The notes under the pieces were generated by a model. The model was not told the origin of the DNA and searched no databases. It saw nothing but the letters and a program-made list of their open reading frames with translations. Below, piece after piece: positions 1 to 60,337 of a stretch of DNA of 60,337 bases (position 1 is the first letter of the stretch; each line of letters starts with the position of its first letter). The translations under genes and the position numbers were made by a program. The DNA is taken from assembly GCA_026225275.1 (NCBI GenBank), contig JAMFSL010000148.1, positions 1 to 60,337 of the forward strand. The letters are read 5' to 3'. Origin of the DNA: Puia dinghuensis (lineage in GTDB: Bacteria > Bacteroidota > Bacteroidia > Chitinophagales > Chitinophagaceae).

Positions 1-554
1 CCTATTTCATCGCCATCATTGAACATGTTCACTTTATTCTGAAATATTTTCTCGGTTGCACTTTCGTAGCTGCGAAGTTCATAGACCCTTTCATTCTTCG
101 ATGAGGTAAGTTCCGGTAATTGCAGTCGCGGAGCGAGCGGAAATGCATATAAAATGATTGTTTCGATCCTCGTATAAGGCGGCGTGGAAAAACCCGCATT
201 GCTATATTCCTGACTAGCCACCCGATAATTTTTATCTTTTTGAAGCTCATCGTTTAATTGCTGTAATTCCCTTTCCGAATTGAAAGGGATAAAAACATAG
301 ATCTTCTTATCCGAAGCCGTATCATTGGCAAGTGCTTTAAATACGCCGGCAGAAACAATATGCATCCGGTGTAACGCCGGCAGCAATGCGGCCGAGAAAT
401 ACCGATCAAGAATTTTTTCCTGCTCGCTGTCTTTGAAATGGTAAACACTAAGCCTGTAATACTGCCTTCCGGGACCCGCCGCATAAGCAACATTGCCGGC
501 CTGGATCATAATAATGGCGATCAACAATCGAAATGCAACGCTGAAATGTTTCAT
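1..554 (-). CDS. NIPSNAP family protein, 3' end cut by window
   Basis: Reading leftward from an ATG at 554 the frame stays open to the window edge (184 codons), so the C-terminus is missing. Residues 1-25 form a secretion signal ending in a YAA-type site. The mature part begins with a YYRLSVYHF segment and later repeats the theme as ERVYELRSYES near residue 160. Two such ferredoxin-like halves, each opening with a 'YxLRxY' strand, are characteristic of secreted NIPSNAP proteins common in Bacteroidota. Biochemical function in bacteria is not established. The aldo/keto reductase lies 31 bp upstream on the same strand, so the two may be co-transcribed. Family call is from motif reading only. Confidence 0.75.
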   Translation of the reverse strand, partial: MKHFSVAFRLLIAIIMIQAGNVAYAAGPGRQYYRLSVYHFKDSEQEKILDRYFSAALLPALHRMHIVSAGVFKALANDTASDKKIYVFIPFNSERELQQLNDELQKDKNYRVASQEYSNAGFSTPPYTRIETIILYAFPLAPRLQLPELTSSKNERVYELRSYESATEKIFQNKVNMFNDGDEI

Positions 555-585
555 CGGTTTTTTTTAAAGATTATAAAAGAAAGGA

Positions 586-1599
586 TCAATAGGCAGCCGC
601 TTCCTCGCCCACCAACTTCAGGCTCCTTAGCTCGCCGTCGATATATTTGATATCTTCAGGTGTGAGGGCCAGGTAAGCTGCTTTCGCATTTTGTATGGCC
701 TGCTGCTTGTTGCGGGCGCCCGCCAGGGCAATGGTAATACCAGGCTGCTCGACGGTCCACCGAAGGACCAATTGCGAGATCACCGCATTCCTGGAATGTG
801 CCAGGGGTTGCAGGCGGTCGAGAAAATTGTCTATGCGCCGAATGTTTTCCGGCTGATAGAATACCGTGCCGGGACGATGGTCACCGGGAGCAAATACGTG
901 ATCGGGCCTGATCTTTCCGGTGAGCAATCCCCTTTGCATGGGACTATAGGCAATAATGGCCTTATTGTGTTTAAGGCAGTAGGGCACGAGCTCCTTTTCT
1001 ATCGACCTCTCCACCATGCTATAGGGCACCTGGTTGGATGCGAGGTTAATGGTTTTTTCCGCTTCAGCCATCAGGTCCGCGGAATAGTTGCTTACACCGG
1101 CGGCGCGGATCTTGCCCTGCCGCAGCAATTGCACCAGTGCTTCCATGGTTTCCGCGACCGGGGTCGTGCTATCGGGCCAGTGGATCTGATACAGATCGAT
1201 ATAGTCCGTGCCCAGCCGGCGGAGGCTGTCTTCACATTCCTTTATGATACTTTCTTTCCCGGCATATTTATAGATGTCGATGGGACGACCCGAATTGTCG
1301 GCGCTGCTGAAGGCCAGCTGGCCTTTTGTTTCATTCCACCGCATGCCGAATTTGGTCAATATTTGCACCTTGTCACGAGGAAGCGTACGCAGCGCTTCTC
1401 CTACGATCTCTTCACTGAGTCCCTGACCGTAGATCGGCGCTGTATCAATGGACGTCACACCATAATCGTAAGACGCCAGTATCGCTTCCAGGGCATCCTT
1501 TCTTTCCGTTCCTCCCCACATCCATCCGCCGATGGCCCATGCGCCAAAAGTGATCGTCGAAACCCTGATGTTTGTATTACCCAATTGCCTGTATTTCAT
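586..1599 (-). CDS. Aldo/keto reductase
   Basis: A 337-residue protein of usual AKR length. It opens with the typical strand RQLGNTNIRVSTITFGAW. The four catalytic residues of the family can be placed: Asp52 and Tyr57 (IDTAPIYG), Lys83 (LTKFG) and His140 (QIHWPD). The GVSNYS and YSPMQRGLLTGK segments match the substrate pocket and NADPH-binding parts of the barrel. It is probably a cytosolic NADPH-dependent carbonyl reductase; the substrate cannot be deduced. No signal peptide is visible. It is followed by the NIPSNAP gene. Confidence 0.93.
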   Translation of the reverse strand: MKYRQLGNTNIRVSTITFGAWAIGGWMWGGTERKDALEAILASYDYGVTSIDTAPIYGQGLSEEIVGEALRTLPRDKVQILTKFGMRWNETKGQLAFSSADNSGRPIDIYKYAGKESIIKECEDSLRRLGTDYIDLYQIHWPDSTTPVAETMEALVQLLRQGKIRAAGVSNYSADLMAEAEKTINLASNQVPYSMVERSIEKELVPYCLKHNKAIIAYSPMQRGLLTGKIRPDHVFAPGDHRPGTVFYQPENIRRIDNFLDRLQPLAHSRNAVISQLVLRWTVEQPGITIALAGARNKQQAIQNAKAAYLALTPEDIKYIDGELRSLKLVGEEAAAY

Positions 1600-1620
1600 A
1601 TTTCATGTTTTTTTCTATAT

Positions 1621-1701
1621 CAAAGCTATACTCATCCGGGAACGACGAAAAAGGGCAGTCGTTGAACAGGCAACATCTGTCGCCGGAACGTTCACCGATT
1701 G
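1621..1701 (+). repeat. Degenerate coding-like repeat, copy A
   Basis: This stretch aligns without gaps to 5688-5768. In the last 54 positions 44 bases agree by my hand count, and a CAAAGCTAT block agrees 27 bp upstream in both. Read in the plus frame, both copies give EKGxSLxxQxLSPERSxI. Within the 54 bp the differences fall at first and third codon positions, none at second positions, which suggests a once-translated sequence. The copy begins 180 bp before the next start codon (1801); copy B begins 176 bp before its gene. Origin unknown. Confidence 0.6.
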
Positions 1702-1800
1702 ATTTTGCCGTCCTGGCGACCATTCAGACGAGTTTGCCGTATAGAGGCGGCAGCGAGAGCTTCAAACATGTACTTTTAAATCGGCAGACGCCAACGGTTG

Positions 1801-2007
1801 ATGAAATATTTTTATACTATATTATTTTTTGCAGACACCCTGATATTCCTGTGGCTTTCCTATCTCTTTTTTCGCAAGTGCGATAGCGGCAGTTCGTGCC
1901 CGGCATTGATGCTGGTCTTCTCGGGTATAGTCGCCAGCATTTTTCTGCTGGTCTATTTGTTGAGAGGCTATTTGAAATTGCCGCATGACAAACGGAGACG
2001 CCGCTAA
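1801..2007 (+). CDS. Small two-helix membrane protein
   Basis: A 68-residue protein if the ATG at 1801 is used; a TTG directly before it would add one residue. Two hydrophobic segments (about residues 4-22 and 35-55) are separated by a short loop with two cysteines (KCDSGSSC). The tail is strongly basic (KLPHDKRRRR), predicting a cytoplasmic C-terminus. I do not recognise a family. No clear Shine-Dalgarno sequence is present, which is ordinary for Bacteroidota. A hairpin at 2061-2086 lies downstream. It is short, so it could be spurious, but the hydrophobic pattern and charged end look real. Confidence 0.55.
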   Translation: MKYFYTILFFADTLIFLWLSYLFFRKCDSGSSCPALMLVFSGIVASIFLLVYLLRGYLKLPHDKRRRR

Positions 2008-2060
2008 AAGCGCACGGGTGGTTACGAAGGTTTTTTTTTCATAAGCAGTTTTAAATGGTC

Positions 2061-2086
2061 ATGGGCCGCATGTCTATGCGGCCCAT
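2061..2086. terminator. Perfect 11-bp hairpin, possible terminator
   Basis: ATGGGCCGCAT, a four-base loop GTCT, then its exact reverse complement. Only three T follow on the plus strand, so termination would be weak. It sits 53 bp after the small membrane gene. Confidence 0.55.
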
Positions 2087-2176
2087 TTCAACGATCGTCT
2101 TTGCCCATTGAACGAGTGACACTTCTTTTTCCTGTCAGTCAGGATTAAGTTTACAGCAATCAATAAGAACCTGCAA

Positions 2177-2644
2177 ATGAAACAACATATTCCACTTAAA
2201 CGATTTGAGTATTGCATCCATGCTACTGGCACGCCCGTAGATGGGATTCAAAAAGTAAGGATAGATTTTGAAAAGAAAGAATTATCGCTGACCGGAGATA
2301 TAAGGCTCGTCCCGGAAAAACCCCGAAAGCTATGGCGGGCCCGTTCCGCTCCCTCCAGGGAAAGGATAGAGGTAAGGGCCACTATCCATCAGGGGCTTAC
2401 CGGCGGCCTGACTGATTATCCGACGGATGAAGTAGTCTTTTCTCTGGAGGGGACCATGCGGGATAGTAAACACATAAATTCATGCTCTGGATTTCTGGTA
2501 CTTGAAAATTTGATCACTCGGCAAGGGTCAGCGGGCCGGGAATGGCATGCGACCCTTTATCTTTATGATGACAAAAGCGATGGACGCGAGATAAAGCTCA
2601 GATTGACGATGTATTCCCCTTTGATGAACCCGGAGCTGAACTAA
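2177..2644 (+). CDS. Hypothetical protein, 155 aa
   Basis: An ATG-initiated frame without signal peptide or membrane segment. The composition is mixed, with alternating charged and hydrophobic residues typical of a beta-rich domain (VRIDFEKKELSLTGDIRLV; EVVFSLEGTM; EWHATLYLYDD; EIKLRLTMY). I recognise no family motif. It ends 26 bp before the LytTR response regulator and lies on the same strand, so it may belong to the same transcript. A role in that signalling locus is only a guess. Confidence 0.6.
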   Translation: MKQHIPLKRFEYCIHATGTPVDGIQKVRIDFEKKELSLTGDIRLVPEKPRKLWRARSAPSRERIEVRATIHQGLTGGLTDYPTDEVVFSLEGTMRDSKHINSCSGFLVLENLITRQGSAGREWHATLYLYDDKSDGREIKLRLTMYSPLMNPELN

Positions 2645-2670
2645 TCGACCAAATTTGTTACTTTTATTAC

Positions 2671-3366
2671 ATGAATGCGCTGATCATTGATGACAATGCG
2701 ATAGCCAGAACCACTATCCGGCACCTGGCCGGGAAAGTTGGTGATATCGATATAGTTGCTGAATGTGCCGATGCGATGGAAGCTTATGCGGTGTTGCAAT
2801 TAAAACCGGTAGATCTGTTGCTATTGGATATCGAGATGCCGGGTATGTCAGGTTTGGAATTAACCCAGAACCTGGGCGACAAACGGCCCGTCATTATTTT
2901 CATCACTTCTAAAAGAGAGTATGCAGCGGATGCTTTTGATCTGAATGTGGCAGATTATATCATAAAACCAGTGACGACACCCCGGTTTATCCGGGCTATT
3001 GATAAGGCGAGGGAGATATTGGAGAGCAACAGTGAGGAGATCAATCTGAAAGATGACGAGTTTATTTTCATCCGGGATTCCAATGTAGTCCGCAGGTTGA
3101 AACTGGATGGCATCCTATACGCAGAGGCGATGGGTGATTATGTAAAACTGCATACGCCGGAAAAATTCTATGCCATTCACGCCACATTAAGGGCGGTGGA
3201 AGACAGGCTGCCTTCTTCAAGGTTCCTCCGGGTCCACCGCTCATACCTCGTGGCGGTAGACAAGATAGACACTTTAGACGGCGGCGCATTGATCGTTGGT
3301 GGAAAACCCTTGCCGGTAGCCGATGCATTCCGTGCCGCGCTGAATAAACGGATGAACATCTTGTAA
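2671..3366 (+). CDS. LytTR-family response regulator
   Basis: A 231-residue protein. The receiver domain (about 1-115) has the acidic pair Asp7/Asp8, phosphoacceptor Asp53 (LLLLDIEMPGMSG), the Thr79 switch residue and Lys99 (YIIKP). Residues about 125-231 form a LytTR DNA-binding domain (FIFIRDSNVVRRLKLDGILYAEAMGDYVKLHT; RVHRSYLV). LytTR regulators usually bind paired direct repeats upstream of targets. The next gene, 24 bp downstream, is a hybrid histidine kinase and is the likely phosphodonor. LytTR proteins are more often paired with LytS-type kinases, as at 12.3-14.0 kb. Confidence 0.93.
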   Translation: MNALIIDDNAIARTTIRHLAGKVGDIDIVAECADAMEAYAVLQLKPVDLLLLDIEMPGMSGLELTQNLGDKRPVIIFITSKREYAADAFDLNVADYIIKPVTTPRFIRAIDKAREILESNSEEINLKDDEFIFIRDSNVVRRLKLDGILYAEAMGDYVKLHTPEKFYAIHATLRAVEDRLPSSRFLRVHRSYLVAVDKIDTLDGGALIVGGKPLPVADAFRAALNKRMNIL

Positions 3367-3390
3367 AAAAACGCCGAAATAATATCTTCT

Positions 3391-5619
3391 ATGAACAGCA
3401 ACCGGATTATCTATTTGGTGCTTACCGCATTTATTGCCGGCAACATGTTGATTATTTTCGTGCAGTACAGTTCTTCCAAGAATATACATAGCCTTATCAC
3501 GGGGAACAAGAAGCTATCAAATGAATTGATCGTTGGCAATCAACTTCGGGAAGCGGAGAGAGATTTGCTTGCTACAGAGATCAGGCTCGGCAGGACCTTA
3601 GCCACAGACGACACAGCCTATCTTGTGCAGATAGACACGTTGCTTCAGGGGGCCCACGCGCTGCTTGATTCACTGCGTATAATGGACGATGAGGATAAAA
3701 CCATCAGGAATATTGATCAGCTCTCCAAACTGGCGGATGAAAAATTAATACTGAAGAATTTGTTCATGGATACGTACCGCCAGGGCCACCGGATTTCACC
3801 CGACAGCTTCCGGGCAATCATGCAACGCAGGCACTTTATTATTGACGTGAATAATTTCAGCCGCAGGTTTTACACCAGCCGTGAACGACTCCTTGATTCC
3901 CTTTCTGTCTCTATCAATAGTAGTGGCAGAAGGGCTCAAAGATGGAATGTTGTGATGGTCCTGATCGTTGTAGTTAGCGGCGCCGTGCTGTTTTGGTACA
4001 TTATTAGCTGGATACGCAGACAAAATCTATTAATTCAGCAATTGGATGCCTCCGAAAAGAAGCTCAGGGAAGTCTCGCTGGTCAAGGAAAACTTTATGGC
4101 GAATATGAGCCATGAGATTCGCACGCCCATGAATGCGATTGTGGGATTTACGAATCTGATGAAAGCCAGGAACCGGGATCCGGAGTTGGAGGAGTTTATA
4201 GAAGCGATCGGACAATCCGGGGAAAGCTTGCTGACAATTATAAATGATATCCTGGATATTTCAAAGATAGAGGCGGGTATGATGCGCATCGAGTCTACGT
4301 TTTTCAGCGTCCGTGGCCTTATTCACTCCATTCAAACCATGTTTGCCGGAAAAATGCAGGAAAAGGGACTGGATTTTGCCGCGGCCATTGATGAGCTTGT
4401 TCCGGATACAGTGTCCGGTGACCCGACCAGGTTGACGCAAATATTGGTGAACATGATCGGGAATGCGATGAAATTCACTTCCGAAGGAGCGATCAAAGTA
4501 CTCGTCGACAATAAGGGAAGGGTAGGGAATCGTATCCGTCTTGGCTTTGTCGTCAGCGATACCGGCATTGGCATCGCCAGGGAGAAATTGGCCGGCATTT
4601 TTGAGCGATTCCGGCAGGCGGAGGACTCGATTACGAGGAAATATGGTGGCACCGGACTGGGATTGGCCATCGCAAAGGACCTTATATCGTTGCAGGGAGG
4701 GGAAATTGATGTTGAAAGTGAACCAGGGAAGGGAACTATTTTCCGGTTCACCATTCCTTATGATATTGCGGATGAAGCGGCAAGGGCATCGGCTATAACA
4801 GAATCAACCGGAACCGGATACGCCGATCACAGGGATATCTGGATTCTTGTTGTGGAGGATAACGAAATGAATCAAACTCTGCTGAGGCATCTGCTTACAG
4901 GCTGGCGGCTGTCATTCGACATGGTGCATAACGGGATCGAGGCGCTTGAGAAATTGAAGACCAGGACATTTGACCTGGTGTTGATGGATGTCCAAATGCC
5001 AGGCATGGACGGTTATACAGCCACACAGGAGATTAGGACAAAATTGAAGTTGCAGACGCCTGTTCTTGCAATGACGGCACACGCTTTCCCTGGTGAAAGG
5101 GAGAAATGCCTGAGTTATGGGATGAATGAATATATTGCCAAGCCCATCAAAGAGAAGGAGTTGCTCGGACTTATTGCCAGGCTGACCGGGATCGATGGCG
5201 GCCAGACGGACCTCAAAAAGGGGACCATCAGGGCATCCGATGTCGCGTACCAATTGATCGACTTGCAATACATGAGGGAGATTAGCGATGGGGACAAGGA
5301 GTATGAAAAGACCGTGACGGAGCAATTCATGGAAGTTATTCCTGTAGATCTGCATACCATAGAGTCGGCCCTGGGAAGCAGCGACCTGATCACGCTACGC
5401 CGGACGGCTCATGCCATGAGAACAGATGTGGCCATCATGGGGCTTTTGGAACGAATGGAACCTTTCCTCGACACCCTGGAATATGAAACATTCGATGAAC
5501 ACAAATTTCAAAAGGCCGTTTTATCCGTGAAAACCATTTGTACGGCTGCGATGCCGGAAGTCCATCAGTTCTATAAAGAGGGGTTCAGTAATGAACCCCT
5601 CCCGGATATTGAATCTTAA
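3391..5619 (+). CDS. Hybrid sensor histidine kinase (HisKA-HATPase-REC-HPt)
   Basis: A 742-residue membrane sensor. TM helices lie at about 7-25 and 187-207 and enclose a helical extracytoplasmic domain of about 160 residues (5TMR/CHASE3-like by helical character; family not certain). The HisKA box has His241 (MANMSHEIRTPMNAI). The HATPase has an N box near 354-362, DTGIG at 390-394 and GGTGLGLAI at 419-427. A receiver domain carries Asp533 (LMDVQMPGMDG) and Lys584 (AKPI). The C-terminal HPt-like domain carries His674 (RRTAHAMRTDV). This gives an internal phosphorelay His241-Asp533-His674, plausibly ending on the LytTR regulator encoded just upstream. The last codons contain a perfect 9-bp hairpin at 5578-5601. 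Confidence 0.93.
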   Translation: MNSNRIIYLVLTAFIAGNMLIIFVQYSSSKNIHSLITGNKKLSNELIVGNQLREAERDLLATEIRLGRTLATDDTAYLVQIDTLLQGAHALLDSLRIMDDEDKTIRNIDQLSKLADEKLILKNLFMDTYRQGHRISPDSFRAIMQRRHFIIDVNNFSRRFYTSRERLLDSLSVSINSSGRRAQRWNVVMVLIVVVSGAVLFWYIISWIRRQNLLIQQLDASEKKLREVSLVKENFMANMSHEIRTPMNAIVGFTNLMKARNRDPELEEFIEAIGQSGESLLTIINDILDISKIEAGMMRIESTFFSVRGLIHSIQTMFAGKMQEKGLDFAAAIDELVPDTVSGDPTRLTQILVNMIGNAMKFTSEGAIKVLVDNKGRVGNRIRLGFVVSDTGIGIAREKLAGIFERFRQAEDSITRKYGGTGLGLAIAKDLISLQGGEIDVESEPGKGTIFRFTIPYDIADEAARASAITESTGTGYADHRDIWILVVEDNEMNQTLLRHLLTGWRLSFDMVHNGIEALEKLKTRTFDLVLMDVQMPGMDGYTATQEIRTKLKLQTPVLAMTAHAFPGEREKCLSYGMNEYIAKPIKEKELLGLIARLTGIDGGQTDLKKGTIRASDVAYQLIDLQYMREISDGDKEYEKTVTEQFMEVIPVDLHTIESALGSSDLITLRRTAHAMRTDVAIMGLLERMEPFLDTLEYETFDEHKFQKAVLSVKTICTAAMPEVHQFYKEGFSNEPLPDIES

Positions 5620-5687
5620 AACGACAGGATACGGATGATAGAACGATATGGGGGCGCTTTCAGAATACTTCATGATCCGGCTTTCCG

Positions 5688-5768
5688 CAAAGCTATCTTT
5701 GATGTCTATTGTGGAAAAAGGCAAATCGTTGAAGGGGCAGAAACTGTCGCCGGAACGGTCATCGATTG
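5688..5768 (+). repeat. Degenerate coding-like repeat, copy B
   Basis: Partner of 1621-1701. Here the plus frame continues through an in-frame peptide (SIVVMQAKAIWGRTFPDTIV) into the propeller gene at 5864 without a stop, so the repeat could be mistaken for an N-terminal extension of that gene. The peptide has no signal-sequence character and precedes a perfect signal peptide, so I treat it as a separate relic or leader. Confidence 0.6.
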
Positions 5769-5863
5769 TTGTAATGCAGGCAAAAGCCATCTGGGGAAGA
5801 ACCTTCCCCGACACTATCGTTTTCTCCCGAATTTCTACAGTTTCCGAATTTAGTTTGCATCGT

Positions 5864-6862
5864 ATGAACAAACTTCTCCGCCTTTCGATTGGCCTCGGCC
5901 TGTTCCTGTGGAGCCAGCACAGCAGCGCCCAACAGTATGTTTTTGACAAAAAGATTGCTTTGCCTGGGGACGGCAGCTACGACTATATGGCTATCGACGA
6001 GGTCAATAATCACCTCTTTGTTTCCCACGGCACCTCCTTTAATGTCGTCGATCTGACCACCGAACAACCTATCGCCACCATCGAAGGAATGAAAGGGGTA
6101 CACGGCATTGCTTTCGCAAATGAAGTCAATAAAGGATTTATCAGCGATGGCAAGGCAAATGCGGTCGTTGTGATCGATCTTACTTCTTTTAAGATACTAA
6201 AGACTATTTCCCTTTCTGCCACCGACGAAGACGGCATCATCTATGATCCTTTTTCCAAAAAGGTCTTCGTTTTCAACGGCGATAGTAAAAGCACCTGCGT
6301 AATCGATCCCGAAACACTTCAATTATTAAAGACTATTGACCTTGGCGGCGGTCCCGAATTCGCCGTATCCGATGGGAAAGGCCTGGTATATAATAATATC
6401 GAAGACCTTAACACTATAAAAGTCATCGACACAAAAAGCATGACTGTAAAAGCCACCCACCCGCTCTCCCCCTGCGGCGGCCCGACCGGCATTGCCATGG
6501 ACGTCGTTCGCAACCGGATCTTCACCGGCTGCCGGACAAATAAAGGATTGAGCGTATTGGACGCAGCAACCGGTAAAGTTATCACGACGCTACCCATCGG
6601 TGCCGGCGTGGATGCTGTAATCTATGACGAAGCTCAACAGACCATCTTTGTCAGCAATGGCGACGCCACTACCACTATCATCCATCAGGAATCGGCCGAC
6701 AGCTATAAAGTCGTCCAGACATTGACAACCCAACCCCGCGCAAAGACCATGGCGCTCGACAAAAAGACAAAGAAAATCTATCTCAGCGCGCCCCAATTCG
6801 AACCCGGCACCAGGAAAATAGTGCCCGGAACGTTTGCCGTCTATGTTTATAAGCTATCGTAA
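5864..6862 (+). CDS. Secreted YncE-like beta-propeller protein
   Basis: A 332-residue protein from the ATG at 5864, chosen because it begins a standard signal peptide (MNKLLRLSIGLGLFLWSQHSSAQQ). The frame is open about 216 bp further upstream, but that part lacks signal character. The mature region consists of about seven repeats of 40-45 residues of the kind 'xxVFVSHGxxxNVVDLTTxxxIATIxG', typical of YVTN/YncE seven-bladed propellers. Such proteins are periplasmic or secreted and are usually of unknown ligand. Its gene lies 53 bp before the TonB-dependent receptor on the same strand, which suggests a shared uptake or surface function. Confidence 0.85.
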   Translation: MNKLLRLSIGLGLFLWSQHSSAQQYVFDKKIALPGDGSYDYMAIDEVNNHLFVSHGTSFNVVDLTTEQPIATIEGMKGVHGIAFANEVNKGFISDGKANAVVVIDLTSFKILKTISLSATDEDGIIYDPFSKKVFVFNGDSKSTCVIDPETLQLLKTIDLGGGPEFAVSDGKGLVYNNIEDLNTIKVIDTKSMTVKATHPLSPCGGPTGIAMDVVRNRIFTGCRTNKGLSVLDAATGKVITTLPIGAGVDAVIYDEAQQTIFVSNGDATTTIIHQESADSYKVVQTLTTQPRAKTMALDKKTKKIYLSAPQFEPGTRKIVPGTFAVYVYKLS

Positions 6863-6915
6863 ATACAGAATATACTTAGAATTCTATGTTAACATTGCGG
6901 CCTAAACAACTATAA

Positions 6916-9354
6916 ATGATTCCTGCGGGTAGGTTTTTTCTTTTCTTTTTCCTCTTTCTGAATTTCTCGGCACTTGGCCAGAAGGGAGCAAAACTATCCG
7001 GCATTGTCACCAACGCGATAAATAAAACACCGGTAGAGTATGCCACTATCTCCCTGCTCGATTCAGGTGGTAAAATCATCAGCGAAATCATTACGGATGC
7101 GAAAGGGAATTTCACGTTTAAGACCCTCCCGCCGGGAACCTACCTATTGAAAGCGGCTTCCGTTGGATTCACGCCTGCCACGCGAAACCTTTCCCTTTCG
7201 TTAAAGTCTGCTGCGATCAATATCGCTCTTACTCCAACATCTGCCAGCCTTGCAACTGTCACCGTCACCGGCAGCAGACCGCTAGTGGAAAACCATCTTG
7301 ATAAGATAGTCTATAATGCAGCCAACGACCTGACGTCGCAAAGCGGCGTCGCGCTCGACGTACTGAAGAAAGTACCTAATGTTGCCGTGGATATCGACGG
7401 AAATGTAGAACTGGAAGGCGATCCGAATATCCGCTTTCTGATCAACGGCAAGCCAAGCGCCATCTTCGGCGCCAGCCTGACCGATGCCCTCCAATCCATC
7501 CCTGCCAGCCAGATCAAAAGCATTGAAGTCATCGCCAGCCCGGGCGCAAAATATGACGGCTCCGGCACCGGCGGCATCATCAACATCATTCTCAAAGAAA
7601 GCCGGGTAAGAGGCATCAATGGTTCAGCCAATGTATCGGCGGGTACCCGCCTCGAGAATGGCTCTTTCAACCTCAACGCAAAACAGGATCATCTCGGGGT
7701 TAACGCCTTTTTCAGCGGTAATGCACAACTCAATACGACCACCATCAACACCGTCAATCGCCAATCCTTTAACCCTACCAAAGACAGCCTCACGTTGCTG
7801 CAGCAGGAAGGAAGCTCTGCCTTCAGACGCTCTGGTTATCAGACAGGAATCAGTGTCGAATACGACATCACCAACAAAGACAAACTCACCGGGGGCTTCA
7901 ATTATAATCACTTCGGCAACCGTACCAGCGGTCTCGCCGATCAGCAGCAAAACCTCACCGACGGCGGCGGCAACGAACTCTCCGCCGTATCCAGCGTACT
8001 GAACGCCGGCAGCGCTCTTCATGCCAACACCGCCGACTGGAGCCTGGATTATAAAAAGGAATTCAAAAAAAAGGGGCAGGAATTAGATTTTCTGATCACC
8101 ACCAGCCTGGGAAATAACTTCAACGACTACTATCAGCAACAAAACTATCCGGGTACGGCCCTCCCGGGTTCAGGCTCAACGGGCACCAGTCCGGGAACGG
8201 ATAAAGAGACCGACATCTCGGCGGACTACAGTCAGCCCATCGGCCAGCACTTCACACTCGAAACGGGACTGAAGACCGTTTTGGAGACATTGGACAATAC
8301 CGTATCGACCGATACTTTACTCGCCGATGGCAGCTATGGGTCCGATGCCAATCAGACCTATTCCTTCATGTACAAGCGGCAGATCTACGCTGGCTATGTG
8401 TCCGGGGAATTTACGCTGTTTCACCAGTTCCTCGATGTACAGGCGGGGGCCCGCTACGAATACACCCATACCACTGCGGATTTCGAGGGCGTCACCATCC
8501 CCTCCTATGGCACCTTCTTCCCCTCCTTTATCGTTTCGCACAAGCTGGACGATAACCAAACCATTAAGATAGCCTACAGCTATCGGATCGAACGGCCCGA
8601 CTATGGTGACCTCAATCCGTTCTATAATATCTCCGATCCCCACAACATCAGCACAGGTAATCCCGAACTTCGCCCCGAGATAGGTCACCGCTATGAAATC
8701 GGATATAACAGGACCTTTGGCAAAGGGAACAGCATTTACGTCGCTGCGCTGTACCGGTACAATTCGAACGATATTCAATCCCTCGCTACCTATTACCCCG
8801 AAATCAGCATCAATGGAGCCACCTATACTGATGTCTCGTTGACCCAGCGGTACAATATCGGCTGGCAAAACAGCTGGGGCGGTAATATTTTTGGCGCGGT
8901 CGACGTCACTCCGGCCTTCTCACTCCGGTCCAATATCCAGCTGGGCTCAAGGACAAATTCAAGCCCGGACCTCGGCACCGTCACCGGGTTCGCCTTTCGC
9001 GGTAATCTCAATGCGTCATGGAAATTGGGCAAGGACTTGACGGCCGAACTCTTTGGCAACTATAATTCTACTGTTAAGACCATCCAGGGCACCCGGCCGG
9101 CCTTTGGGTTCTACACGCTGGCTGTCCGTAAAGAGCTCTTCCACCGCAATGGCAGCATCGGCTTTACCGCCACCAATCCGTTCAACAAGTATGTAGACCA
9201 GCAAAGTACGCTCTACGGTAGTAATTTTACACAGACAAGTGGCAGAAAAGTACCCTACCAATCCTTCGGCATCACGCTAAGCTATAAATTCGGGAAACTC
9301 GAATTCAAGGCGAAGGAACGCGAAAGCAATGCGGAACCTGTGCCTATAGATTAA
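6916..9354 (+). CDS. TonB-linked outer-membrane receptor (OMP_b-brl type)
   Basis: An 812-residue protein. Signal peptide is about 1-21 (ending SALGQ). A carboxypeptidase-regulatory-like beta-sandwich follows at about 25-105 (LSGIVTNAINKTPVEYATISLLD). The plug is at about 125-235 (LDVLKKVPNVAVDIDGNVELEGDPNIRFLINGKPS; IEVIASPGAKYDGSGTGGIINIIL). The remainder is a long beta barrel with aromatic-rich strands, ending in a short hydrophilic tail rather than a terminal Phe. This architecture is the 'outer membrane beta-barrel family' of Bacteroidota, related to but distinct from SusC. The substrate is unknown. The 3' end overlaps the convergent MerR gene by 11 bp. A paralogue of the same type lies at 9672-12113. 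Confidence 0.9.
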   Translation: MIPAGRFFLFFFLFLNFSALGQKGAKLSGIVTNAINKTPVEYATISLLDSGGKIISEIITDAKGNFTFKTLPPGTYLLKAASVGFTPATRNLSLSLKSAAINIALTPTSASLATVTVTGSRPLVENHLDKIVYNAANDLTSQSGVALDVLKKVPNVAVDIDGNVELEGDPNIRFLINGKPSAIFGASLTDALQSIPASQIKSIEVIASPGAKYDGSGTGGIINIILKESRVRGINGSANVSAGTRLENGSFNLNAKQDHLGVNAFFSGNAQLNTTTINTVNRQSFNPTKDSLTLLQQEGSSAFRRSGYQTGISVEYDITNKDKLTGGFNYNHFGNRTSGLADQQQNLTDGGGNELSAVSSVLNAGSALHANTADWSLDYKKEFKKKGQELDFLITTSLGNNFNDYYQQQNYPGTALPGSGSTGTSPGTDKETDISADYSQPIGQHFTLETGLKTVLETLDNTVSTDTLLADGSYGSDANQTYSFMYKRQIYAGYVSGEFTLFHQFLDVQAGARYEYTHTTADFEGVTIPSYGTFFPSFIVSHKLDDNQTIKIAYSYRIERPDYGDLNPFYNISDPHNISTGNPELRPEIGHRYEIGYNRTFGKGNSIYVAALYRYNSNDIQSLATYYPEISINGATYTDVSLTQRYNIGWQNSWGGNIFGAVDVTPAFSLRSNIQLGSRTNSSPDLGTVTGFAFRGNLNASWKLGKDLTAELFGNYNSTVKTIQGTRPAFGFYTLAVRKELFHRNGSIGFTATNPFNKYVDQQSTLYGSNFTQTSGRKVPYQSFGITLSYKFGKLEFKAKERESNAEPVPID

Positions 9355-9658
9355 ATAGCATTTTTCTGATCTTCTCGTCCAGCCGTTCCATTTTCTTTTC
9401 GCTCAGCCTACTCCCCTTTCCGCAGGTCACTGCGATCATATCCAGCAGATCCACCGCCTCCCGCAACGTAAACCCAAAATCCCTCATCCGCCGGATCGTC
9501 AGCAACCGCGCCAGCACCGCATACTCCTCATCATTGTTATCCCGGCGTTGTTTCCTTCCTATTCTGATCAGACCCAGCCTTTCATAAAAGCGGATCGTTT
9601 CCCTGGAAAGCCCTGTTTTTGCAGATAATTCTCCTATCAGCATACAAAAAGTTGACAT
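9344..9658 (-). CDS. MerR-family transcriptional regulator
   Basis: A 104-residue protein from the ATG at 9658 (an alternative ATG at 9643 removes five residues). The winged helix-turn-helix is complete: MLIGELSAKTGLSRETIRFYERLGLI, then an RxMRDFGFTLREAVDLLD helix. The effector tail is short and contains a single Cys (AVTCGKG), so a metal site is not obvious. The gene starts 13 bp after the stop of the receptor gene 9672-12113 and is probably co-transcribed with it. Longer upstream starts would run into the receptor gene. Confidence 0.88.
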   Translation of the reverse strand: MSTFCMLIGELSAKTGLSRETIRFYERLGLIRIGRKQRRDNNDEEYAVLARLLTIRRMRDFGFTLREAVDLLDMIAVTCGKGSRLSEKKMERLDEKIRKMLFNL

Positions 9659-9671
9659 TTTACCTGGCACC

Positions 9672-12113
9672 CTATTCGTTCCCCGCCCTTTTTTGCTCAT
9701 CCGCCGACCCGGAATTGATTTTGGTCTTCGCGGCACTGCTGCTGCCAAACCGGTAAGCAAAGTTCAGGCTGACGGAACGGGAATGTAAATGCAGATCACT
9801 GACCTGGTAAAGGCCCGCGTTACGGTCAATCGCATATCGGTCTTCGCTTTGCAGGATATTATGCCCGTTTAAGGTTAATGAACCCTTGCCGCCGAACAAA
9901 GTCTGTTTCAAACCCAGGTCCAGCACGGAATAAGCGCCATAGGTGGAATTGACGTACTGGCGTTTTGTATCGTATTCAAAATCGCATTCGGCGGACAGAA
10001 CGCGACTGATTTTAAAGCCGTTATTGGTGTTGAACTGCAGGGAGACAATGCCGGGGTTATCGAGACTGTAGCCCGCCGCCTCCCCGCTGAAGGCATTCCG
10101 GTAAAAGGCCGCAGTATTATCGGTCTGCCACCAGGGGAATAGCTTTTTTGCATAATTCAGATCAACCTCCCAGCTGCGTGCCGCCTGCACATTGACAGGT
10201 CTGCGGGTGATCGTCGTATCGTTGCTGTCCAAAAAAGGAAACGTGCGGATATAATCACTATAAATGTCACCATTAAGCGTCAGGGTAAAGGCATGAAGGA
10301 AAGTCCAGCCCAGTTCACCGTGCCAGGATACCTGTGGCTTCAGGTTGGGGTTACCCTGGAAAAACAAGGTCGCGGTCTGCGGCCGCCTGAACGGAACCAA
10401 TTCGTGGTAATCCGGTCGGTCTGTCCGCCGACCGAGCCGCAGGGTAAGGACGTTTTGTTCGTCGATCTTATCGTTCAGGAACAAGGTGGGGAACAGTTGC
10501 AGGTAGTTCAGGTCTACCGCAGTCCCTGTCAGCAGCTCTGTTCCTTTGGTTACCGTCTGTTCGGCGCGGAGCCCTGCTTCAGCGGATATGTTGGACCAGC
10601 TTTGGGTCAGGTTAACATAGGCAGCGTTGATATTCTCCGAATTGACCGAATAATCGCTCTGCGTCGAATCAAATACCTGCGCGGCGCCGTACACGTCATA
10701 AACGGTATTGTCATTATGGGCCTGGACATAGCTGGATTTTAACCCGGCCTCGAAGCTGCCTTTATGATTAGTAGGCTGTACATAGTCCGCTTTGGCCGCG
10801 TAGATATCCAGCTGCCGGTGCTGTACCAGCAAATTATCGGTTTCACTGACAAAATTGCCGGTCGCATCGTCGAGTGTGTTATAAGTGGTTTGCAACGGAA
10901 AGTTGCGGTATTCGGAATGATCGGCATTGAAGGTTACAGCCCGGCCCGCGGTATCCAGTTGTTGCACCAATTGAACACCCGCGGTATAGTTAAAGGGGTT
11001 ATCCTTCAAATGGCTGGTATAGGCGATATGATTGACCTTTGTGCGCAGGCTGTCCAGCACATCCATGCTGGAGACCAGGCCGTTAGCCGTCCTCCCAAAA
11101 CCTGTCGTGCCTGATAATGTCAGCGTTGCGCGTTTGGACAGGTAAATGTCCAGACCCACGGTAGGCCGGTCAGTGCGGGCTGTATTGGTGCTTCTATTGT
11201 CGGACACCTGTTCGCTTGAAAGTTGGTTATTAGTGCCGGAGATAGCACTGTTGCCGTTGCTACTGCTGAATCTTTTGCTATAGCCATAGGTATTATTGAC
11301 AAACAGGTTGAACCGCTCATTTTTATAATTCAAGGTAAAGCCGCCGTTGTTGCTACCATAATCTCCCTGTGTCAGCCCGGCATTTACGCTGCCGTTCCAA
11401 CCCGGTTTTGAGTTCTTCTTCCTGACGATATTAATGATACCCGCTGTCCCCGCAGCATCGTACTTGGCCGACGGATTGCTCATCAGTTCGATCCGCTGGA
11501 TGCCGGATGCCTGCATGCCGTTCAGCAGCGCCGCTAGGTCATCGGCGGACAGGTAAGTTGTCTTCCCGTCGATCAGGACATTAACGCCGGGCTTGCCGTT
11601 CAGCGTGATCTGTCCGTCAGGCGTGACCTGCACGCCCGGCAGCTTAAGCAATGCTTCCCAGACCGTCGCGCCTTCGGTCGTGATATTCTGCCCAATATTG
11701 ACAACAGTTTTATCGAGCTGATGTACCACCGGCGGTATCTCCGCTTTTATCGTAACGTCCTGTAGTGTCTTAGCGCTGCTTTTTAATACCAGCGTGCCGA
11801 GATCGATCACCGCCCGTGAAGCGTCTGCCGCCAGGGTATGCGCCAGGGTGTCAAAGCCCACGCTGCTGACCTTCAGGAAATAATCCCCCGGGACAACCGC
11901 TGCGAAAGAAAAGAATCCGTTCCCGTCGCTCTGGACAACTTTATAGCTGCCAGAATCCTTACCGTTCCTTAGCCAAACCGTAGCAGATGGAACTGCATTG
12001 TGTTGCATATCAATGATCCGGCCAGTGATCGTTATCGTTGTCCTGGATTGTGCGGCAATCGGTATCATCCGTATAATAAAAAGGAACAAAAGAAGGTATT
12101 TAGAATGCCGCAT
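9672..12113 (-). CDS. TonB-linked outer-membrane receptor (OMP_b-brl type)
   Basis: The ATG at 12113 is chosen because it opens a normal signal peptide (MRHSKYLLLFLFIIRMIPIAAQ); upstream in-frame codons have no such character. The 813-residue product has a carboxypeptidase-regulatory-like domain (about 27-110), a plug (VWEALLKLPGVQVTPDGQITLNGKPGVNVLIDGKTTYLS; NPSAKYDAAGTAGIINIV) and a long barrel ending in LNFAYRFG plus a charged tail. It resembles the receptor at 6916-9354 in domain order. It is transcribed away from the LytS/LytTR pair, 165 bp apart, which suggests control by that pair. Cargo unknown. Confidence 0.9.
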   Translation of the reverse strand: MRHSKYLLLFLFIIRMIPIAAQSRTTITITGRIIDMQHNAVPSATVWLRNGKDSGSYKVVQSDGNGFFSFAAVVPGDYFLKVSSVGFDTLAHTLAADASRAVIDLGTLVLKSSAKTLQDVTIKAEIPPVVHQLDKTVVNIGQNITTEGATVWEALLKLPGVQVTPDGQITLNGKPGVNVLIDGKTTYLSADDLAALLNGMQASGIQRIELMSNPSAKYDAAGTAGIINIVRKKNSKPGWNGSVNAGLTQGDYGSNNGGFTLNYKNERFNLFVNNTYGYSKRFSSSNGNSAISGTNNQLSSEQVSDNRSTNTARTDRPTVGLDIYLSKRATLTLSGTTGFGRTANGLVSSMDVLDSLRTKVNHIAYTSHLKDNPFNYTAGVQLVQQLDTAGRAVTFNADHSEYRNFPLQTTYNTLDDATGNFVSETDNLLVQHRQLDIYAAKADYVQPTNHKGSFEAGLKSSYVQAHNDNTVYDVYGAAQVFDSTQSDYSVNSENINAAYVNLTQSWSNISAEAGLRAEQTVTKGTELLTGTAVDLNYLQLFPTLFLNDKIDEQNVLTLRLGRRTDRPDYHELVPFRRPQTATLFFQGNPNLKPQVSWHGELGWTFLHAFTLTLNGDIYSDYIRTFPFLDSNDTTITRRPVNVQAARSWEVDLNYAKKLFPWWQTDNTAAFYRNAFSGEAAGYSLDNPGIVSLQFNTNNGFKISRVLSAECDFEYDTKRQYVNSTYGAYSVLDLGLKQTLFGGKGSLTLNGHNILQSEDRYAIDRNAGLYQVSDLHLHSRSVSLNFAYRFGSSSAAKTKINSGSADEQKRAGNE

Positions 12114-12266
12114 CAAACAATATTCCGCAATAAAGGCATACGCTTTTGGTGGTGTTGCCGGACCGGCCGCCACCACCGGCCTGCCGGTATTTGGACAGGA
12201 CAGAACGTCTCCGGCAGGCGAAACCGCCTGTTTGTCGACGATTGCCGCATCATGTGCTGCAAACCA

Positions 12267-12274
12267 TAATTTTG
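12267..12274 (+). promoter_or_regulatory. Bacteroidota -7 box TAATTTTG
   Basis: Exact match to TAnnTTTG, four bases before the ATG at 12279. A TTG lies 22 bases upstream at 12242, slightly wider than usual. If used, the transcript would start at or next to the start codon. Confidence 0.5.
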
Positions 12275-12278
12275 CGGT

Positions 12279-13349
12279 ATGCACTTATCCGGAAAGATCA
12301 TCGGATTCCATCAAAAATACCGGCCGGCGGCCCACCTGCTGTTCTGGTTGCTGTTGCTCCTGGTACAGCTCAGTTCCGCCAATTATTACAATGCGGATAG
12401 TATCCCATTCCGCGACAAACTGCTGGCCGTAGGCACCAACTTGCTGGCGCAGTTGCCCGCCGCCTATTTTTTAACCTACTTCATAGTCCCGCGTTACATC
12501 TACCGGCAAAATTACCTTGCGGCGATAGCCTGGTTCGCGGTTTGTGCCTATGTGATCTGCGTGCTTTCCCGCCTGGAGGTCATTCATGTCGAGGAGCCGT
12601 ACTTCGGCAAAAAACCTAATCCGCAGGAAACCTATACCAAGATTTTTACCGATCTGCCCAAGCTCATTTATGTTTATTTCTTTCGCATCTTTTCCGTTGC
12701 GTTTGTTTTTATGCTATGCAAGCTGCTGAAGGACCAGTTGGCCGTACAAAGGCGGACCTTGTCGTTGGAAAAGCAAAAGGTAGAGGCCGAATTGAAACTG
12801 CTGAAGACCCAGCTGAACCCCCATTTTTTGTTTAACACGTTAAATAACATCTATTCGCTTTCGTTAAGTCAATCGCCCGTCACCTCTACCGCTATCGGCA
12901 GGCTTTCGGAGATCCTCGACTATATCCTTTACCATTGCGATAGCCGGTATGTACCGCTGGCAGGCGAGATCAGGCTGCTGGAAAATTACATCGGGCTCGA
13001 AAAGCTGCGCTATGATGAACGGCTGACCGTCAACCTGGTTTGTCATGCCGACCCGCAGCCACAGATTGCACCGTTGCTCCTGCTCGCCATTGTCGAAAAT
13101 GCCTTTAAACATGGCGCCGGCAACGATTTAGGAAAGCCGGTGATCACGATTGAACTACAGGCCGACGAGCAACAATTTCTGTTTACCGTGACCAATCCCT
13201 TTCAGCCTAAAAGCCTGCTGAATCCAACAACCATCGGCCTGCCCAATTTAAAACAGCAACTGGAGTTAATCTATCCGGGGAAGCATACCTTAGTCCTTAC
13301 ACAAACCGAAACCCAATTTATCGTAAAACTAAGCATCGGCCTGTTATGA
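12279..13349 (+). CDS. LytS/YehU-type sensor histidine kinase
   Basis: A 356-residue protein. Four hydrophobic segments occupy about residues 18-150 (near 20-34, 52-70, 80-97 and 130-148). They are followed by a short coiled coil and the His_kinase (PF06580-type) block with His182 in LNPHFLFNTLNN. The ATP-binding part has Asn274 in LAIVENAFKHG and a later GLPNLKQQLELIY motif. This class phosphorylates LytTR regulators. The next gene is exactly that and overlaps by four bases (ATGA), so translation is coupled. No large extracellular sensor domain is present, so the signal is probably sensed in the membrane. Confidence 0.93.
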   Translation: MHLSGKIIGFHQKYRPAAHLLFWLLLLLVQLSSANYYNADSIPFRDKLLAVGTNLLAQLPAAYFLTYFIVPRYIYRQNYLAAIAWFAVCAYVICVLSRLEVIHVEEPYFGKKPNPQETYTKIFTDLPKLIYVYFFRIFSVAFVFMLCKLLKDQLAVQRRTLSLEKQKVEAELKLLKTQLNPHFLFNTLNNIYSLSLSQSPVTSTAIGRLSEILDYILYHCDSRYVPLAGEIRLLENYIGLEKLRYDERLTVNLVCHADPQPQIAPLLLLAIVENAFKHGAGNDLGKPVITIELQADEQQFLFTVTNPFQPKSLLNPTTIGLPNLKQQLELIYPGKHTLVLTQTETQFIVKLSIGLL

Positions 13350-14047
13350 AGATACGCTGCCTGATCGTGGATGATGAGCCGCTGGCCATACAGCTCCTGC
13401 AAAAACATATCGCACAACTAGACTTTTTCGAGGTCGCCGGTACCTGCCAAAATGCGGTCAAAGCGCTGGAGCTATTGAACCGGCAGCCGGTCGACCTGTT
13501 GTTCCTGGACATCAAAATGCCGCAACTCTCGGGTATCGACCTATTCAGGACGCTGCGTAACCCGCCCAAAACCATTCTGACCACCGCTTACCGGGAATTC
13601 GCCCTGGACGGTTTCGACCTCGGCGTAACCGATTATCTACTGAAGCCCATTACCTTTGACCGGTTTTTTAAAGCCGTGGAACGTTACCTTTCCGCCATTA
13701 ATTATGCCGCGCCGCAGGTCTTGTCCTCGTCCGAACCGCAGTTCATTTACCTGCGGTCAGGCCACAAGTATTTTAAAGTCAATACGCGTGACTTCCTGTA
13801 TGCCGAAAGCAGCAAGGATTATGTCCATGTACATACTACCTCGCAACTAATCACGTCCAAATACAAGATCAGCGAACTGGAAAAGGAGTTAGAGGGCAAG
13901 GGCTTCCTGCGCATCCATCGCAGCTTTATTGTTAACCTGCAACAGGTGACAGCATTTTCCGCCGGTGCAGTGGAGATCGGCAAAAACGAACTGCCCATCG
14001 GTGATAGTTACCGTGTCCTGGTAGCCAAAGCCATTCAAAGCCGTTAA
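13346..14047 (+). CDS. LytTR-family response regulator
   Basis: A 233-residue protein. The receiver has the acidic pair Asp9/Asp10, phosphoacceptor Asp55 (LLFLDIKMPQLSG) and Lys100 (YLLKP). The LytTR domain spans about 130-233 (FIYLRSGHKYFKVNTRDFLYAESSKDYVHVHT; RIHRSFIVNL). It overlaps the kinase gene by four bases and forms a standard LytS/LytTR pair. Likely targets include the divergent receptor/MerR unit, although I did not identify a LytTR repeat in the 165-bp gap. Confidence 0.94.
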   Translation: MKIRCLIVDDEPLAIQLLQKHIAQLDFFEVAGTCQNAVKALELLNRQPVDLLFLDIKMPQLSGIDLFRTLRNPPKTILTTAYREFALDGFDLGVTDYLLKPITFDRFFKAVERYLSAINYAAPQVLSSSEPQFIYLRSGHKYFKVNTRDFLYAESSKDYVHVHTTSQLITSKYKISELEKELEGKGFLRIHRSFIVNLQQVTAFSAGAVEIGKNELPIGDSYRVLVAKAIQSR

Positions 14048-14073
14048 GCCGAGCCCCCAAATTAATTTCAATT

Positions 14074-14117
14074 AACCTACAAATAATTTTGTACCTACGA
14101 ATTTATTTGTAGGTTTG
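14074..14117 (+). promoter_or_regulatory. Double BlaI-type operator overlapping the blaI promoter
   Basis: Two 20-bp dyads of the form (C)CTACnAATnn...TTTGTA(GG) lie at 14076-14095 and 14094-14113, 18 bp apart. The outer arms 14074-14086 and 14103-14115 are perfect 13-bp inverted repeats. TACA...TGTA half-sites are the known binding pattern of BlaI/MecI/CopY repressors. Embedded in them are TTTTG at 14087-14091 and an exact -7 box TAGGTTTG at 14110-14117, 18 bases apart, so bound repressor would block the promoter. The start codon is at 14122. Confidence 0.85.
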
Positions 14118-14121
14118 TATC

Positions 14122-14529
14122 ATGAAGGCTAAAGGATCCAAAGAAGATAAAAAGATAGAGACCACCAAATCAGAGCTGGAGATCTTGCAGGTGTTATGGG
14201 AACATGGCCCTTCGCCGGTACGCTTTGTGATGCAGGAGATCAATAAGCTCCGGGAGCTAAATTATACCGCGACACTAAAGCTCATGCAATTAATGGTTGA
14301 TAAAGGCATCCTAAAAAGGGATGAGAGCCGGATGCAGCATGTTTATCATGTGGTGGAGGATGAATTTCAAACGAAAGAACATTTATTAGATAAATTCATC
14401 GATACACTTTACAAAGGTTCACCAGCCAACTTGCTGATACAACTTGCCGGGAATAAGAAAACATCCAAAGAGGACTTGAAAAAGATGAAAGCGCTGCTGG
14501 ATCAACTGGAAAAGAAAGCAGGTAAATAA
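14122..14529 (+). CDS. blaI: BlaI/MecI/CopY-family repressor
   Basis: A 135-residue protein with the winged helix of the family: SELEILQVLWEHGPSPVRFVMQEINK, YTATLKLMQLMVDKGILKRD. The C-terminal dimerisation helices include LLDKFIDTLYKGSPANLLIQL. The usual proteolytic switch region lies between these parts. It is followed 11 bp later by an M56 peptidase, the usual partner that inactivates the repressor. The double operator before it indicates autoregulation. The start lies only four bases after the -7 box. The function is envelope-stress or antibiotic sensing by family analogy; actual targets may include genes further downstream. Confidence 0.93.
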   Translation: MKAKGSKEDKKIETTKSELEILQVLWEHGPSPVRFVMQEINKLRELNYTATLKLMQLMVDKGILKRDESRMQHVYHVVEDEFQTKEHLLDKFIDTLYKGSPANLLIQLAGNKKTSKEDLKKMKALLDQLEKKAGK

Positions 14530-14540
14530 GTCAAAAGTCA

Positions 14541-15680
14541 ATGGAAAAGACCATCCAAAATATCTTCTCCCATAACATCGCACAAGCGCTATGCCATACG
14601 CTTGTGTATTCCATATGGGAGGGTTTTCTCCTGGCTGTCCTTACAGGCCTGATCATCCTGCTGACCAGGAATTCAAGGGCCGCATTGCGTTACTGGTTAC
14701 TGGTTGTTGCCCTGGTTGTCTATACTGTAGCAATAGGCCTAACTTTTGTGTCTGTATTCAATCCCATGGCAGGCGAAAGTTTCCGGGTTGCCGCCTATCC
14801 TGACGAACAAGCAAATTTTACTACTACGCTGGTAGCCTTTTTTGATTACGTGTTGACTTATGCTAACGAATACGCAGGCCTGCTCAGCGGGATTTGGCTG
14901 CTGCTGGCAGTCGTGCAAAATATCAGACTGCTTTTCGGCTTATATACCCTGGATCGGGTAAAAAGGGTCAAAGTAAAAGCTGTCGGAAGAAAATGGCAGG
15001 AAAAACTTGACCGTCTGAGCCGGGCGTTGGGGGTCCGACAAGTAGTTATATTGCTGGAATCATCGATTGTCCAGGTCCCGTTGGTGATCGGCTACCTAAA
15101 GCCTGTTGTGCTGGTCCCGATAGGACTGATCAATTCGCTGGAACCGGCACAGGTAGAAGCTATTCTTTTGCACGAACTGGCACATATCCGGCGAAAAGAT
15201 TACCTGGTCAACATCCTTCAAACTGTTCTGGAAACCTTCTTCTTTTTCAATCCCGCGGTCCTCTGGCTCTCCTGGCTTATCCGCGTGGAACGGGAAAATT
15301 GCTGTGACGATATCGTCATTGAACAAACAAAAAACGAAGCCGGCTATGCGCAGGCCCTGGTGCATTTCCAGGAATACAGGCTGACCTCGTCCCGGGAGGC
15401 CGTCGCCTTCACGGGCATGCCAGACGGTATGCTCGCCCGTCTCGAACGATTATCGGCTGGCAAGAACCGTTCGCTGGGCAAACTGGAACTGATCGTTTTA
15501 GCGGTCCTCCTTTTGTTGAGTACCGTGTTCATCGCTGACAGTCGGCAAAATATCGTCCGTTCAGCAGCGAAATTCTCCGCTCCCATTGTCTCCGACGTAA
15601 ACAACAAAGAACTCCAGGCGAAGAAGATGGCCGAAGCTGCCGCAACCCGGCAAAGAAGCCATAAACAATCGGGTCCTTAA
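14541..15680 (+). CDS. BlaR1/MecR1-like M56 membrane metallopeptidase
   Basis: A 379-residue protein with N-terminal TM helices (about 22-42, 51-73 and 110-133). The cytosolic zinc site is HELAH at 211-215, with the downstream VERENCCDD (250-257) supplying the acidic ligand region. Another TM helix lies at about 313-333. In classical BlaR1 the final helix is followed by a penicillin-binding sensor domain of about 250 residues. Here only about 45 charged residues follow, so the signal cannot be beta-lactam acylation of such a domain. The partner is the BlaI protein upstream. Shortened M56 proteins of this kind are frequent in Bacteroidota. Confidence 0.9.
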   Translation: MEKTIQNIFSHNIAQALCHTLVYSIWEGFLLAVLTGLIILLTRNSRAALRYWLLVVALVVYTVAIGLTFVSVFNPMAGESFRVAAYPDEQANFTTTLVAFFDYVLTYANEYAGLLSGIWLLLAVVQNIRLLFGLYTLDRVKRVKVKAVGRKWQEKLDRLSRALGVRQVVILLESSIVQVPLVIGYLKPVVLVPIGLINSLEPAQVEAILLHELAHIRRKDYLVNILQTVLETFFFFNPAVLWLSWLIRVERENCCDDIVIEQTKNEAGYAQALVHFQEYRLTSSREAVAFTGMPDGMLARLERLSAGKNRSLGKLELIVLAVLLLLSTVFIADSRQNIVRSAAKFSAPIVSDVNNKELQAKKMAEAAATRQRSHKQSGP

Positions 15681-15777
15681 CGGAAATCAATACCCTTCTA
15701 TTTTAATGCATTCTGTTGCGCACTTACCAGTGCCCCTGGCCATTCATTGCACCAACTTTTCTTAAGAAATTGACATT

Positions 15778-17102
15778 ATGTTCAGGAACTATTTGAAGAT
15801 CGCTGTAAGAAACCTTCGGAAAAATATAGCGTTCTCGGTGATCAACATAGCAGGCTTAAGCATCGGCCTGGCCTGCTGCACCCTCATTTTATTGTATATC
15901 AAGGATGAACTCAATTTTGACCGCTTTCATCTGCAAAAGAATATTTATCAATTGACCTGTCTGCGCAGCGAAGGGGATGGCAGCACCAAAAAATTTGCTA
16001 TTGCGGCCCTGGTTCAGGGTCCGGCCTTTAAACAGGAAATCCCCGAGATAGAAGCCTTTACCCGCGTCGATCCCAAAGATCCCAAACGTCGGTTGGCGAC
16101 CCGGATCAGGATCTGCTTAGCTTTACAGTGAGCCAAGGGGTCAGGAGCAAAACCGTTATGGATTTTTATGAGTCAGAATTCTCCCGGGTACCGGGAGTGC
16201 TCAGTTCGGGATATAAAAACATTGGCCATTTTGGTGGTAAAACACAGGCCGGGAACAAGGAATTTACCGCGACGTATGAGCATATCGATGCACAATATTT
16301 GCCGGCTTTAGGAGCCAAAATCATAGCAGGCCGTAATTTTTCCCAAAAATTTCCTTCTGATTCCGCGAACTCTATACTCATCAACCAAACGCTTGCCGAC
16401 CAACTGGGCTGGAAAGATCCTGTTGGAAAAACGATTGATTATATGAATTTTCCCGCCTGGGGTAATCGGAAAGTGACTGTTGTTGGCGTGGTCAAAGATT
16501 ACCATAATGAATCGCTGAAAGAAAATATCCAGCCCATGATCTTTACCGGGGAATCCTCTATGCCTCTGGGGCGAATGATCGTCCGTATCAAGCCGGAGCA
16601 TACCGCTGCAACATTGCTCGCGATGGATAAAACCTATCATCGCCTGAATCCTGACCATCCTTTTCAATATGAATTCAGGGACGAGGCCAACCGGCGCAGT
16701 TATGAAACGGAACACAAATGGAAGCAGATCATCACTTTTGGGGCTATTATTACCATTTTCATTTCCAGCATAGGCCTCCTCGGCCTGGCAATGCTTTCAG
16801 CTAATAGACGAGAAAAGGAGATTGGAGTACGCAAGGTGCTGGGAGCATCGGTGACCCAACTGGCCGGAATGCTGAGCAAAGACTTTACTCTGTTAGTGCT
16901 GATCGCCTTTGCGTTTGCTGTTCCTGCCGGTTGGTTGGTGATGCACCACTGGCTACAGCAATTTGCCTACCGCGTAGAGCTTTCCTGGTGGCGCTTCGCG
17001 GTTGCAGGTATTATTACACTAATGATCGCCATGCTGACCGTCAGTTACCAAGCCGTTCGTGCAGCACTCAAAAACCCGATCAAATCACTTAAGAACGAAT
17101 AA
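15778..17102 (+). pseudogene. MacB/FtsX-type ABC permease with internal deletion and frameshift
   Basis: The first part (15778-16131) is a normal N-terminus of a Bacteroidota MacB-type permease: FRNYLKIAVRNLRKNIAFSVINIAGLSIGLACCTLILLYIKDE, then the start of the first periplasmic domain. Near 16085-16100 the sequence jumps to what normally stands about 400 residues in (DPDQDLLSFTVSQGVRSKTVMDFYESEFSRVPGVLS) in another frame. It continues through the second periplasmic domain and the terminal FtsX unit (GLLGLAMLSANRREKEIGVRKVLGAS) to 17102. Family members have about 800 residues; about 450 remain. The second frame could start at a GTG (16128), but a functional permease is unlikely. Confidence 0.85.
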
Positions 17103-17131
17103 ATCCTATACAAAAATAAAACTTAAAAAAA

Positions 17132-17524
17132 ATGGAAAAATTAATCCTATTCAGTCTTACGCTGCTGGTGCTGACCAGCCTAAACGCCCTGGCACAAACC
17201 GACGACCAGACGACCCAACCGGTAAAAACCGGGAATGAATGGCAAATGCCAAAAGATGTGCTCCAAAGAGCCAGTACATTCTCCGACAGCATGCAAAAAT
17301 CGCTTAGCCTGAGTGATACTGCAACTAAAAAAGTATTCAATGCCTATCTGGGAAATACCAAATCAGTGGATGAAATACGCTTGGGACAAGGCTCGGAAAG
17401 CGAAAAGAAAGCAGCTTTAACGGCGAACCGGGCAGCATTTGACCAGATCTTGAAAGGGATATTGACTCCTGCGCAGTTTGAAACTTATACTAAAGAAGAA
17501 AAGGCCAAGAAAAAAGCACAATGA
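17132..17524 (+). CDS. Small secreted protein, LTxxQ/Spy-like
   Basis: A 130-residue protein. The signal peptide ends near NALAQ (residue 22). The mature part is helical and highly charged: LQRASTFSDSMQKSLSLSDTATKKVFNAYLGNTKSVDEI, then LTPAQFETYTKEEKAKKKAQ. The pattern 'LTxxQ plus basic helix' recalls periplasmic Spy/CpxP-type chaperone-like proteins, which respond to envelope stress; true homology is uncertain. It follows the broken permease by 29 bp and comes after the BlaI/M56 genes, fitting an envelope-stress context. Confidence 0.7.
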   Translation: MEKLILFSLTLLVLTSLNALAQTDDQTTQPVKTGNEWQMPKDVLQRASTFSDSMQKSLSLSDTATKKVFNAYLGNTKSVDEIRLGQGSESEKKAALTANRAAFDQILKGILTPAQFETYTKEEKAKKKAQ

Positions 17525-17647
17525 CCAGTGATCGTCATTTTAATGCAAATACTAGATCATCTTTTCACTTTTGTATAACAGTTGCCACATGCGGTGTATT
17601 GACCTAAATAATTACATTTAAATCATCAACCACTAAACGCTCTATTC

Positions 17648-19156
17648 ATGAAAATCCTGACTGGCCTGCTTACAACGCTGCTAATGGTCTTCTTTTGCAG
17701 CGGAAATCCTCCTAAATCTTCCGGCGTCTATGTTGCTCATTACGAGAACGTTCTCGGCACATCCCTGGAGCTAAAAGTCTACGGTGTTTCTACCAGAGCA
17801 TCCGAAATGGCGGAAACAGCCGTCCTGCAGGAGATTGCAAGGTTGTCGGCTATTCTGAGTGGTTATGACCCCGGCAGCGAATTCAGCCGCTGGTGCCGGA
17901 CGACGGATGAGCCTGTTCCCGTATCAAAAGAACTTTACGAGGTTCTATCATTGTTCGATGAATGGAGAAGTAAGACGGATGGTGCGCTGGATGCATCGGC
18001 CGAAGTTGTCACCCGGTGCTGGAAGCAGGCAGCTGCACAAGGCCGGCCGCCCACCCAGGAGGAGCTTAGCGTCGCCATTGCAACAGTGCGCGAGACTCAC
18101 TGGAGACTCGACCCTGTCCATCATACGGCTACTCATGTCAGCACAGCTCCGCTGATGCTGAATTCCTTTGCCAAAAGCTATATCATCCGGCATGCCGCTG
18201 ACGCTGGCCGGGCGGCAGCCCATGCTGACGCGATTGTCGTCAATATCGGCGGCGACATTGTCGTTGCCGGGAACCATACCGAGAACATCCGCGTCAGCAA
18301 TCCTACTTCTGACGCCGAAAACGACAAGCCGCTCGACAATATTCGCATCGCCAATAAAGCTATAGCGACGAGCGGCAACTACCGCCGTGGTGAGCTGATC
18401 CAGGGCCGATGGTATTCTCATATTGTCGATCCCCGTACCGGTCAGCCTGCCGACAGCATCCTGAGCGCGACTGTTGTAGCCTCCAGCGCAACTGATGCCG
18501 GGGCTCTCGCCACTGCCTTTAATGTCATGACGCCAGTGCAGAGCGTCCAGTTGGCCGCTACCCTGCCTGGTATCGATTACCTCATCATCACCCGGGATGG
18601 CAGGCGATTTGAAAGTCAGGGATGGTCAGCCATCGAGGACCCAGCAGCGATACCGACAATCATTGGCGACGGCAGACTGAAGAATCCGGCCGGTCGCCTC
18701 GCCGGCGATTACGAGCTGGTGATCAATCTTGAGATCGCGCCGCAGCAGGGCTTTGCCAAGCGGCCTTATGTTGCCGTTTGGGTCGAGGATGAAGATCATG
18801 CACCTATCCGCACCATCACGCTTTGGCATGGGCCCGAACTTTATCTGCCTACTCTAAAATCCTGGTATTTGAAATACCGGAACCGCTATAAGGATGACAA
18901 AAATTTTGCCGGCTCTGTGACGAGTGCCACCCGATCTGCCGGCAAATACACCCTAAAATGGGACGGAAAGGATGACGAGGGGAATGTGGTCAAGCCGGGA
19001 AAATATGTGCTGAAGATAGAAGTCGCCCGGGAGCACGGCACCTTTCAGCTGATGCGGCAGGAGATCGATTGGAATGAGTCACCCCAGAAATTCGTACTGC
19101 CCGGCAATCTCGAGGTCGCAGGTGTATCGATAGACTATAAAAAGACCGACCAATGA
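17648..19156 (+). CDS. FAD:protein FMN transferase (ApbE) fused to DUF2271
   Basis: A 502-residue exported protein (hydrophobic signal 1-18). The ApbE domain (about 28-350) shows VNIGGDIVVAG near 198-208, ATSGNYRRGE at 240-249, HIVDPRTGQP at 258-267 and Asp283 in ATDAG, the Mg/FAD-binding features of the family. ApbE transfers FMN from FAD to a Ser/Thr of secreted redox proteins. The C-terminal domain (about 355-500, YELVINLEI...PYVAVWVEDEDHAPIRTITLWHG...YTLKWDGKDDEGN) is DUF2271. A close paralogue of identical design lies at 24574-26085. No acceptor flavoprotein is encoded next to it here. The HD-domain gene follows. Confidence 0.9.
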   Translation: MKILTGLLTTLLMVFFCSGNPPKSSGVYVAHYENVLGTSLELKVYGVSTRASEMAETAVLQEIARLSAILSGYDPGSEFSRWCRTTDEPVPVSKELYEVLSLFDEWRSKTDGALDASAEVVTRCWKQAAAQGRPPTQEELSVAIATVRETHWRLDPVHHTATHVSTAPLMLNSFAKSYIIRHAADAGRAAAHADAIVVNIGGDIVVAGNHTENIRVSNPTSDAENDKPLDNIRIANKAIATSGNYRRGELIQGRWYSHIVDPRTGQPADSILSATVVASSATDAGALATAFNVMTPVQSVQLAATLPGIDYLIITRDGRRFESQGWSAIEDPAAIPTIIGDGRLKNPAGRLAGDYELVINLEIAPQQGFAKRPYVAVWVEDEDHAPIRTITLWHGPELYLPTLKSWYLKYRNRYKDDKNFAGSVTSATRSAGKYTLKWDGKDDEGNVVKPGKYVLKIEVAREHGTFQLMRQEIDWNESPQKFVLPGNLEVAGVSIDYKKTDQ

Positions 19157-19275
19157 GCATAGCGGCTGCGCCGGAACAAAAAGTCTCCAAAGCCGGCAAA
19201 CGTCCCTGGAAGCTGGAAGGTCATTCGATCGTATTGCTTCAGAAAGTCCCCAAAATTGAGACTTACCTTGTTTTT

Positions 19276-19863
19276 ATGGATTTCAACAGGGTCGAAACAG
19301 AAATAAATCGCATCGTCGAGGGAATCTATCTATCGCCTGAGATGCCTCATTATCCATATCACAACCTGACCCATACGATAAGTGTAGTTGGCTACGTCAA
19401 AGAGATAGCCACGCATTACCGGCTACCGGAGACGGACCGATTCATACTGAATATCGCCGCGTGGTGGCATGATGTCGGGCAGCTATTCGGTGACATGATC
19501 GGCCATGAAGAAAGGAGTATCGTGATCATGACAAATCATTTGCAGGACATACCTCCCGACCTGCACACTGTCATCAGTCAATGTATCCTTGTTACCAAGA
19601 TGCCCAGTCATCCGGCTAACCTTTTGGAACAGATCATTTGTGATGCCGACACTTATCACCTGGGAACCCCTTTTTTTCGGAAGACGGACGGTCTCGTCAA
19701 GAAGGAGATGATGTTGCGAACGGGCAAGGTGTTCACGGATTGGCATAAGAAAAGCCTGCTACTGCTGCAGCAGCATGTATTTTTTACAGACTATTGCCGG
19801 AATTTACTCAAAAGGGGGAAAATGGAAAATATGGCGTGGCTGGTTGGACAGATAGGCAAATAG
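19276..19863 (+). CDS. HD-domain metal-dependent phosphohydrolase
   Basis: From the ATG at 19276 the protein has 195 residues. An in-frame ATG at 19153 overlaps the ApbE stop (ATGA) and would add 41 residues that look non-conserved. Metal ligands of the HD family are visible: YHNLTHT (His29/His33), WWHDVGQ (His65-Asp66), GHEER (His77) and CDADTYHLG (Asp123/Asp125). This spacing resembles predicted cytosolic 'YHNxxHT' HD hydrolases whose substrates are unresolved nucleotides or phosphoesters. It is not a Rel/Spo synthetase because no synthetase domain is present. The relation to the preceding ApbE gene may be only positional. Confidence 0.83.
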   Translation: MDFNRVETEINRIVEGIYLSPEMPHYPYHNLTHTISVVGYVKEIATHYRLPETDRFILNIAAWWHDVGQLFGDMIGHEERSIVIMTNHLQDIPPDLHTVISQCILVTKMPSHPANLLEQIICDADTYHLGTPFFRKTDGLVKKEMMLRTGKVFTDWHKKSLLLLQQHVFFTDYCRNLLKRGKMENMAWLVGQIGK

Positions 19864-19902
19864 TATACAGAATTGATCCAGAAATGGGCGGTAAATTTAC
19901 AG

Positions 19903-20316
19903 ATGTGGAAATATTTTGCGGTGCTTTCGGCTGTATTCGCTGCATTGACCGCCATATTAGCAAAGATCGGACTGAAGGGTGTAAATTCCAATTTGGCTAC
20001 GGCAGTTCGGACTGTAGTCATCTTGCTTTTGGCCTGGGGTATCGTGGCATTTAGCGGAGAGTTACGGGACATTAAAACATTGACCAGACAAAACCTATTG
20101 TTTTTGTGCTTGTCCGGGATAGCCACGGGCCTGTCATGGATTTTTTATTTCCGGGCCCTGTCTACCGGGCCTGTGAGCAAGGTGGCGCCGATTGACAAAT
20201 TGAGCGTGGCTCTGGCCATCTGTCTTTCTGCTATCATATTGAAGGAACCGTTGGATGTAAAGACCATTGCCGGTGGGCTTCTGATCCTCGCAGGGACATT
20301 TGTACTGATCCTCTAA
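19903..20316 (+). CDS. EamA-family (DMT) single-domain transporter
   Basis: A 137-residue protein from the ATG at 19903 (a TTG at 19873 is an unlikely alternative). Five hydrophobic helices begin with MWKYFAVLSAVFAALTAILAKIGL. The EamA features are LATAVRTVVILLLAWG, GLSWIFYFRALSTGPVSKVAPIDKLSV and an end in IAGGLLILAGTFVLIL. This is half the size of ten-helix DMT exporters, as in paired or homodimeric EmrE-like proteins. Substrate unknown. It lies 39 bp after the HD gene. Confidence 0.87.
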   Translation: MWKYFAVLSAVFAALTAILAKIGLKGVNSNLATAVRTVVILLLAWGIVAFSGELRDIKTLTRQNLLFLCLSGIATGLSWIFYFRALSTGPVSKVAPIDKLSVALAICLSAIILKEPLDVKTIAGGLLILAGTFVLIL

Positions 20317-20343
20317 AATTGCTACTCAATAGGCGCTGGATCC

Positions 20344-20587
20344 TCACCGAAGCGCGTAGCCCAAACGTCCCTTAAACGTAACATAAGGGGAAAAAGTAAC
20401 GTTAGACAAGAACGAGCTGTTCCGGTCACCGGCATAAAAGGCGACTGACGTGGATGTTATAATGGAAAACATCCTTTGCTATGTCGATCACGTCAGTGTG
20501 ATCAAACAATCCCTTTTTCACCGCACTATCCTGCGCCCACGTGAGAACCGGAATAATCAGCAGGCAGCTGAAAAATGCTGCTTTCAT
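20344..20587 (-). pseudogene. Remnant of a BamA-like surface-antigen protein
   Basis: From an ATG at 20587 the leftward frame gives a signal peptide (MKAAFFSCLLIIPVLTWAQD) and KKGLFDHTDVIDIAKDVFHYN. The frame then breaks near 20450, and another frame gives SVAFYAGDRNSSFLSNVTFSPYVTFKGRLGYALR before a TGA at 20344. Both pieces resemble the start of Bacteroidota BamA/TamA-type surface antigens ('DVIDVAKxxFH', then 'FYxGDxxxTxLSNVxFxPYTxFKGR'), whose barrels normally follow for several hundred residues. An internal piece and the entire barrel are missing. The ATG overlaps the stop of the ApbE gene, so it was probably the last gene of that operon. Confidence 0.72.
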
Positions 20588-21516
20588 GAGAAATGAATAT
20601 GATCGGAAGTGTAGATCTTATCGTCATCGTCAATAATAACCGCTTCGATGTCCTTCATCTGGTTGATCATATATAGTCCCGCCTTAATTCCCATGATCAT
20701 CACCGGCGTCGCCATCGCATCCGCTATTTCCGCGTTGGGTGTGATGATCGTCACGCTTTTGATGCCCGTCACCGGGAGTCCCGTCCGCGGATCGATCGTA
20801 TGCGAATATCTTTTCCCGCCGATCATTACAAACTTCTCATAATTCCCGGAAGTAGCCAGCGCCATATTCGTGATATTCAGGTAAGAAAATATTTCCCCCT
20901 TCACATCTGGCCTGACGATGCCGATCGTCCAGGGCCGTCCGTCCGGCTGGAGCCCCCAGGCCGTCAGATCACCCGACGCATTCACCACCCCGCTGTCTAC
21001 CCCCATCTCCCGCATCACTCCTTTAGCCCGTTCCGCCGCATATCCCTTCCCTATTCCTCCGAACCCGATCCGCATCCCTTTTTCCTTCAAAAAGACCATG
21101 CTCCCGGCGCCGTCCAGCAGGATATTGCGGTAATTGATCAGCCTCACCATTTTCCTGGCCAGTGCCTTATCCGGCAATTGTCTCATCTGCTGATCGAAAT
21201 TCCAAAGTCGTTTGTCCACCGAGCCGTAGCTGATATCAAAAGCCCCCTGTGTCACCGCCGAGATCCGGATCGATCGTTCGATTAATCCGAACGTCTCCCG
21301 GCTGACTGCGACCGGCGCGATGCCCGCATTCCGGTTGATCAGGTTGGTCTCGCTACCTTCGTCATACGTGGTCAGCAGCCGTTCTATCCGCTGGATCTCC
21401 GCGACAGCCGCATCGATCCGTTCCATTGCCCAGGGCTCGTCAGCCGCAACCACACTGATCTCGAAGCGATTGCCCATCAATTTCATTTCCCGCCGGAAGA
21501 CCGTTCGCTCGCTCAT
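20584..21516 (-). CDS. apbE: FAD:protein FMN transferase (ApbE)
   Basis: A 310-residue protein from the ATG at 21516, seven bases after the thioredoxin stop; longer starts would overlap that gene. ApbE motifs: GFGGIGKGYAAERAK near 151-165, NASGDLTAWG (179-188), ATSGNY (221-226), HTIDPRTGLP (239-248) and Asp266 (IADAMAT), the expected metal ligand region. Unlike the ApbE-DUF2271 proteins it has no DUF2271 domain and no evident signal peptide, so it may act inside the cell, or its export signal is missed. It is the last intact gene of the leftward redox operon. Confidence 0.9.
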   Translation of the reverse strand: MSERTVFRREMKLMGNRFEISVVAADEPWAMERIDAAVAEIQRIERLLTTYDEGSETNLINRNAGIAPVAVSRETFGLIERSIRISAVTQGAFDISYGSVDKRLWNFDQQMRQLPDKALARKMVRLINYRNILLDGAGSMVFLKEKGMRIGFGGIGKGYAAERAKGVMREMGVDSGVVNASGDLTAWGLQPDGRPWTIGIVRPDVKGEIFSYLNITNMALATSGNYEKFVMIGGKRYSHTIDPRTGLPVTGIKSVTIITPNAEIADAMATPVMIMGIKAGLYMINQMKDIEAVIIDDDDKIYTSDHIHFS

Positions 21517-21523
21517 ATTCTGA

Positions 21524-21967
21524 CTATTTATCCGCATCGATGGCCGCCCGCACCTGCTCGCTGAACGTCTCCGGCGAAACACCCGGATTCCCTTCCCATT
21601 GCTTCAACACTTTTCCCTCCGCCGTCAATAAAAGCGTCAGCGGAAACTGTCCCCGGGAATTATACTGATCCGCCATCTGGTCATTCAGCCGTTGCTGAGC
21701 CGGGGTAGGCTGATTTTTCTTGTTGCGGGGAAAATCCGCATTGACCAATATCAGCGCCGTATCCGCCATTTGCAAAAAAGCCGGCTGATCCAGAATATCC
21801 TTGCGCAGCAGTATACAAGGCCCGCACCAGTCACTGCCCGAAAAATTCAGCAGGATATGCCTATGATCCTTCCGTGCGAGTTCTTTCGCCTCCTCCATAT
21901 TCGTATGCCAGCCTTGGCCTGACAGGCAAGCCACAACCGCAAAAAAAACCACATTTTTGACTATCAT
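21524..21967 (-). CDS. Secreted thioredoxin-fold protein
   Basis: A 147-residue protein with a signal peptide (about 1-18). The active site is Cys48-Gly-Pro-Cys51 in NFSGSDWCGPC. Later features are ALILVNADFPR, then QFPLTLLLTAEGKVLKQWEG, where Phe-Pro supplies the cis-Pro loop. This is the DsbD-gamma/thioredoxin_7-like type acting in the periplasm on disulfides. The start overlaps the end of the upstream triple-repeat protein by four bases. Within the operon it could keep cysteines of a partner reduced; DUF4266, encoded first, ends in a Cys pair. Confidence 0.9.
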   Translation of the reverse strand: MIVKNVVFFAVVACLSGQGWHTNMEEAKELARKDHRHILLNFSGSDWCGPCILLRKDILDQPAFLQMADTALILVNADFPRNKKNQPTPAQQRLNDQMADQYNSRGQFPLTLLLTAEGKVLKQWEGNPGVSPETFSEQVRAAIDADK

Positions 21968-22950
21968 TCTTTCATTTTTTCAAACTCATCGGTATCCAGG
22001 GCCAGTGCACCCAGAACGGCCCCGTCCTTATCTTTCCTGAAATACAGCGTGTAAGCCCGGTCTTTATTGTAGAAAAATGATGCCGCCAAAACACGGACCG
22101 CTATTTCCTTTCCGTCCCAGAGTTGCTTCACCACCAAGCCGGAGTCCATGGCCGTCACCCGGATCACGTCGTCCGAATCTTCTTTCAGGCGATAGTTGCC
22201 TTCGAATCGCTTCATCAACGTCATTGATACCGACGGCTGCTTCATTTTATCAAAGGTTTCTTTATTGAATGCTTGCATGCCCCGGATAGAGCCATCCGCC
22301 GCCCGGTTAAACTTCAGCTTTAACAAGCGCTGCTCCCGGGAAAAAAAATGCAAGGCAGAATCCGGCACAAAAACAATATCCTCGCCATTCCCATATTGCT
22401 TTAGGATCAGTTTATTGTCCCGCTCCGTCAGTTCCACAAAAGCGCCTTGATTGGTCTCCGATCCATAAACACCTTCAAAGACCTTCAATTCTTTCGGGGT
22501 ATGTGCTATTTCTTTCTGCTCTACCGGCGTATAGTTCACCAGCTTATTCCAAAATAGGTCACCGCCGAGTGCCAGCGCCCGAACGATCCCCTGCGAATCT
22601 ATTACGAATATGAACTTCTGCCGCACAAGGCCTCCCTCTGCAAGATTATAGAACTCCGTATCGGATACAGAGATCAACCGGAAGTCAACATCATTCCACA
22701 CCGGTCTGAGATGGAGCGTATCTCCGACCAGCACGGCCCGCAGCTTCACATCTTCGTTTTCCGGGTTCTGGTAATAGCCTTCATATCTTTTTAGCTGTTC
22801 CGGCGATAACCTGATCGCCGGCGGGGTCGTATCTTTTGATGCCCCGTTCTGCGGCTTTTGCTGCGCCAACACAGCAATAGGATTCCCCAGAACCAGGCCG
22901 AGAGCAACGGCAGCCATAGCAAGGCATCGGGCATATCTCATATAAAACAA
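21964..22950 (-). CDS. Secreted triple-repeat protein of unknown function (paralogue 1)
   Basis: A 328-residue protein. The signal peptide ends near AVLAQQ (about 30). The mature part holds three internal repeats of about 95 residues. Each opens with 'LxxLKxFEGxY' (QLKRYEGYYQNPENED; ELKVFEGVYGSETNQG; LMKRFEGNYRLKEDSD), followed by 'hLhLxxxWxGxexxhxxxxxxxFFxxxxxxxLxFxxdxxG'. The unit resembles DUF3471/lipocalin-like barrels found at the end of serine hydrolases, but I cannot assign it firmly. It has about the same design as its neighbour at 22962-23918. It stands between PepSY and thioredoxin genes with short gaps or overlap, so it is a likely component of the redox operon. Confidence 0.75.
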   Translation of the reverse strand: MFYMRYARCLAMAAVALGLVLGNPIAVLAQQKPQNGASKDTTPPAIRLSPEQLKRYEGYYQNPENEDVKLRAVLVGDTLHLRPVWNDVDFRLISVSDTEFYNLAEGGLVRQKFIFVIDSQGIVRALALGGDLFWNKLVNYTPVEQKEIAHTPKELKVFEGVYGSETNQGAFVELTERDNKLILKQYGNGEDIVFVPDSALHFFSREQRLLKLKFNRAADGSIRGMQAFNKETFDKMKQPSVSMTLMKRFEGNYRLKEDSDDVIRVTAMDSGLVVKQLWDGKEIAVRVLAASFFYNKDRAYTLYFRKDKDGAVLGALALDTDEFEKMKE

Positions 22951-22961
22951 TTTTATTCTTA

Positions 22962-23918
22962 CTATGGCACCTTGTTGAAAACATTCCCCGTCTGCAAGAC
23001 CACCTGAACGACTTTCCCCTCATCCAGTACGATCACCAAAGGAAAGGACCGATCCGGAGCGTTGAAATAGATATTCGTCAACGGCTGAAGGACACGGTCT
23101 TTTTTATCCCAAAGCTGTCTGACGACCAGATTGCTATCTGTCGCGATGATCCTTATTTCATTATCCGGATCATTTTGGGATCGGTATTTCCCCTCATAAG
23201 ATTTCAGGATAGCCGGTGTAAGCGAGGGCTTATTCTGTTTTATCCAAACATCCCGTTTGAAGGCCACCACCTGCGTAATATTTCCCTCCTTATCCTTACT
23301 GAAGTCAAGCGAAAAATTAGGCTGCGCCTTACTGAAGAAAGTCAGATCCGCTTCAGGAACAAAAAATATTTCATTGCCGTCCGACACCTGTTTCAGCACC
23401 AGATTGTTTTCCCGCACGGAAAATTGAATGAGCCGGGTAGGATCCTCGCGGAGTTCATACACCCCCTGGAAAGGCACTAACTGCGCGGGGGTATGTGCCA
23501 TTTCTTTCTTCACTACCGGCTTATAGTCTTTGACCCTGTTCCAGACCCCGTTACCCGAGACATCCACCTGGTTGACACCGCCTACGGAATCTTTGTGAAA
23601 AACGAGGTGGATCGGACCCTCGTCGCCGCCCTCCCGGGAAACAAAACCCCATTGCGATTCAGGTATCAGGTGCACCTCACCATTATTCCATAGGAGTTTG
23701 GCGTTTAGTGCGGTGTCAGATGCAATGAACTGCACCACCATGTCCTTGTTTTGAGAAGACTGGAAAAAACCTTCAAATGCCTTTAATTGATCCGGAGAAA
23801 ACCGAATATTCGTTGCCAGTGAATCCTTGTGCGTAACCTGTGCCTTTGAGGGCAGCGTATCAAAAAGGCCAAGGCCGGTAAAGGCAACCGCTATGACGAG
23901 AACGAGGTTCCTATTCAT
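22962..23918 (-). CDS. Secreted triple-repeat protein of unknown function (paralogue 2)
   Basis: A 318-residue protein with signal peptide (about 1-27, ending SKAQ). Three repeats begin with QLKAFEGFFQSSQNKD, QLVPFQGVYELREDPT and ILKSYEGKYRSQNDPD. The last two carry NNLVLKQVSDGNEIFFVPE and SNLVVRQLWDKKDRVLQPL, the same beta-strand pattern as in the gene 11 bp downstream. The pair is therefore a tandem duplication of an already triplicated domain. Function is unknown; ligand binding is a reasonable guess for small beta barrels. Confidence 0.75.
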   Translation of the reverse strand: MNRNLVLVIAVAFTGLGLFDTLPSKAQVTHKDSLATNIRFSPDQLKAFEGFFQSSQNKDMVVQFIASDTALNAKLLWNNGEVHLIPESQWGFVSREGGDEGPIHLVFHKDSVGGVNQVDVSGNGVWNRVKDYKPVVKKEMAHTPAQLVPFQGVYELREDPTRLIQFSVRENNLVLKQVSDGNEIFFVPEADLTFFSKAQPNFSLDFSKDKEGNITQVVAFKRDVWIKQNKPSLTPAILKSYEGKYRSQNDPDNEIRIIATDSNLVVRQLWDKKDRVLQPLTNIYFNAPDRSFPLVIVLDEGKVVQVVLQTGNVFNKVP

Positions 23919-23933
23919 ATTTTAGTTATTTTA

Positions 23934-24566
23934 TCATCTTACCCATATCTTATATACAAGATAACCGACGAGCAATCCCAATACGGCTACCAGCAGCCCG
24001 CTAAATCGTCGTTTCTTTAGAAAGAGCAGCAGCAATATCCCCGTCAGCGATACCAGCGTGAGCAGGATGGCCGCAATATCTATGAATATCGACCAGCCCC
24101 GACCCGTGTCCCGGCCTTTATGCAGGTCGTTTATAATGCCTATAAAGCCTGCGCTGGTCTCCGCCAATTCGTATTCCCCGTTTTCCCGGTTGATAAAGGC
24201 ATCCGCAGCAAATCCAGGTCCTTTAAAGGAGACGCCGATCTGCGAGTCGTCTATCCGGAAATCACTCAGCGCCGCCCTGATGCCATACTTATTACGTAAA
24301 TATTCGACGATTTCCAATCTGGCTATTTTCAACGTATCCGGCGTCTTCACCCATCGAACATCCAATGCACCTTTCTCCTCCCGCGTACGGGTCTGATCCC
24401 CGAATTTATCTGCGTGGTTCAACGTCAGCCCGGTCACCGCAAAGAAAAAAACCAGCGCAAAGCTGAGCATCGATAAATAAATATGCAGCCACCGCAAAAG
24501 TGCAGCCACCCGCCGCTTCCGCGCCAATCTGACCGTTCTGTCCGCGCCCTTGTTTTCAGTTGTCAT
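23934..24566 (-). CDS. PepSY-associated transmembrane protein
   Basis: A 210-residue protein from the ATG at 24566, seven bases after the ApbE-DUF2271 stop. A basic N-terminus is followed by TM1 (RWLHIYLSMLSFALVFFFAVTGLTLNH). The HIYLS and TGLTLNH motifs with two histidines are the hallmark of PepSY_TM helices. An external PepSY-like domain of about 100 residues follows, then INDLHKGRDTG, another family motif, and two further helices (about 155-205). Related proteins are proposed to carry electrons across the membrane to ApbE-flavinylated partners or ferric substrates. It lies between ApbE and the repeat proteins. Confidence 0.9.
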   Translation of the reverse strand: MTTENKGADRTVRLARKRRVAALLRWLHIYLSMLSFALVFFFAVTGLTLNHADKFGDQTRTREEKGALDVRWVKTPDTLKIARLEIVEYLRNKYGIRAALSDFRIDDSQIGVSFKGPGFAADAFINRENGEYELAETSAGFIGIINDLHKGRDTGRGWSIFIDIAAILLTLVSLTGILLLLFLKKRRFSGLLVAVLGLLVGYLVYKIWVR

Positions 24567-24573
24567 GGATCGA

Positions 24574-26085
24574 TCAGTTGCCCGCGGTTTTCTTCCTGTA
24601 ATCAAAAGAGACGGACGAGATTTCGAGATTACCCGGTAAATTTATCAATTGGGGAGTATCATTCCAGTTTAGTTCCTGCCGCATCAACTGGTAAGTGCCA
24701 TGTTCCCTGGTTGCCTCAATTTTGATCGTATACTTTCCCGGCTTAACATAATTGCCCTTGTCGTCCTTTCCGTCCCACTTCAAGGTGTATTTCCCTGCGG
24801 ACCTCGTAGCGCTGGAAACCGTACTCAACACATTTTTATCGGTGGTATAAATATCCCGGTATTTCAGATACCAGGACTTCAGTTCAGGCAGGTACCGGTC
24901 CCTCTCGTGCCAGATGGCGATCGTCCTGACCGGCGCATGGCTGGAGTCTTCTACCCAAACCGCCACATAAGGTCTTTTGGCAAAGCCTTCTTTTTGAAGA
25001 TTGATCTCCAGGTTGACCACCAATTCAAAATCAGTCGCTGAATGAGTGCTGACGCCGGGCTTTACCGCCAAAGGACGCTCCAGCAAATGCCAACCTGCGC
25101 TCGTCAGGCGTTCCCCCGAGCTGGTGACGATCAGGTATTCCACCCCGGGCAGTCCAGCCGCCAACCGAATGCTTTCCGAAGGACTAAGTACATTAAAAGT
25201 TGTTGCCAGTGCACCTGCGTCTGTCGCGTTCGGCGCCACCACCGTTGCGCTGATCACTGCATCCGCCGGCTGCCCCGTTCTCGGATCGACAATATGCGAA
25301 TACCAATGGCCTCCTATCAATTCACCCCGGCGGTAATTACCGCTCGTCGCCACCGCCCGGTTAACCAGCAGCAACTGATCCATCGGAGGATCGTTTTCGG
25401 CATCTGCCTTTGGATCGCTGATTTGTACCTTCTCCTTCAGATCCCCGGTGATCACCAGGTCCCCGCCAATATTGACCACGACCGCGCGGACATTCCCTGA
25501 GGCCATCGCGGCATCAGCGGCATGTTTTATGATATAACTCTTGGCAAAGGAATTCAGCATCAGCGGCGCCCGGCTAAGATGGGTCGCTGTTCCGGCCAAG
25601 GAATCGAGTTTCCAGTGCGCCTGCCGTACTTCAGCTACGGCTGCGGTGAGTTCCTGATCCGTAGGAATACGCCCGTGAACGGCAGCCTGTTTCCATAGCT
25701 TCGTGATGACTTCGGCCGAAGCATCCAATGCGCCGCCACTTGTTATCCGCCAATGATCGAAGAGTCCCAGCACTTCAAACAGCTCCGGGGAAACCCGCAC
25801 AGCCTCATTTGAAGTCCTTAGCCAACCGCTAAATTCACTCTGAGCGTCGTAGGCGCTGAGAATTTTTTGCAGCCTGGCAATCTCCTTTGTGGCAGCAGCT
25901 TCTGCTATCGACGCTTCCGCTTCCGACCCGGCCAGCACTTTTAGTTCCATCGAAGTACCCAGCACATTCTCAAAGTGAGAAACGAACAGTCGGGCGCCAT
26001 TTCCGGGAACGGCTGACGGCGGGTTTTTCCCGCTGCTGCCGGCTATGAATATTAAAGTCAGGATGGAGAATGTCAGCCATTTCAT
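24574..26085 (-). CDS. FAD:protein FMN transferase (ApbE) fused to DUF2271
   Basis: A 503-residue exported protein, paralogous to 17648-19156 over its entire length; long identical blocks include ATSGNYRRGELI, YSHIVDPRTGQPAD and ATDAGALAT. The ApbE part occupies about 30-350, with the metal/FAD motifs listed. DUF2271 occupies about 355-500 (FELVVNLEI, KRPYVAVWVEDSSHAPVRTIAIWHE, GKYTLKWDGKDDKGNYVKPGKYTIKIE). DUF2271 is often encoded beside PepSY membrane proteins, and here PepSY is the next gene, seven bases downstream. It is the central enzyme of the operon: covalent FMN attachment to a periplasmic acceptor. Confidence 0.92.
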   Translation of the reverse strand: MKWLTFSILTLIFIAGSSGKNPPSAVPGNGARLFVSHFENVLGTSMELKVLAGSEAEASIAEAAATKEIARLQKILSAYDAQSEFSGWLRTSNEAVRVSPELFEVLGLFDHWRITSGGALDASAEVITKLWKQAAVHGRIPTDQELTAAVAEVRQAHWKLDSLAGTATHLSRAPLMLNSFAKSYIIKHAADAAMASGNVRAVVVNIGGDLVITGDLKEKVQISDPKADAENDPPMDQLLLVNRAVATSGNYRRGELIGGHWYSHIVDPRTGQPADAVISATVVAPNATDAGALATTFNVLSPSESIRLAAGLPGVEYLIVTSSGERLTSAGWHLLERPLAVKPGVSTHSATDFELVVNLEINLQKEGFAKRPYVAVWVEDSSHAPVRTIAIWHERDRYLPELKSWYLKYRDIYTTDKNVLSTVSSATRSAGKYTLKWDGKDDKGNYVKPGKYTIKIEATREHGTYQLMRQELNWNDTPQLINLPGNLEISSVSFDYRKKTAGN

Positions 26086-26138
26086 GAAATGAAGATTAGC
26101 GGTTTATAAAAAAAATTATCACAAGCATCTCCTTAAAG

Positions 26139-27350
26139 TTACTTAAAACCCAGGTTCAACGAAATAACGTCCGACACCAAATCCGTCGTCTGCGTATAGT
26201 GCCCGTACCGTAACTCCAATGTCGCCAGGTGCGTATCAAAGATCCCCTTCGGCGGCGCCAGCCGGATACCCGCGCCAAAAAACTGGCTCGAAAAAGCCGA
26301 CAACGAATAATTGCTCGTATAATAGCCATCCGTTTTCAGATGCTGCTCATACGGCGCAAAATAATTTGCCGCCGTCTGCGTATAGTATCGGTAGAACGGC
26401 GAGATCGAGAAAAAGGGCGTGATCTTCACCGGTACTTCCAGGCTGGCCGTGTGCGATCGAATGCCCCAGCTATCGACATAATACCGGTAATACGTCCGCA
26501 GGATCACCTTGTCTCCCAGGAAATAATTCAACCTGAAACCCAGCGGCAGCTTGAAGCGATTCGAAGGCAGCTTTTCAACCGAATCCGTCCCGTCCGTGAA
26601 GTACACCCGGTGAAAAGGCAGCCCCAGGTAGCCATGCTGTTCCACCAGGTCCAGCAGGAAAGCCACCTGCACACGGGTATTGATCACCTGCGAAAAAGAG
26701 AAAGAGGCCGTATACGTCTGCCGTGGACTCGATGGGTAATTGGGATGTCTGAGTTCTCCGTTGGGACCAATCGTGTAGGCGCCCGCCGGCTCGAATTCCG
26801 AAGGCAGGATCAGCTTCACCTGATCGAAATACCCGCTTAGCTTTAACCCGAATTCCCCGTTGTTCTTTGTCTTCTGCGTCATCCCGGCATTTAATCCCAA
26901 TGATTTATAGTTGAATTCATTCGAGTAGTAAGCGCCCACGCTAAAAGAACTGCCTTTCTTTTCGTTTTCCCATGTCCAATCCAGGGAAGGATAAATGCGC
27001 AGACCGTCCGTATGTTTGGAGGCCCCTGTCTTCGATATCCAGGCCTGGCTGGCAGCCGTATGGTAATCTATCCCGATCCCCGTCGTCAGCGTACTTTTCC
27101 GTTGGTGCGCGTCGATCCCCACCCATTTCAATTCCAGCCCATTGGCCAGGTCAGTGACCGGTTCCGGTCCGATGCCGCCCCGGATCGCCGAATGGTCCCC
27201 GGTCTGCGTATAATAGCTCGATACCAGGTTGACCTCATCCAGCTTTAGCTTCTTCGGCTGAAAGGCCGCCGTGTCTTTGGTAATTCCCTGTGAAAAAGTA
27301 TGCAGGAACATTAAATACATTCCTACAACCGTAAGGCAGATTCTCTTCAT
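26139..27350 (-). CDS. DUF3570 outer-membrane-barrel-like protein
   Basis: A 403-residue protein from the ATG at 27350, which opens a signal peptide (MKRICLTVVGMYLMFLHTFSQG); an ATG five codons upstream is possible. The mature protein is rich in amphipathic strands with aromatic girdles (RTYYRYYVDSWGIRSHTASLEVPVKI; SPFYRYYTQTAANYF) and ends in LNLGFK, as in outer-membrane barrels. The N-terminal IDYHTAAS (94-101) and TGAS (108-111) stretches are characteristic positions of DUF3570. In other bacteria DUF3570 genes travel with DUF4266, thioredoxin and ApbE genes, as here. Exact role unknown. Confidence 0.88.
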   Translation of the reverse strand: MKRICLTVVGMYLMFLHTFSQGITKDTAAFQPKKLKLDEVNLVSSYYTQTGDHSAIRGGIGPEPVTDLANGLELKWVGIDAHQRKSTLTTGIGIDYHTAASQAWISKTGASKHTDGLRIYPSLDWTWENEKKGSSFSVGAYYSNEFNYKSLGLNAGMTQKTKNNGEFGLKLSGYFDQVKLILPSEFEPAGAYTIGPNGELRHPNYPSSPRQTYTASFSFSQVINTRVQVAFLLDLVEQHGYLGLPFHRVYFTDGTDSVEKLPSNRFKLPLGFRLNYFLGDKVILRTYYRYYVDSWGIRSHTASLEVPVKITPFFSISPFYRYYTQTAANYFAPYEQHLKTDGYYTSNYSLSAFSSQFFGAGIRLAPPKGIFDTHLATLELRYGHYTQTTDLVSDVISLNLGFK

Positions 27351-27379
27351 GATACGCACTCCCATTTAAAAAATGAACG

Positions 27380-27613
27380 CTAGTTGCAGCCACACCCGCC
27401 CCCTGTCTTACCGCCGTTGGCTCCCGAAGAGCCTTCCCTATAAGACTGTGCATTAAGCTCGCTCTTTTCCACCGTTCGGTTGGTCAGTGTCATTTCGGAA
27501 TCGTTGATCCTGCTTTTCTGATATTCTTTCACCGGCGAACAGGATGGCAACAGGACTCCAACCCCCATTAGCATACACGCAAGGCTTAGAACCGAAAAAA
27601 AAATTCTTCTCAT
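27380..27613 (-). CDS. DUF4266 small lipoprotein
   Basis: A 77-residue protein. The signal peptide ends in a lipobox-like LLPSC with Cys25, after which CSPVKEYQKSRINDSEM matches the conserved start of DUF4266. The C-terminus is glycine-rich and ends Gly-Cys-Gly-Cys-Asn. The two terminal cysteines may bind metal or form a disulfide handled by the operon thioredoxin. It is the first gene of the leftward operon. I find no exact TAnnTTTG box in the 45 bp before it. Confidence 0.88.
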   Translation of the reverse strand: MRRIFFSVLSLACMLMGVGVLLPSCSPVKEYQKSRINDSEMTLTNRTVEKSELNAQSYREGSSGANGGKTGGGCGCN

Positions 27614-27656
27614 GCTTTTTGAATTAGAGATTAAAGATGTGTATCGAGCGATTTCA

Positions 27657-27899
27657 TCATTGCTTTTTGCCGTGGATCATTCCCGAGACCAGGCCCTTAT
27701 GCCTGTTCCCGTCAGCCCTGATCACTCCCACCAGGTGAAACAGAATAAATGCATAAATCAGGCACTGAACGAAACTGTGTACCTGCTTGATATAGCCGTG
27801 CCACTCTTTTAACAAAGCATTGTCTTCAAAAGCCAGCCCAAGGCCAGTCAACGCCATAGCCAGGATCAACAGATCCTGATCGACAGTGAATGCGGCTCG
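27657..27899 (-). pseudogene. C-terminal fragment of a cytochrome b561-like membrane protein
   Basis: The leftward frame is open only from 27899. It encodes DLLILAMALTGLGLAFEDNALLKEWHG, then KQVHSFVQCLIYAFILFHLVGVIRADGNRHKGLVSGMIHG before its stop at 27657. Two helices, the heme-ligand-like histidines (VHSF, LFHLVGV) and the ending 'KGLVSGMIHG' match the last part of cytochrome b/b561 subunits. Such proteins have about 180-220 residues; the N-terminal helices are absent. It lies upstream of the ApbE/PepSY operon in the same direction, so a quinol-linked electron donor may have been lost. Confidence 0.75.
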
Positions 27900-28025
27900 T
27901 TAAACATATTACCCATGTACTTCTATTTAATAGGATGGTCCCCCAAAAGCATCCCATAAACCAAAAATCTCATAGTCGAAGATATCTGCCAATTATGAAG
28001 AAATTCTGTACCAGCCGGCTCCTCC

Positions 28026-29147
28026 TTATATAAAAGCCAGTAAGTATCCTGCCAGCGCACTCCCGCCCACCACAAAAACCGTATTCACCTTCCGAAACCC
28101 AAAGGTCACCACCAAACTCAACCCCGCGATCAATATCGTCCGCCAGTCCGTCATCGTTTCCCGGGCAAAGCCAATACACACCGTTGCAATCAGTGCTACC
28201 GAAGCAACATTCACTCCGTCCAAAAACGCCGCGAACAAGACAGACCGCCGCATCCGGGGCACCAGCGGACTCAACAACGCAACAAACACAAAGGAAGGCA
28301 GGAACACCGCCATCGTAGCCATCGCCGCCCCCCGCAACCCGTTCATCTGCCAGCCAATAAATGTCACCGACGAGAAAACCGGTCCCGGCGTGATCTGCCC
28401 TACTGCGATCGCGTCCACCAACTGCGTGCGGGAAAGCAGCCCCTTGGCCACCAGCTCGCTATCCAAAAAAGCAAACAGCACATACCCGCTCCCATACAGG
28501 ATGGCGCCTATCTTTAAAAAGATCAGGAAGATGCGCACATTCCCCTCCGAAAAGAAAGGTATATCCAACAGTAAAGCCGGAAAAAAACCCTTCAACGAGG
28601 GCCCTGACCTACGGACCATATACAACAACATTACCACCAGCCCAGCCCCGAACATCACCACCATCTCATTCAACCCCGCCAGCGACGCCCCTAACGCCAG
28701 CACCCCGACTACCCCAAGCTCCATCGTCTTCAACGCCTTTTTCGCCAGCGGGAACACCGATGCCAGAATGATCGCAATGATCGCCGGTTTGACCCCGTAA
28801 ATAAAGGGGCGCACTTGCGGCAATTGACCATAGCGTTGATACAGCCACGCGATCACTCCAGTTATTAATACCGCAGGCAGGATAAAACAACAGCCCGCTA
28901 CTAACAACCCTTTCCATCCCGCCCTTTCATGCCCGATATGAATGGCCATCTCCGTGCTATTGGGACCGGGGATAAGGTTGGTTGCGCCGATCAGGTCCAG
29001 GAAATGTCCATGGTCCATCCATTTCCGATTATCCACCACTTCCTTTTGCATCATCGCGATATGCGCGGCAGGTCCGCCAAACGCCGTCAGCCCCAGCCTG
29101 GTGAACAACCTCGCCAATTCCTTAAGACTAGTCTTTTCGTTTGGCAT
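28026..29147 (-). CDS. chrA: Chromate transporter (ChrA family)
   Basis: A 373-residue membrane protein from the ATG at 29147 (MPNEKTSLKELARLF); an ATG ten codons upstream overlaps the preceding fragment. It has two homologous CHR halves. The first has FTRLGLTAFGGPAAHIAMMQKEVV and NLIPGPNSTEMAIHIG; the second has FLKIGAILYGSGYVLFAFLDSELV and GQITPGPVFSSVTFIGWQMNG. This is the long bidomain form with about ten to twelve helices, which exports chromate in exchange for protons in characterised members. Many environmental homologues have unproven substrates. It begins inside a truncated AraC-type gene. Confidence 0.9.
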   Translation of the reverse strand: MPNEKTSLKELARLFTRLGLTAFGGPAAHIAMMQKEVVDNRKWMDHGHFLDLIGATNLIPGPNSTEMAIHIGHERAGWKGLLVAGCCFILPAVLITGVIAWLYQRYGQLPQVRPFIYGVKPAIIAIILASVFPLAKKALKTMELGVVGVLALGASLAGLNEMVVMFGAGLVVMLLYMVRRSGPSLKGFFPALLLDIPFFSEGNVRIFLIFLKIGAILYGSGYVLFAFLDSELVAKGLLSRTQLVDAIAVGQITPGPVFSSVTFIGWQMNGLRGAAMATMAVFLPSFVFVALLSPLVPRMRRSVLFAAFLDGVNVASVALIATVCIGFARETMTDWRTILIAGLSLVVTFGFRKVNTVFVVGGSALAGYLLAFI

Positions 29148-29550
29148 AACGGATGAAGTCGGTTCCCGGATACTCATTGCTATGGATCATCTTTTTCATG
29201 GCTATTGAGGCTGATAAACCTGGTTGGAGCAGCAGGGATTTCAGCTCCCCGTCCAGGCTTTGCTCAAAAAAGGTCTTCTTCAAAATGACAACAAATCCCT
29301 CCGGCTCCGGATCTGCCGTCAGGTCCCAATGATGCACCTGTTCCTTGCGGACAAAGAACAGTACCGGCGGATGCACCTCGTATGTTTTATTGTCGATGAA
29401 ATGATATCCTTTTCCAGCAGACAAGTAAATAATCTCAAAATAGCTATTGTGCTTATGTGGCTCCGTTTTGCGGGTATTCTTCCGGAAAGCGGAAGCTTTC
29501 ATGAACAGACTGTTGTCACTTTTATCTTTTATAGAAAGCTTGGTATTCAT
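29128..29550 (-). pseudogene. AraC-type regulator reduced to its ligand-binding cupin domain
   Basis: From the ATG at 29550 the protein (140 residues) has the cupin-like N-terminal domain of AraC regulators: FRKNTRKTEPHKHNSYFEIIYLSAGKGYHFIDNKTYEVHPPVLFFVRKEQVHHWDL. It ends soon after SIAMKKMIHS in an unrelated short tail. The double helix-turn-helix that should follow (about 100 residues) is missing. The truncation coincides with the start of chrA, so a deletion probably joined the two. It cannot bind DNA in the usual way. An ATG at 29589 overlapping the upstream gene stop is another possible start. Confidence 0.75.
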
Positions 29551-29575
29551 GCATAGCCGGTTTTCCGCGTTAGAT

Positions 29576-31642
29576 TTAAGTTTTTCCATCCCGTTGAATC
29601 CCCTCCAAAATTTCAACGATTCCCTCATTCCTGACAATCGACATCCCGAGTCGCTCCCTTGAAATGCAGGGATTGATTTTATAGCTGTAAATGGGTACAT
29701 CGGCTTCCAGTCGGGATTCAAAACAACTAAAGAAAATATTTCCGGTGCTTTTCAATTCATCAGCTATTTCTACAATATGAGTCGAAATAAGGAATATACA
29801 ATGCTCTATTTTTGAAAAAGCAGATATGATCAACAAAGAGGCATCGGCGGCATCTTTCACGTTGGTTCCCCGGAACAATTCATCGAAGATCACCACCATC
29901 TTCCGCTTTTCCTTAATTTTTAATGCAACTTCCTTTATTCTCCTCACTTCACTATAAAAGTGACTATAACCCAAAGCGATGTTATCAGCCAAATTGATCG
30001 TAGTAACAAGCCCGTTGAATATAGTGGTTTCCATCATACTCGCCGGAACAGGAAAACCAATATGCGCCAAATGCAAGGATAATGCAAAAGACTTCATAAA
30101 GGTGGACTTGCCAGACATATTGGCACCAGTGATAAAACATAGATTATTATGCTCCCTGATTTCGAAGTCGTTGGGAACCGGCCGGGACAATAAAGGATTG
30201 AATAAGCCCACTATAGACACCTTTGAGGCTGCTGCTGCAGAATAATTGGGAAAACAAAACCCATATTTTCCAACTACTACGGCCGCGGCCTGGTAGACGT
30301 CTAACTCATACACCAGGTCTAACACGATGCGTAATAATGCCTTTTTCTGAACTCTGAAAAAATTGTCGCATTTTGCGAGCCCTGTTGAAGTGATAGGCTT
30401 ACTGCCGGATGAAAGAACAATTCCACTTATTTCCGGGGATAGGACAAGTTCATTCAACTTAATAACAAAATCATCCAATCTTGGCCCAGCCGGCTGTACA
30501 GTGATCATTGTCCCAAGGTCATAAAGATGTCTTAAGAGCTGCACTAAATTGGAGATACCCGAAGAAATGGTATAATGATTACCAGTCTGTTTCCACCTGT
30601 TCCGTATGGCGTAAAGCAGTGTGTCAAAGTGATTCTTTTTAAGAAGGGGTATCCCGGTGAAAAGATAACGTTCGATCATGTCCAGTTGTTGCTTGCTTAC
30701 CTTTAGGCTTATCGCTCGTTCATGAAAGAAACGAATAGCGTTTCTTCGGTCTTCCAGAATACGTAGGCTCGTGATCGGTGTTTTAAACATGCCCTCCAGC
30801 CTGTCGCCTCCTCCTGTGGTCTTTACATGATTGAAAAGATTGAAGGCCGGACCGCGTCTACCTTGATCGAATAGATCGATGTCCTTCAAAGTTTGTTTAT
30901 CTATCTCAAATTCGGTTTCCTGGCTAGCCGCGCCAGTGGTATTGAACTCATCGGAATGACGATTTCCGCTAAAAGTTCCTCGCGGCACATAATTGTAATC
31001 CTCTAGTTCCGTCAAATTGGAAACCTTTCTAGTCATCCCGCTATTCAATAGGATCATGCTATCGCTGACTTCGATAATTTTTTTAAAGACATGATCAGTT
31101 ATAATAACGCCCTTGCTATGTTTGTATTCCCTGATCAACTCGATAATCTTATCCTGATACAAAGGCTCAATTCCCGAAAAAGGTTCATCAAGTAGTACAA
31201 ACGTAACATTTAGGTTCAACAACAAAAATACTTCAAGATACCGCAGTTCGCCACCGGACAACTCTGCCACCCGCTTATTCTTGTATTGTCCGATCCGGTC
31301 ATCATTAAGTATTTTCGCTCTGCTCCCAGCCTCTATAAAAACCTTAATGATCTTTTTAACGCTTATGCTACTCGGCAAAAAACTTTGCCGAGGCAGATAA
31401 GCGATCAGATTACCTTGCCTGTATAAATACCTGTAGACGATGCCATCGACACGGATACTCTTATCTTCCGTATCCTCCGAACCAAAAATAATTTTGAGCA
31501 AAGTGGATTTCCCGCTACCGTTTTTTCCAAGTATGCCGACTACTTCCCCTGTCCTGCAGCTCAAAAAGACGTCCGATAATATCTTACGCTCTCCTATCGT
31601 TTTTATAATACTGTCGACTTCTAATGTATGCTCCTCAACCAT
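29576..31642 (-). CDS. ABC-transporter ATPase fused to MutS core and ATPase domains
   Basis: A 688-residue protein from the ATG at 31642. Residues about 5-215 form a complete ABC-transporter ATPase: Walker A GKNGSGKST (39-47), signature LSGGE (128-132), Walker B VLLDEP (149-154) and H-loop His184. After a polar linker, residues about 255-495 resemble the MutS core (LFDQGRRGPAFNLFNHVKTTGGGDRLEGMFKTPIT). The MutS ATPase follows: GANMSGKST (506-514), LADNIALGYSHFYSEV, VVIFDE (583-588) and STHIVEIADEL with His622. Mismatch-recognition domain I is absent, so repair is unlikely. Two different branches of the ABC superfamily sit in one chain. The start overlaps a small membrane-protein gene by 22 bp. 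Confidence 0.9.
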   Translation of the reverse strand: MVEEHTLEVDSIIKTIGERKILSDVFLSCRTGEVVGILGKNGSGKSTLLKIIFGSEDTEDKSIRVDGIVYRYLYRQGNLIAYLPRQSFLPSSISVKKIIKVFIEAGSRAKILNDDRIGQYKNKRVAELSGGELRYLEVFLLLNLNVTFVLLDEPFSGIEPLYQDKIIELIREYKHSKGVIITDHVFKKIIEVSDSMILLNSGMTRKVSNLTELEDYNYVPRGTFSGNRHSDEFNTTGAASQETEFEIDKQTLKDIDLFDQGRRGPAFNLFNHVKTTGGGDRLEGMFKTPITSLRILEDRRNAIRFFHERAISLKVSKQQLDMIERYLFTGIPLLKKNHFDTLLYAIRNRWKQTGNHYTISSGISNLVQLLRHLYDLGTMITVQPAGPRLDDFVIKLNELVLSPEISGIVLSSGSKPITSTGLAKCDNFFRVQKKALLRIVLDLVYELDVYQAAAVVVGKYGFCFPNYSAAAASKVSIVGLFNPLLSRPVPNDFEIREHNNLCFITGANMSGKSTFMKSFALSLHLAHIGFPVPASMMETTIFNGLVTTINLADNIALGYSHFYSEVRRIKEVALKIKEKRKMVVIFDELFRGTNVKDAADASLLIISAFSKIEHCIFLISTHIVEIADELKSTGNIFFSCFESRLEADVPIYSYKINPCISRERLGMSIVRNEGIVEILEGIQRDGKT

Positions 31643-31986
31643 AGAATCCTTGTTATGATGAATGTAATGACGGCAAGCAGAACTCCATTCAATATATAGG
31701 TACATAAGAGCAATTCCCGTCTGGAAAATCCCTTGTTAAAATAAAAGTAATATTGCTGCTTATACCTCAGTTCGTAAAGGTAAACCGACAAAAGATAGCC
31801 TCCAGTCATGGTTGATATCCAAAACGAAAGCAAATAATTATATCCGATGCCACCAACGACGGCGGCAGTAAGTAAAGAAAATACAATATTAAGGGTCTGG
31901 CTTTTTTTGTAGTAAACGGCAAAAATCCTAGTCTTTGTGATAAGACTTTTAAGCCGATTGTTATATTGCTCCGTTTTATCCTCCAT
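31621..31986 (-). CDS. Small membrane protein, candidate partner of the ABC-MutS protein
   Basis: A 121-residue protein from the ATG at 31986 (17 residues shorter than the longest frame, whose extra part is not conserved-looking). Hydrophobic segments lie at about 31-48, 50-71 and 92-114. Between them stands YLYELRYKQQYYFYFNKGFSRRELLLCTYILN, a cytosolic loop reminiscent of coupling loops in ABC-2-type permeases. The 3' end overlaps the ABC-MutS start by 22 bp, which favours coordinated production and physical association. The family is not recognised. A permease subunit or membrane anchor is inferred. Confidence 0.75.
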   Translation of the reverse strand: MEDKTEQYNNRLKSLITKTRIFAVYYKKSQTLNIVFSLLTAAVVGGIGYNYLLSFWISTMTGGYLLSVYLYELRYKQQYYFYFNKGFSRRELLLCTYILNGVLLAVITFIITRILWLRSIH

Positions 31987-32061
31987 TTGTAAATATATAC
32001 CAAGCGACGGTACTTTCTTTATGCGGCAAAGTAGCACTTAATATTCCATTAAATACCCGAT

Positions 32062-33453
32062 CTAATTTTCAGATATCGGGATATAAATATCAAATGTAGC
32101 CCCCTTATTTAGCTGACTTGTTGCCGTAACGATGCCGTTGTGATTTTCGACAATTTTTTTTACGATCGCAAGCCCTATGCCAGTGCCTTCATATTTCTCT
32201 CTATTATGAAGTTTTTGAAATACCTCAAAGATACGATCTTTATATTCCGGCTCGAAGCCTATGCCGTTATCGGTAACGCTGATGTGGCAATAGCTTTTCG
32301 CACCCACCAATTTTGCATTGTTTAATTTATTTCCTTTTACGATTCTGCTCTTTATTATTATATGTGGCAGCCGTTTAGGGCTTGAAAATTTGAGTGAATT
32401 ACGTATGAGATTGTGCATGAGTTGGCGAAACTGAAAAGGGATGACGTTCATTTCGCACATCTCGGATGCTTCTATAATTGCATGTTTTTCTTCAATATTT
32501 TCTTTTAGTTCGGCTTTAACTTCCTCTATAATTGTATTTAAGTCTATTTTTTCAAACTTGCGTTCCGCAATATTCGTACGGGAATAAACAAGTAAATCTT
32601 CGATAAGTTGTCGCATTCGTCCAGCGGCGGTTTGTATCCGATAAAAATAGTCTTTTCCAGTGTCGGATAGGTTTTCAGTTTCTTTTTCAAGAATTCGCCC
32701 TGCTAAAGTTTGTATTTTACGTAAGGGTTCCTGCAAATCATGGCTTGATATATAATTGAATGCAAGAAGTTCATTGTTAATAATGACTAATTCCTCGGCC
32801 CGCTTTCCTTTCTCTTCGTTTTGAAAGGCCAGCTCTTTATTAGCAATAATTAGCTCTGCTGCACGCTTTTCTTTCTCCCCATTCTGAAAGGTAAGTTCCT
32901 GGTTAGCAATGAACAACTCTGCTGCCCGCTTTTCCTTCTCATCGTTTTGGAAAACGAGCTCTTTGTTCGCAATACCCAACTCGGCTGCTCGCTTTTCCTT
33001 TTCATTGTTTTGAAAAATGAGTTCTATATTAGCGATGCCTAATTCAGCCGCTCGTTTCTCCTTCTCCTCATTTTGAAAGACAAGTTCTATGTTCGCAATG
33101 CCTAATTCCACTGCCCGCTTTTCTTTCTCTCCATCTTCAAAAGCAAGTTCTATATTAGCAATGCCCAATTCTGCTGCTCGCTTTCCTTTCTCTTCTTTCT
33201 GGAACGCGAGTTCTATATTAGCAATTCCTAGCTCCGCTGCCCGCTTTCCTTTCTCCTCGTCTTGAAAGGCAAGTGCAATATTAGCAATGCCCAATTCTGC
33301 TGCCCTTTTTCCTCGCTCATCTTTTTGAAAGGAAAGTTCATTTCGGGCCGCGATAAGTCCTGCTAATAGCTTTCTATTCTCCTCCTTTTCAAAACATAGT
33401 TCTTCGCGAACTAGTATCAACTCTTCCTCAAAGGATTTATTTGATATAGCCAT
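32062..33453 (-). CDS. Histidine kinase with long tandem-repeat coiled coil
   Basis: A 463-residue protein without membrane segments. Residues about 25-234 consist of a degenerate unit plus nine clear copies of a 21-residue unit EKxKRAAELGIANxELxFQNE. The HisKA-type helix follows with His238 (ISSHDLQEPLRKIQTLAGRI). The HATPase has an N box (LMHNLIRNSLKFSS), DNGIGF and GTGIGLAIVKKIVENHNG. No PAS, GAF or REC domain is present, so the signal must come through the coiled coil or a partner. The upstream single-domain regulator, 81 bp away on the same strand, is the likely phosphoacceptor. The membrane-protein gene follows after 75 bp. Confidence 0.92.
   Translation of the reverse strand: MAISNKSFEEELILVREELCFEKEENRKLLAGLIAARNELSFQKDERGKRAAELGIANIALAFQDEEKGKRAAELGIANIELAFQKEEKGKRAAELGIANIELAFEDGEKEKRAVELGIANIELVFQNEEKEKRAAELGIANIELIFQNNEKEKRAAELGIANKELVFQNDEKEKRAAELFIANQELTFQNGEKEKRAAELIIANKELAFQNEEKGKRAEELVIINNELLAFNYISSHDLQEPLRKIQTLAGRILEKETENLSDTGKDYFYRIQTAAGRMRQLIEDLLVYSRTNIAERKFEKIDLNTIIEEVKAELKENIEEKHAIIEASEMCEMNVIPFQFRQLMHNLIRNSLKFSSPKRLPHIIIKSRIVKGNKLNNAKLVGAKSYCHISVTDNGIGFEPEYKDRIFEVFQKLHNREKYEGTGIGLAIVKKIVENHNGIVTATSQLNKGATFDIYIPISEN
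32752..33318 (-). repeat. Nine 63-bp tandem repeats inside the kinase gene
   Basis: Each 63-bp unit encodes 21 residues, exactly three heptads, so copy-number change would preserve both reading frame and coiled-coil register. Core KRAAELGIAN is kept in most copies; the last copies diverge (LFIANQ, LIIANK, LVIINN). A weaker tenth unit lies just upstream (33319-33381). Such arrays can expand or contract by recombination. Confidence 0.9.
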
Positions 33454-33534
33454 AATATTTCGTAGTCTTTTTATTTCAAAAATTAAGTTACCTACTTGCT
33501 AAAAGTTTTGATTTCATTTCAACGTAAAATATTT

Positions 33535-34011
33535 TCAAATGGTTTCCGGTTTGATGAAATAACTTTCGCCCGTTAGAATAAAATTATTTTTTGTTCTTTG
33601 TAAACTAGTCTCTTGCATTATGAGGGTCAGCGAATAATGGATTACTCTTTTGAATTTTAAGAAATCGGACGGCTTTCGAATAAAATATTGAGCACCGTTT
33701 TGATATAAACGGTCCATTACATCTTGTTCAGAGGAGGTGGAATACATAATTGTAGGAAGCGCCTTCAATTTATCGTTAAACATTATCTCCTTTAAACATT
33801 CAAAACCATTTTTTCGAGGCATATTTAAATCTAGGAAAAGGACATGGGGAAGTCGGCTTGTGTTTTTTAGAAGCCACTTCATTAGTTGATCGCCGTCATT
33901 CACAATTGTAAGGCGCGTGGATAGTGACAGTTCCTCCAATGCTTCTTTGAAAAAGAGGCAATCATCTGCGTCGTCGTCGGCAAGTAACACTCGAAGTTCG
34001 TTGGCAGCCAT
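33535..34011 (-). CDS. Single-domain response regulator (Rcp1-like)
   Basis: A 158-residue protein from the ATG at 34011 (MAANELRVLLADDDADD). The acidic cluster lies at about 12-17, phosphoacceptor Asp61 in VLFLDLNMPRKNG, the Thr/Ser switch in IMYSTSS and Lys113 in FIRKP. There is no DNA-binding or enzymatic output; about 30 extra C-terminal residues follow. Such regulators pair with phytochrome-like or SSHDLQEP-type kinases, and one of these is encoded next. It probably passes phosphate to, or senses phosphate from, that kinase. A -7 box stands three bases before the start. Confidence 0.92.
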   Translation of the reverse strand: MAANELRVLLADDDADDCLFFKEALEELSLSTRLTIVNDGDQLMKWLLKNTSRLPHVLFLDLNMPRKNGFECLKEIMFNDKLKALPTIMYSTSSEQDVMDRLYQNGAQYFIRKPSDFLKFKRVIHYSLTLIMQETSLQRTKNNFILTGESYFIKPETI

Positions 34012-34014
34012 ATA

Positions 34015-34022
34015 CAAAATTA
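34015..34022 (-). promoter_or_regulatory. Bacteroidota -7 box TAATTTTG
   Basis: Exact TAnnTTTG on the minus strand, three bases before the ATG of the response regulator. I see no convincing TTG at the -33 distance, so the promoter is tentative. It would give a leaderless transcript. Confidence 0.4.
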
Positions 34023-34335
34023 ATTTAGCAACGCTATTAGCTTTTCGGTTATGAACGTTGGCTGAATCGTCTAATTGTAGCGTGTTTGTTTCAGCGTTGG
34101 ATATCTGTAAACATTAAGCAAAACTCATAAATATACGGAACTCCAATGTTAAAACCGTAATCAAACCACTTTTGCAGAACTAAGCTCCTGATCTTATATA
34201 TTTAGATGAAAAAGTTACATTATTCACACATTTATAAGGAAAACTGCAATCCTTCACTAGTACCCTTTATTGCACCAGCCTCCCCACAAAAAGAATCAAG
34301 ACTTATCGTTAAGTTTGATAACTTAAATAAAATGC
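34023..34335. other. AT-rich intergenic region, no gene seen
   Basis: Divergent gap between the response regulator and a small membrane protein. I find no open frame with coding character, hairpin or RNA gene. It presumably holds both promoters. Confidence 0.5.
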
Positions 34336-34764
34336 ATGACAAATAAGCGTTCCAATAGCCTCCTCCGGACAATAGCTTTGGTAGTCATGCTGGCCGCCGC
34401 GGCTGGGTCACTTGTCATGGTCATTCGGACCGGTCGGCATAACCGCTCCTTCCTCTTGCCTATACTATTCATACTTTGGGTGTCGTCTCCATTTGCAGCC
34501 CTCCTGATTGCTGACCGGCTATCCAAACCGTGGTCCCCGCTTACCCGAACAACTCTCTATTGGCTCATGTTGCTCATGTCAGCGGGTTGTTTGGTCAGCT
34601 ACAGCGGATTTTTGAGTCCGACCGGAACGAAAGCCGCCTTCGTATTTCTCATTACACCGATCCTGTCGTGGATGCTGATCCTGACCGGTATCCCAATAGC
34701 CGCCTCGGTGTCGCGAAGGAAATTAAACAGGAGCGACTATGGCGGGAACAGGCCACGCCCGTAA
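34336..34764 (+). CDS. Four-helix membrane protein of unknown function
   Basis: A 142-residue protein with hydrophobic segments at about 10-29, 38-60, 70-91 and 100-124, joined by short loops and ending in a basic tail (SRRKLNRSDYGGNRPRP). I do not recognise the family. It lies between the AT-rich signalling genes and a truncated permease, so it may be an accessory gene. No signal peptide beyond the first helix. Confidence 0.65.
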   Translation: MTNKRSNSLLRTIALVVMLAAAAGSLVMVIRTGRHNRSFLLPILFILWVSSPFAALLIADRLSKPWSPLTRTTLYWLMLLMSAGCLVSYSGFLSPTGTKAAFVFLITPILSWMLILTGIPIAASVSRRKLNRSDYGGNRPRP

Positions 34765-34937
34765 CGACTTCAAAAGCACCGGTAAGTGCAAGACACGCAA
34801 GCCCCAGAAACGAACATCAACCTGTATCGTCAACGAACACCGAAGAGACGATGCTGTGCGTAACTAGCATATTACTAAATAGTTGAACCTTTGGCATATG
34901 ACTTGTGCCGAAAAAACTACAAACTAAATCCCCTCCG

Positions 34938-35582
34938 ATGCTCAAGAATTACATCAAGATCGCCTGGCGTAACATCGTCCGCCATAAAGTCTATAGCGCT
35001 GTCAACGTGCTGGGGCTGACATTAGGTATCTGCGCCTGCCTGGTGATCTACCTGATCGTCAATTACGAATTTAGTTTTGACAGGTTCCATTCCGACAGCG
35101 AGCGGATATACCGGATCGTAGGAGAAAGGACGGATGAAAGGGGAGAGAAAGAGTTTATCAACAGCGTTTACAACGATGTCGCCGGTTTCGAAACGCAGAT
35201 TCCGGGTTTTGCCACCAAGGTGGGGTTTTACCCGAATGGATTTGATATCGGTATTCCGGGCAACAAGGGCGGCGTCAAACAATTCGAGAACCACATACCC
35301 CATTCCTACTCCCCCACATCCATCCTCACCAAACCCGCTTATTTTGACATCTTTCCCCATGACTGGCTCGTCGGTAGTCCCCAGGTGCTCGACAAACCTT
35401 ATCAGGTGGTCCTTACGGAAAGCCGCGCCCGGCTTTATTTTGGCAACATACCCCTGCAAGAGATGATCGGCCGCCAGATCATCTATGCCGATTCGCTACC
35501 GGTCAGCCCTTCGGGCAGCCAGGGCCAACCCGGTGAAAAGTTTGCGTACCGAGTAAGTCAGCTGCGACCAAGTGCTTCCTGA
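34938..35582 (+). pseudogene. Truncated MacB/FtsX-type ABC permease (N-terminal piece)
   Basis: From the ATG at 34938 the frame gives MLKNYIKIAWRNIVRHKVYSAVNVLGLTLGICACLVIYLIVNYEFSFDRFH, the standard N-terminus of large Bacteroidota permeases. Most of the first periplasmic domain follows, to GRQIIYADSLPV. The text then turns into a low-complexity tail (PSGSQGQPGEKF) and stops at 35582. All further domains (over 550 residues) are missing. It is a second decayed permease, independent of 15778-17102. Confidence 0.82.
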
Positions 35583-35935
35583 TCCGGAGAAGAGACAATA
35601 ACCGTCCAGGAAAAGCTTCAGGAAAAAGAGAAAGGCCCTGACAAGGCGAAGGCGGAAGAAAAGAAAGATGCCGAAAAATGGCGTGAAGAAAGCTGACGGG
35701 AGGCTAACTTCAACCGATCCAAACAAAACAAGGGTGAACCCTTATATTTTTTAGAATTACTATGTATAAAATAGCACTCAAAATGCTTACACCCATACAA
35801 TCAGATCAACTACTACGTTATCTTGGATGATCGGCTAATAGCTAGCCAATTCGTTGTTTGCAAATTCATTTTCCTAGGGTCAACCTCAGAGCGCAATATT
35901 CCTGGCGTAATTTTCTTTTCAATCTGTTCAAAGCC
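35583..35935 (+). other. Gap with a charged coding relic
   Basis: Directly after the TGA of the truncated permease the same frame continues with a lysine/glutamate-rich stretch (ITVQEKLQEKEKGPDKAK, then AEEKKDAEKWREES) and stops near 35696. It looks like the C-terminal end of another, deleted gene. Nothing recognisable follows up to 35935. Confidence 0.4.
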
Positions 35936-36316
35936 ATGCCGATACATATTGACTGGGATATAAAACGATTTTTTGGCGCGAAATCTCTGGGTCATAAAAA
36001 TGGCCCGTATCTTTCCATGCCTACAGAAGGTATAATAATGATCGATGCCAAGGGAAAAATAATCCAGCTTACCCTGGCTGCAGCCGCGCTTTTCCGCTAC
36101 GACATCAACGAACTTTTTGGTCAATCCATTCAAGTACTTATTCCGGCAGATAATCTCTTTCCTATGGCCCATGACGAAAAGGGAATTCTCCCCGGACGGT
36201 GGTTGGGGCATAAAAAAGAAGGCGCAAAATTTCCAGTTCAACTCAGTGTCAGCTATTGCATCCAGCCGACCGAGCGACTAGCCTTCATTTCGGTTATTGA
36301 TCTGTCCGCCATATAA
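35936..36316 (+). CDS. Stand-alone PAS-domain protein
   Basis: From the ATG at 35936 the protein has 126 residues. After a short N-terminal stretch comes a single PAS fold: TEGIIMIDAKGKIIQLTLAAAALFRYDINELFGQSIQVLIP, ending in GHKKEGAKFPVQLSVSYCIQPTERLAFISVIDLSAI. No kinase, HTH or other output domain is attached. It may sense redox or ligands for a separate partner, or be the surviving head of a larger signalling gene in this fragment-rich region. A good terminator follows 23 bp later, which favours a real transcription unit. Confidence 0.7.
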   Translation: MPIHIDWDIKRFFGAKSLGHKNGPYLSMPTEGIIMIDAKGKIIQLTLAAAALFRYDINELFGQSIQVLIPADNLFPMAHDEKGILPGRWLGHKKEGAKFPVQLSVSYCIQPTERLAFISVIDLSAI

Positions 36317-36339
36317 ATTGCATCTCAAAGGCATAAAAA

Positions 36340-36368
36340 GGCTGGATGATCAATTATCCGGCCCTTTT
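36340..36368 (+). terminator. Intrinsic terminator after the PAS gene
   Basis: Eight-base stem GGCTGGAT/ATCCGGCC (one G-T pair), eight-base loop, then CTTTT. Well placed for the PAS gene. Confidence 0.7.
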
Positions 36369-36470
36369 CGATCTATCTTCTTCTGCCGGCAAGCTCTCGC
36401 AACGAAAGGCAATCTTCGTGCAGAAAAAGGAGATTGTTAACGCAGAATCTTTTTTACGTCAGGAAAAAGA

Positions 36471-38192
36471 CTATTTTATGGGCTCCGGGCCTAGCATGAT
36501 CCCACTCCCATTCACTGCATCGACAGTGAAATAATATTCCTGCCCAATATTTAACGAACGGATCTTGAGGCCTGTGCTGTCATACACCTGGTAATTGCCG
36601 AAAAGCCTGTCCGGCGCGATGCCATAACGCACGATATAAAAATCCGCGCCGGCGGCGGCATTCCAGCTCAGCGTGACCTGGCGGCCATCGGCGGAATCGC
36701 GGATAACGCGTTGCCCGGTGACTTGTGGGGGAAGGTCGCCGAGGGCAGATCCGAAAACCCGCAGGTCATAGAGCGAGAACAATCCGTTCGCCGGGCTGTG
36801 GCTGTTGACGATCCTGACATACCGCGCCATGACGGGTTTTTGCAATTCGGTATATTCGTGAGGTGCGTCTCGGGGATCGGTGCGGTGATCGACGACAGTG
36901 GACCAGTCACGGCCATTGTCCGACACGAGGATCGTGTAGCCGTAGCCGTCCGCCATGAATTCATCCTTGGCTGTCGCCCCCTGGTCGGCAAAGTTCACCT
37001 GGATGGCATTGACCCGGCAGGATTTTGCGAGGTCCAGCTGCAGCCACTCCCCTTCATGGCCGCTGGCGGCGCTCCACCAGCTGCGGACATTTTCATCGAC
37101 GGCATGGGCGGCCTCATAGCTCCCCTGGCCGTCTGGGGGCAGTGTCGACGACACGGTCACGGGTTTGTGATACGATAACAGCATCCAGTGCGGGGAGTTG
37201 TCGTGCAAGGGGTCCCTGGCCTTACCGGCTATGTATTGGGGGTAGTCACCGAGGTAGGTATTGGTGACCAGTTGGCCGTCGGGCAATATGCCGGCAGGAA
37301 AAATGCCGATGCGGCGTTCGAACATATGCCGCCGGGAGATCGACAGGGTGGTCACATGCCAGTATCGACCATGTAAATCGGCGAAGGTGCAGGAGTGGCC
37401 CGAGCCCGTGATGAAGCCGGTCGGCTTGAAAGAAAACGGGCTGTAAGGCTGATAGACAAATGGCCCCATCGGTTTGTTCGCGACATACACGCCATCGCCG
37501 TAGGTGCTGAACTGGGTGCCGGGTCCGGCATATTGCAAATAATATTTCCCTCCCAATTTATTGATCCAGGAGCCCTCGATCCAGGGCCGGGCGTTGTAGT
37601 CGCTGTTATCATCGCCGGGTACTTCCCAGCCGTGGGTGTCAGTCATTGCTGCCAGCGTGGTCACCGGCGGATGGAGTTCTTTCATCGTTTGCGGGTCGAG
37701 CTCGGTGACGCGGAGGGGTTGGTCGTCCGAGCACCCGTCATACAGGAAGACGCGGCCGTCACTGTCCTGAAAGGTAGCCGGGTCTGACAGGTTACGATTA
37801 TAGGTCGTCAGGTTCCGCCACTGGCCGGTAGCGGGATCTTCGGTCGTGAAGGTACCGGCAGAACCACCCGTCGTCAGGCAAAGCTTTCCCCCGATCACGG
37901 CGACGGTCGGCGCCCAGATGTCGGTAGGATAGCCGGAGGCTTTGACGAAAGTCCAATGGAGGAGGTCGGGAGAGCTGTAGTAGCCGGCGTTCTTAGATAC
38001 GAAGAGCCAGTAGAGATTTTTGTACAGCACGATCACGGGATCGGCGGCGGAGCGGTAGGCGCCGTCGGGCTGGAAACGGTAGGGCAGGTCGATGGGATTA
38101 CAGAAGGTGCGCTGGCCCTGCGTGCGGGCGGCGGTGAGCAGGAGAAATGCGATGACGACACAGATAGGCAAAAGTCGGATGCGATTGTTCAT
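36471..38192 (-). CDS. GH43-type glycosidase with F5/8C carbohydrate-binding domain
   Basis: A 573-residue secreted protein from the ATG at 38192, which opens a signal peptide (MNNRIRLLPICVVIAFLLLTAARTQGQ). The five-bladed catalytic propeller shows the three GH43 acids: Asp51 (SAADPVIV), Asp137 (NLSDPATFQD) and Glu206 (PWIEGSW). Residues about 355-490 form an F5/8 type C domain (VDENVRSWWSAASGHEGEWLQLDLAKSCRVNAIQVNF), and the rest is fibronectin type III-like. Family members cleave arabinan, xylan or galactan side chains; the specificity is unknown. It stands alone, separate from the SusC/D locus 11 kb away. Confidence 0.88.
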   Translation of the reverse strand: MNNRIRLLPICVVIAFLLLTAARTQGQRTFCNPIDLPYRFQPDGAYRSAADPVIVLYKNLYWLFVSKNAGYYSSPDLLHWTFVKASGYPTDIWAPTVAVIGGKLCLTTGGSAGTFTTEDPATGQWRNLTTYNRNLSDPATFQDSDGRVFLYDGCSDDQPLRVTELDPQTMKELHPPVTTLAAMTDTHGWEVPGDDNSDYNARPWIEGSWINKLGGKYYLQYAGPGTQFSTYGDGVYVANKPMGPFVYQPYSPFSFKPTGFITGSGHSCTFADLHGRYWHVTTLSISRRHMFERRIGIFPAGILPDGQLVTNTYLGDYPQYIAGKARDPLHDNSPHWMLLSYHKPVTVSSTLPPDGQGSYEAAHAVDENVRSWWSAASGHEGEWLQLDLAKSCRVNAIQVNFADQGATAKDEFMADGYGYTILVSDNGRDWSTVVDHRTDPRDAPHEYTELQKPVMARYVRIVNSHSPANGLFSLYDLRVFGSALGDLPPQVTGQRVIRDSADGRQVTLSWNAAAGADFYIVRYGIAPDRLFGNYQVYDSTGLKIRSLNIGQEYYFTVDAVNGSGIMLGPEPIK

Positions 38193-38496
38193 TTGCAAAT
38201 GATTAAAGCCGCCAAAGAAAGCTCCGTTTTCAATCTTCAGCGGGGGTAAAGGTAGGGAGATTGGCCTGCTCGTTCCTGGTCTATTTAGCGGAATGCGGAT
38301 CGGAGTTAGCCGCGCATAGCGCATCTTTAAAAAGTGAAACCCTTAGTATACAGAAAAAAAAACACTTGTGGAGAACAAAGTATGGTTGGTCACAGCAATT
38401 CTATTTTTTATGCTTTCAAATCACCGGACACGGCAGACGTAGCAGCCTGAATGTTTTCTTCCCGTAACAACCGGGTGCGCCATCAACGAAAGAACA
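38193..38496. other. Intergenic region upstream of the GH43 gene, nothing recognised
   Basis: Probably contains the leftward GH43 promoter, but I see no exact TAnnTTTG box close to 38192, no operator-like palindrome and no coding sequence. Confidence 0.5.
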
Positions 38497-38525
38497 AAGG
38501 TGCGGACCACACAGTTCCGCACCTT
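38497..38525 (-). terminator. Terminator of the SDR gene
   Basis: Perfect ten-base stem AAGGTGCGGA/TCCGCACCTT with a nine-base loop, immediately after the SDR stop codon. On the minus strand it is followed by a T-rich stretch (TTTGTTCTTT after the stem). Confidence 0.75.
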
Positions 38526-38529
38526 ATGC

Positions 38530-39312
38530 CTATGCCAGCAGCCCACCATCTACTCCAAGAGAGGCACCGATGAGGTAGGGAGATTTATCCGAGCCAAGGA
38601 AAACGATTGCCTGAGCAATTTCCTCCGGCCGCCCCACTCTTCCCATCGGAACGGTGGATATCAGCCCGTCATAATTTTCCTGAGTGCCGGTAAAACGCTT
38701 CAGCATTTCGGTGTCAGTCGTGCCGGGGGCAACAACGTTCACCCTAACGCCGGTGGTCGCCAGTTCCAGGGCTACCGACTTCGTAATCCCTTCCACCGCA
38801 TGTTTGCTTCCGACATAAATCGAGGCGCCCGCCGCGCCGATCCGGCCATACGTAGATGTGATATTAATGATACTTCCATGGCCCTGAGTTTTCATCACCC
38901 GCACCTCATGCTTCAAGCTCAATACCACACCCAGCACATTGGTATCAAAAGTCTCGGCATAACTTTCCGCCGTTTGATCCGTTATCGGCCCCGGGGTTCC
39001 TTCGACGCCCGCGTTATTTACAGCCACATCGATGCGGCCAAAGCGGGCGACTGTCTGATCCACCAGGCTTTCTACTTCCTTGTCAAAGCGGACGTCCGTC
39101 TTAATAAATGCAGCTTCTACCCCTTTAGCGCGAAGTTCCGTTTCAAGTTGCTGGCCGGCTTCTTCGCGGCGTCCGGCGATTACGACCGTTGACCCTTCAT
39201 CAGCAAAGGCGAGTGCAGTCGCCCGGCCGATCCCCGTAAGCGCGCCGGTAATCAATACGACGCTGTCTGATAATTCCCGTTTGCCATTTTGGCCTTTTGT
39301 TGTCTTGCTCAT
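38530..39312 (-). CDS. SDR-family oxidoreductase
   Basis: A 260-residue classical short-chain dehydrogenase. It has TGALTGIG (22-29) for the cofactor, NNAG (99-102), catalytic Ser153, Tyr166 and Lys170 (SIYVGSKHA), and APGTTDTEM. GRR after the second strand favours NADP(H). The C-terminal YLIGASLGVDGGLLA is typical of glucose-dehydrogenase-like SDRs. The substrate is unknown. An ArsR-type regulator lies 192 bp upstream in the same orientation, with repeated TTCGATAT boxes in the gap, so it may regulate this gene. Confidence 0.93.
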   Translation of the reverse strand: MSKTTKGQNGKRELSDSVVLITGALTGIGRATALAFADEGSTVVIAGRREEAGQQLETELRAKGVEAAFIKTDVRFDKEVESLVDQTVARFGRIDVAVNNAGVEGTPGPITDQTAESYAETFDTNVLGVVLSLKHEVRVMKTQGHGSIINITSTYGRIGAAGASIYVGSKHAVEGITKSVALELATTGVRVNVVAPGTTDTEMLKRFTGTQENYDGLISTVPMGRVGRPEEIAQAIVFLGSDKSPYLIGASLGVDGGLLA

Positions 39313-39355
39313 TTTGACTAAAGTTAATTTGTTAGAATTTTACTAATCTGTTTAC

Positions 39356-39374
39356 TTCGATATTTCGATATATC
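39356..39374. promoter_or_regulatory. TTCGATAT-type operator candidate, proximal
   Basis: TTCGATATTTCGATATATC lies 44 bp upstream of the SDR start and contains CGATATTTCG, a near palindrome. A related site lies at 39475. Confidence 0.45.
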
Positions 39375-39474
39375 AGGGCAAAAAAAACCTGCTCCTAGCC
39401 AACCAAAGCTGATCTTTCAGCAGAGTCTTTGTTATTCCAGATCATCCCGATTCGATGACAAAGATAATCGTTAA

Positions 39475-39498
39475 TTCGATATATCGACATATTTCGAT
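39475..39498. promoter_or_regulatory. TTCGATAT-type operator candidate, distal
   Basis: Includes the perfect 12-bp palindrome TCGATATATCGA (39476-39487) followed by ATATTTCGAT. It sits between the SDR promoter and the 3' end of the ArsR gene, and is probably a binding site for that regulator. Confidence 0.5.
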
Positions 39499-39504
39499 AG
39501 ATAA

Positions 39505-39795
39505 TTATTTACTGGTAAACTCCTTTAAGTAGGAAACATAATCACTAAAGACTCTTTTGTTAATCTTGTAGCGGGCATGACGACCGTCTTTTTCGGCATG
39601 CAACAGTTCTGCATCGACCAGTTGATTGATATGATGGGAAACGGTTGATTGGGCCAACGTAAACATCTGCGTAATGGCCTGGCACTGTAACCAATCCTTC
39701 TCCTCCTTAATAGCCTGCATGATCTTGATACGATACGGATCACTCAAGGCCTTGGAGATCTTTTCCAGCTTTTTGTCGTCAAAGTTCGCATCCAT
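39505..39795 (-). CDS. ArsR-family winged-helix regulator
   Basis: A 96-residue protein. The winged helix reads LEKISKALSDPYRIKIMQAIKEEKDWLQCQAITQMFTLAQSTVSHHINQLVDAELLHAEKDGRHARYKIN. The recognition helix is AQSTVSHHINQLV, and HHIN takes the place of the usual HHLx metal box. One Cys (WLQCQ) is present, so a metal pair is not obvious; redox or organic ligand sensing is possible. It is likely to control the downstream SDR gene. The promoter and an inverted repeat just before the start suggest autoregulation. Confidence 0.9.
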   Translation of the reverse strand: MDANFDDKKLEKISKALSDPYRIKIMQAIKEEKDWLQCQAITQMFTLAQSTVSHHINQLVDAELLHAEKDGRHARYKINKRVFSDYVSYLKEFTSK

Positions 39796-39797
39796 AT

Positions 39798-39824
39798 ATC
39801 CAAAAGTATCGATTTATTTTGGAT
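39798..39824 (-). promoter_or_regulatory. arsR promoter with inverted repeat
   Basis: Perfect 8-bp arms ATCCAAAA/TTTTGGAT separated by 11 bp. On the minus strand the exact -7 box TACTTTTG (39801-39808) lies within it, five bases before the ATG at 39795. A TTG about 20 bases upstream completes a Bacteroidota promoter. A protein bound to the repeat would cover the -7 box. Confidence 0.65.
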
Positions 39825-39951
39825 TTCACAATACATTCAAATCTTCCGTATTCATCCTATGATGCCTTTCTGGCTAATTGTTCGTTAATGCCCGCTTCGG
39901 CCATGGTTGTCCCTTTCGGATGTCATAACTTGAAGAAACGCTATTAGCATT

Positions 39952-41049
39952 ATGGACTTCAGCATAGTTAAACCAAAACGATACGGCATCCCGGGCGTAA
40001 CGATATTATTCGCCACCCTCACCATGCTGCCCCACCCTGGCGCAGCACAGCATATCATCGGCTCGCACCTCAACCACAATGCGGCGCTGCAGGCAAAGAC
40101 CCAACATGTTCCTCCCTATATATTCGAAACGCACAAAAACGGCGAAACGCAGGCTCTCCACTTCGCCTCGAATATTAGCCTGAACAGAATGGATACGGCT
40201 GTTCGCACCCTATTCATCAACATCCACGGCCTCTACCGGAACGCTGTGGGCGCTTTTGAATCGGCGATCGATGCGGTTTCTTTCGCCGGCGAAGGCAAAA
40301 CAACCCTGACCATTTCCCCCCATTATGCCAATGACGAGGACCTTGAGAACTACCGGCTTGCGAACAAGTTCTTATACTGGAGAAGCGCGGAGTGGAAGGA
40401 TGGCAGGCAGTCCATTATTAATGACTGGAGGGGCCATAAGGTCTCCATGAACTCTTACGAGGTAATGGATAGCCTGATCTGTTTTGTGCTGAGCTCCGGT
40501 AAATTTCCAAACATTCGCAAAGTGGTCGTGGCGGGGCACTCGGCCGGGGGCCAGTTCGTGCAAAGATATTCCGCCCTTACACCCCTTCCCGATCTGCTGC
40601 CCGCCGTTCGATTCCGCTTTATCGTGATGAATCCTTCGTCCTATATGTACCTCGATGCCAGGAGGCCTGACGCGGATGGAACTTTTGTCGTGCCAGACTC
40701 CACCGGCTGCGGTCAATACAACCGCTATCCTAAAGGCCTGACCGAACTCAGCGACTATGCACAAGCCATGGGCGCCGACCGTATACGCCAAAATATGCTG
40801 ACCCGGGACATCGTCATTTTATTGGGCGGAGATGATACCGATGATGCCGATAGGGACCTGGATACCACCTGTGCGGCCGAATTGCAGGGCAATGCCCGGC
40901 TGCCGCGGGGACTGAATTTTTTCAACTATCTTAGTTCATTCCTGGAATATGGTCAGAAAAAGAACTGCGACGTCATCGCGAAACTCGGTCATAGCGGAGG
41001 CTTTATTCTTAGTTCGGACAAGGGAAAAAAATGGGTGTTCGGATGGTGA
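39952..41049 (+). CDS. Secreted alpha/beta-hydrolase-like protein
   Basis: A 365-residue protein with an N-terminal hydrophobic segment (about 13-33, PGVTILFATLTMLPHPGAAQ) acting as signal. Nucleophile elbow: Ser197 in VVVAGHSAGGQ. The oxyanion region is probably INIHG near 89-93. Asp residues in ILLGGDDTDDADRD and His353 in KLGHSGGF can complete the triad. The order strand-GxSxGG-Asp-His fits an alpha/beta hydrolase; no specific esterase or peptidase subfamily is evident. It appears to be a single-gene unit with a hairpin at 41077. Confidence 0.8.
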   Translation: MDFSIVKPKRYGIPGVTILFATLTMLPHPGAAQHIIGSHLNHNAALQAKTQHVPPYIFETHKNGETQALHFASNISLNRMDTAVRTLFINIHGLYRNAVGAFESAIDAVSFAGEGKTTLTISPHYANDEDLENYRLANKFLYWRSAEWKDGRQSIINDWRGHKVSMNSYEVMDSLICFVLSSGKFPNIRKVVVAGHSAGGQFVQRYSALTPLPDLLPAVRFRFIVMNPSSYMYLDARRPDADGTFVVPDSTGCGQYNRYPKGLTELSDYAQAMGADRIRQNMLTRDIVILLGGDDTDDADRDLDTTCAAELQGNARLPRGLNFFNYLSSFLEYGQKKNCDVIAKLGHSGGFILSSDKGKKWVFGW

Positions 41050-41076
41050 GACACGCCTCTCCCGAGAAACAAAAAC

Positions 41077-41094
41077 CCGGGCCCGAAAGCCCGG
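41077..41094. terminator. GC-rich hairpin, probably bidirectional terminator
   Basis: Stem CCGGGC/GCCCGG with loop CCGAAA. The A-run before it becomes a strong T-run on the minus strand, while the plus side has only ATCTTATC. It could end the hydrolase transcript and also leftward readthrough. Confidence 0.6.
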
Positions 41095-41261
41095 ATCTTA
41101 TCAATATAGGTGAACTAAAAGCCAAAGATAAACAAATTGCCAATATTTTTAGCATTTTTTTAAAAACATCTACCGGATAGTACCTGCCCGTGAACATCCT
41201 GTGCAAAACTCAAACTGTTAATTAACCCTGCCCTTCACAAAAGATTGTCTACCTTGTAAGA

Positions 41262-41564
41262 ATGACACTCACACCCTTTCTATATGTTGCCGGAGGAGCC
41301 GTCTTCATTGTGCTGCTCCTGGTGCTGCTTCGGATGCGAAAAGCTTCCGATCTTTCCCACCGCTATTGGGAAGCGATGCAGGCCGAAAACAACGGGGAGG
41401 AAGACCGGGCGATCGGGCTATACCAGGATGCGCTGAACCGAAGCCGGAAAATGATGAGTGGCGATAAAAAGCTGAAAGGGGACATCGAGCAGCGGTTAAA
41501 GACGCTGATGATCAGTCGGTCCTTTGAGAAAAGCTTCCGGGATTCAAAAGTAGCGGTGCTTTAA
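41262..41564 (+). CDS. Small membrane-anchored TPR-like protein
   Basis: A 100-residue protein. One TM segment (about 6-24) is followed by a charged helical part, RYWEAMQAENNGEEDRAIGLYQDALNRSRKMM, which resembles one TPR hairpin (ALxLYxxAL). Function is not recognised. The stop overlaps the convergent FAD-monooxygenase stop by four bases. Confidence 0.65.
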   Translation: MTLTPFLYVAGGAVFIVLLLVLLRMRKASDLSHRYWEAMQAENNGEEDRAIGLYQDALNRSRKMMSGDKKLKGDIEQRLKTLMISRSFEKSFRDSKVAVL

Positions 41565-43075
41565 GGAACCGGGGCCGGGGCAACAAACCACTTCGCGGCA
41601 GCTTCTTTGACTGCCAAAAGATCAACCTGCTGGTCAGCAGCCCAGACGATAAACCCATCAGGGCGTATCAGTACAGCGCTCAAGCCCAATTGCTCTTTTG
41701 CCTTACCCGAAACATACCTGATGTAGTCTCCATAATTGTCCACCCAGGTTTTTAGAGATGGATTCCTATCGAAGTCAAGCAAGATTCCCTGACCATCGTG
41801 TATGAGCCCGCCAATCGTTATACCGTCTTCCAGCTCAAAGTTGGGAACGCTATGACCCACCAGCGGATGTTCACCACCGGAACCACCGGAATCGTAATGC
41901 GTATGTATACCCCATACCCGGCCTGCAATATAGGTGGCGCCATCGCGCGTATTCATGAGGTCGCGGAAAATAGCATTCAGCGCGCGGGCATCCGGGTCTG
42001 GTCTCATTATACCCACCTGAGCACGTGACCAGTCCAGAACCTGCACACCAATGGGGTATCGTTCGGTATAGTAACTATCCAACAGACCCTCCGGGGCTTT
42101 CTCCTGAATGGTTGCAGCAAGCTTCCAACCCAGGTTCATGGCATCGCCCAGCCCAAGATTAAGTCCCTGACCTCCCAATGGCGCATGGATATGGGCGGCA
42201 TCGCCGGCTAAAAGTACCCGTCCGTTCCGGTAGGTAGTGGCCTGCCGTGCCCTGTCGGTCCACGTGGTGGCGATATGCAGGGCACTGATAGTAACGTCGG
42301 TGTTCGAGATGCGACGTATCACAGCCTGAACGTGCTCAGGCGTAATCGGCTTTTCTGCATGATGAAACGCCCCGCCATCAAAATCCTGCATGATCAGGTA
42401 ACCTGGCTGGGATTGCAGGTACATACCTCTTGCTGTCACATTTCGGCCCGGACTGAGCTTCTCCGGATCGGCTATGTCAACCTGAGTAGAGTAGCCGGTA
42501 AATTCCGGCTCTGTACCGGCAAATTCAAAACCACCGGCCTTGCGAACGACACTACGGCTGCCATCGCAACCGACGAGCCATTTAGCTTGAAACGATTGTT
42601 CAGCAGACTCAACAGTCACCCCATTTGCGGTTTGATGAAAGTCAGTAATGGCAAGGCCACGCCTGATCTCTACGCCGAGGGTTTCTGCGCGACGGACCAG
42701 CACCGTTTCTATCTCCTGCATTTCAGTCAACAAACTGGTGTCGGTAGAACTTGGCAGTCGATACTTCCACTGGGAGGTGTCAATATTGTCGGAATAAAAG
42801 GGGATACCGGCGAAGTGACCTGCCTGACGGGGTCCTTGTCCGGCATGTGGGACCTTAACGCGTTTATGCAGCTCCAGTTCTTTTAGCAGCCCACGACGAT
42901 AAAGCGCTTCGATGGTGGGCGCCGAAAGTCCCCGCATCCCGAATGGTAACTGCTTTAAGGGTGATTGCGGATCCGCTGCCTTTTCAAGTATCAGGACTGA
43001 ACATTTGGCCAGGGCCAATTCGCAGGCGAGGAATAGGCCTACAGGTCCTGCGCCGGAAATAATGACATCTTTCAT
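41561..43075 (-). CDS. FAD-dependent aromatic monooxygenase (PheA/TetX-like)
   Basis: A 504-residue protein from the ATG at 43075. FAD-binding GAGPVG motif at 8-13 followed by Glu31; DG motif Asp171-Gly172 (LVGCDGSRSVVRKAGG); GD motif Gly291-Asp292 in LLAGDAAHIHAPLGGQGLNLGLGDAMNLGWKLA. The C-terminal thioredoxin-like tail (LLDFDRNPSL, VLIRPDGFIVWAADQQ) is typical of class A hydroxylases of the FAD_binding_3 family. It hydroxylates phenolic compounds or inactivates antibiotics in characterised relatives; substrate unknown. The AraC-type gene 28 bp upstream on the same strand is its probable regulator or co-transcribed partner. Confidence 0.93.
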   Translation of the reverse strand: MKDVIISGAGPVGLFLACELALAKCSVLILEKAADPQSPLKQLPFGMRGLSAPTIEALYRRGLLKELELHKRVKVPHAGQGPRQAGHFAGIPFYSDNIDTSQWKYRLPSSTDTSLLTEMQEIETVLVRRAETLGVEIRRGLAITDFHQTANGVTVESAEQSFQAKWLVGCDGSRSVVRKAGGFEFAGTEPEFTGYSTQVDIADPEKLSPGRNVTARGMYLQSQPGYLIMQDFDGGAFHHAEKPITPEHVQAVIRRISNTDVTISALHIATTWTDRARQATTYRNGRVLLAGDAAHIHAPLGGQGLNLGLGDAMNLGWKLAATIQEKAPEGLLDSYYTERYPIGVQVLDWSRAQVGIMRPDPDARALNAIFRDLMNTRDGATYIAGRVWGIHTHYDSGGSGGEHPLVGHSVPNFELEDGITIGGLIHDGQGILLDFDRNPSLKTWVDNYGDYIRYVSGKAKEQLGLSAVLIRPDGFIVWAADQQVDLLAVKEAAAKWFVAPAPVP

Positions 43076-43103
43076 AAACACAAAATTCCGGAATGTTCCC
43101 GGG

Positions 43104-43922
43104 TCAGGATTGTATAAACGCGACAAAATCGTTGCTGACGGCCTGTCGTCCTTTCTTCGCTTTTCGCGCAAATGCCCCAGGCGTAGCGCCGCTGTAACGT
43201 TTGAATTCCCTGCTTAGGTGGGCTTGATCCGCATAGCCGAGCTCATGAGCCAGACCGGCAAGATTGGACTCCGGATAATGCCATAAACGGTTTCGAACCT
43301 GCTCAAAGCGCATTAGACCCGACACATCTTTAACAGCATAGCCGGAAGATTGCTTGAACTTCCTTTCCAATGTCCGAACCGTCGCATGAGCCGCCGCCGC
43401 TACCTGGCTTACCGGCATGGTGCCATTAGCGCTCCGCATAGCAACGCCTGCTTTGAATAGCATACTGTCAATAGCGACTTGCGATCGTGCAGTCTGGAAA
43501 TACTGCTTTACCTGCGCCAGCGCCTCCTCTACCCTACCGGCATGGATCGATTTATTCAACACGGATTGAAGCTGAGCGACAGGATGGTCCAATATGCGTA
43601 GCCCGTCTTTACCGGACGGAAGTCCAAGCAAATCGAACACGGTCCAGGGAAAGCACCGGATACCAATGATTTCCAACCGGTTTTTTGTGTACAAAACAAC
43701 AGGCTGATTGAGCAGACCCATCATAAACGGTGATGGCAATGGCTGTAAGCTGCCATTGTTCGATAGGCTACTGAGGCTTCCGAAATAAAAAATGATTTCC
43801 GCGTAGCCATCCGGTTGCACCTCGAAACTCGATTCCGGTTCTCCTGACTCTTTGCTGTTGTACCAAAAGCACTTGATGGTATCCTGTAGCTCTTCAGGAG
43901 GTTCAAATTCTTGGTGCTGCAT
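43104..43922 (-). CDS. AraC-family transcriptional regulator
   Basis: A 272-residue protein. The N-terminal ligand domain (about 1-130: ELQDTIKCFWYNSKESGEPE, VQPDGYAEIIFYFG) is the DUF6597-like type common in Bacteroidota. The C-terminal AraC domain has two HTH motifs (VSQVAAAAHATVRTLERKFKQSSGYAVKDVSGLMRF and LAGLAHELGYADQAHLSREFKRYSGATPGAFA). It precedes the FAD monooxygenase. I see no operator that can be assigned. Confidence 0.92.
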   Translation of the reverse strand: MQHQEFEPPEELQDTIKCFWYNSKESGEPESSFEVQPDGYAEIIFYFGSLSSLSNNGSLQPLPSPFMMGLLNQPVVLYTKNRLEIIGIRCFPWTVFDLLGLPSGKDGLRILDHPVAQLQSVLNKSIHAGRVEEALAQVKQYFQTARSQVAIDSMLFKAGVAMRSANGTMPVSQVAAAAHATVRTLERKFKQSSGYAVKDVSGLMRFEQVRNRLWHYPESNLAGLAHELGYADQAHLSREFKRYSGATPGAFARKAKKGRQAVSNDFVAFIQS

Positions 43923-44075
43923 TTTTAAAGTTATGCATAAAGCGCCTTTTCATGGGCAATATATTCCCCGATCAAGCAAACTCTTCAGCTATTGTCTATT
44001 TCCAAAGGTCAGTTATTCATCGTCAGCCAATCATGGCACGCTTTTAGAATTAAGTAGAGAATAAAATAAAATCAT

Positions 44076-44282
44076 ATGAATAAGACATTATTAGCACTGC
44101 TCGCCGGCATCGGAATTGGAATGCTGATTGCACCTGATAAAGGTTCTTCGACCCGGAAAAAAATTCGGGGGAAATTCGATGATCTGAAGGAACAGGCGGA
44201 AGACGAAGTTTCTGATTTGGTCGATAAAGGAAGGCAGGTTGTCAAGGCAAGCAAAGCGAAGATCGCAGATGCTTTGAATTAG
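44076..44282 (+). CDS. YtxH-like small protein
   Basis: A 68-residue protein. A glycine-rich hydrophobic N-terminus, LLALLAGIGIGMLIAPDKGSSTRKKIRGKFDDLKEQAED, is the YtxH signature ('GxxxGxLxAPxxGxxTRxKI'). An amphipathic helix follows. YtxH proteins are stress-associated in several bacteria; the molecular role is unclear. The last codons and stop fall in the first copy of a 16-bp direct repeat, and a strong terminator follows. Confidence 0.88.
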   Translation: MNKTLLALLAGIGIGMLIAPDKGSSTRKKIRGKFDDLKEQAEDEVSDLVDKGRQVVKASKAKIADALN

Positions 44283-44310
44283 CCAATCCAGAACTGAATT
44301 AGCCAATCCA
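44275..44310. repeat. 16-bp direct repeat at the YtxH stop codon
   Basis: TGAATTAGCCAATCCA occurs at 44275-44290 and 44295-44310 (period 20). The first copy includes the stop codon. It looks like a small local duplication. Confidence 0.85.
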
Positions 44311-44329
44311 CAACGGAGAATATTTCATA

Positions 44330-44361
44330 GATCGGGGGCATCCCCCGATCTTTTTATTTTT
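44330..44361 (+). terminator. Strong intrinsic terminator
   Basis: Perfect nine-base stem GATCGGGGG/CCCCCGATC with three-base loop CAT, followed by TTTTTATTTTT. It ends the YtxH transcript and faces the convergent DUF1080 gene. Confidence 0.92.
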
Positions 44362-44377
44362 AGAGGTCTCTATAAAA

Positions 44378-45145
44378 TCAGGACCGCGGCAGCGTTTTTA
44401 ACCGAAATTTACGATACGCTATCCGCATCGGCGGCCCAACATGAACCTGCACGCCCATCCATCCTGTAAACCGCCGGTTCACCGTGTCATTGTCCGTCAC
44501 ATCGCTCATCAACACCCCATTTATATAATGCTGCATATGGTTGCCCCTGACCACGATATGATATTCGTTCCAATCATCGGCTTTGATGGCGGCTTTTAAT
44601 ACTTCCGGATCGCCTAATGATCCCGTGACGATCTTCGGCAGCCATTGATTGTCCTTGATATGCTGACTCAACGAATCGGTGGCAGGGATGGGCGGCAGAA
44701 TGACCTTCTGCCCGCGCGAGGCCAACGTAGTCCGGCGACGCTCTTCATAATTACTGCCTGTATATTCACCCGGCCCATTCAGATCCGCCTGGTATCCTCG
44801 CAACGAATTGGGCTGCCCCCCGATCGGCTCGCTTCGATAATTGATCCCGCTATTCCCCAGGGCGGAGACTTTGAACTCGGCCTTGATCTCAAAATTCTCA
44901 GGCATGGTTCCCTGCCAGATGATGAAAGTATTCCGTTTCAATAGCGTTGCCGGCGTGACCACCCCCACCAGGCAACCGTCTTCCACCCGCCAGTAAGTCG
45001 AATCTCCTTTCCAATTATTCAGGGTCTTTCCATCGAAGATAGACATGAACCCGTCTTTGTCGGGGTGCATCCCGTTGTCGGAGGAATTCCTCGCGGCCCC
45101 GATGCCGATCATACAGCAAAGGCCAATGAGCCAGGCAAGTTTCAT
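44378..45145 (-). CDS. DUF1080 (3-keto-disaccharide hydrolase-like) secreted protein
   Basis: A 255-residue protein with signal peptide (about 1-18). DUF1080/laminin-G-like features: FMSIFDGKTLNNWKGDSTYWRVEDGCLVG, FEIKAEFKVSALGNSGINYRSEPIG, GYQADLNGPGEYTG and NEYHIVVRGNHMQHYINGVLMSDVTD. Members are concanavalin-like beta sandwiches, and some hydrolyse 3-keto-glucosides in Bacteroidota. It is divergent from the esterase at 45281, with -7 boxes for both in the gap, so shared regulation for glycan use is plausible. Confidence 0.92.
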   Translation of the reverse strand: MKLAWLIGLCCMIGIGAARNSSDNGMHPDKDGFMSIFDGKTLNNWKGDSTYWRVEDGCLVGVVTPATLLKRNTFIIWQGTMPENFEIKAEFKVSALGNSGINYRSEPIGGQPNSLRGYQADLNGPGEYTGSNYEERRRTTLASRGQKVILPPIPATDSLSQHIKDNQWLPKIVTGSLGDPEVLKAAIKADDWNEYHIVVRGNHMQHYINGVLMSDVTDNDTVNRRFTGWMGVQVHVGPPMRIAYRKFRLKTLPRS

Positions 45146-45166
45146 ATTGTTTGTTTATTGGTTAAT

Positions 45167-45174
45167 CAAATGTA
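45167..45174 (-). promoter_or_regulatory. -7 box TACATTTG for the DUF1080 gene
   Basis: Exact TAnnTTTG on the minus strand, 21 bases before the ATG at 45145. A TTG lies about 16-17 bases further upstream. Confidence 0.6.
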
Positions 45175-45230
45175 GAGGTGGAAACACAGCCAATTTACTA
45201 CGAAATATGCCGATATTTTTCAAAATCGTT

Positions 45231-45238
45231 TACATTTG
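45231..45238 (+). promoter_or_regulatory. -7 box TACATTTG for the esterase gene
   Basis: Exact TAnnTTTG, three bases before an in-frame ATG (45242) and 42 bases before the preferred ATG (45281). The same octamer drives the divergent gene. Confidence 0.6.
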
Positions 45239-45280
45239 ACCATGCGATCGTTTTTGCTTGTCTTTATCAACTCAGCCATC

Positions 45281-46219
45281 ATGAAAAAGCTCTTCTTTTT
45301 TTTCGCCGTCTCCAGCCTCCTGCCGTTCCTGGCGCGCACTCAAACCATCATGCCACTCTATCCCGACAGCATCCCCAACAGCCGGCCCATTCCCGACAGA
45401 GAAAAATCCGGCAGTGATAACGAGGGCCGCCTCATCATCAGCAAGATCTCCCGACCTACGCTGACTTTATTCCTTCCCCCGAAAGGGAAGTCCAATGGCA
45501 CAGCCGTCATCATTTGTCCCGGCGGCGGCTACTGGGTTGAGGCGACGGGTCACGAAGGCGCCGACGTCGCCAAAAAATTCAATGAGTTCGGCGTTACCGC
45601 GATCATGCTGAAATATCGCATCCCCGATGATTCCACCATGGTGGACAGATCGATCGGCGCACTTCAGGATGCGCAACAGGCGATCAAGATTGTCAGAGAG
45701 CATGCCCCCGAATGGACTATCGATCCCATACGCATCGGCATCATGGGCTTTTCAGCAGGCGGCCATCTTGCTGCAACAGCCGGAACGCATTTTGCAACAG
45801 CACTTATCCCCAACCATCGTAATACCAGTCTGCGTCCCGATTTTCTGCTCCTCATCTATCCCGTGATCAGCTGCCAGGAGGCGGTCGCCCATCAGGGATC
45901 CTGTGCACAGCTCATCGGCAAACATCCGACCCAGGATCAGATTGACTATTTTTCCAATGAACTGCAGGTCACCGACCATACTCCACCTGCCTTCCTGGTA
46001 CAATCCAGCGACGATCCGGCCGTCAATCCCGCTAACAGCATTCTCTTCTACGAGGCCTTGCTCAAACATCACGTCCCGGCCGAACTGCATCTCTATGAAA
46101 AGGGCGGTCACGGTTACGGCTTGTTCGTTAAAGATAACAACGAGCTATGGATGGAGCGTTGCCGGAACTGGCTGGACACTAATGGTTGGTTATCGTCCGC
46201 CACTGCTCCTTCCCATTGA
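45281..46219 (+). CDS. Secreted acetyl-xylan-esterase-like alpha/beta hydrolase
   Basis: A 312-residue protein from the ATG at 45281, which begins a signal peptide (MKKLFFFFAVSSLLPFLARTQ); an in-frame ATG at 45242 would add 13 hydrophobic residues. The oxyanion motif CPGGGYW lies at 79-85. Nucleophile Ser158 is in IMGFSAGGHLA. Asp in QSSDDPAVNP and His in KGGHGYGLF complete the triad. The layout matches the BD-FAE/axe-type esterases that remove acyl groups from plant polysaccharides. The 3' end overlaps the convergent FG-GAP lipoprotein gene by 41 bp. Confidence 0.9.
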   Translation: MKKLFFFFAVSSLLPFLARTQTIMPLYPDSIPNSRPIPDREKSGSDNEGRLIISKISRPTLTLFLPPKGKSNGTAVIICPGGGYWVEATGHEGADVAKKFNEFGVTAIMLKYRIPDDSTMVDRSIGALQDAQQAIKIVREHAPEWTIDPIRIGIMGFSAGGHLAATAGTHFATALIPNHRNTSLRPDFLLLIYPVISCQEAVAHQGSCAQLIGKHPTQDQIDYFSNELQVTDHTPPAFLVQSSDDPAVNPANSILFYEALLKHHVPAELHLYEKGGHGYGLFVKDNNELWMERCRNWLDTNGWLSSATAPSH

Positions 46220-49200
46220 TGATCGTTATTTGGCGAATGCTCTTATCCAGCGCGATGATCCGCGAGGACTGGGACAAAAAAGATGTTCCATAGCTCAGCT
46301 CTTCCCGCCTTATCTTCCCGTTGCGCAAATAAATCAACGCAACCCTGTCATCATCCTTCAGCCGGATCCATTGCCGGTCCCCGTTATTCTTGAATAGCTT
46401 CAGCGGACCGCCATTCTGCGATGCCGCCAGCATCGAGGTACTCCCGGGCCCGTTCAACCTGATGAGGGCTTTCCCATCGCCGGGGATGTACAATCCGCTC
46501 TGCAGGATCGTGCGGGGACGGAACCCACCCTTGCCGTCGCCCAGCAAAACCAATCCATTAAAGGCATCGTACCGCCCGTCGGTAACCTCATTCCCGAAGT
46601 CGTTTCCGGTAAGGGCCAGGTCCAAATTCCCGTCCTGATCGAAATCGTCCACCACCATCCCATACACCGGCGCCAGCTGCGCCTCTGCCGGCAGCGGATG
46701 CATGCTGAATCTTCCATTCCCCAGGTTCTCAAGGTAGATACTCTGGAAATTATTAGCCTGCCGGGTATACGCTCCCGTCAATTCCTGCGGCGAAAAAAGA
46801 TCCTTGAATTCCGCCACCGCATAATCCTTGTAGGTGGGGAATTTCTTTTTTAAGAAAGGCAGCTGCCGGATCATCTCATCCCTGGAAGCCATCGGAAATT
46901 CTTTCATCACTCCGTTCTGGTCCGGCAAGAATTGCGTGAGGATCGGATCCAGCTTTCCATCGCCATTATAATCCTTCGCATACATACCAACCGGATGTTC
47001 TTTGCTGGCCCGGTAAAAAGAATTCTGACCGAGATTACCGATCACATAATCGATGTCCCCGTCATTATCGAAGTCCCCTGCCGTGATACTGTTCCACCAC
47101 CCTATTTCCCCTGCCATGCCCGACCCCGCAGTCACATTCACCAATTTCCCGTGGTCATTCCTGAAAAAGCAAAGGGGCATCCATTCCCCGACCACGATCA
47201 GGTCTACCCAGCCGTCATTATCAAAATCCGTCCAGATGGCATCGCAGCTCATCCCGATATCGCGCAATCCCGGGGCTACGGAATCCGTGACATCAGTAAA
47301 ATGCGGATGGCCGGGCCGGGAGTCGTTCCGGTAGATGCAGCTGCTGACCGGCAGCGGATAACTCCCCGGTAGTACGCGGCCACCGATGAACAGGTCGAGA
47401 TCCCCGTCATGATCGAAATCGGCTGCCTTCACACAGCTCTTACTCGTATAATTGACAGGGACGGCTCCCGTCGTATCCAGGGTAAAATTGCCCTTCCCGT
47501 CATTCATCCATAACCGGTCCCGGTAATTGGTCGAACCCGCCGGGAATTCATTGCTACCGCCGGCGCAATACAGATCCGGATGACCATCGCCATCCGCATC
47601 GAAGATGAGCGTTCCCAGGTTTTCGGCATAGCCGGGGTCCCTACCCGTGAGGCCAGGCAATTCCCGGCTGACGAATTTTCCGTCGGGTTGCTGGAGCAGG
47701 TATTGCTGCAGGTAGGTGCCGGCGCTCGTTCCGATAAAGATATCGTCCAGTCCGTTGCCGTCAAGGTCGCCTGCAGCCAGCGAAGGGCCGTACTGCGATA
47801 GTTTGTGCGGCAGCAGGTTTTCCGCATTGAAATCGATATAATCTCTTTCGTGATGCTGATAGCCGACCTTCACTGCAGCCGTGATATCCGTGAATAAGGT
47901 AGCCGTAGCGACCAGGGGCGTGTCCCAGCTATATGGCAGCACCGCATTGCGAATATCCGCCGTGATTGTTTGATTGGCTTGTACATTCAGCAACACCTGC
48001 CGCCGCCCATTCGACCACTTGATCACGACAGAGTCCACGGTCCCGACCGCACCCAACCCGAAATGCGCCATGGCGTCCACGGTAGACAGATAGCCGCGGT
48101 ACGGAGAGTTCTCATATACCTGTCGCTGGCCGCCACCATAATAAATCTCGGCCCAGGCCCCGATGCCAGCCACATTCTTCGGGCTGCCTTTGAAGCGGAC
48201 GTTCAGATAACCGGCCGCAGGGTTGGGATGACCGTTACTGATCGTCGTATTCTCGTACACAAAAGCTTCATCATTGATATTATTCACCACATAATCCAGG
48301 TCTCCGTCATTGTCGAGGTCGACATAGACAGCCCCGTTAGAAAAAGAAGGCGTGCCCAATCCCCATTCCAGAGTTTTATTTTCGAATTGCAGGTTCCCGG
48401 TATTCTTAAAGGCATAGTTGGGGATCTTGATCTGCGGGATCTGCGCGATCAGGTCTTTTTTCGATACCGTTGCGGCAGCCATTGCTTTATAGGCCACAAA
48501 ATCATGGTCGGTCACATCCCGGGGATAGCCGTTGGTGATGAGGATGTCCCGGTTGCCGTCATTGTCGATGTCAGCGATGGACGGGTTCCAGCTCCAGTCC
48601 GTTTCGGCTGTTCCCGTATAAAAACCAATATCGCCGAATACCGGATCCCCGATGGAGTCAGATGCATTGATCCGCGGGCCCATATTCAGCTGAAGCGTAT
48701 TTCTGACATACTGCAGCATATAATTCCCATTCACCATGTTCTGGTAAACAGCATAGTTATTGCCACCCATATTTTTTTTCTTCCGGTAATTGTCCGCCGG
48801 GTTCATATCCACGGTGAGTACGTCCGCCAGGCCGTCATTATTGATGTCGGCGATATCATTGCCCATGGCATTCTGCGAAGTATGCTTGAAATAACGGCCG
48901 ACTTTATTCGTGAACGTACCGTCTTTATTGTTGATGTACAGCAGATCACTGCTCAAATAATCATTCGTCACATAAATATCCTTCCAACCATCCCGGTTGA
49001 TATCCACGATCGATACCCCCAATCCATAGCCCGGATCGACGATGCCCGCCTGTTGAGATACATCGGTGAAGACAGGGTGATGCAGGGAATCGCTCCAGTC
49101 ATTTCGGTACAGTTTGTCTACATCCGTCCGGTCGTGAGGGAGGCCATTACCGCTGAACGAGAATTGGGTCGCGGTACGTCGCGCAAGCTTGGTCGTCACC

Positions 49201-49817
49201 AGGTACATATCGAGGTCCCCGTCGTTATCATAATCGAAGAATGCGGCCTGCACGGAATAGCTGGTATCTGCCAGGCCATATTCCGCCGCCATTTCCTTAA
49301 AGACAGGAATGCCATTTTTATCCAGCCCCTGGTTGACATACAGGAGGTTCGTCCTTTGGACCGGATCTTTTTTGATACTGGCGCAGACATAAATATCCGG
49401 CCAGCCGTCATTGTTGATATCGACAACCGATACGCCGCTACACCATTTCCCCTCACCGGTGACCTTAGCCCGTTCTGTTACATCTTCGAAATGAAGGTTT
49501 CCCCGGTTGAGATATAATTTATTAGACACCATGCTACCTGTAAAATAGAGATCCGGCAGGCCATCCCGGTTGAAATCTCCGACCGCCACCCCGCCGCCAT
49601 TATACAAGAATTCCAGGTCGATGGGATTGATGGAGTCGTTTTCGGTAACCTTGTTATTGAAGTGAATCCCTGTATAGACCGACGGCAGTCTGTGGAACAG
49701 GGTCGGATGCGAGTGGCAGGCGGCCAGGATAACAAGAAGCGGGAGCAATAGATATTGCCCCCGCGTATTGCACAGTATCCATTCAAAAAAATCTTTGAGA
49801 AAAACAAGCCTTCTCAA
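46179..49817 (-). CDS. Giant FG-GAP/VCBS-repeat lipoprotein with ASPIC/UnbV domain
   Basis: A 1212-residue protein starting at TTG 49817, whose last bases lie in the SusD stop (TTGA overlap); no ATG occurs for about 95 codons. The lipobox LAAC gives lipid-modified Cys34. Many calcium-loop repeats of the type 'DxNxDGxxD' (VGDFNRDGLPDLY; VDINNDGWPDIY; ADFDHDGDLDLF) form integrin-like propellers. An ASPIC/UnbV domain lies near the middle (AEIYYGGGQRQVYENSPYRGYLS...VVIKWSNGRRQ). Such CRTAC1-like proteins are frequently encoded after SusC/SusD in Chitinophagaceae and are likely surface glycan- or protein-binding partners. Confidence 0.92.
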   Translation of the reverse strand: MRRLVFLKDFFEWILCNTRGQYLLLPLLVILAACHSHPTLFHRLPSVYTGIHFNNKVTENDSINPIDLEFLYNGGGVAVGDFNRDGLPDLYFTGSMVSNKLYLNRGNLHFEDVTERAKVTGEGKWCSGVSVVDINNDGWPDIYVCASIKKDPVQRTNLLYVNQGLDKNGIPVFKEMAAEYGLADTSYSVQAAFFDYDNDGDLDMYLVTTKLARRTATQFSFSGNGLPHDRTDVDKLYRNDWSDSLHHPVFTDVSQQAGIVDPGYGLGVSIVDINRDGWKDIYVTNDYLSSDLLYINNKDGTFTNKVGRYFKHTSQNAMGNDIADINNDGLADVLTVDMNPADNYRKKKNMGGNNYAVYQNMVNGNYMLQYVRNTLQLNMGPRINASDSIGDPVFGDIGFYTGTAETDWSWNPSIADIDNDGNRDILITNGYPRDVTDHDFVAYKAMAAATVSKKDLIAQIPQIKIPNYAFKNTGNLQFENKTLEWGLGTPSFSNGAVYVDLDNDGDLDYVVNNINDEAFVYENTTISNGHPNPAAGYLNVRFKGSPKNVAGIGAWAEIYYGGGQRQVYENSPYRGYLSTVDAMAHFGLGAVGTVDSVVIKWSNGRRQVLLNVQANQTITADIRNAVLPYSWDTPLVATATLFTDITAAVKVGYQHHERDYIDFNAENLLPHKLSQYGPSLAAGDLDGNGLDDIFIGTSAGTYLQQYLLQQPDGKFVSRELPGLTGRDPGYAENLGTLIFDADGDGHPDLYCAGGSNEFPAGSTNYRDRLWMNDGKGNFTLDTTGAVPVNYTSKSCVKAADFDHDGDLDLFIGGRVLPGSYPLPVSSCIYRNDSRPGHPHFTDVTDSVAPGLRDIGMSCDAIWTDFDNDGWVDLIVVGEWMPLCFFRNDHGKLVNVTAGSGMAGEIGWWNSITAGDFDNDGDIDYVIGNLGQNSFYRASKEHPVGMYAKDYNGDGKLDPILTQFLPDQNGVMKEFPMASRDEMIRQLPFLKKKFPTYKDYAVAEFKDLFSPQELTGAYTRQANNFQSIYLENLGNGRFSMHPLPAEAQLAPVYGMVVDDFDQDGNLDLALTGNDFGNEVTDGRYDAFNGLVLLGDGKGGFRPRTILQSGLYIPGDGKALIRLNGPGSTSMLAASQNGGPLKLFKNNGDRQWIRLKDDDRVALIYLRNGKIRREELSYGTSFLSQSSRIIALDKSIRQITIINGKEQWRTITNH

Positions 49818-51337
49818 TATCCCGGGTTTTGCGTGATCAGCGGATTCTTCGACGTCTCCGTGATAGGGATCGGAAAGTAAAGATAATGCGGATCCCAGCT
49901 CATCCGTGTCGGCTCGTCGGAACTAAAGAAGGCATCACTGAGTGTAATCGTTCCGCCGATGGACCAACGGCGAAGGTCATACCAGCGGCCGCCTTCGCAG
50001 GATAATTCCCGCAAGCGCTCGTCCATGATCCACTGCATCACTGAATCCATATTCGTCTGCGCCAGGCTGAGGTCTGCCGGCGCAGTCCCGCCGGTCACCA
50101 TATTCCTGGCCCGGTCCCTGACCTGGTTGATATACCCGATGGCCGTGGCCGTACTGCCGCCGGACTGGAGGGTCGCTTCCGCTTCCAATAGCAGGACATC
50201 GGCATACCGGAGGATCCGCACGTTATTGTCCGAATTGACGCCGCCGTCCGGCAGATCGTTTAGGATATACTTGGTGATCGTGGAGTCCTTGGTATTATAG
50301 GTCAGCGGTAACCTCGGATCGGCGGGATCGAAGATGCTCACCAATTTGGCGGTGGCATAATAGAGATTGCCGCCCATATAGGAGGCGGCCTGACCCGGTT
50401 CGCCGAAAACCTGCCAATAGGCACTGGCTACGCCGCAGTTACACTGGTCATTGGCCAGCCAGGCATTCGTGGAGGTCGAGGTCGCCACTCCGGCCTGGAA
50501 CTCGAATAAGGACTCCGGATTGTTTTCTGTTTTCGCACTGAAATTGTCCTCGTAATTGGCAGTGAGGCTTACCCCGCTGATTTTCGCAAAGGCAGCCAAT
50601 GCAGCCGTGTAATCTGCAGCGCTTTTGGTCGCCGAGGCCCGGAACACCAGGCATTTACCAAGCAATCCGTAGGCCGAATTAGCCGTTACCCGGCCGAGGT
50701 CCGCCTGGTCCCAGGAAGGTGGCAACAGCGTAGCCGCCAGGGTCAGGTCAGCAATCGCCTGGTCGAGTAATTGGGTGCCCGTTGAGCTGGGCGCATTGAT
50801 CTGCGAGGTGGCAGTGACGACGATGGTATCTAATGGCGCCGTACCGAAGACATTCCACAACTGGTAATGTCCGAAGGCCCGCAGAAACAGCGCCTCCCCT
50901 TCATAATTGTTCTCCAGCGTGGCGTTGGTGAATACGCCGGGCGCTGCCTGTTTGATCGCCTGTAAAACGGTGTTTGCCCTTCCCAGCAGCAAATAACTGC
51001 TATTGAAAAAATCACCCAGGTAGGGTTCCGAAGGATTGATCGCATTGCTGAAATCCTCGTATGGTTGCGCAGTCCCATTGGTCAGGTCGTCCCCCGGGAG
51101 CCAGGTGACCTCACCTTCCCATTGTCCTGACCCCGTTTCATTGGTCGAAGAATAAAAATCCGTTAGTGCGGCATATGCCCCCAGCACCACTGCATTGAAA
51201 GCTGCGGGTGTGGTGAAATAGGTCTGTTCATTCGCGGTGGGAGAAGGAACGTCCAGGGGATTTTTTTTGCAGGTGATCGTCATTAAGAGAATCACCCCCA
51301 ACACCATCCCTGCTTTTATTATTGTTATCCTTTTCAT
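49814..51337 (-). CDS. SusD/RagB-family nutrient-binding lipoprotein
   Basis: A 507-residue protein from the ATG at 51337 (MKRITIIKAGMVLGVILLMTITCKKNPLDV); Cys23 is the probable lipidation site, although TITC is a poor lipobox. SusD features are YFTTPAAFNAVVLGAYAAL, EGEALFLRAFGHYQLWNVFG (the TPR-like helices), LRYADVLLLEAEAT, IDQVRDRA-like INQVRDRA and ELSCEGGRWYDLRRW. The end YLYFPIPITETSKNPLITQNPGY is standard. It caps the SusC transporter encoded 25 bp upstream. The ligand is unknown. Confidence 0.95.
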   Translation of the reverse strand: MKRITIIKAGMVLGVILLMTITCKKNPLDVPSPTANEQTYFTTPAAFNAVVLGAYAALTDFYSSTNETGSGQWEGEVTWLPGDDLTNGTAQPYEDFSNAINPSEPYLGDFFNSSYLLLGRANTVLQAIKQAAPGVFTNATLENNYEGEALFLRAFGHYQLWNVFGTAPLDTIVVTATSQINAPSSTGTQLLDQAIADLTLAATLLPPSWDQADLGRVTANSAYGLLGKCLVFRASATKSAADYTAALAAFAKISGVSLTANYEDNFSAKTENNPESLFEFQAGVATSTSTNAWLANDQCNCGVASAYWQVFGEPGQAASYMGGNLYYATAKLVSIFDPADPRLPLTYNTKDSTITKYILNDLPDGGVNSDNNVRILRYADVLLLEAEATLQSGGSTATAIGYINQVRDRARNMVTGGTAPADLSLAQTNMDSVMQWIMDERLRELSCEGGRWYDLRRWSIGGTITLSDAFFSSDEPTRMSWDPHYLYFPIPITETSKNPLITQNPGY

Positions 51338-51362
51338 CGGAATAATTTGTAGTTTTTTCGAA

Positions 51363-54300
51363 TTAAAAAGATGCCCTGACACCGGCCAGAAACTGCCTGG
51401 TCGAAGGATTGGTATCGTTTTCAGGATCGAGCCCCGTATACTTGGTGATGGTAAACAGGTTGATCCCTTCCACGAACAACCGAAGACCCTGGAAAGCCCG
51501 GGTTGAATTCAACCAGCTTTTCGGCAGGTTATATCCCACCTGCAAGGTGCCCAGCCGGAAAAAAGCAGCGCTTTCCACGAACCGGTCTGAAGCACGGTTA
51601 TTTATATTCCCATTGGGATCCTGGTATACCGCCCTGGGCATATTGGTGTTCGTATGGGTCGGGGTCCAGGCATCCAATACCGTGGTCCATTGATTCCGGC
51701 CATTGCTGTTCATCGCTTCCCCTGCCACACGGGCGTTGTTGTATTTCTTCACATCGCCCACGCCCAGGAAGAATACAGAGGCGTCAAAACCTTTATAATT
51801 GGCGCTGAGCGAGAACCCATAGGTATACTTAGGAATAGTCGACCCGATATTCGTCTGATCATTGGCATCCACGACGCTGTCCTTTTTCGGGTTCTGGGCC
51901 GTGGAACCAGCCGTCGGCTGCCCGTATAAATTCTGGAACCACAGATCCCCCGGCGCCTGCTGAGTGGAGATCTTGTCCGTTACGGAGGCGTCGTACTTGG
52001 CAATCTGCGCCTGGTTCTGGAATATACCCCCTACCTTATAACCGTAAATGAAACCGATCGGCTGACCTACCTGCAGGTTCTGACCGTTATTATAACCCGA
52101 TACTCTTGCGGCGGCGCCGTCATTCAGGGCCAGGACGTCATTATGGACTGTTGAAAAGTTGGCGGTAACGGAGATCCCTACCTGCCCGATATTCTGGTTG
52201 TACCCCGCCTGGAATTCAAAACCCCTGTTCAGCACTTTGGCCACATTGATGTTGGCCGGTTCCTGGATGCCTGAGCTGGGTGTCAGGCTGGTGTTTTGGA
52301 TGATTCCGTTGGTGATCTTGTGATACCAATCCATGCTGAGAGAGAACCCGTTGAGGAAAGAAGCGTCAAAACCGATATTCCCGGATTGTACTTTTTCCCA
52401 GGTCAGCGACGTATTGGCGAAATTTCCAAAGGCCGTGCCCACATTGTTCGTCTGGGTGCCGGGCCCGAGCGTATAAGAAGGGGGATTGACGTTAGCCACC
52501 GACAGATATTGCCAGCCGCCCGTCGTCTGGTCATTACCCAGCGATCCATAGCTGCCCCGGATCTTCAGGTCATTGAGCCAGGTGACATTTTTCATGAATG
52601 ACTCCTTCGATATCCGCCATCCTGCAGACCCGGAAGGGAACGTACCATATTGATGGCCGGGGGCAAAGGCGGAAGATCCATCCCGGCGGACCACTCCCTC
52701 TATATAGTATTTGCCATCGTAGTTATAGCTGAACCGTCCCAGGTAGCCCACATATACCCGGTGCTGATTTTCCAGGTAGGCCCCCTGTTCGGTACCCTGC
52801 GCATTGAAATAGCGAAGGCTGGGATCGCTGGAATAGACAAAGGAATGGATCAGGGTTGTGTACCAGGTCCATTCCTGGTGGGAGGCATCGGCGGTGAAAT
52901 CGATATGATGTTTCCCGAAGTCGTGCTGGTAATCCACGTTTCCAGCCCCGATAATGTTGGTGGTCGTAGCCGTCGACAGTTCCAATCCGTCCGGGGTGGT
53001 AGCAGCATTCGGGTTAGGAACACCGGTATAGGGATTAGAGGGGGTTTGCCCGAATTCCCAGTTGTTAAAATCGACGTAGTTATTGCCGTCGATCGCATAT
53101 TGCTGACCGCTGAAGGTCCCCTTGATCTTCAATCCGGGAATAGGCTGCAGCTGCAGGTAGGCACTCCCTATAGCCGATTGATTCCTGTACTTCTGGATAT
53201 TGGTCGCCAGTTCCCCGCCGACATTCTGATACATGGTATAGGTTTCGCCGTAGAGATTATTGTAGGTAAATGTCGTAGGAGTGATAGGCGCCGTCAGAGC
53301 GTATAGCGGAGCATATCCATAGGGATTTGATTTGTCATAGATAGGCTGCCATGGTGGCGCCTCGAAGGAGGTCAGGTCATTACCGCCGGACCCCTGGTTG
53401 CCGAGAATGTATTCCTGGATCAACCGGAGATTGATGCCCGTCTCGATATATTTTCCCACCCGGGAACTAATGTTGGTCGATACACTATACCGTTGGACAT
53501 TGGACCCGATGATCGGACCGTCGTTATTGGAATATCCGAAGGAGAAATTATAGGTCGTATTGTCCGTAGCGCCGCTGACCCTGATATCGTAGTTTTGCAA
53601 TTGCGCATGCTGGTTGATAACGGCCTTCTGCCAGTTATAGGTCGGACTATTTCCCAGATATTGCGGGCTCGTCGGATCGAAAAACGGACCGAAAGTGGAT
53701 GCCTGGCCGATCGGCAGGGGAGTTCCCCCGGTGCTCAGCAGCGGATAAGCGGCATAGGAGTTTTGATAGAAAGTCGCATATTGCTGGGTATTCAGCACTT
53801 TGAATGTTTTGGGAACTTTTTGTTCGCCGTCCAGCGTATTGACGTCGACATGCACCGGGCCTTTTTTTCCCGACTTCGTCGTGATCAGAATGACTCCATT
53901 GCCGGCCCTTACCCCATAGATGGCTGCCGCGGCAGCATCTTTCAACACTGTGATAGAGGCGATATCGTCGGGATTGACGATCGTATAAATATTGACGGGA
54001 GTCCGCCGGGTAGGGTCATTCACCGCGTCGACGGTGGCTCCTGCCCCGCCTTCCGCAATGGGCACACCGTCGACTACATAGAGGGGATCGGCAAAGTTAA
54101 AGGTGCTTACCCCTCTGATGCGGACGGTAGGCCTGGCGCTGGGATCGCCGCCGCCGGAAACGACGTTGACGCCTGCCATCTGGCCCTTCATCGCCAGCTC
54201 AGGAGAGATCGCCGTGCTCTTTTCAATGTCTGCGGGACCGATCTCCGAGACAGCACTGATGATATCCCGCTTCTTACGGGTGCCATAGCCCACCACGATC

Positions 54301-54929
54301 ACCTGGTTGAGGTCTTTGGAAGTTTCAATCAACCCGATGTCCAGCGTGGTACGGCTGCCTACCTCGATCCGCTGGGTAATGTATCCGACCGAAGAGACAA
54401 CCAACACCCCTTTGTCAGGTACTTTGATCGTGAACTCGCCTTTTCCGTCCGTTACCGTGGCGACGGCGGTACCTTCCACTGTTATCGTCACTCCGCCCAT
54501 TGGCTCGCTCGTGGAAGAAACAAAGACCCTCCCTTTGACTTCGTGATCGACGGCATCTGACAATCCCCGACTGGTCAGGACGATCAGGTCGTCAATTTTT
54601 TTAAAGGTAAATCCCGTCCCCGCCAGCAGCTGCGCGAGAATGTCCGACACCAGCTTTTCTTTAACGCTTACATTGACCACCTGTTCCGTCGGGAAGATAT
54701 TACTGGAATAGACAAAATGGTAGTCAGTACGCATTTCGATGACTTTCAATACCTTGCCAATTGTCACCTGTTTCATGTCCAGTGTCAGTCTGGCTTCCTG
54801 AGAATAGCCCGTAGCCGAAACATGCATACAGGTAAGGAGAATAATGACAAAAGCCAGCTTCATAAGCAATGCAATTTTGGTTAGCGCCCAGACACAAGGA
54901 TGCATCCGGCCCCGCAGCCTTTTTTTCAT
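51363..54929 (-). CDS. SusC/RagA-family TonB-dependent transporter with STN domain
   Basis: A 1188-residue protein. Signal segment about 20-43. The STN domain (about 45-115, LTLDMKQVTIGKVLKVIEMRTDYHFVYSSN) is the module that contacts FecR anti-sigma factors. The carboxypeptidase-like domain lies at about 130-210. The SusC TonB-side motif follows (DLNQVIVVGYGTRKKRDIISAVSEI), then a plug (VRIRGVSTFNFADPLYVVDGVPI; ITVLKDAAAAAIYGVRAGNGVILITTKSG) and a long barrel ending in RQFLAGVRASF with terminal Phe. It lies downstream of fecR and the ECF sigma gene, so substrate arrival is expected to induce the locus through STN-FecR-sigma signalling. Confidence 0.96.
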   Translation of the reverse strand: MKKRLRGRMHPCVWALTKIALLMKLAFVIILLTCMHVSATGYSQEARLTLDMKQVTIGKVLKVIEMRTDYHFVYSSNIFPTEQVVNVSVKEKLVSDILAQLLAGTGFTFKKIDDLIVLTSRGLSDAVDHEVKGRVFVSSTSEPMGGVTITVEGTAVATVTDGKGEFTIKVPDKGVLVVSSVGYITQRIEVGSRTTLDIGLIETSKDLNQVIVVGYGTRKKRDIISAVSEIGPADIEKSTAISPELAMKGQMAGVNVVSGGGDPSARPTVRIRGVSTFNFADPLYVVDGVPIAEGGAGATVDAVNDPTRRTPVNIYTIVNPDDIASITVLKDAAAAAIYGVRAGNGVILITTKSGKKGPVHVDVNTLDGEQKVPKTFKVLNTQQYATFYQNSYAAYPLLSTGGTPLPIGQASTFGPFFDPTSPQYLGNSPTYNWQKAVINQHAQLQNYDIRVSGATDNTTYNFSFGYSNNDGPIIGSNVQRYSVSTNISSRVGKYIETGINLRLIQEYILGNQGSGGNDLTSFEAPPWQPIYDKSNPYGYAPLYALTAPITPTTFTYNNLYGETYTMYQNVGGELATNIQKYRNQSAIGSAYLQLQPIPGLKIKGTFSGQQYAIDGNNYVDFNNWEFGQTPSNPYTGVPNPNAATTPDGLELSTATTTNIIGAGNVDYQHDFGKHHIDFTADASHQEWTWYTTLIHSFVYSSDPSLRYFNAQGTEQGAYLENQHRVYVGYLGRFSYNYDGKYYIEGVVRRDGSSAFAPGHQYGTFPSGSAGWRISKESFMKNVTWLNDLKIRGSYGSLGNDQTTGGWQYLSVANVNPPSYTLGPGTQTNNVGTAFGNFANTSLTWEKVQSGNIGFDASFLNGFSLSMDWYHKITNGIIQNTSLTPSSGIQEPANINVAKVLNRGFEFQAGYNQNIGQVGISVTANFSTVHNDVLALNDGAAARVSGYNNGQNLQVGQPIGFIYGYKVGGIFQNQAQIAKYDASVTDKISTQQAPGDLWFQNLYGQPTAGSTAQNPKKDSVVDANDQTNIGSTIPKYTYGFSLSANYKGFDASVFFLGVGDVKKYNNARVAGEAMNSNGRNQWTTVLDAWTPTHTNTNMPRAVYQDPNGNINNRASDRFVESAAFFRLGTLQVGYNLPKSWLNSTRAFQGLRLFVEGINLFTITKYTGLDPENDTNPSTRQFLAGVRASF

Positions 54930-55002
54930 ACCTTTAATATGGTTTTTAAAGTTTTAATAAAGGGGACAGTGACCTTTCCGCGGACCTGTCCCTGAAAACT
55001 TA

Positions 55003-55033
55003 GAAAGGGGGGATGTGCCAACATTCCCCTTTC
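55003..55033 (-). terminator. Hairpin between fecR and susC
   Basis: Stem GAAAGGGG/CCCCTTTC extended by ATGT/ACAT, loop GCCA, followed on the minus strand by TAAGTTTTC. It stands 16 bp after the fecR stop and would separate or attenuate sigma/anti-sigma transcripts from susC. Confidence 0.65.
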
Positions 55034-55048
55034 TCGTATGTAGAGTTG

Positions 55049-56170
55049 TTAGTGACCCTGACCCGAACCACCGATGACGATCTGATTTCCCTCTTCCTGC
55101 CGGTACGTAAAGGACCTGGATAGCTGCAAAGCATTCAGCACCTGTTCGATCGTCTTTTTGTCAAAAGTGGCAGTGAACCGGAACTTACTGACCGATTCAT
55201 CTTCAAAGCGGATGGACACATCATACCATCTTTCCAGCTGGCGGGCGATCTCTTCAAAACTATCGTCATTGAATGCCAGCCGGCTTTCCGTCCAACTGAT
55301 CTCCACCAGCGAGCTGTCCGCCTTATTGAAACTTAATCGTCTGATCTTGTAACGCCCCGATCCCCGCCGGGATATTCCTGCCCGGGAGGAATCATTTGAT
55401 GGCATGGTCTTGAGCCTGTTCGGTACGATGATCTTCTCGCTCGGCCGAAGGATGAATTTTTTATCCTGGCCATCTTTCACCAGCACTTCCACGGAGCCGG
55501 CCAGCAGGGAGGCTTCTGTCTGTGCGTCGCCGGAATACGCTTTGATATTAAATGTGGTGCCCAGCACCTTGATGTCCATTGCGCTGGTATGGATCACAAA
55601 TGGTTTCCGGACATCCCGTGCTACATCGAAAAAGGCCTCTCCTTCCAGGGTGACCTCACGCCCGGAACGATTGAAACCGGCGGGGATGTGCAGTGTGCTG
55701 CCGGCATTCAGCATGACCTTGCTGCCATCGGGTAATTGGAAAGACTTCCTTTCCCCCGCCTTACTCGTCTTGACATATTCAGTGGGAGCGTTCCGGCTGA
55801 TGGGAGAAGGCGGCGTATGTATCTGGCGGGGCAAAAGGATAAATAACAGAACAGCGGCCAGTGATACGGCAATGGCGCCTGCATAGTACCACTTTCTTTT
55901 GGGCGCGGATTCCGGGCGTAGCTCTTCCCCCAGGTGCCCGGCAAACCGCAAACGAAAAGCTTTTTCATCTGGCAAAAACGTTATAGCAGAATGTTGCCCG
56001 TTCAACAGGCTGTAGAGTTGCTTCGCCTCCCGGACTGCATGGAGTCTATCCGGGTTTGCTGCCAGCCAGTCTTCCCACAAGCTGACTGCCTTTTCATCTT
56101 TACCCAGGCAATAATCCCGGAAGGATGCATCGAGTAATAAATCTTCCGCTTGATATTCCCTGTAATCCAT
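55049..56170 (-). CDS. FecR-family anti-sigma factor
   Basis: A 373-residue protein. The cytosolic N-terminal part (1-90) ends in a basic stretch before a TM helix at about 95-114. The periplasmic FecR domain follows (KSFQLPDGSKVMLNAGSTLHIPAGF, VTLEGEAFFDVARDVRKPFVIHTSAMDIKVLGTTFNIKAYSGD), and then the C-terminal DUF4974/STN-like part (LAFNDDSFEEIARQLERWYDVSIRFED; FTATFDKKTIEQVLNALQLS). It holds the ECF sigma factor encoded 53 bp upstream and senses the STN domain of SusC encoded downstream. Confidence 0.95.
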   Translation of the reverse strand: MDYREYQAEDLLLDASFRDYCLGKDEKAVSLWEDWLAANPDRLHAVREAKQLYSLLNGQHSAITFLPDEKAFRLRFAGHLGEELRPESAPKRKWYYAGAIAVSLAAVLLFILLPRQIHTPPSPISRNAPTEYVKTSKAGERKSFQLPDGSKVMLNAGSTLHIPAGFNRSGREVTLEGEAFFDVARDVRKPFVIHTSAMDIKVLGTTFNIKAYSGDAQTEASLLAGSVEVLVKDGQDKKFILRPSEKIIVPNRLKTMPSNDSSRAGISRRGSGRYKIRRLSFNKADSSLVEISWTESRLAFNDDSFEEIARQLERWYDVSIRFEDESVSKFRFTATFDKKTIEQVLNALQLSRSFTYRQEEGNQIVIGGSGQGH

Positions 56171-56223
56171 ACAAAGGCCCGTTTTTCTTATAGAGGAACG
56201 GAATACGATTTTTTACTATAGAT

Positions 56224-56844
56224 CTACTGAAAAAAAAGCAGGCAAGCGAATACCAGCAATGCAGGGTCGGCGACCAGGCCATTATTGGAGCTGGCCGCGA
56301 ACAGCGACTTCAGTATTTTCAGGGCGGAATGGATGATATTGTAAGCGGTACGTTTGGTAATATTGCATCGGACTGCGATCTCATCGTAATCCAGGTCCTC
56401 GAAGAATTTCAGCCGCAGCAATTCCTTTTCCCTGCTCGTCAGCCGATTCAGGGCTTTCATCAGCTGTTCGGCCAGGGCCTTGTTCGTTTGCAATTGAATA
56501 ATATATTCTTCGTAAGAGGGTTCGGATGCATCGGATATCCGCAGCAGACCTCTGCTGCCGGTGGTCCTTGCCGTTTCGGCCCGGATCTCTGAAAAAAGTT
56601 CCCGTCTGAGGCAGGTGAGTAGATAAGATCGGGGATTTTCTACGGCCGGCAACCGGTGCCGAATATCCCATAAGCGGAGGAGGATCTGGGTGATGCAGTC
56701 GTTGGTCAGTTCTTTGTTGCCAGTGAGTTTGAGCCCATAGTTCATGAGGCCTAAGTAATGATCTTTGTATAAGCTCAGCAGGGCTTCCCGGTCACCGTCG
56801 CGCAACCTGGCCCAGATTTCATTATGGCAAGACTCGATAAGCAT
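56224..56844 (-). CDS. ECF RNA polymerase sigma factor
   Basis: A 206-residue protein. Sigma region 2 is at about 20-90 (LYKDHYLGLMNYGLKLTGNKELTNDCITQILLRLWDIRHRL). Region 4 is at about 130-185 (ALNRLTSREKELLRLKFFEDLDYDEIAVRCNITKRTAYNIIHSALKILK). After region 4 comes an unusual hydrophobic tail (GLVADPALLVFACLLFFQ) that could touch the membrane or the anti-sigma TM region. It is the first gene of the uptake locus and is expected to direct its transcription. Confidence 0.95.
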   Translation of the reverse strand: MLIESCHNEIWARLRDGDREALLSLYKDHYLGLMNYGLKLTGNKELTNDCITQILLRLWDIRHRLPAVENPRSYLLTCLRRELFSEIRAETARTTGSRGLLRISDASEPSYEEYIIQLQTNKALAEQLMKALNRLTSREKELLRLKFFEDLDYDEIAVRCNITKRTAYNIIHSALKILKSLFAASSNNGLVADPALLVFACLLFFQ

Positions 56845-57005
56845 TCGTTGGTTAAATCTACAATAATTTCTATATAGATCGGTCTTACCAATATAGGAAG
56901 AAAAAAAGATCTGCTCATCCTGTACTGTGCTGGTCCGTCAAAAGATCAAACAGTGACCGATCGGACGCCGCGGTAAGTTTTTGGATGGAATGGTCGGAAA
57001 TAGGC

Positions 57006-57013
57006 TATTTTTG
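57006..57013 (+). promoter_or_regulatory. -7 box TATTTTTG before the first RRM gene
   Basis: Exact TAnnTTTG with TTTTTG 22 bases upstream (56978-56983) and a start codon 16 bases downstream. Confidence 0.6.
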
Positions 57014-57029
57014 GCCTCAATACGCCACC

Positions 57030-57278
57030 ATGAATATCAAAATAGCCAACATCAGTCTCAATACTACAGATTCCGAAATAAGAAAGCTGTTCTCTCCCTA
57101 TGGAAATGTCGATTCAGCCATGGTCAACAGAAATGCGTTGAACGGACGGTCGTTGAAGAGCGGACAGGTCAATATGCCTGTAGCGGCACAGGCCAAGCAG
57201 GCCATTGCCTCTCTCGACAAAACGACATTCGATGGAAAAATCATTTCAGTGAGTGAACAGCCTTCAGAGTTCTATTAA
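57030..57278 (+). CDS. Single-RRM RNA-binding protein, divergent
   Basis: An 82-residue protein from the ATG at 57030, directly at the RNP2 strand (MNIKIANISLNTT). The RRM fold is complete in length: SEIRKLFSPYGNVDSAMVNRNAL, then the RNP1 position, then AKQAIASLDKTTFDGKIISVSEQ. RNP1 is degenerate: SGQVNMPV replaces the aromatic RGFGFVxM, so two aromatic RNA-stacking residues are missing. It is one of three RRM genes within 1.8 kb. Confidence 0.85.
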   Translation: MNIKIANISLNTTDSEIRKLFSPYGNVDSAMVNRNALNGRSLKSGQVNMPVAAQAKQAIASLDKTTFDGKIISVSEQPSEFY

Positions 57279-57292
57279 GCAGAGGGATATTA

Positions 57293-57550
57293 TCACTTCT
57301 GCTGCGACAGCCGCGTGAATTCGGCGCCATTAAAGATCCTGGACAGGTTGACATCTTTGGATGTCCTGTAATCGTCTAAATTCTTCACCGAGACGATACG
57401 CCAGAAGTTCTTTCTTTTCAACTCCATATAATCGGGCGTTTTTATAAAAACCCCTTCTACTGTACTTCTTGTCTTGAAGAAAATTTTCGCCGGCTCATGA
57501 TGTTCATCTTTGGCGGCTCCGAGAAATTTTTCGATCTGTTCACTTGTCAT
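57293..57550 (-). CDS. Small conserved-looking protein, function unknown
   Basis: An 85-residue protein: MTSEQIEKFLGAAKDEHHEP, then basic and aromatic beta-like segments (KIFFKTRSTVEGVFIKTPDYMELKRKNFWRIVSVKNLDDY). The last part can be read as a small SH3- or Sm-like barrel, but this is speculation. It is convergent with the first RRM gene (14 bp gap) and divergent from 57582. Confidence 0.65.
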   Translation of the reverse strand: MTSEQIEKFLGAAKDEHHEPAKIFFKTRSTVEGVFIKTPDYMELKRKNFWRIVSVKNLDDYRTSKDVNLSRIFNGAEFTRLSQQK

Positions 57551-57581
57551 ATTATGCTTACCTTTAACTATAATAATTTAC

Positions 57582-57848
57582 ATGATTAAAAAACATTCCG
57601 GTCTCGATCTCTTAAAACAAAATTTTAACAGCGTTGAAGTGAAGTTCATCGATTTCTTCGAAAAAGGAGAGCCGCGCTGGCCGATGGAAAAACGCGACTA
57701 CCTCAGAAATCACCATCAAAGCCTGGATCAGTTCTTTCCAGCTACCATCTCCTGGGAAAAACTGAAGCTACATGGACTGCCGGAAAGCATTGCAAAGGAA
57801 GTCCATGCGGCCTACGAAGCGTTTCAACGGGGTGAGGAATACAACTGA
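57582..57848 (+). CDS. Small hypothetical protein
   Basis: An 88-residue protein from the ATG at 57582. The charged, helical sequence IKKHSGLDLLKQNFNSVEVKFIDFFEKGEPRW is followed by LPESIAKEVHAAYEAFQRGEEYN. No domain recognised. Upstream in-frame codons lie inside the divergent gene and are not used. A terminator follows at 57877. Confidence 0.65.
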   Translation: MIKKHSGLDLLKQNFNSVEVKFIDFFEKGEPRWPMEKRDYLRNHHQSLDQFFPATISWEKLKLHGLPESIAKEVHAAYEAFQRGEEYN

Positions 57849-57876
57849 TAACTAATCAACCGATACAGATTATTTC

Positions 57877-57904
57877 AAAAGCCTCCAGATCGCTGAAGGC
57901 TTTT
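57877..57904. terminator. Bidirectional terminator
   Basis: Stem AAAAGCCT-CAG/CTG-AGGCTTTT with one mismatch and loop ATCG; T-rich tail (TTTTATTTTAT) on the plus side and A-run on the other. Serves both convergent genes 57582-57848 and 57933-58232. Confidence 0.85.
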
Positions 57905-57932
57905 ATTTTATGATGTTTATCGTCCACGGCTA

Positions 57933-58232
57933 CTACCAACGACTACCTTTATCCCGGGAATAAGACCCGCCACCACCGCCGCTACGGTTGTCCGTTTTAG
58001 GCCTTGCCTTTGTTACCGATATGGCTCTGCCGTCTACCTGCGTCCCGTCCAGGCTCTTCATAGCTTCTTCAGCTGCTGCATCGGCCATTTCTACAAAGCC
58101 GAACCCACGCGATCTCCCAGTTTCTCTGTCCATCACAACCTTAGCTGAAGTCACTTCTCCGAATTTGTTGAAAAGAGTCTTCAACTCTTCATCATTTACC
58201 TGAAATCCCAGGTTTGAAACGTACATGTTCAT
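57933..58232 (-). CDS. Single-RRM RNA-binding protein with Gly-rich tail
   Basis: A 99-residue protein from the ATG at 58232. Canonical RNP2 MYVSNL (3-8) and RNP1 RGFGFVEM (41-48) with both aromatics. The helix AAAEEAMKSLDGTQVDGRAISVTKARPK completes the RRM. The tail NRSGGGGGSYSRDKGSRW is RGG-like. This is the rbp type of small RNA-binding protein found in cyanobacteria and Bacteroidota, often cold-induced and acting as RNA chaperone or post-transcriptional regulator. Confidence 0.93.
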   Translation of the reverse strand: MNMYVSNLGFQVNDEELKTLFNKFGEVTSAKVVMDRETGRSRGFGFVEMADAAAEEAMKSLDGTQVDGRAISVTKARPKTDNRSGGGGGSYSRDKGSRW

Positions 58233-58559
58233 ACAATAAAAATTAAATAGTTTTAAAAATACTGAGCCAATGCAATAAAAAGTAGAAGAAACGGAACCGG
58301 AAGAATAGTAGAGAAAAGAAGCGAATCGATTACTTAATGTTGTACATCTCAATAATATCCGATAAAGATAGCCATTATAAACGCCGTGGCCTAATAAATC
58401 TTCAGCAAAGAATTAACATGAGGGGGTAAAGATAAATTAGCATTCCCGGGAATTAATCGATAACTTGCTTGCATTCCTTACATGGCGTACTATAGTCTGA
58501 TCTGCCTGCAGACCCTACATCAGTTCGTACGAATAAGTTGCCATCTTAAATCTTGTCTC
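58233..58559. other. Divergent intergenic region between two RRM genes
   Basis: No coding signal recognised. It contains the 12-bp palindrome ATTCCCGGGAAT at 58442-58453 and two ATCGAT-type words near 58327 and 58457. Promoters or a structured leader for the RRM genes may lie here; no exact TAnnTTTG box was found next to either start. Confidence 0.45.
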
Positions 58560-58790
58560 ATGCAGATCTTCATTGGCAATCTCAACAGAATGACCACTGC
58601 CCGCCATCTCGCCGACCTCTTTCTCCCTTATGGAATGGTACATACCGTAAAGATCATCAGCGACCAGCTGACAGGTCACTCGCTGGGCTATGGCTATATC
58701 GAAATGGAGCCCAATTGCGGCAAACTCGCCGTCCAGCGGCTGGATCATCGCCTGTTCATGAACTCCTATATGGAAGTCAAAGAAGTCTGA
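58560..58790 (+). CDS. Minimal single-RRM RNA-binding protein
   Basis: A 76-residue protein from the ATG at 58560, placed exactly at RNP2 (MQIFIGNLNRMTT). RNP1 is LGYGYIEM with both aromatic residues kept. LADLFLPYGMVHTVKIISDQLTG and CGKLAVQRLDHRLFMNSYMEVKEV fill the remaining fold. It has no Gly-rich tail, unlike its divergent neighbour. Confidence 0.88.
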   Translation: MQIFIGNLNRMTTARHLADLFLPYGMVHTVKIISDQLTGHSLGYGYIEMEPNCGKLAVQRLDHRLFMNSYMEVKEV

Positions 58791-58838
58791 GTTTGTTTGA
58801 CTTTTTTGCTTTGACTTTGAGTCTGTTTGACTTTTTTA

Positions 58839-60337
58839 CTATTGGACCGATCGATCGAATGCCGCCGTCAACACCTGACCATTGCGTTTTACCTGTACCC
58901 ATATCCTGTACATTCCTGGCTGCGGAAAGACATAGGGGAAACTGACCATGTTGCCCATCTTCATACCGCCCGTCGTGTCCATGGCAGGCATATTCATCTG
59001 CTTCATCAGAAAAACATTCCGCTCATTCTCCGGCATAGCCTTTATCCTGCCGACCAATTCATCGATACTGTCGCGGAAAGCCTTCCGGTCCGCATGGCGG
59101 TAATCCATATCAGGATGATTGATCCGATCGATCATCCCTTCCTGTGCAGCCACCGAATAGGTCCCTACCGGATGCAGATGGATATAGGTGCTGCCATCAT
59201 CTTTAATAATGGCTGCATGGGCCATCATTCCGAGGTAAGGCTGTAAAGAGGCCGGTTGCTTGTCGGCATCCAGTACTTCAAACTTAAGGTTATACAATGA
59301 TCCTGCCTCATAAGATTCCCCCGCCGGCCCTTCCATCATCATCATCGATCCGTCCCGCATCCGGACACCTGTTCCGGGTTTGCCGCAAACGATCGCATGG
59401 TCATCGCCACGAAAAGGATTGTCGATAATATTATTGGGCAACGCATAGGCGTAGGCGTCATCAGGGTCCAGTTTGTGCAGGCTGTCAGTCAGGTTTTCAC
59501 CAATGTTGAAGGTATCTTTCAATGTCTCGGTAAATCCCGATAAATAAACGATATCGGCAAATGCCAGGTAACGGCCTTTCGGCAGTGGCGGCAGGATGCT
59601 GTGAAAGGTGGCGGAATCCGTTCGGGCAGGGTGTAAGTGCGCAAACGCATCCATACCCGGAATACGCACCACAAACAAATGCATCAGCTTCCCATGATCG
59701 GGCACCAGAAAGGGCAATGAATATAGCCGCTGGCCGGTCGAATCGATCCGGATAGTCAGGTCGTTCATCCCATTATCGCTATGCAGCTGGTAGGCGGCGT
59801 GCATCGGCTTAAACATAAAACGCCGATAGCGGCTGGCCCAATGCTGCCACCAGGAGTTACCGCCGAAGACGATCAGAGAAGACAGGACGGCAGCCGATAC
59901 GAAGGCGATCCGTTTAGACCGCCGCCGGCTGAGAGTGAGGTCCTGGCCTTTTTGCGTCAACGCCTCCGCCACACTCGACCCGATGATCGTCACCAACAAC
60001 ACGAACAGCAACAGGCCCACTCCGACGAGGATATAGCCCTTCACCGCAGGCAACTTTTTTTCCGCTGTTGAAACAGCCATGATGGTCACGACCAGCTCAC
60101 CCTTTCCCAGGGCACCCTGTACCTGCAGCAGCAAGCTGGATGAACCAACCGTCATCAGCCAGACCTTACCGCTGAATTGCCCGGGCTGCCCGGCTACCGG
60201 TTGCAATGGGTCGGCAGAAGGCGCACCCTCGCGGCCGGAATAAAAATAGACCGGCTGGGCCGCGACGCTGACGCCGCCTGGGTTATCCAGATAAACAGTC
60301 ACGATGGCGGTGCCGGGGATGACATCCGGCGGCTTGA
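58839..60337 (-). CDS. Membrane protein with His/Met-rich extracytoplasmic domains, 5' end beyond window
   Basis: The frame is open to the right edge of the window, so the N-terminus is missing; at least 498 residues remain. It starts within an extracytoplasmic beta domain. TM helices follow ([29 protein letters not shown] and [18 protein letters not shown]). Two related outer domains come next: [25 protein letters not shown], and [27 protein letters not shown]. The Met-rich loop [20 protein letters not shown] lies between the last strands. His/Met clusters suggest copper handling, but I do not recognise a named family. Confidence 0.7.

Follow-up and report, generated by a model that had tools for sequence, protein, structure and literature searches.

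What does a cell do with an ABC-transporter ATPase and a MutS core joined in a single protein? The question is raised by a gene of Puia dinghuensis located in the middle of the 60,337-nucleotide stretch of DNA analysed here (the window), for which an earlier note, made from the sequence alone, had proposed this architecture (Table 1). The mechanical open reading frame (29576-31705, minus strand, 709 aa) is free of stops throughout, and 31642 was taken as the start, as it agrees with the starts of the homologues. Profile searches of the kind suggested in the earlier note bear out the two halves: ABC_tran scores 79.8 bits against a threshold of 25 (E=3.8e-22) on the first half and MutS_V 94.6 bits against 30.2 (E=9.8e-27; 95.4 bits for residues 223-688 alone) on the second, both well above what is required. 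The two full sets of ATPase motifs that had been claimed within one chain are present, with Walker A at residues 39-47 (GKNGSGKST), LSGGE, VLLDEP and TDH in the ABC half and Walker A at 506-514, VVIFDEL and STH in the MutS half, all read directly from the sequence, and both nucleotide-binding sets appear intact. The first half has the make-up of an ABC nucleotide-binding domain (ABC_tran, Walker A, LSGGE, Walker B and H-loop), and its predicted fold has block confidences of 80-96, except for residues 11-30 (64-75). The second half can be placed in the MutS superfamily by its MutS_V match and by the fold of domain III in the predicted model, the MutS_III profile itself being weak (E=2.4e-4) and under its cut-off. 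A flexible linker of about 22 residues joins the ABC domain to MutS domain III, and a structure search with the whole fusion model, in which only MutS-type proteins appeared among the matches listed, found the model to resemble MutS cores from residue ~245 onward. A defence system was considered as well: among the anti-phage defence models of PADLOC, 42 families matched at E<=0.01, led by mad3 (8.4e-24), which aligns most strongly over residues 118-219, and the strongest stretches of the best 25 of the 42 cover parts of one or other ATPase half.

Table 1. Coordinates of the fusion gene, its parts and the related features; positions without a locus name are those of the window.
Feature	Location	Strand	Basis or remark
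ABC-MutS fusion gene, 688 aa	29576..31642	-	Open frame, profile matches, homologue starts
LptB-like ABC ATPase domain, N-terminal, residues 1-222	30977..31642	-	ABC_tran, TIGR04406
Low-confidence linker, residues 226-241	30920..30967	-	pLDDT < 50
MutS core (helical domain III and ATPase domain V), residues 245-688	29579..30910	-	Profiles and model
Small membrane protein gene, 121 aa	31621..31986	-	Predicted hydrophobic helices; directly upstream of the fusion gene, 22-base overlap
Relic of small membrane-protein gene and first ABC codons (G017)	L070 4820-5010		Upstream of the MutS-only gene
Cassette SusC-SusD-(other genes)-GldA-like ATPase-ABC2/ABC_transp_aux permease-MutS A-MutS B	L043-L046, L057, L058, L080, L081, L090-L099, L101-L109, L111-L115, L125-L129		
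AlkB-type dioxygenase genes	L039 4597-5202, L040 12149-12808, L041 3560-4135, L071 201-836		PF13532 for the L039 copy

The survey of fused and split homologues and their neighbours that the earlier note had called for yielded three further fusions, at 54% (G032/L067), 52% (L068, from a MAG labelled Bacteroidales) and 51% identity (G009/L069, Puia dinghuensis) to the window protein, as well as split halves in other genomes. A sequencing or assembly artefact joining two genes has therefore a negligible probability, and the architecture cannot be due to a missed stop, or to a frameshift, in residues 215-255. The fusion is found in 3 of the 33 genomes of the genus survey and in 2 of 394 sampled genomes of the family (E<=1e-85, G032 not being among the matches); at the order (396 genomes) and phylum (395) levels, only the window's own genome carries it at E<=1e-95, two candidates per genome being scored in these last three surveys. 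In a species-level collection searched with two short peptide patterns as bait, 3 of the 23 loci with a relative are fused. A plasmid-borne element was considered and rejected, as a plasmid collection, from which records close to the window genome may have been left out, gave no match to the fusion at E<=1e-40. Neither an ABC-MutS fusion nor MutS pairs in SusCD-exporter cassettes appeared in the titles and abstract openings of the open-access literature, a source with subscription papers largely outside its scope, so that the earlier statement that no described system with this fusion is known stands only on weak evidence of absence. The architecture is real and conserved, undescribed as far as searched, and built from two known kinds of ATPase.

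The earlier note had also held that mismatch-recognition domain I is missing and that the protein is not a repair enzyme; the first point is upheld, and so is the second with regard to classical repair enzymes. MutS_I, MutS_II, MutS_IV and Smr, domains of the MutS/MSH and MutS2 proteins, are absent from the 10 Pfam families that match residues 223-688 at E<=1, and the chain stops after domain V. Judged against the fold of the MutS clamp domain IV, residues 354-460 are all helical in the predicted model and have no MutS_IV match; a diverged clamp could evade both. Models of MutS1 score far under their cut-offs (PRK05399, 117.2 bits against 480; mutS1, 101.6 against 641.7), as does the mutS2 model (76.1 against 400), and, unlike these proteins, the fusion has an N-terminal ABC ATPase and a membrane-protein partner gene. 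KamC (NF052383, the lysine 5,6-aminomutase reactivase ATPase), by its model name a MutS-type relative acting on a protein, shares the MutS-type core (103.2 bits, residues 458-649 of the 709-aa frame), although this score is far under the 300-bit cut-off and KamC lacks the ABC half. For the ABC half, the closest named model is that of LptB, the ATPase of LPS export (TIGR04406, E=4e-29, 101.6 bits, under the cut-off of 240); the motifs DEPFxGxxP and ITDH, read from the sequence, are presumably LptB-like too. In contrast to LptB, this ABC type is accompanied by a membrane protein of ~90-150 aa rather than LptF/LptG, and in the fusion it has MutS attached.

That membrane protein is a constant companion of the ABC half. 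In each of the 31 loci read for this ABC type, a gene for such a protein immediately precedes the ABC gene, the count comprising four fused (the window, L067, L068 and L069) and 27 standalone loci and omitting four further rows that are duplicates of the same places. The partner in L144 was missed by the script and found by eye in L147, as were those in L153-L155, in frames that overlap a longer ABC frame; in the more distant rows, likeness was judged by eye from size, hydrophobicity, place and a YxYxNxG-like segment. The membrane protein and the ABC ATPase form a unit of two genes for which MutS is not a necessary companion, as the standalone loci show. Where the earlier note had left open a membrane- or DNA-associated machine, the evidence favours the membrane. 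Each of the other three fused genes likewise sits behind an overlapping small membrane-protein gene with a coupling-helix-like motif. The predicted model of the window's copy (mean pLDDT 78.1, built from 4 rows only) has a long helix, more hydrophobic helices, a short one at QQYYFYFNK and another long one, preceded by a short YYFYFNKGFSRREL segment, an order that may resemble a coupling helix between membrane helices. No Pfam family matches the product above threshold, its fold has no PDB match at E<=0.001 and no sequence match is better than E=0.64; transport by it is, therefore, only putative. The ABC type is present in 16 of 147 sampled genomes of the family at E<=1e-35, the window included, as a single copy each (20 candidates scored per genome). 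Exactly one copy was found in 11 of the 14 genomes tested for copy number and none in three; in the three fused genomes tested, the sole copy is the fused one. One standalone unit of ABC and membrane-protein genes (L146 9342-10285, G171) is long-branched and falls within the fused ABC domains, and its membrane protein is, by eye, nearer the fused type.

A tree of 100 MutS cores, built by a quick method without bootstrap, joins the four fused rows with two solo ones (G017/L070 and G022/L071) in a single group (SH-aLRT 96), within which the solo rows are nested on separate branches (support 97 and 99). The simplest reading that fits is one fusion, after which the ABC half was lost twice; by itself, the tree requires three changes of any kind. 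For G017, the loss is directly supported by relic DNA: upstream of its MutS gene, three blastn segments, each 44-55 bases long and matching at about 75% (E between 1e-5 and 6e-4 in a comparison of just that pair of stretches), align with the start region, middle and end of the membrane-protein gene of G032 and with the first codons of its ABC domain. No comparable relic was seen in the frames read upstream of the G022 gene. Both solo MutS halves have intact catalytic residues, and between the MutS parts of G017 and G032 dN is 0.15 and dS 1.53 (NG86, near saturation), a ratio of about 0.10. Since G017 keeps the MutS half and has no other copy of the ABC type at E<=1e-25, its MutS core manages without the transporter; G022 has a standalone copy of the ABC type. 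The tree of ABC domains is less clear: only 58% of bootstrap trees unite the fused domains, and L145, a standalone row with a long branch, falls among them.

Related MutS cores fall into three settings: pairs or double-length frames, single-copy rows of the genus and other solo genes. The pairs, chosen by similarity of their MutS cores and not by transporter genes, number 37 loci (35 of the 50 loci surveyed, plus L080 and L081) and come from 11 genomes or records; being related copies, they cannot be counted as 37 independent events. A permease of the ABC2_membrane/ABC_transp_aux type, called by likeness to that of L057, whose domains were profile-tested, lies directly upstream on the same strand in all 37. 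A GldA-like ATPase is labelled in 35 of them, the exceptions being L044, which begins at a contig end, and L129, and a SusC- or SusD-like gene is upstream in 31. Both MutS cores lie within one frame in four pair loci, and a frame of ~370-380 aa separates the two MutS genes in L091, L098 and L102. In the tree of MutS cores, the first members of the pairs gather on one side of a branch with support 0, and the second members gather on another (96), a split consistent with an old heterodimer. These exporter cassettes, of the GldA-GldF-GldG type with tandem MutS cores, place the same wider MutS branch beside an ABC exporter; unlike in the fusion, the ABC ATPase is GldA-like and unfused, the permease has ~790 aa (ABC2, ABC_transp_aux) and MutS comes as an A/B pair. 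Up to 11 copies occur in one genome (G007), and in L058 a gene for a DUF4953 Met-zincin comes next.

Counts of cassette-permease matches equal those of pair loci in G000 (4/4), G017 (2/2) and G047 (4/4), and both are zero in G009 and G031; G002 (10 permeases for 9 loci) and G007 (14 for 11) have a surplus that lies within the pair loci. In G024, 32 cassette-permease matches stand against only 10 paired MutS cores, so the link runs one way, from pair to exporter; this genome either has many exporter cassettes without MutS or is a mixed assembly (contamination 6%). The permease is missing from all twelve single-copy MutS rows of the genus, although in L119 the second gene downstream is an ABC-type frame. 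In four of them (L047, L118, L119 and L122), about 30% identical to the fusion, the gene adjoins what we take to be a dihydroorotase gene, and in L047 and L122 also a presumably ComM-like one. Further solo MutS genes occur in Bacteroidales, Flavobacteriaceae and Sphingobacteriaceae, those of L074-L076, L078 and L079 (Bacteroidales) adjoining genes that we assume to serve arginine biosynthesis. A relative in L168 (7392-8770, G1123) spans two frames of 208 and 257 aa that overlap each other, and is apparently broken or frameshifted. MutS relatives that lack mismatch domains abound in these Bacteroidota, with up to 23 matches in one genome, and the name MutS hints at repair.

Split forms of the two halves were found in Aureivirga sp. 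CE67 (G1072) and a Mucilaginibacter MAG (G1073), with a solo MutS (41-42%) and a standalone ABC gene (42-43%) on different contigs. Of 151 relatives of G1073, the ABC domain is matched in 42 and the MutS core in 37; the two matches coincide in 14 genomes, where 10.3 would be expected (P=0.09). These counts are lower bounds, as matches were sorted by matched query part at E<=1e-45 with seven candidates scored per genome. The halves are side by side in none of the 14 loci read among these relatives, nor at any of the standalone-ABC or solo-MutS loci read. The split forms thus offer no clear support for a shared function, and the survival of the MutS half alone, together with split halves that are neither adjacent nor clearly co-occurring, disfavours a tight coupling.

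Three results go beyond the earlier note, namely the wider two-gene unit to which the ABC part belongs, the exporter-linked branch to which the MutS part belongs and the loss, on the simplest reading, of the ABC half in two relatives. The constant membrane partner gene, the retained fusion and the separate exporter link of the MutS branch together argue for a minimal inner-membrane ABC machine in which a second, MutS-type ATPase dimer serves as co-ATPase or as regulator or gate, a reading to which we give a probability of roughly 0.5. Two copies of the small membrane protein would make up the membrane part, with the YYFYxNxGxSR segment docking on the dimer of ABC domains, and the two MutS cores, on flexible linkers from these domains, would pair beneath the membrane. 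The ATP-driven opening and closing of this MutS dimer, coupled to the other ATPase, might control the transporter or handle a cytoplasmic client, comparable perhaps to MutS2 on ribosomes; mismatch repair would not be its job. Precedents for a non-DNA MutS-type ATPase are MutS2 acting on collided disomes, as stated in the title of the work concerned, and KamC, by its model name an enzyme reactivase.

The strongest competitor, less probable yet a serious one, is that chance tethered two unrelated ATPases, which now share expression and stoichiometry while each half does its own job, the MutS half for instance on a protein or RNA client. The flexible linker, the MutS half kept through two ABC-half losses read from the tree, and the near-chance co-occurrence of halves that are adjacent in no split genome read all suit this explanation, whereas it accounts poorly for a fusion retained across four genomes while diverging to 51-54% identity from the window, and for a second tie of the same wider MutS branch to exporters, in every pair locus read. 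That the protein is a membrane-recruited factor of DNA damage or recombination, its MutS core contacting DNA and partnering repair enzymes such as a neighbouring AlkB-type dioxygenase, is unlikely. In G032, G009 and G017 an AlkB-type gene does occur upstream, as it does at a distance of about 9 kb in G022, but all four cases are within one genus, so shared gene order can explain the proximity, and no such gene was found in the 60-kb window or the 10-kb L068 contig; domains I, II and IV show no sign in the fusion. A DNA-repair operon with AlkB was, therefore, rejected. Slightly less probable again is a ribosome or translation ATPase with a MutS2-like core and an ABC-F-like domain acting on stalled ribosomes, against which stand the higher score of the LptB transporter model (101.6 bits), the single ABC_tran stretch, the lack of Smr among the Pfam families found and the membrane-protein partner gene at every locus read of the ABC type.

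Among the other neighbours, a LytTR/kinase partner was rejected, as these genes are convergent neighbours in G009, G017 and G022 and are found neither beside the window gene nor in L068. The window has a LytS/LytTR-like pair at 12279-14047, about 15 kb from the fusion gene. At 32062-33453 (minus strand), it encodes a sensor histidine kinase whose N-terminal half contains an array (32798-33339) in which a 63-base (21-aa) repeat recurs about 8.6 times, adjoined by a response-regulator gene at 33535-34017.

Returning to the membrane machine with a MutS-type co-ATPase, the fusion and the exporter cassettes suggest that this MutS branch serves membrane transporters rather than the repair of DNA. 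We tentatively propose, as a possibility somewhat short of even odds, that in Bacteroidota it left repair and twice became the second motor of ABC-2-like exporters, once as A/B heterodimers in SusCD-GldA-permease cassettes and once by covalent fusion to the ABC ATPase of a minimal membrane protein. The fusion, together with the exporter linkage of all 37 pair loci, provides a testable alternative to repair, in which MutS-type ATPases take part in membrane transport. If this is true, the fusion would be the 'Rosetta stone' for a transport device whose ABC exporter is powered or gated by a clamp of the MutS type, a large family would have to be re-annotated and two branches of the ABC ATPase superfamily would be combined in one machine. 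There is a fair chance that the ABC-MutS fusion is the visible end of a larger new theme.
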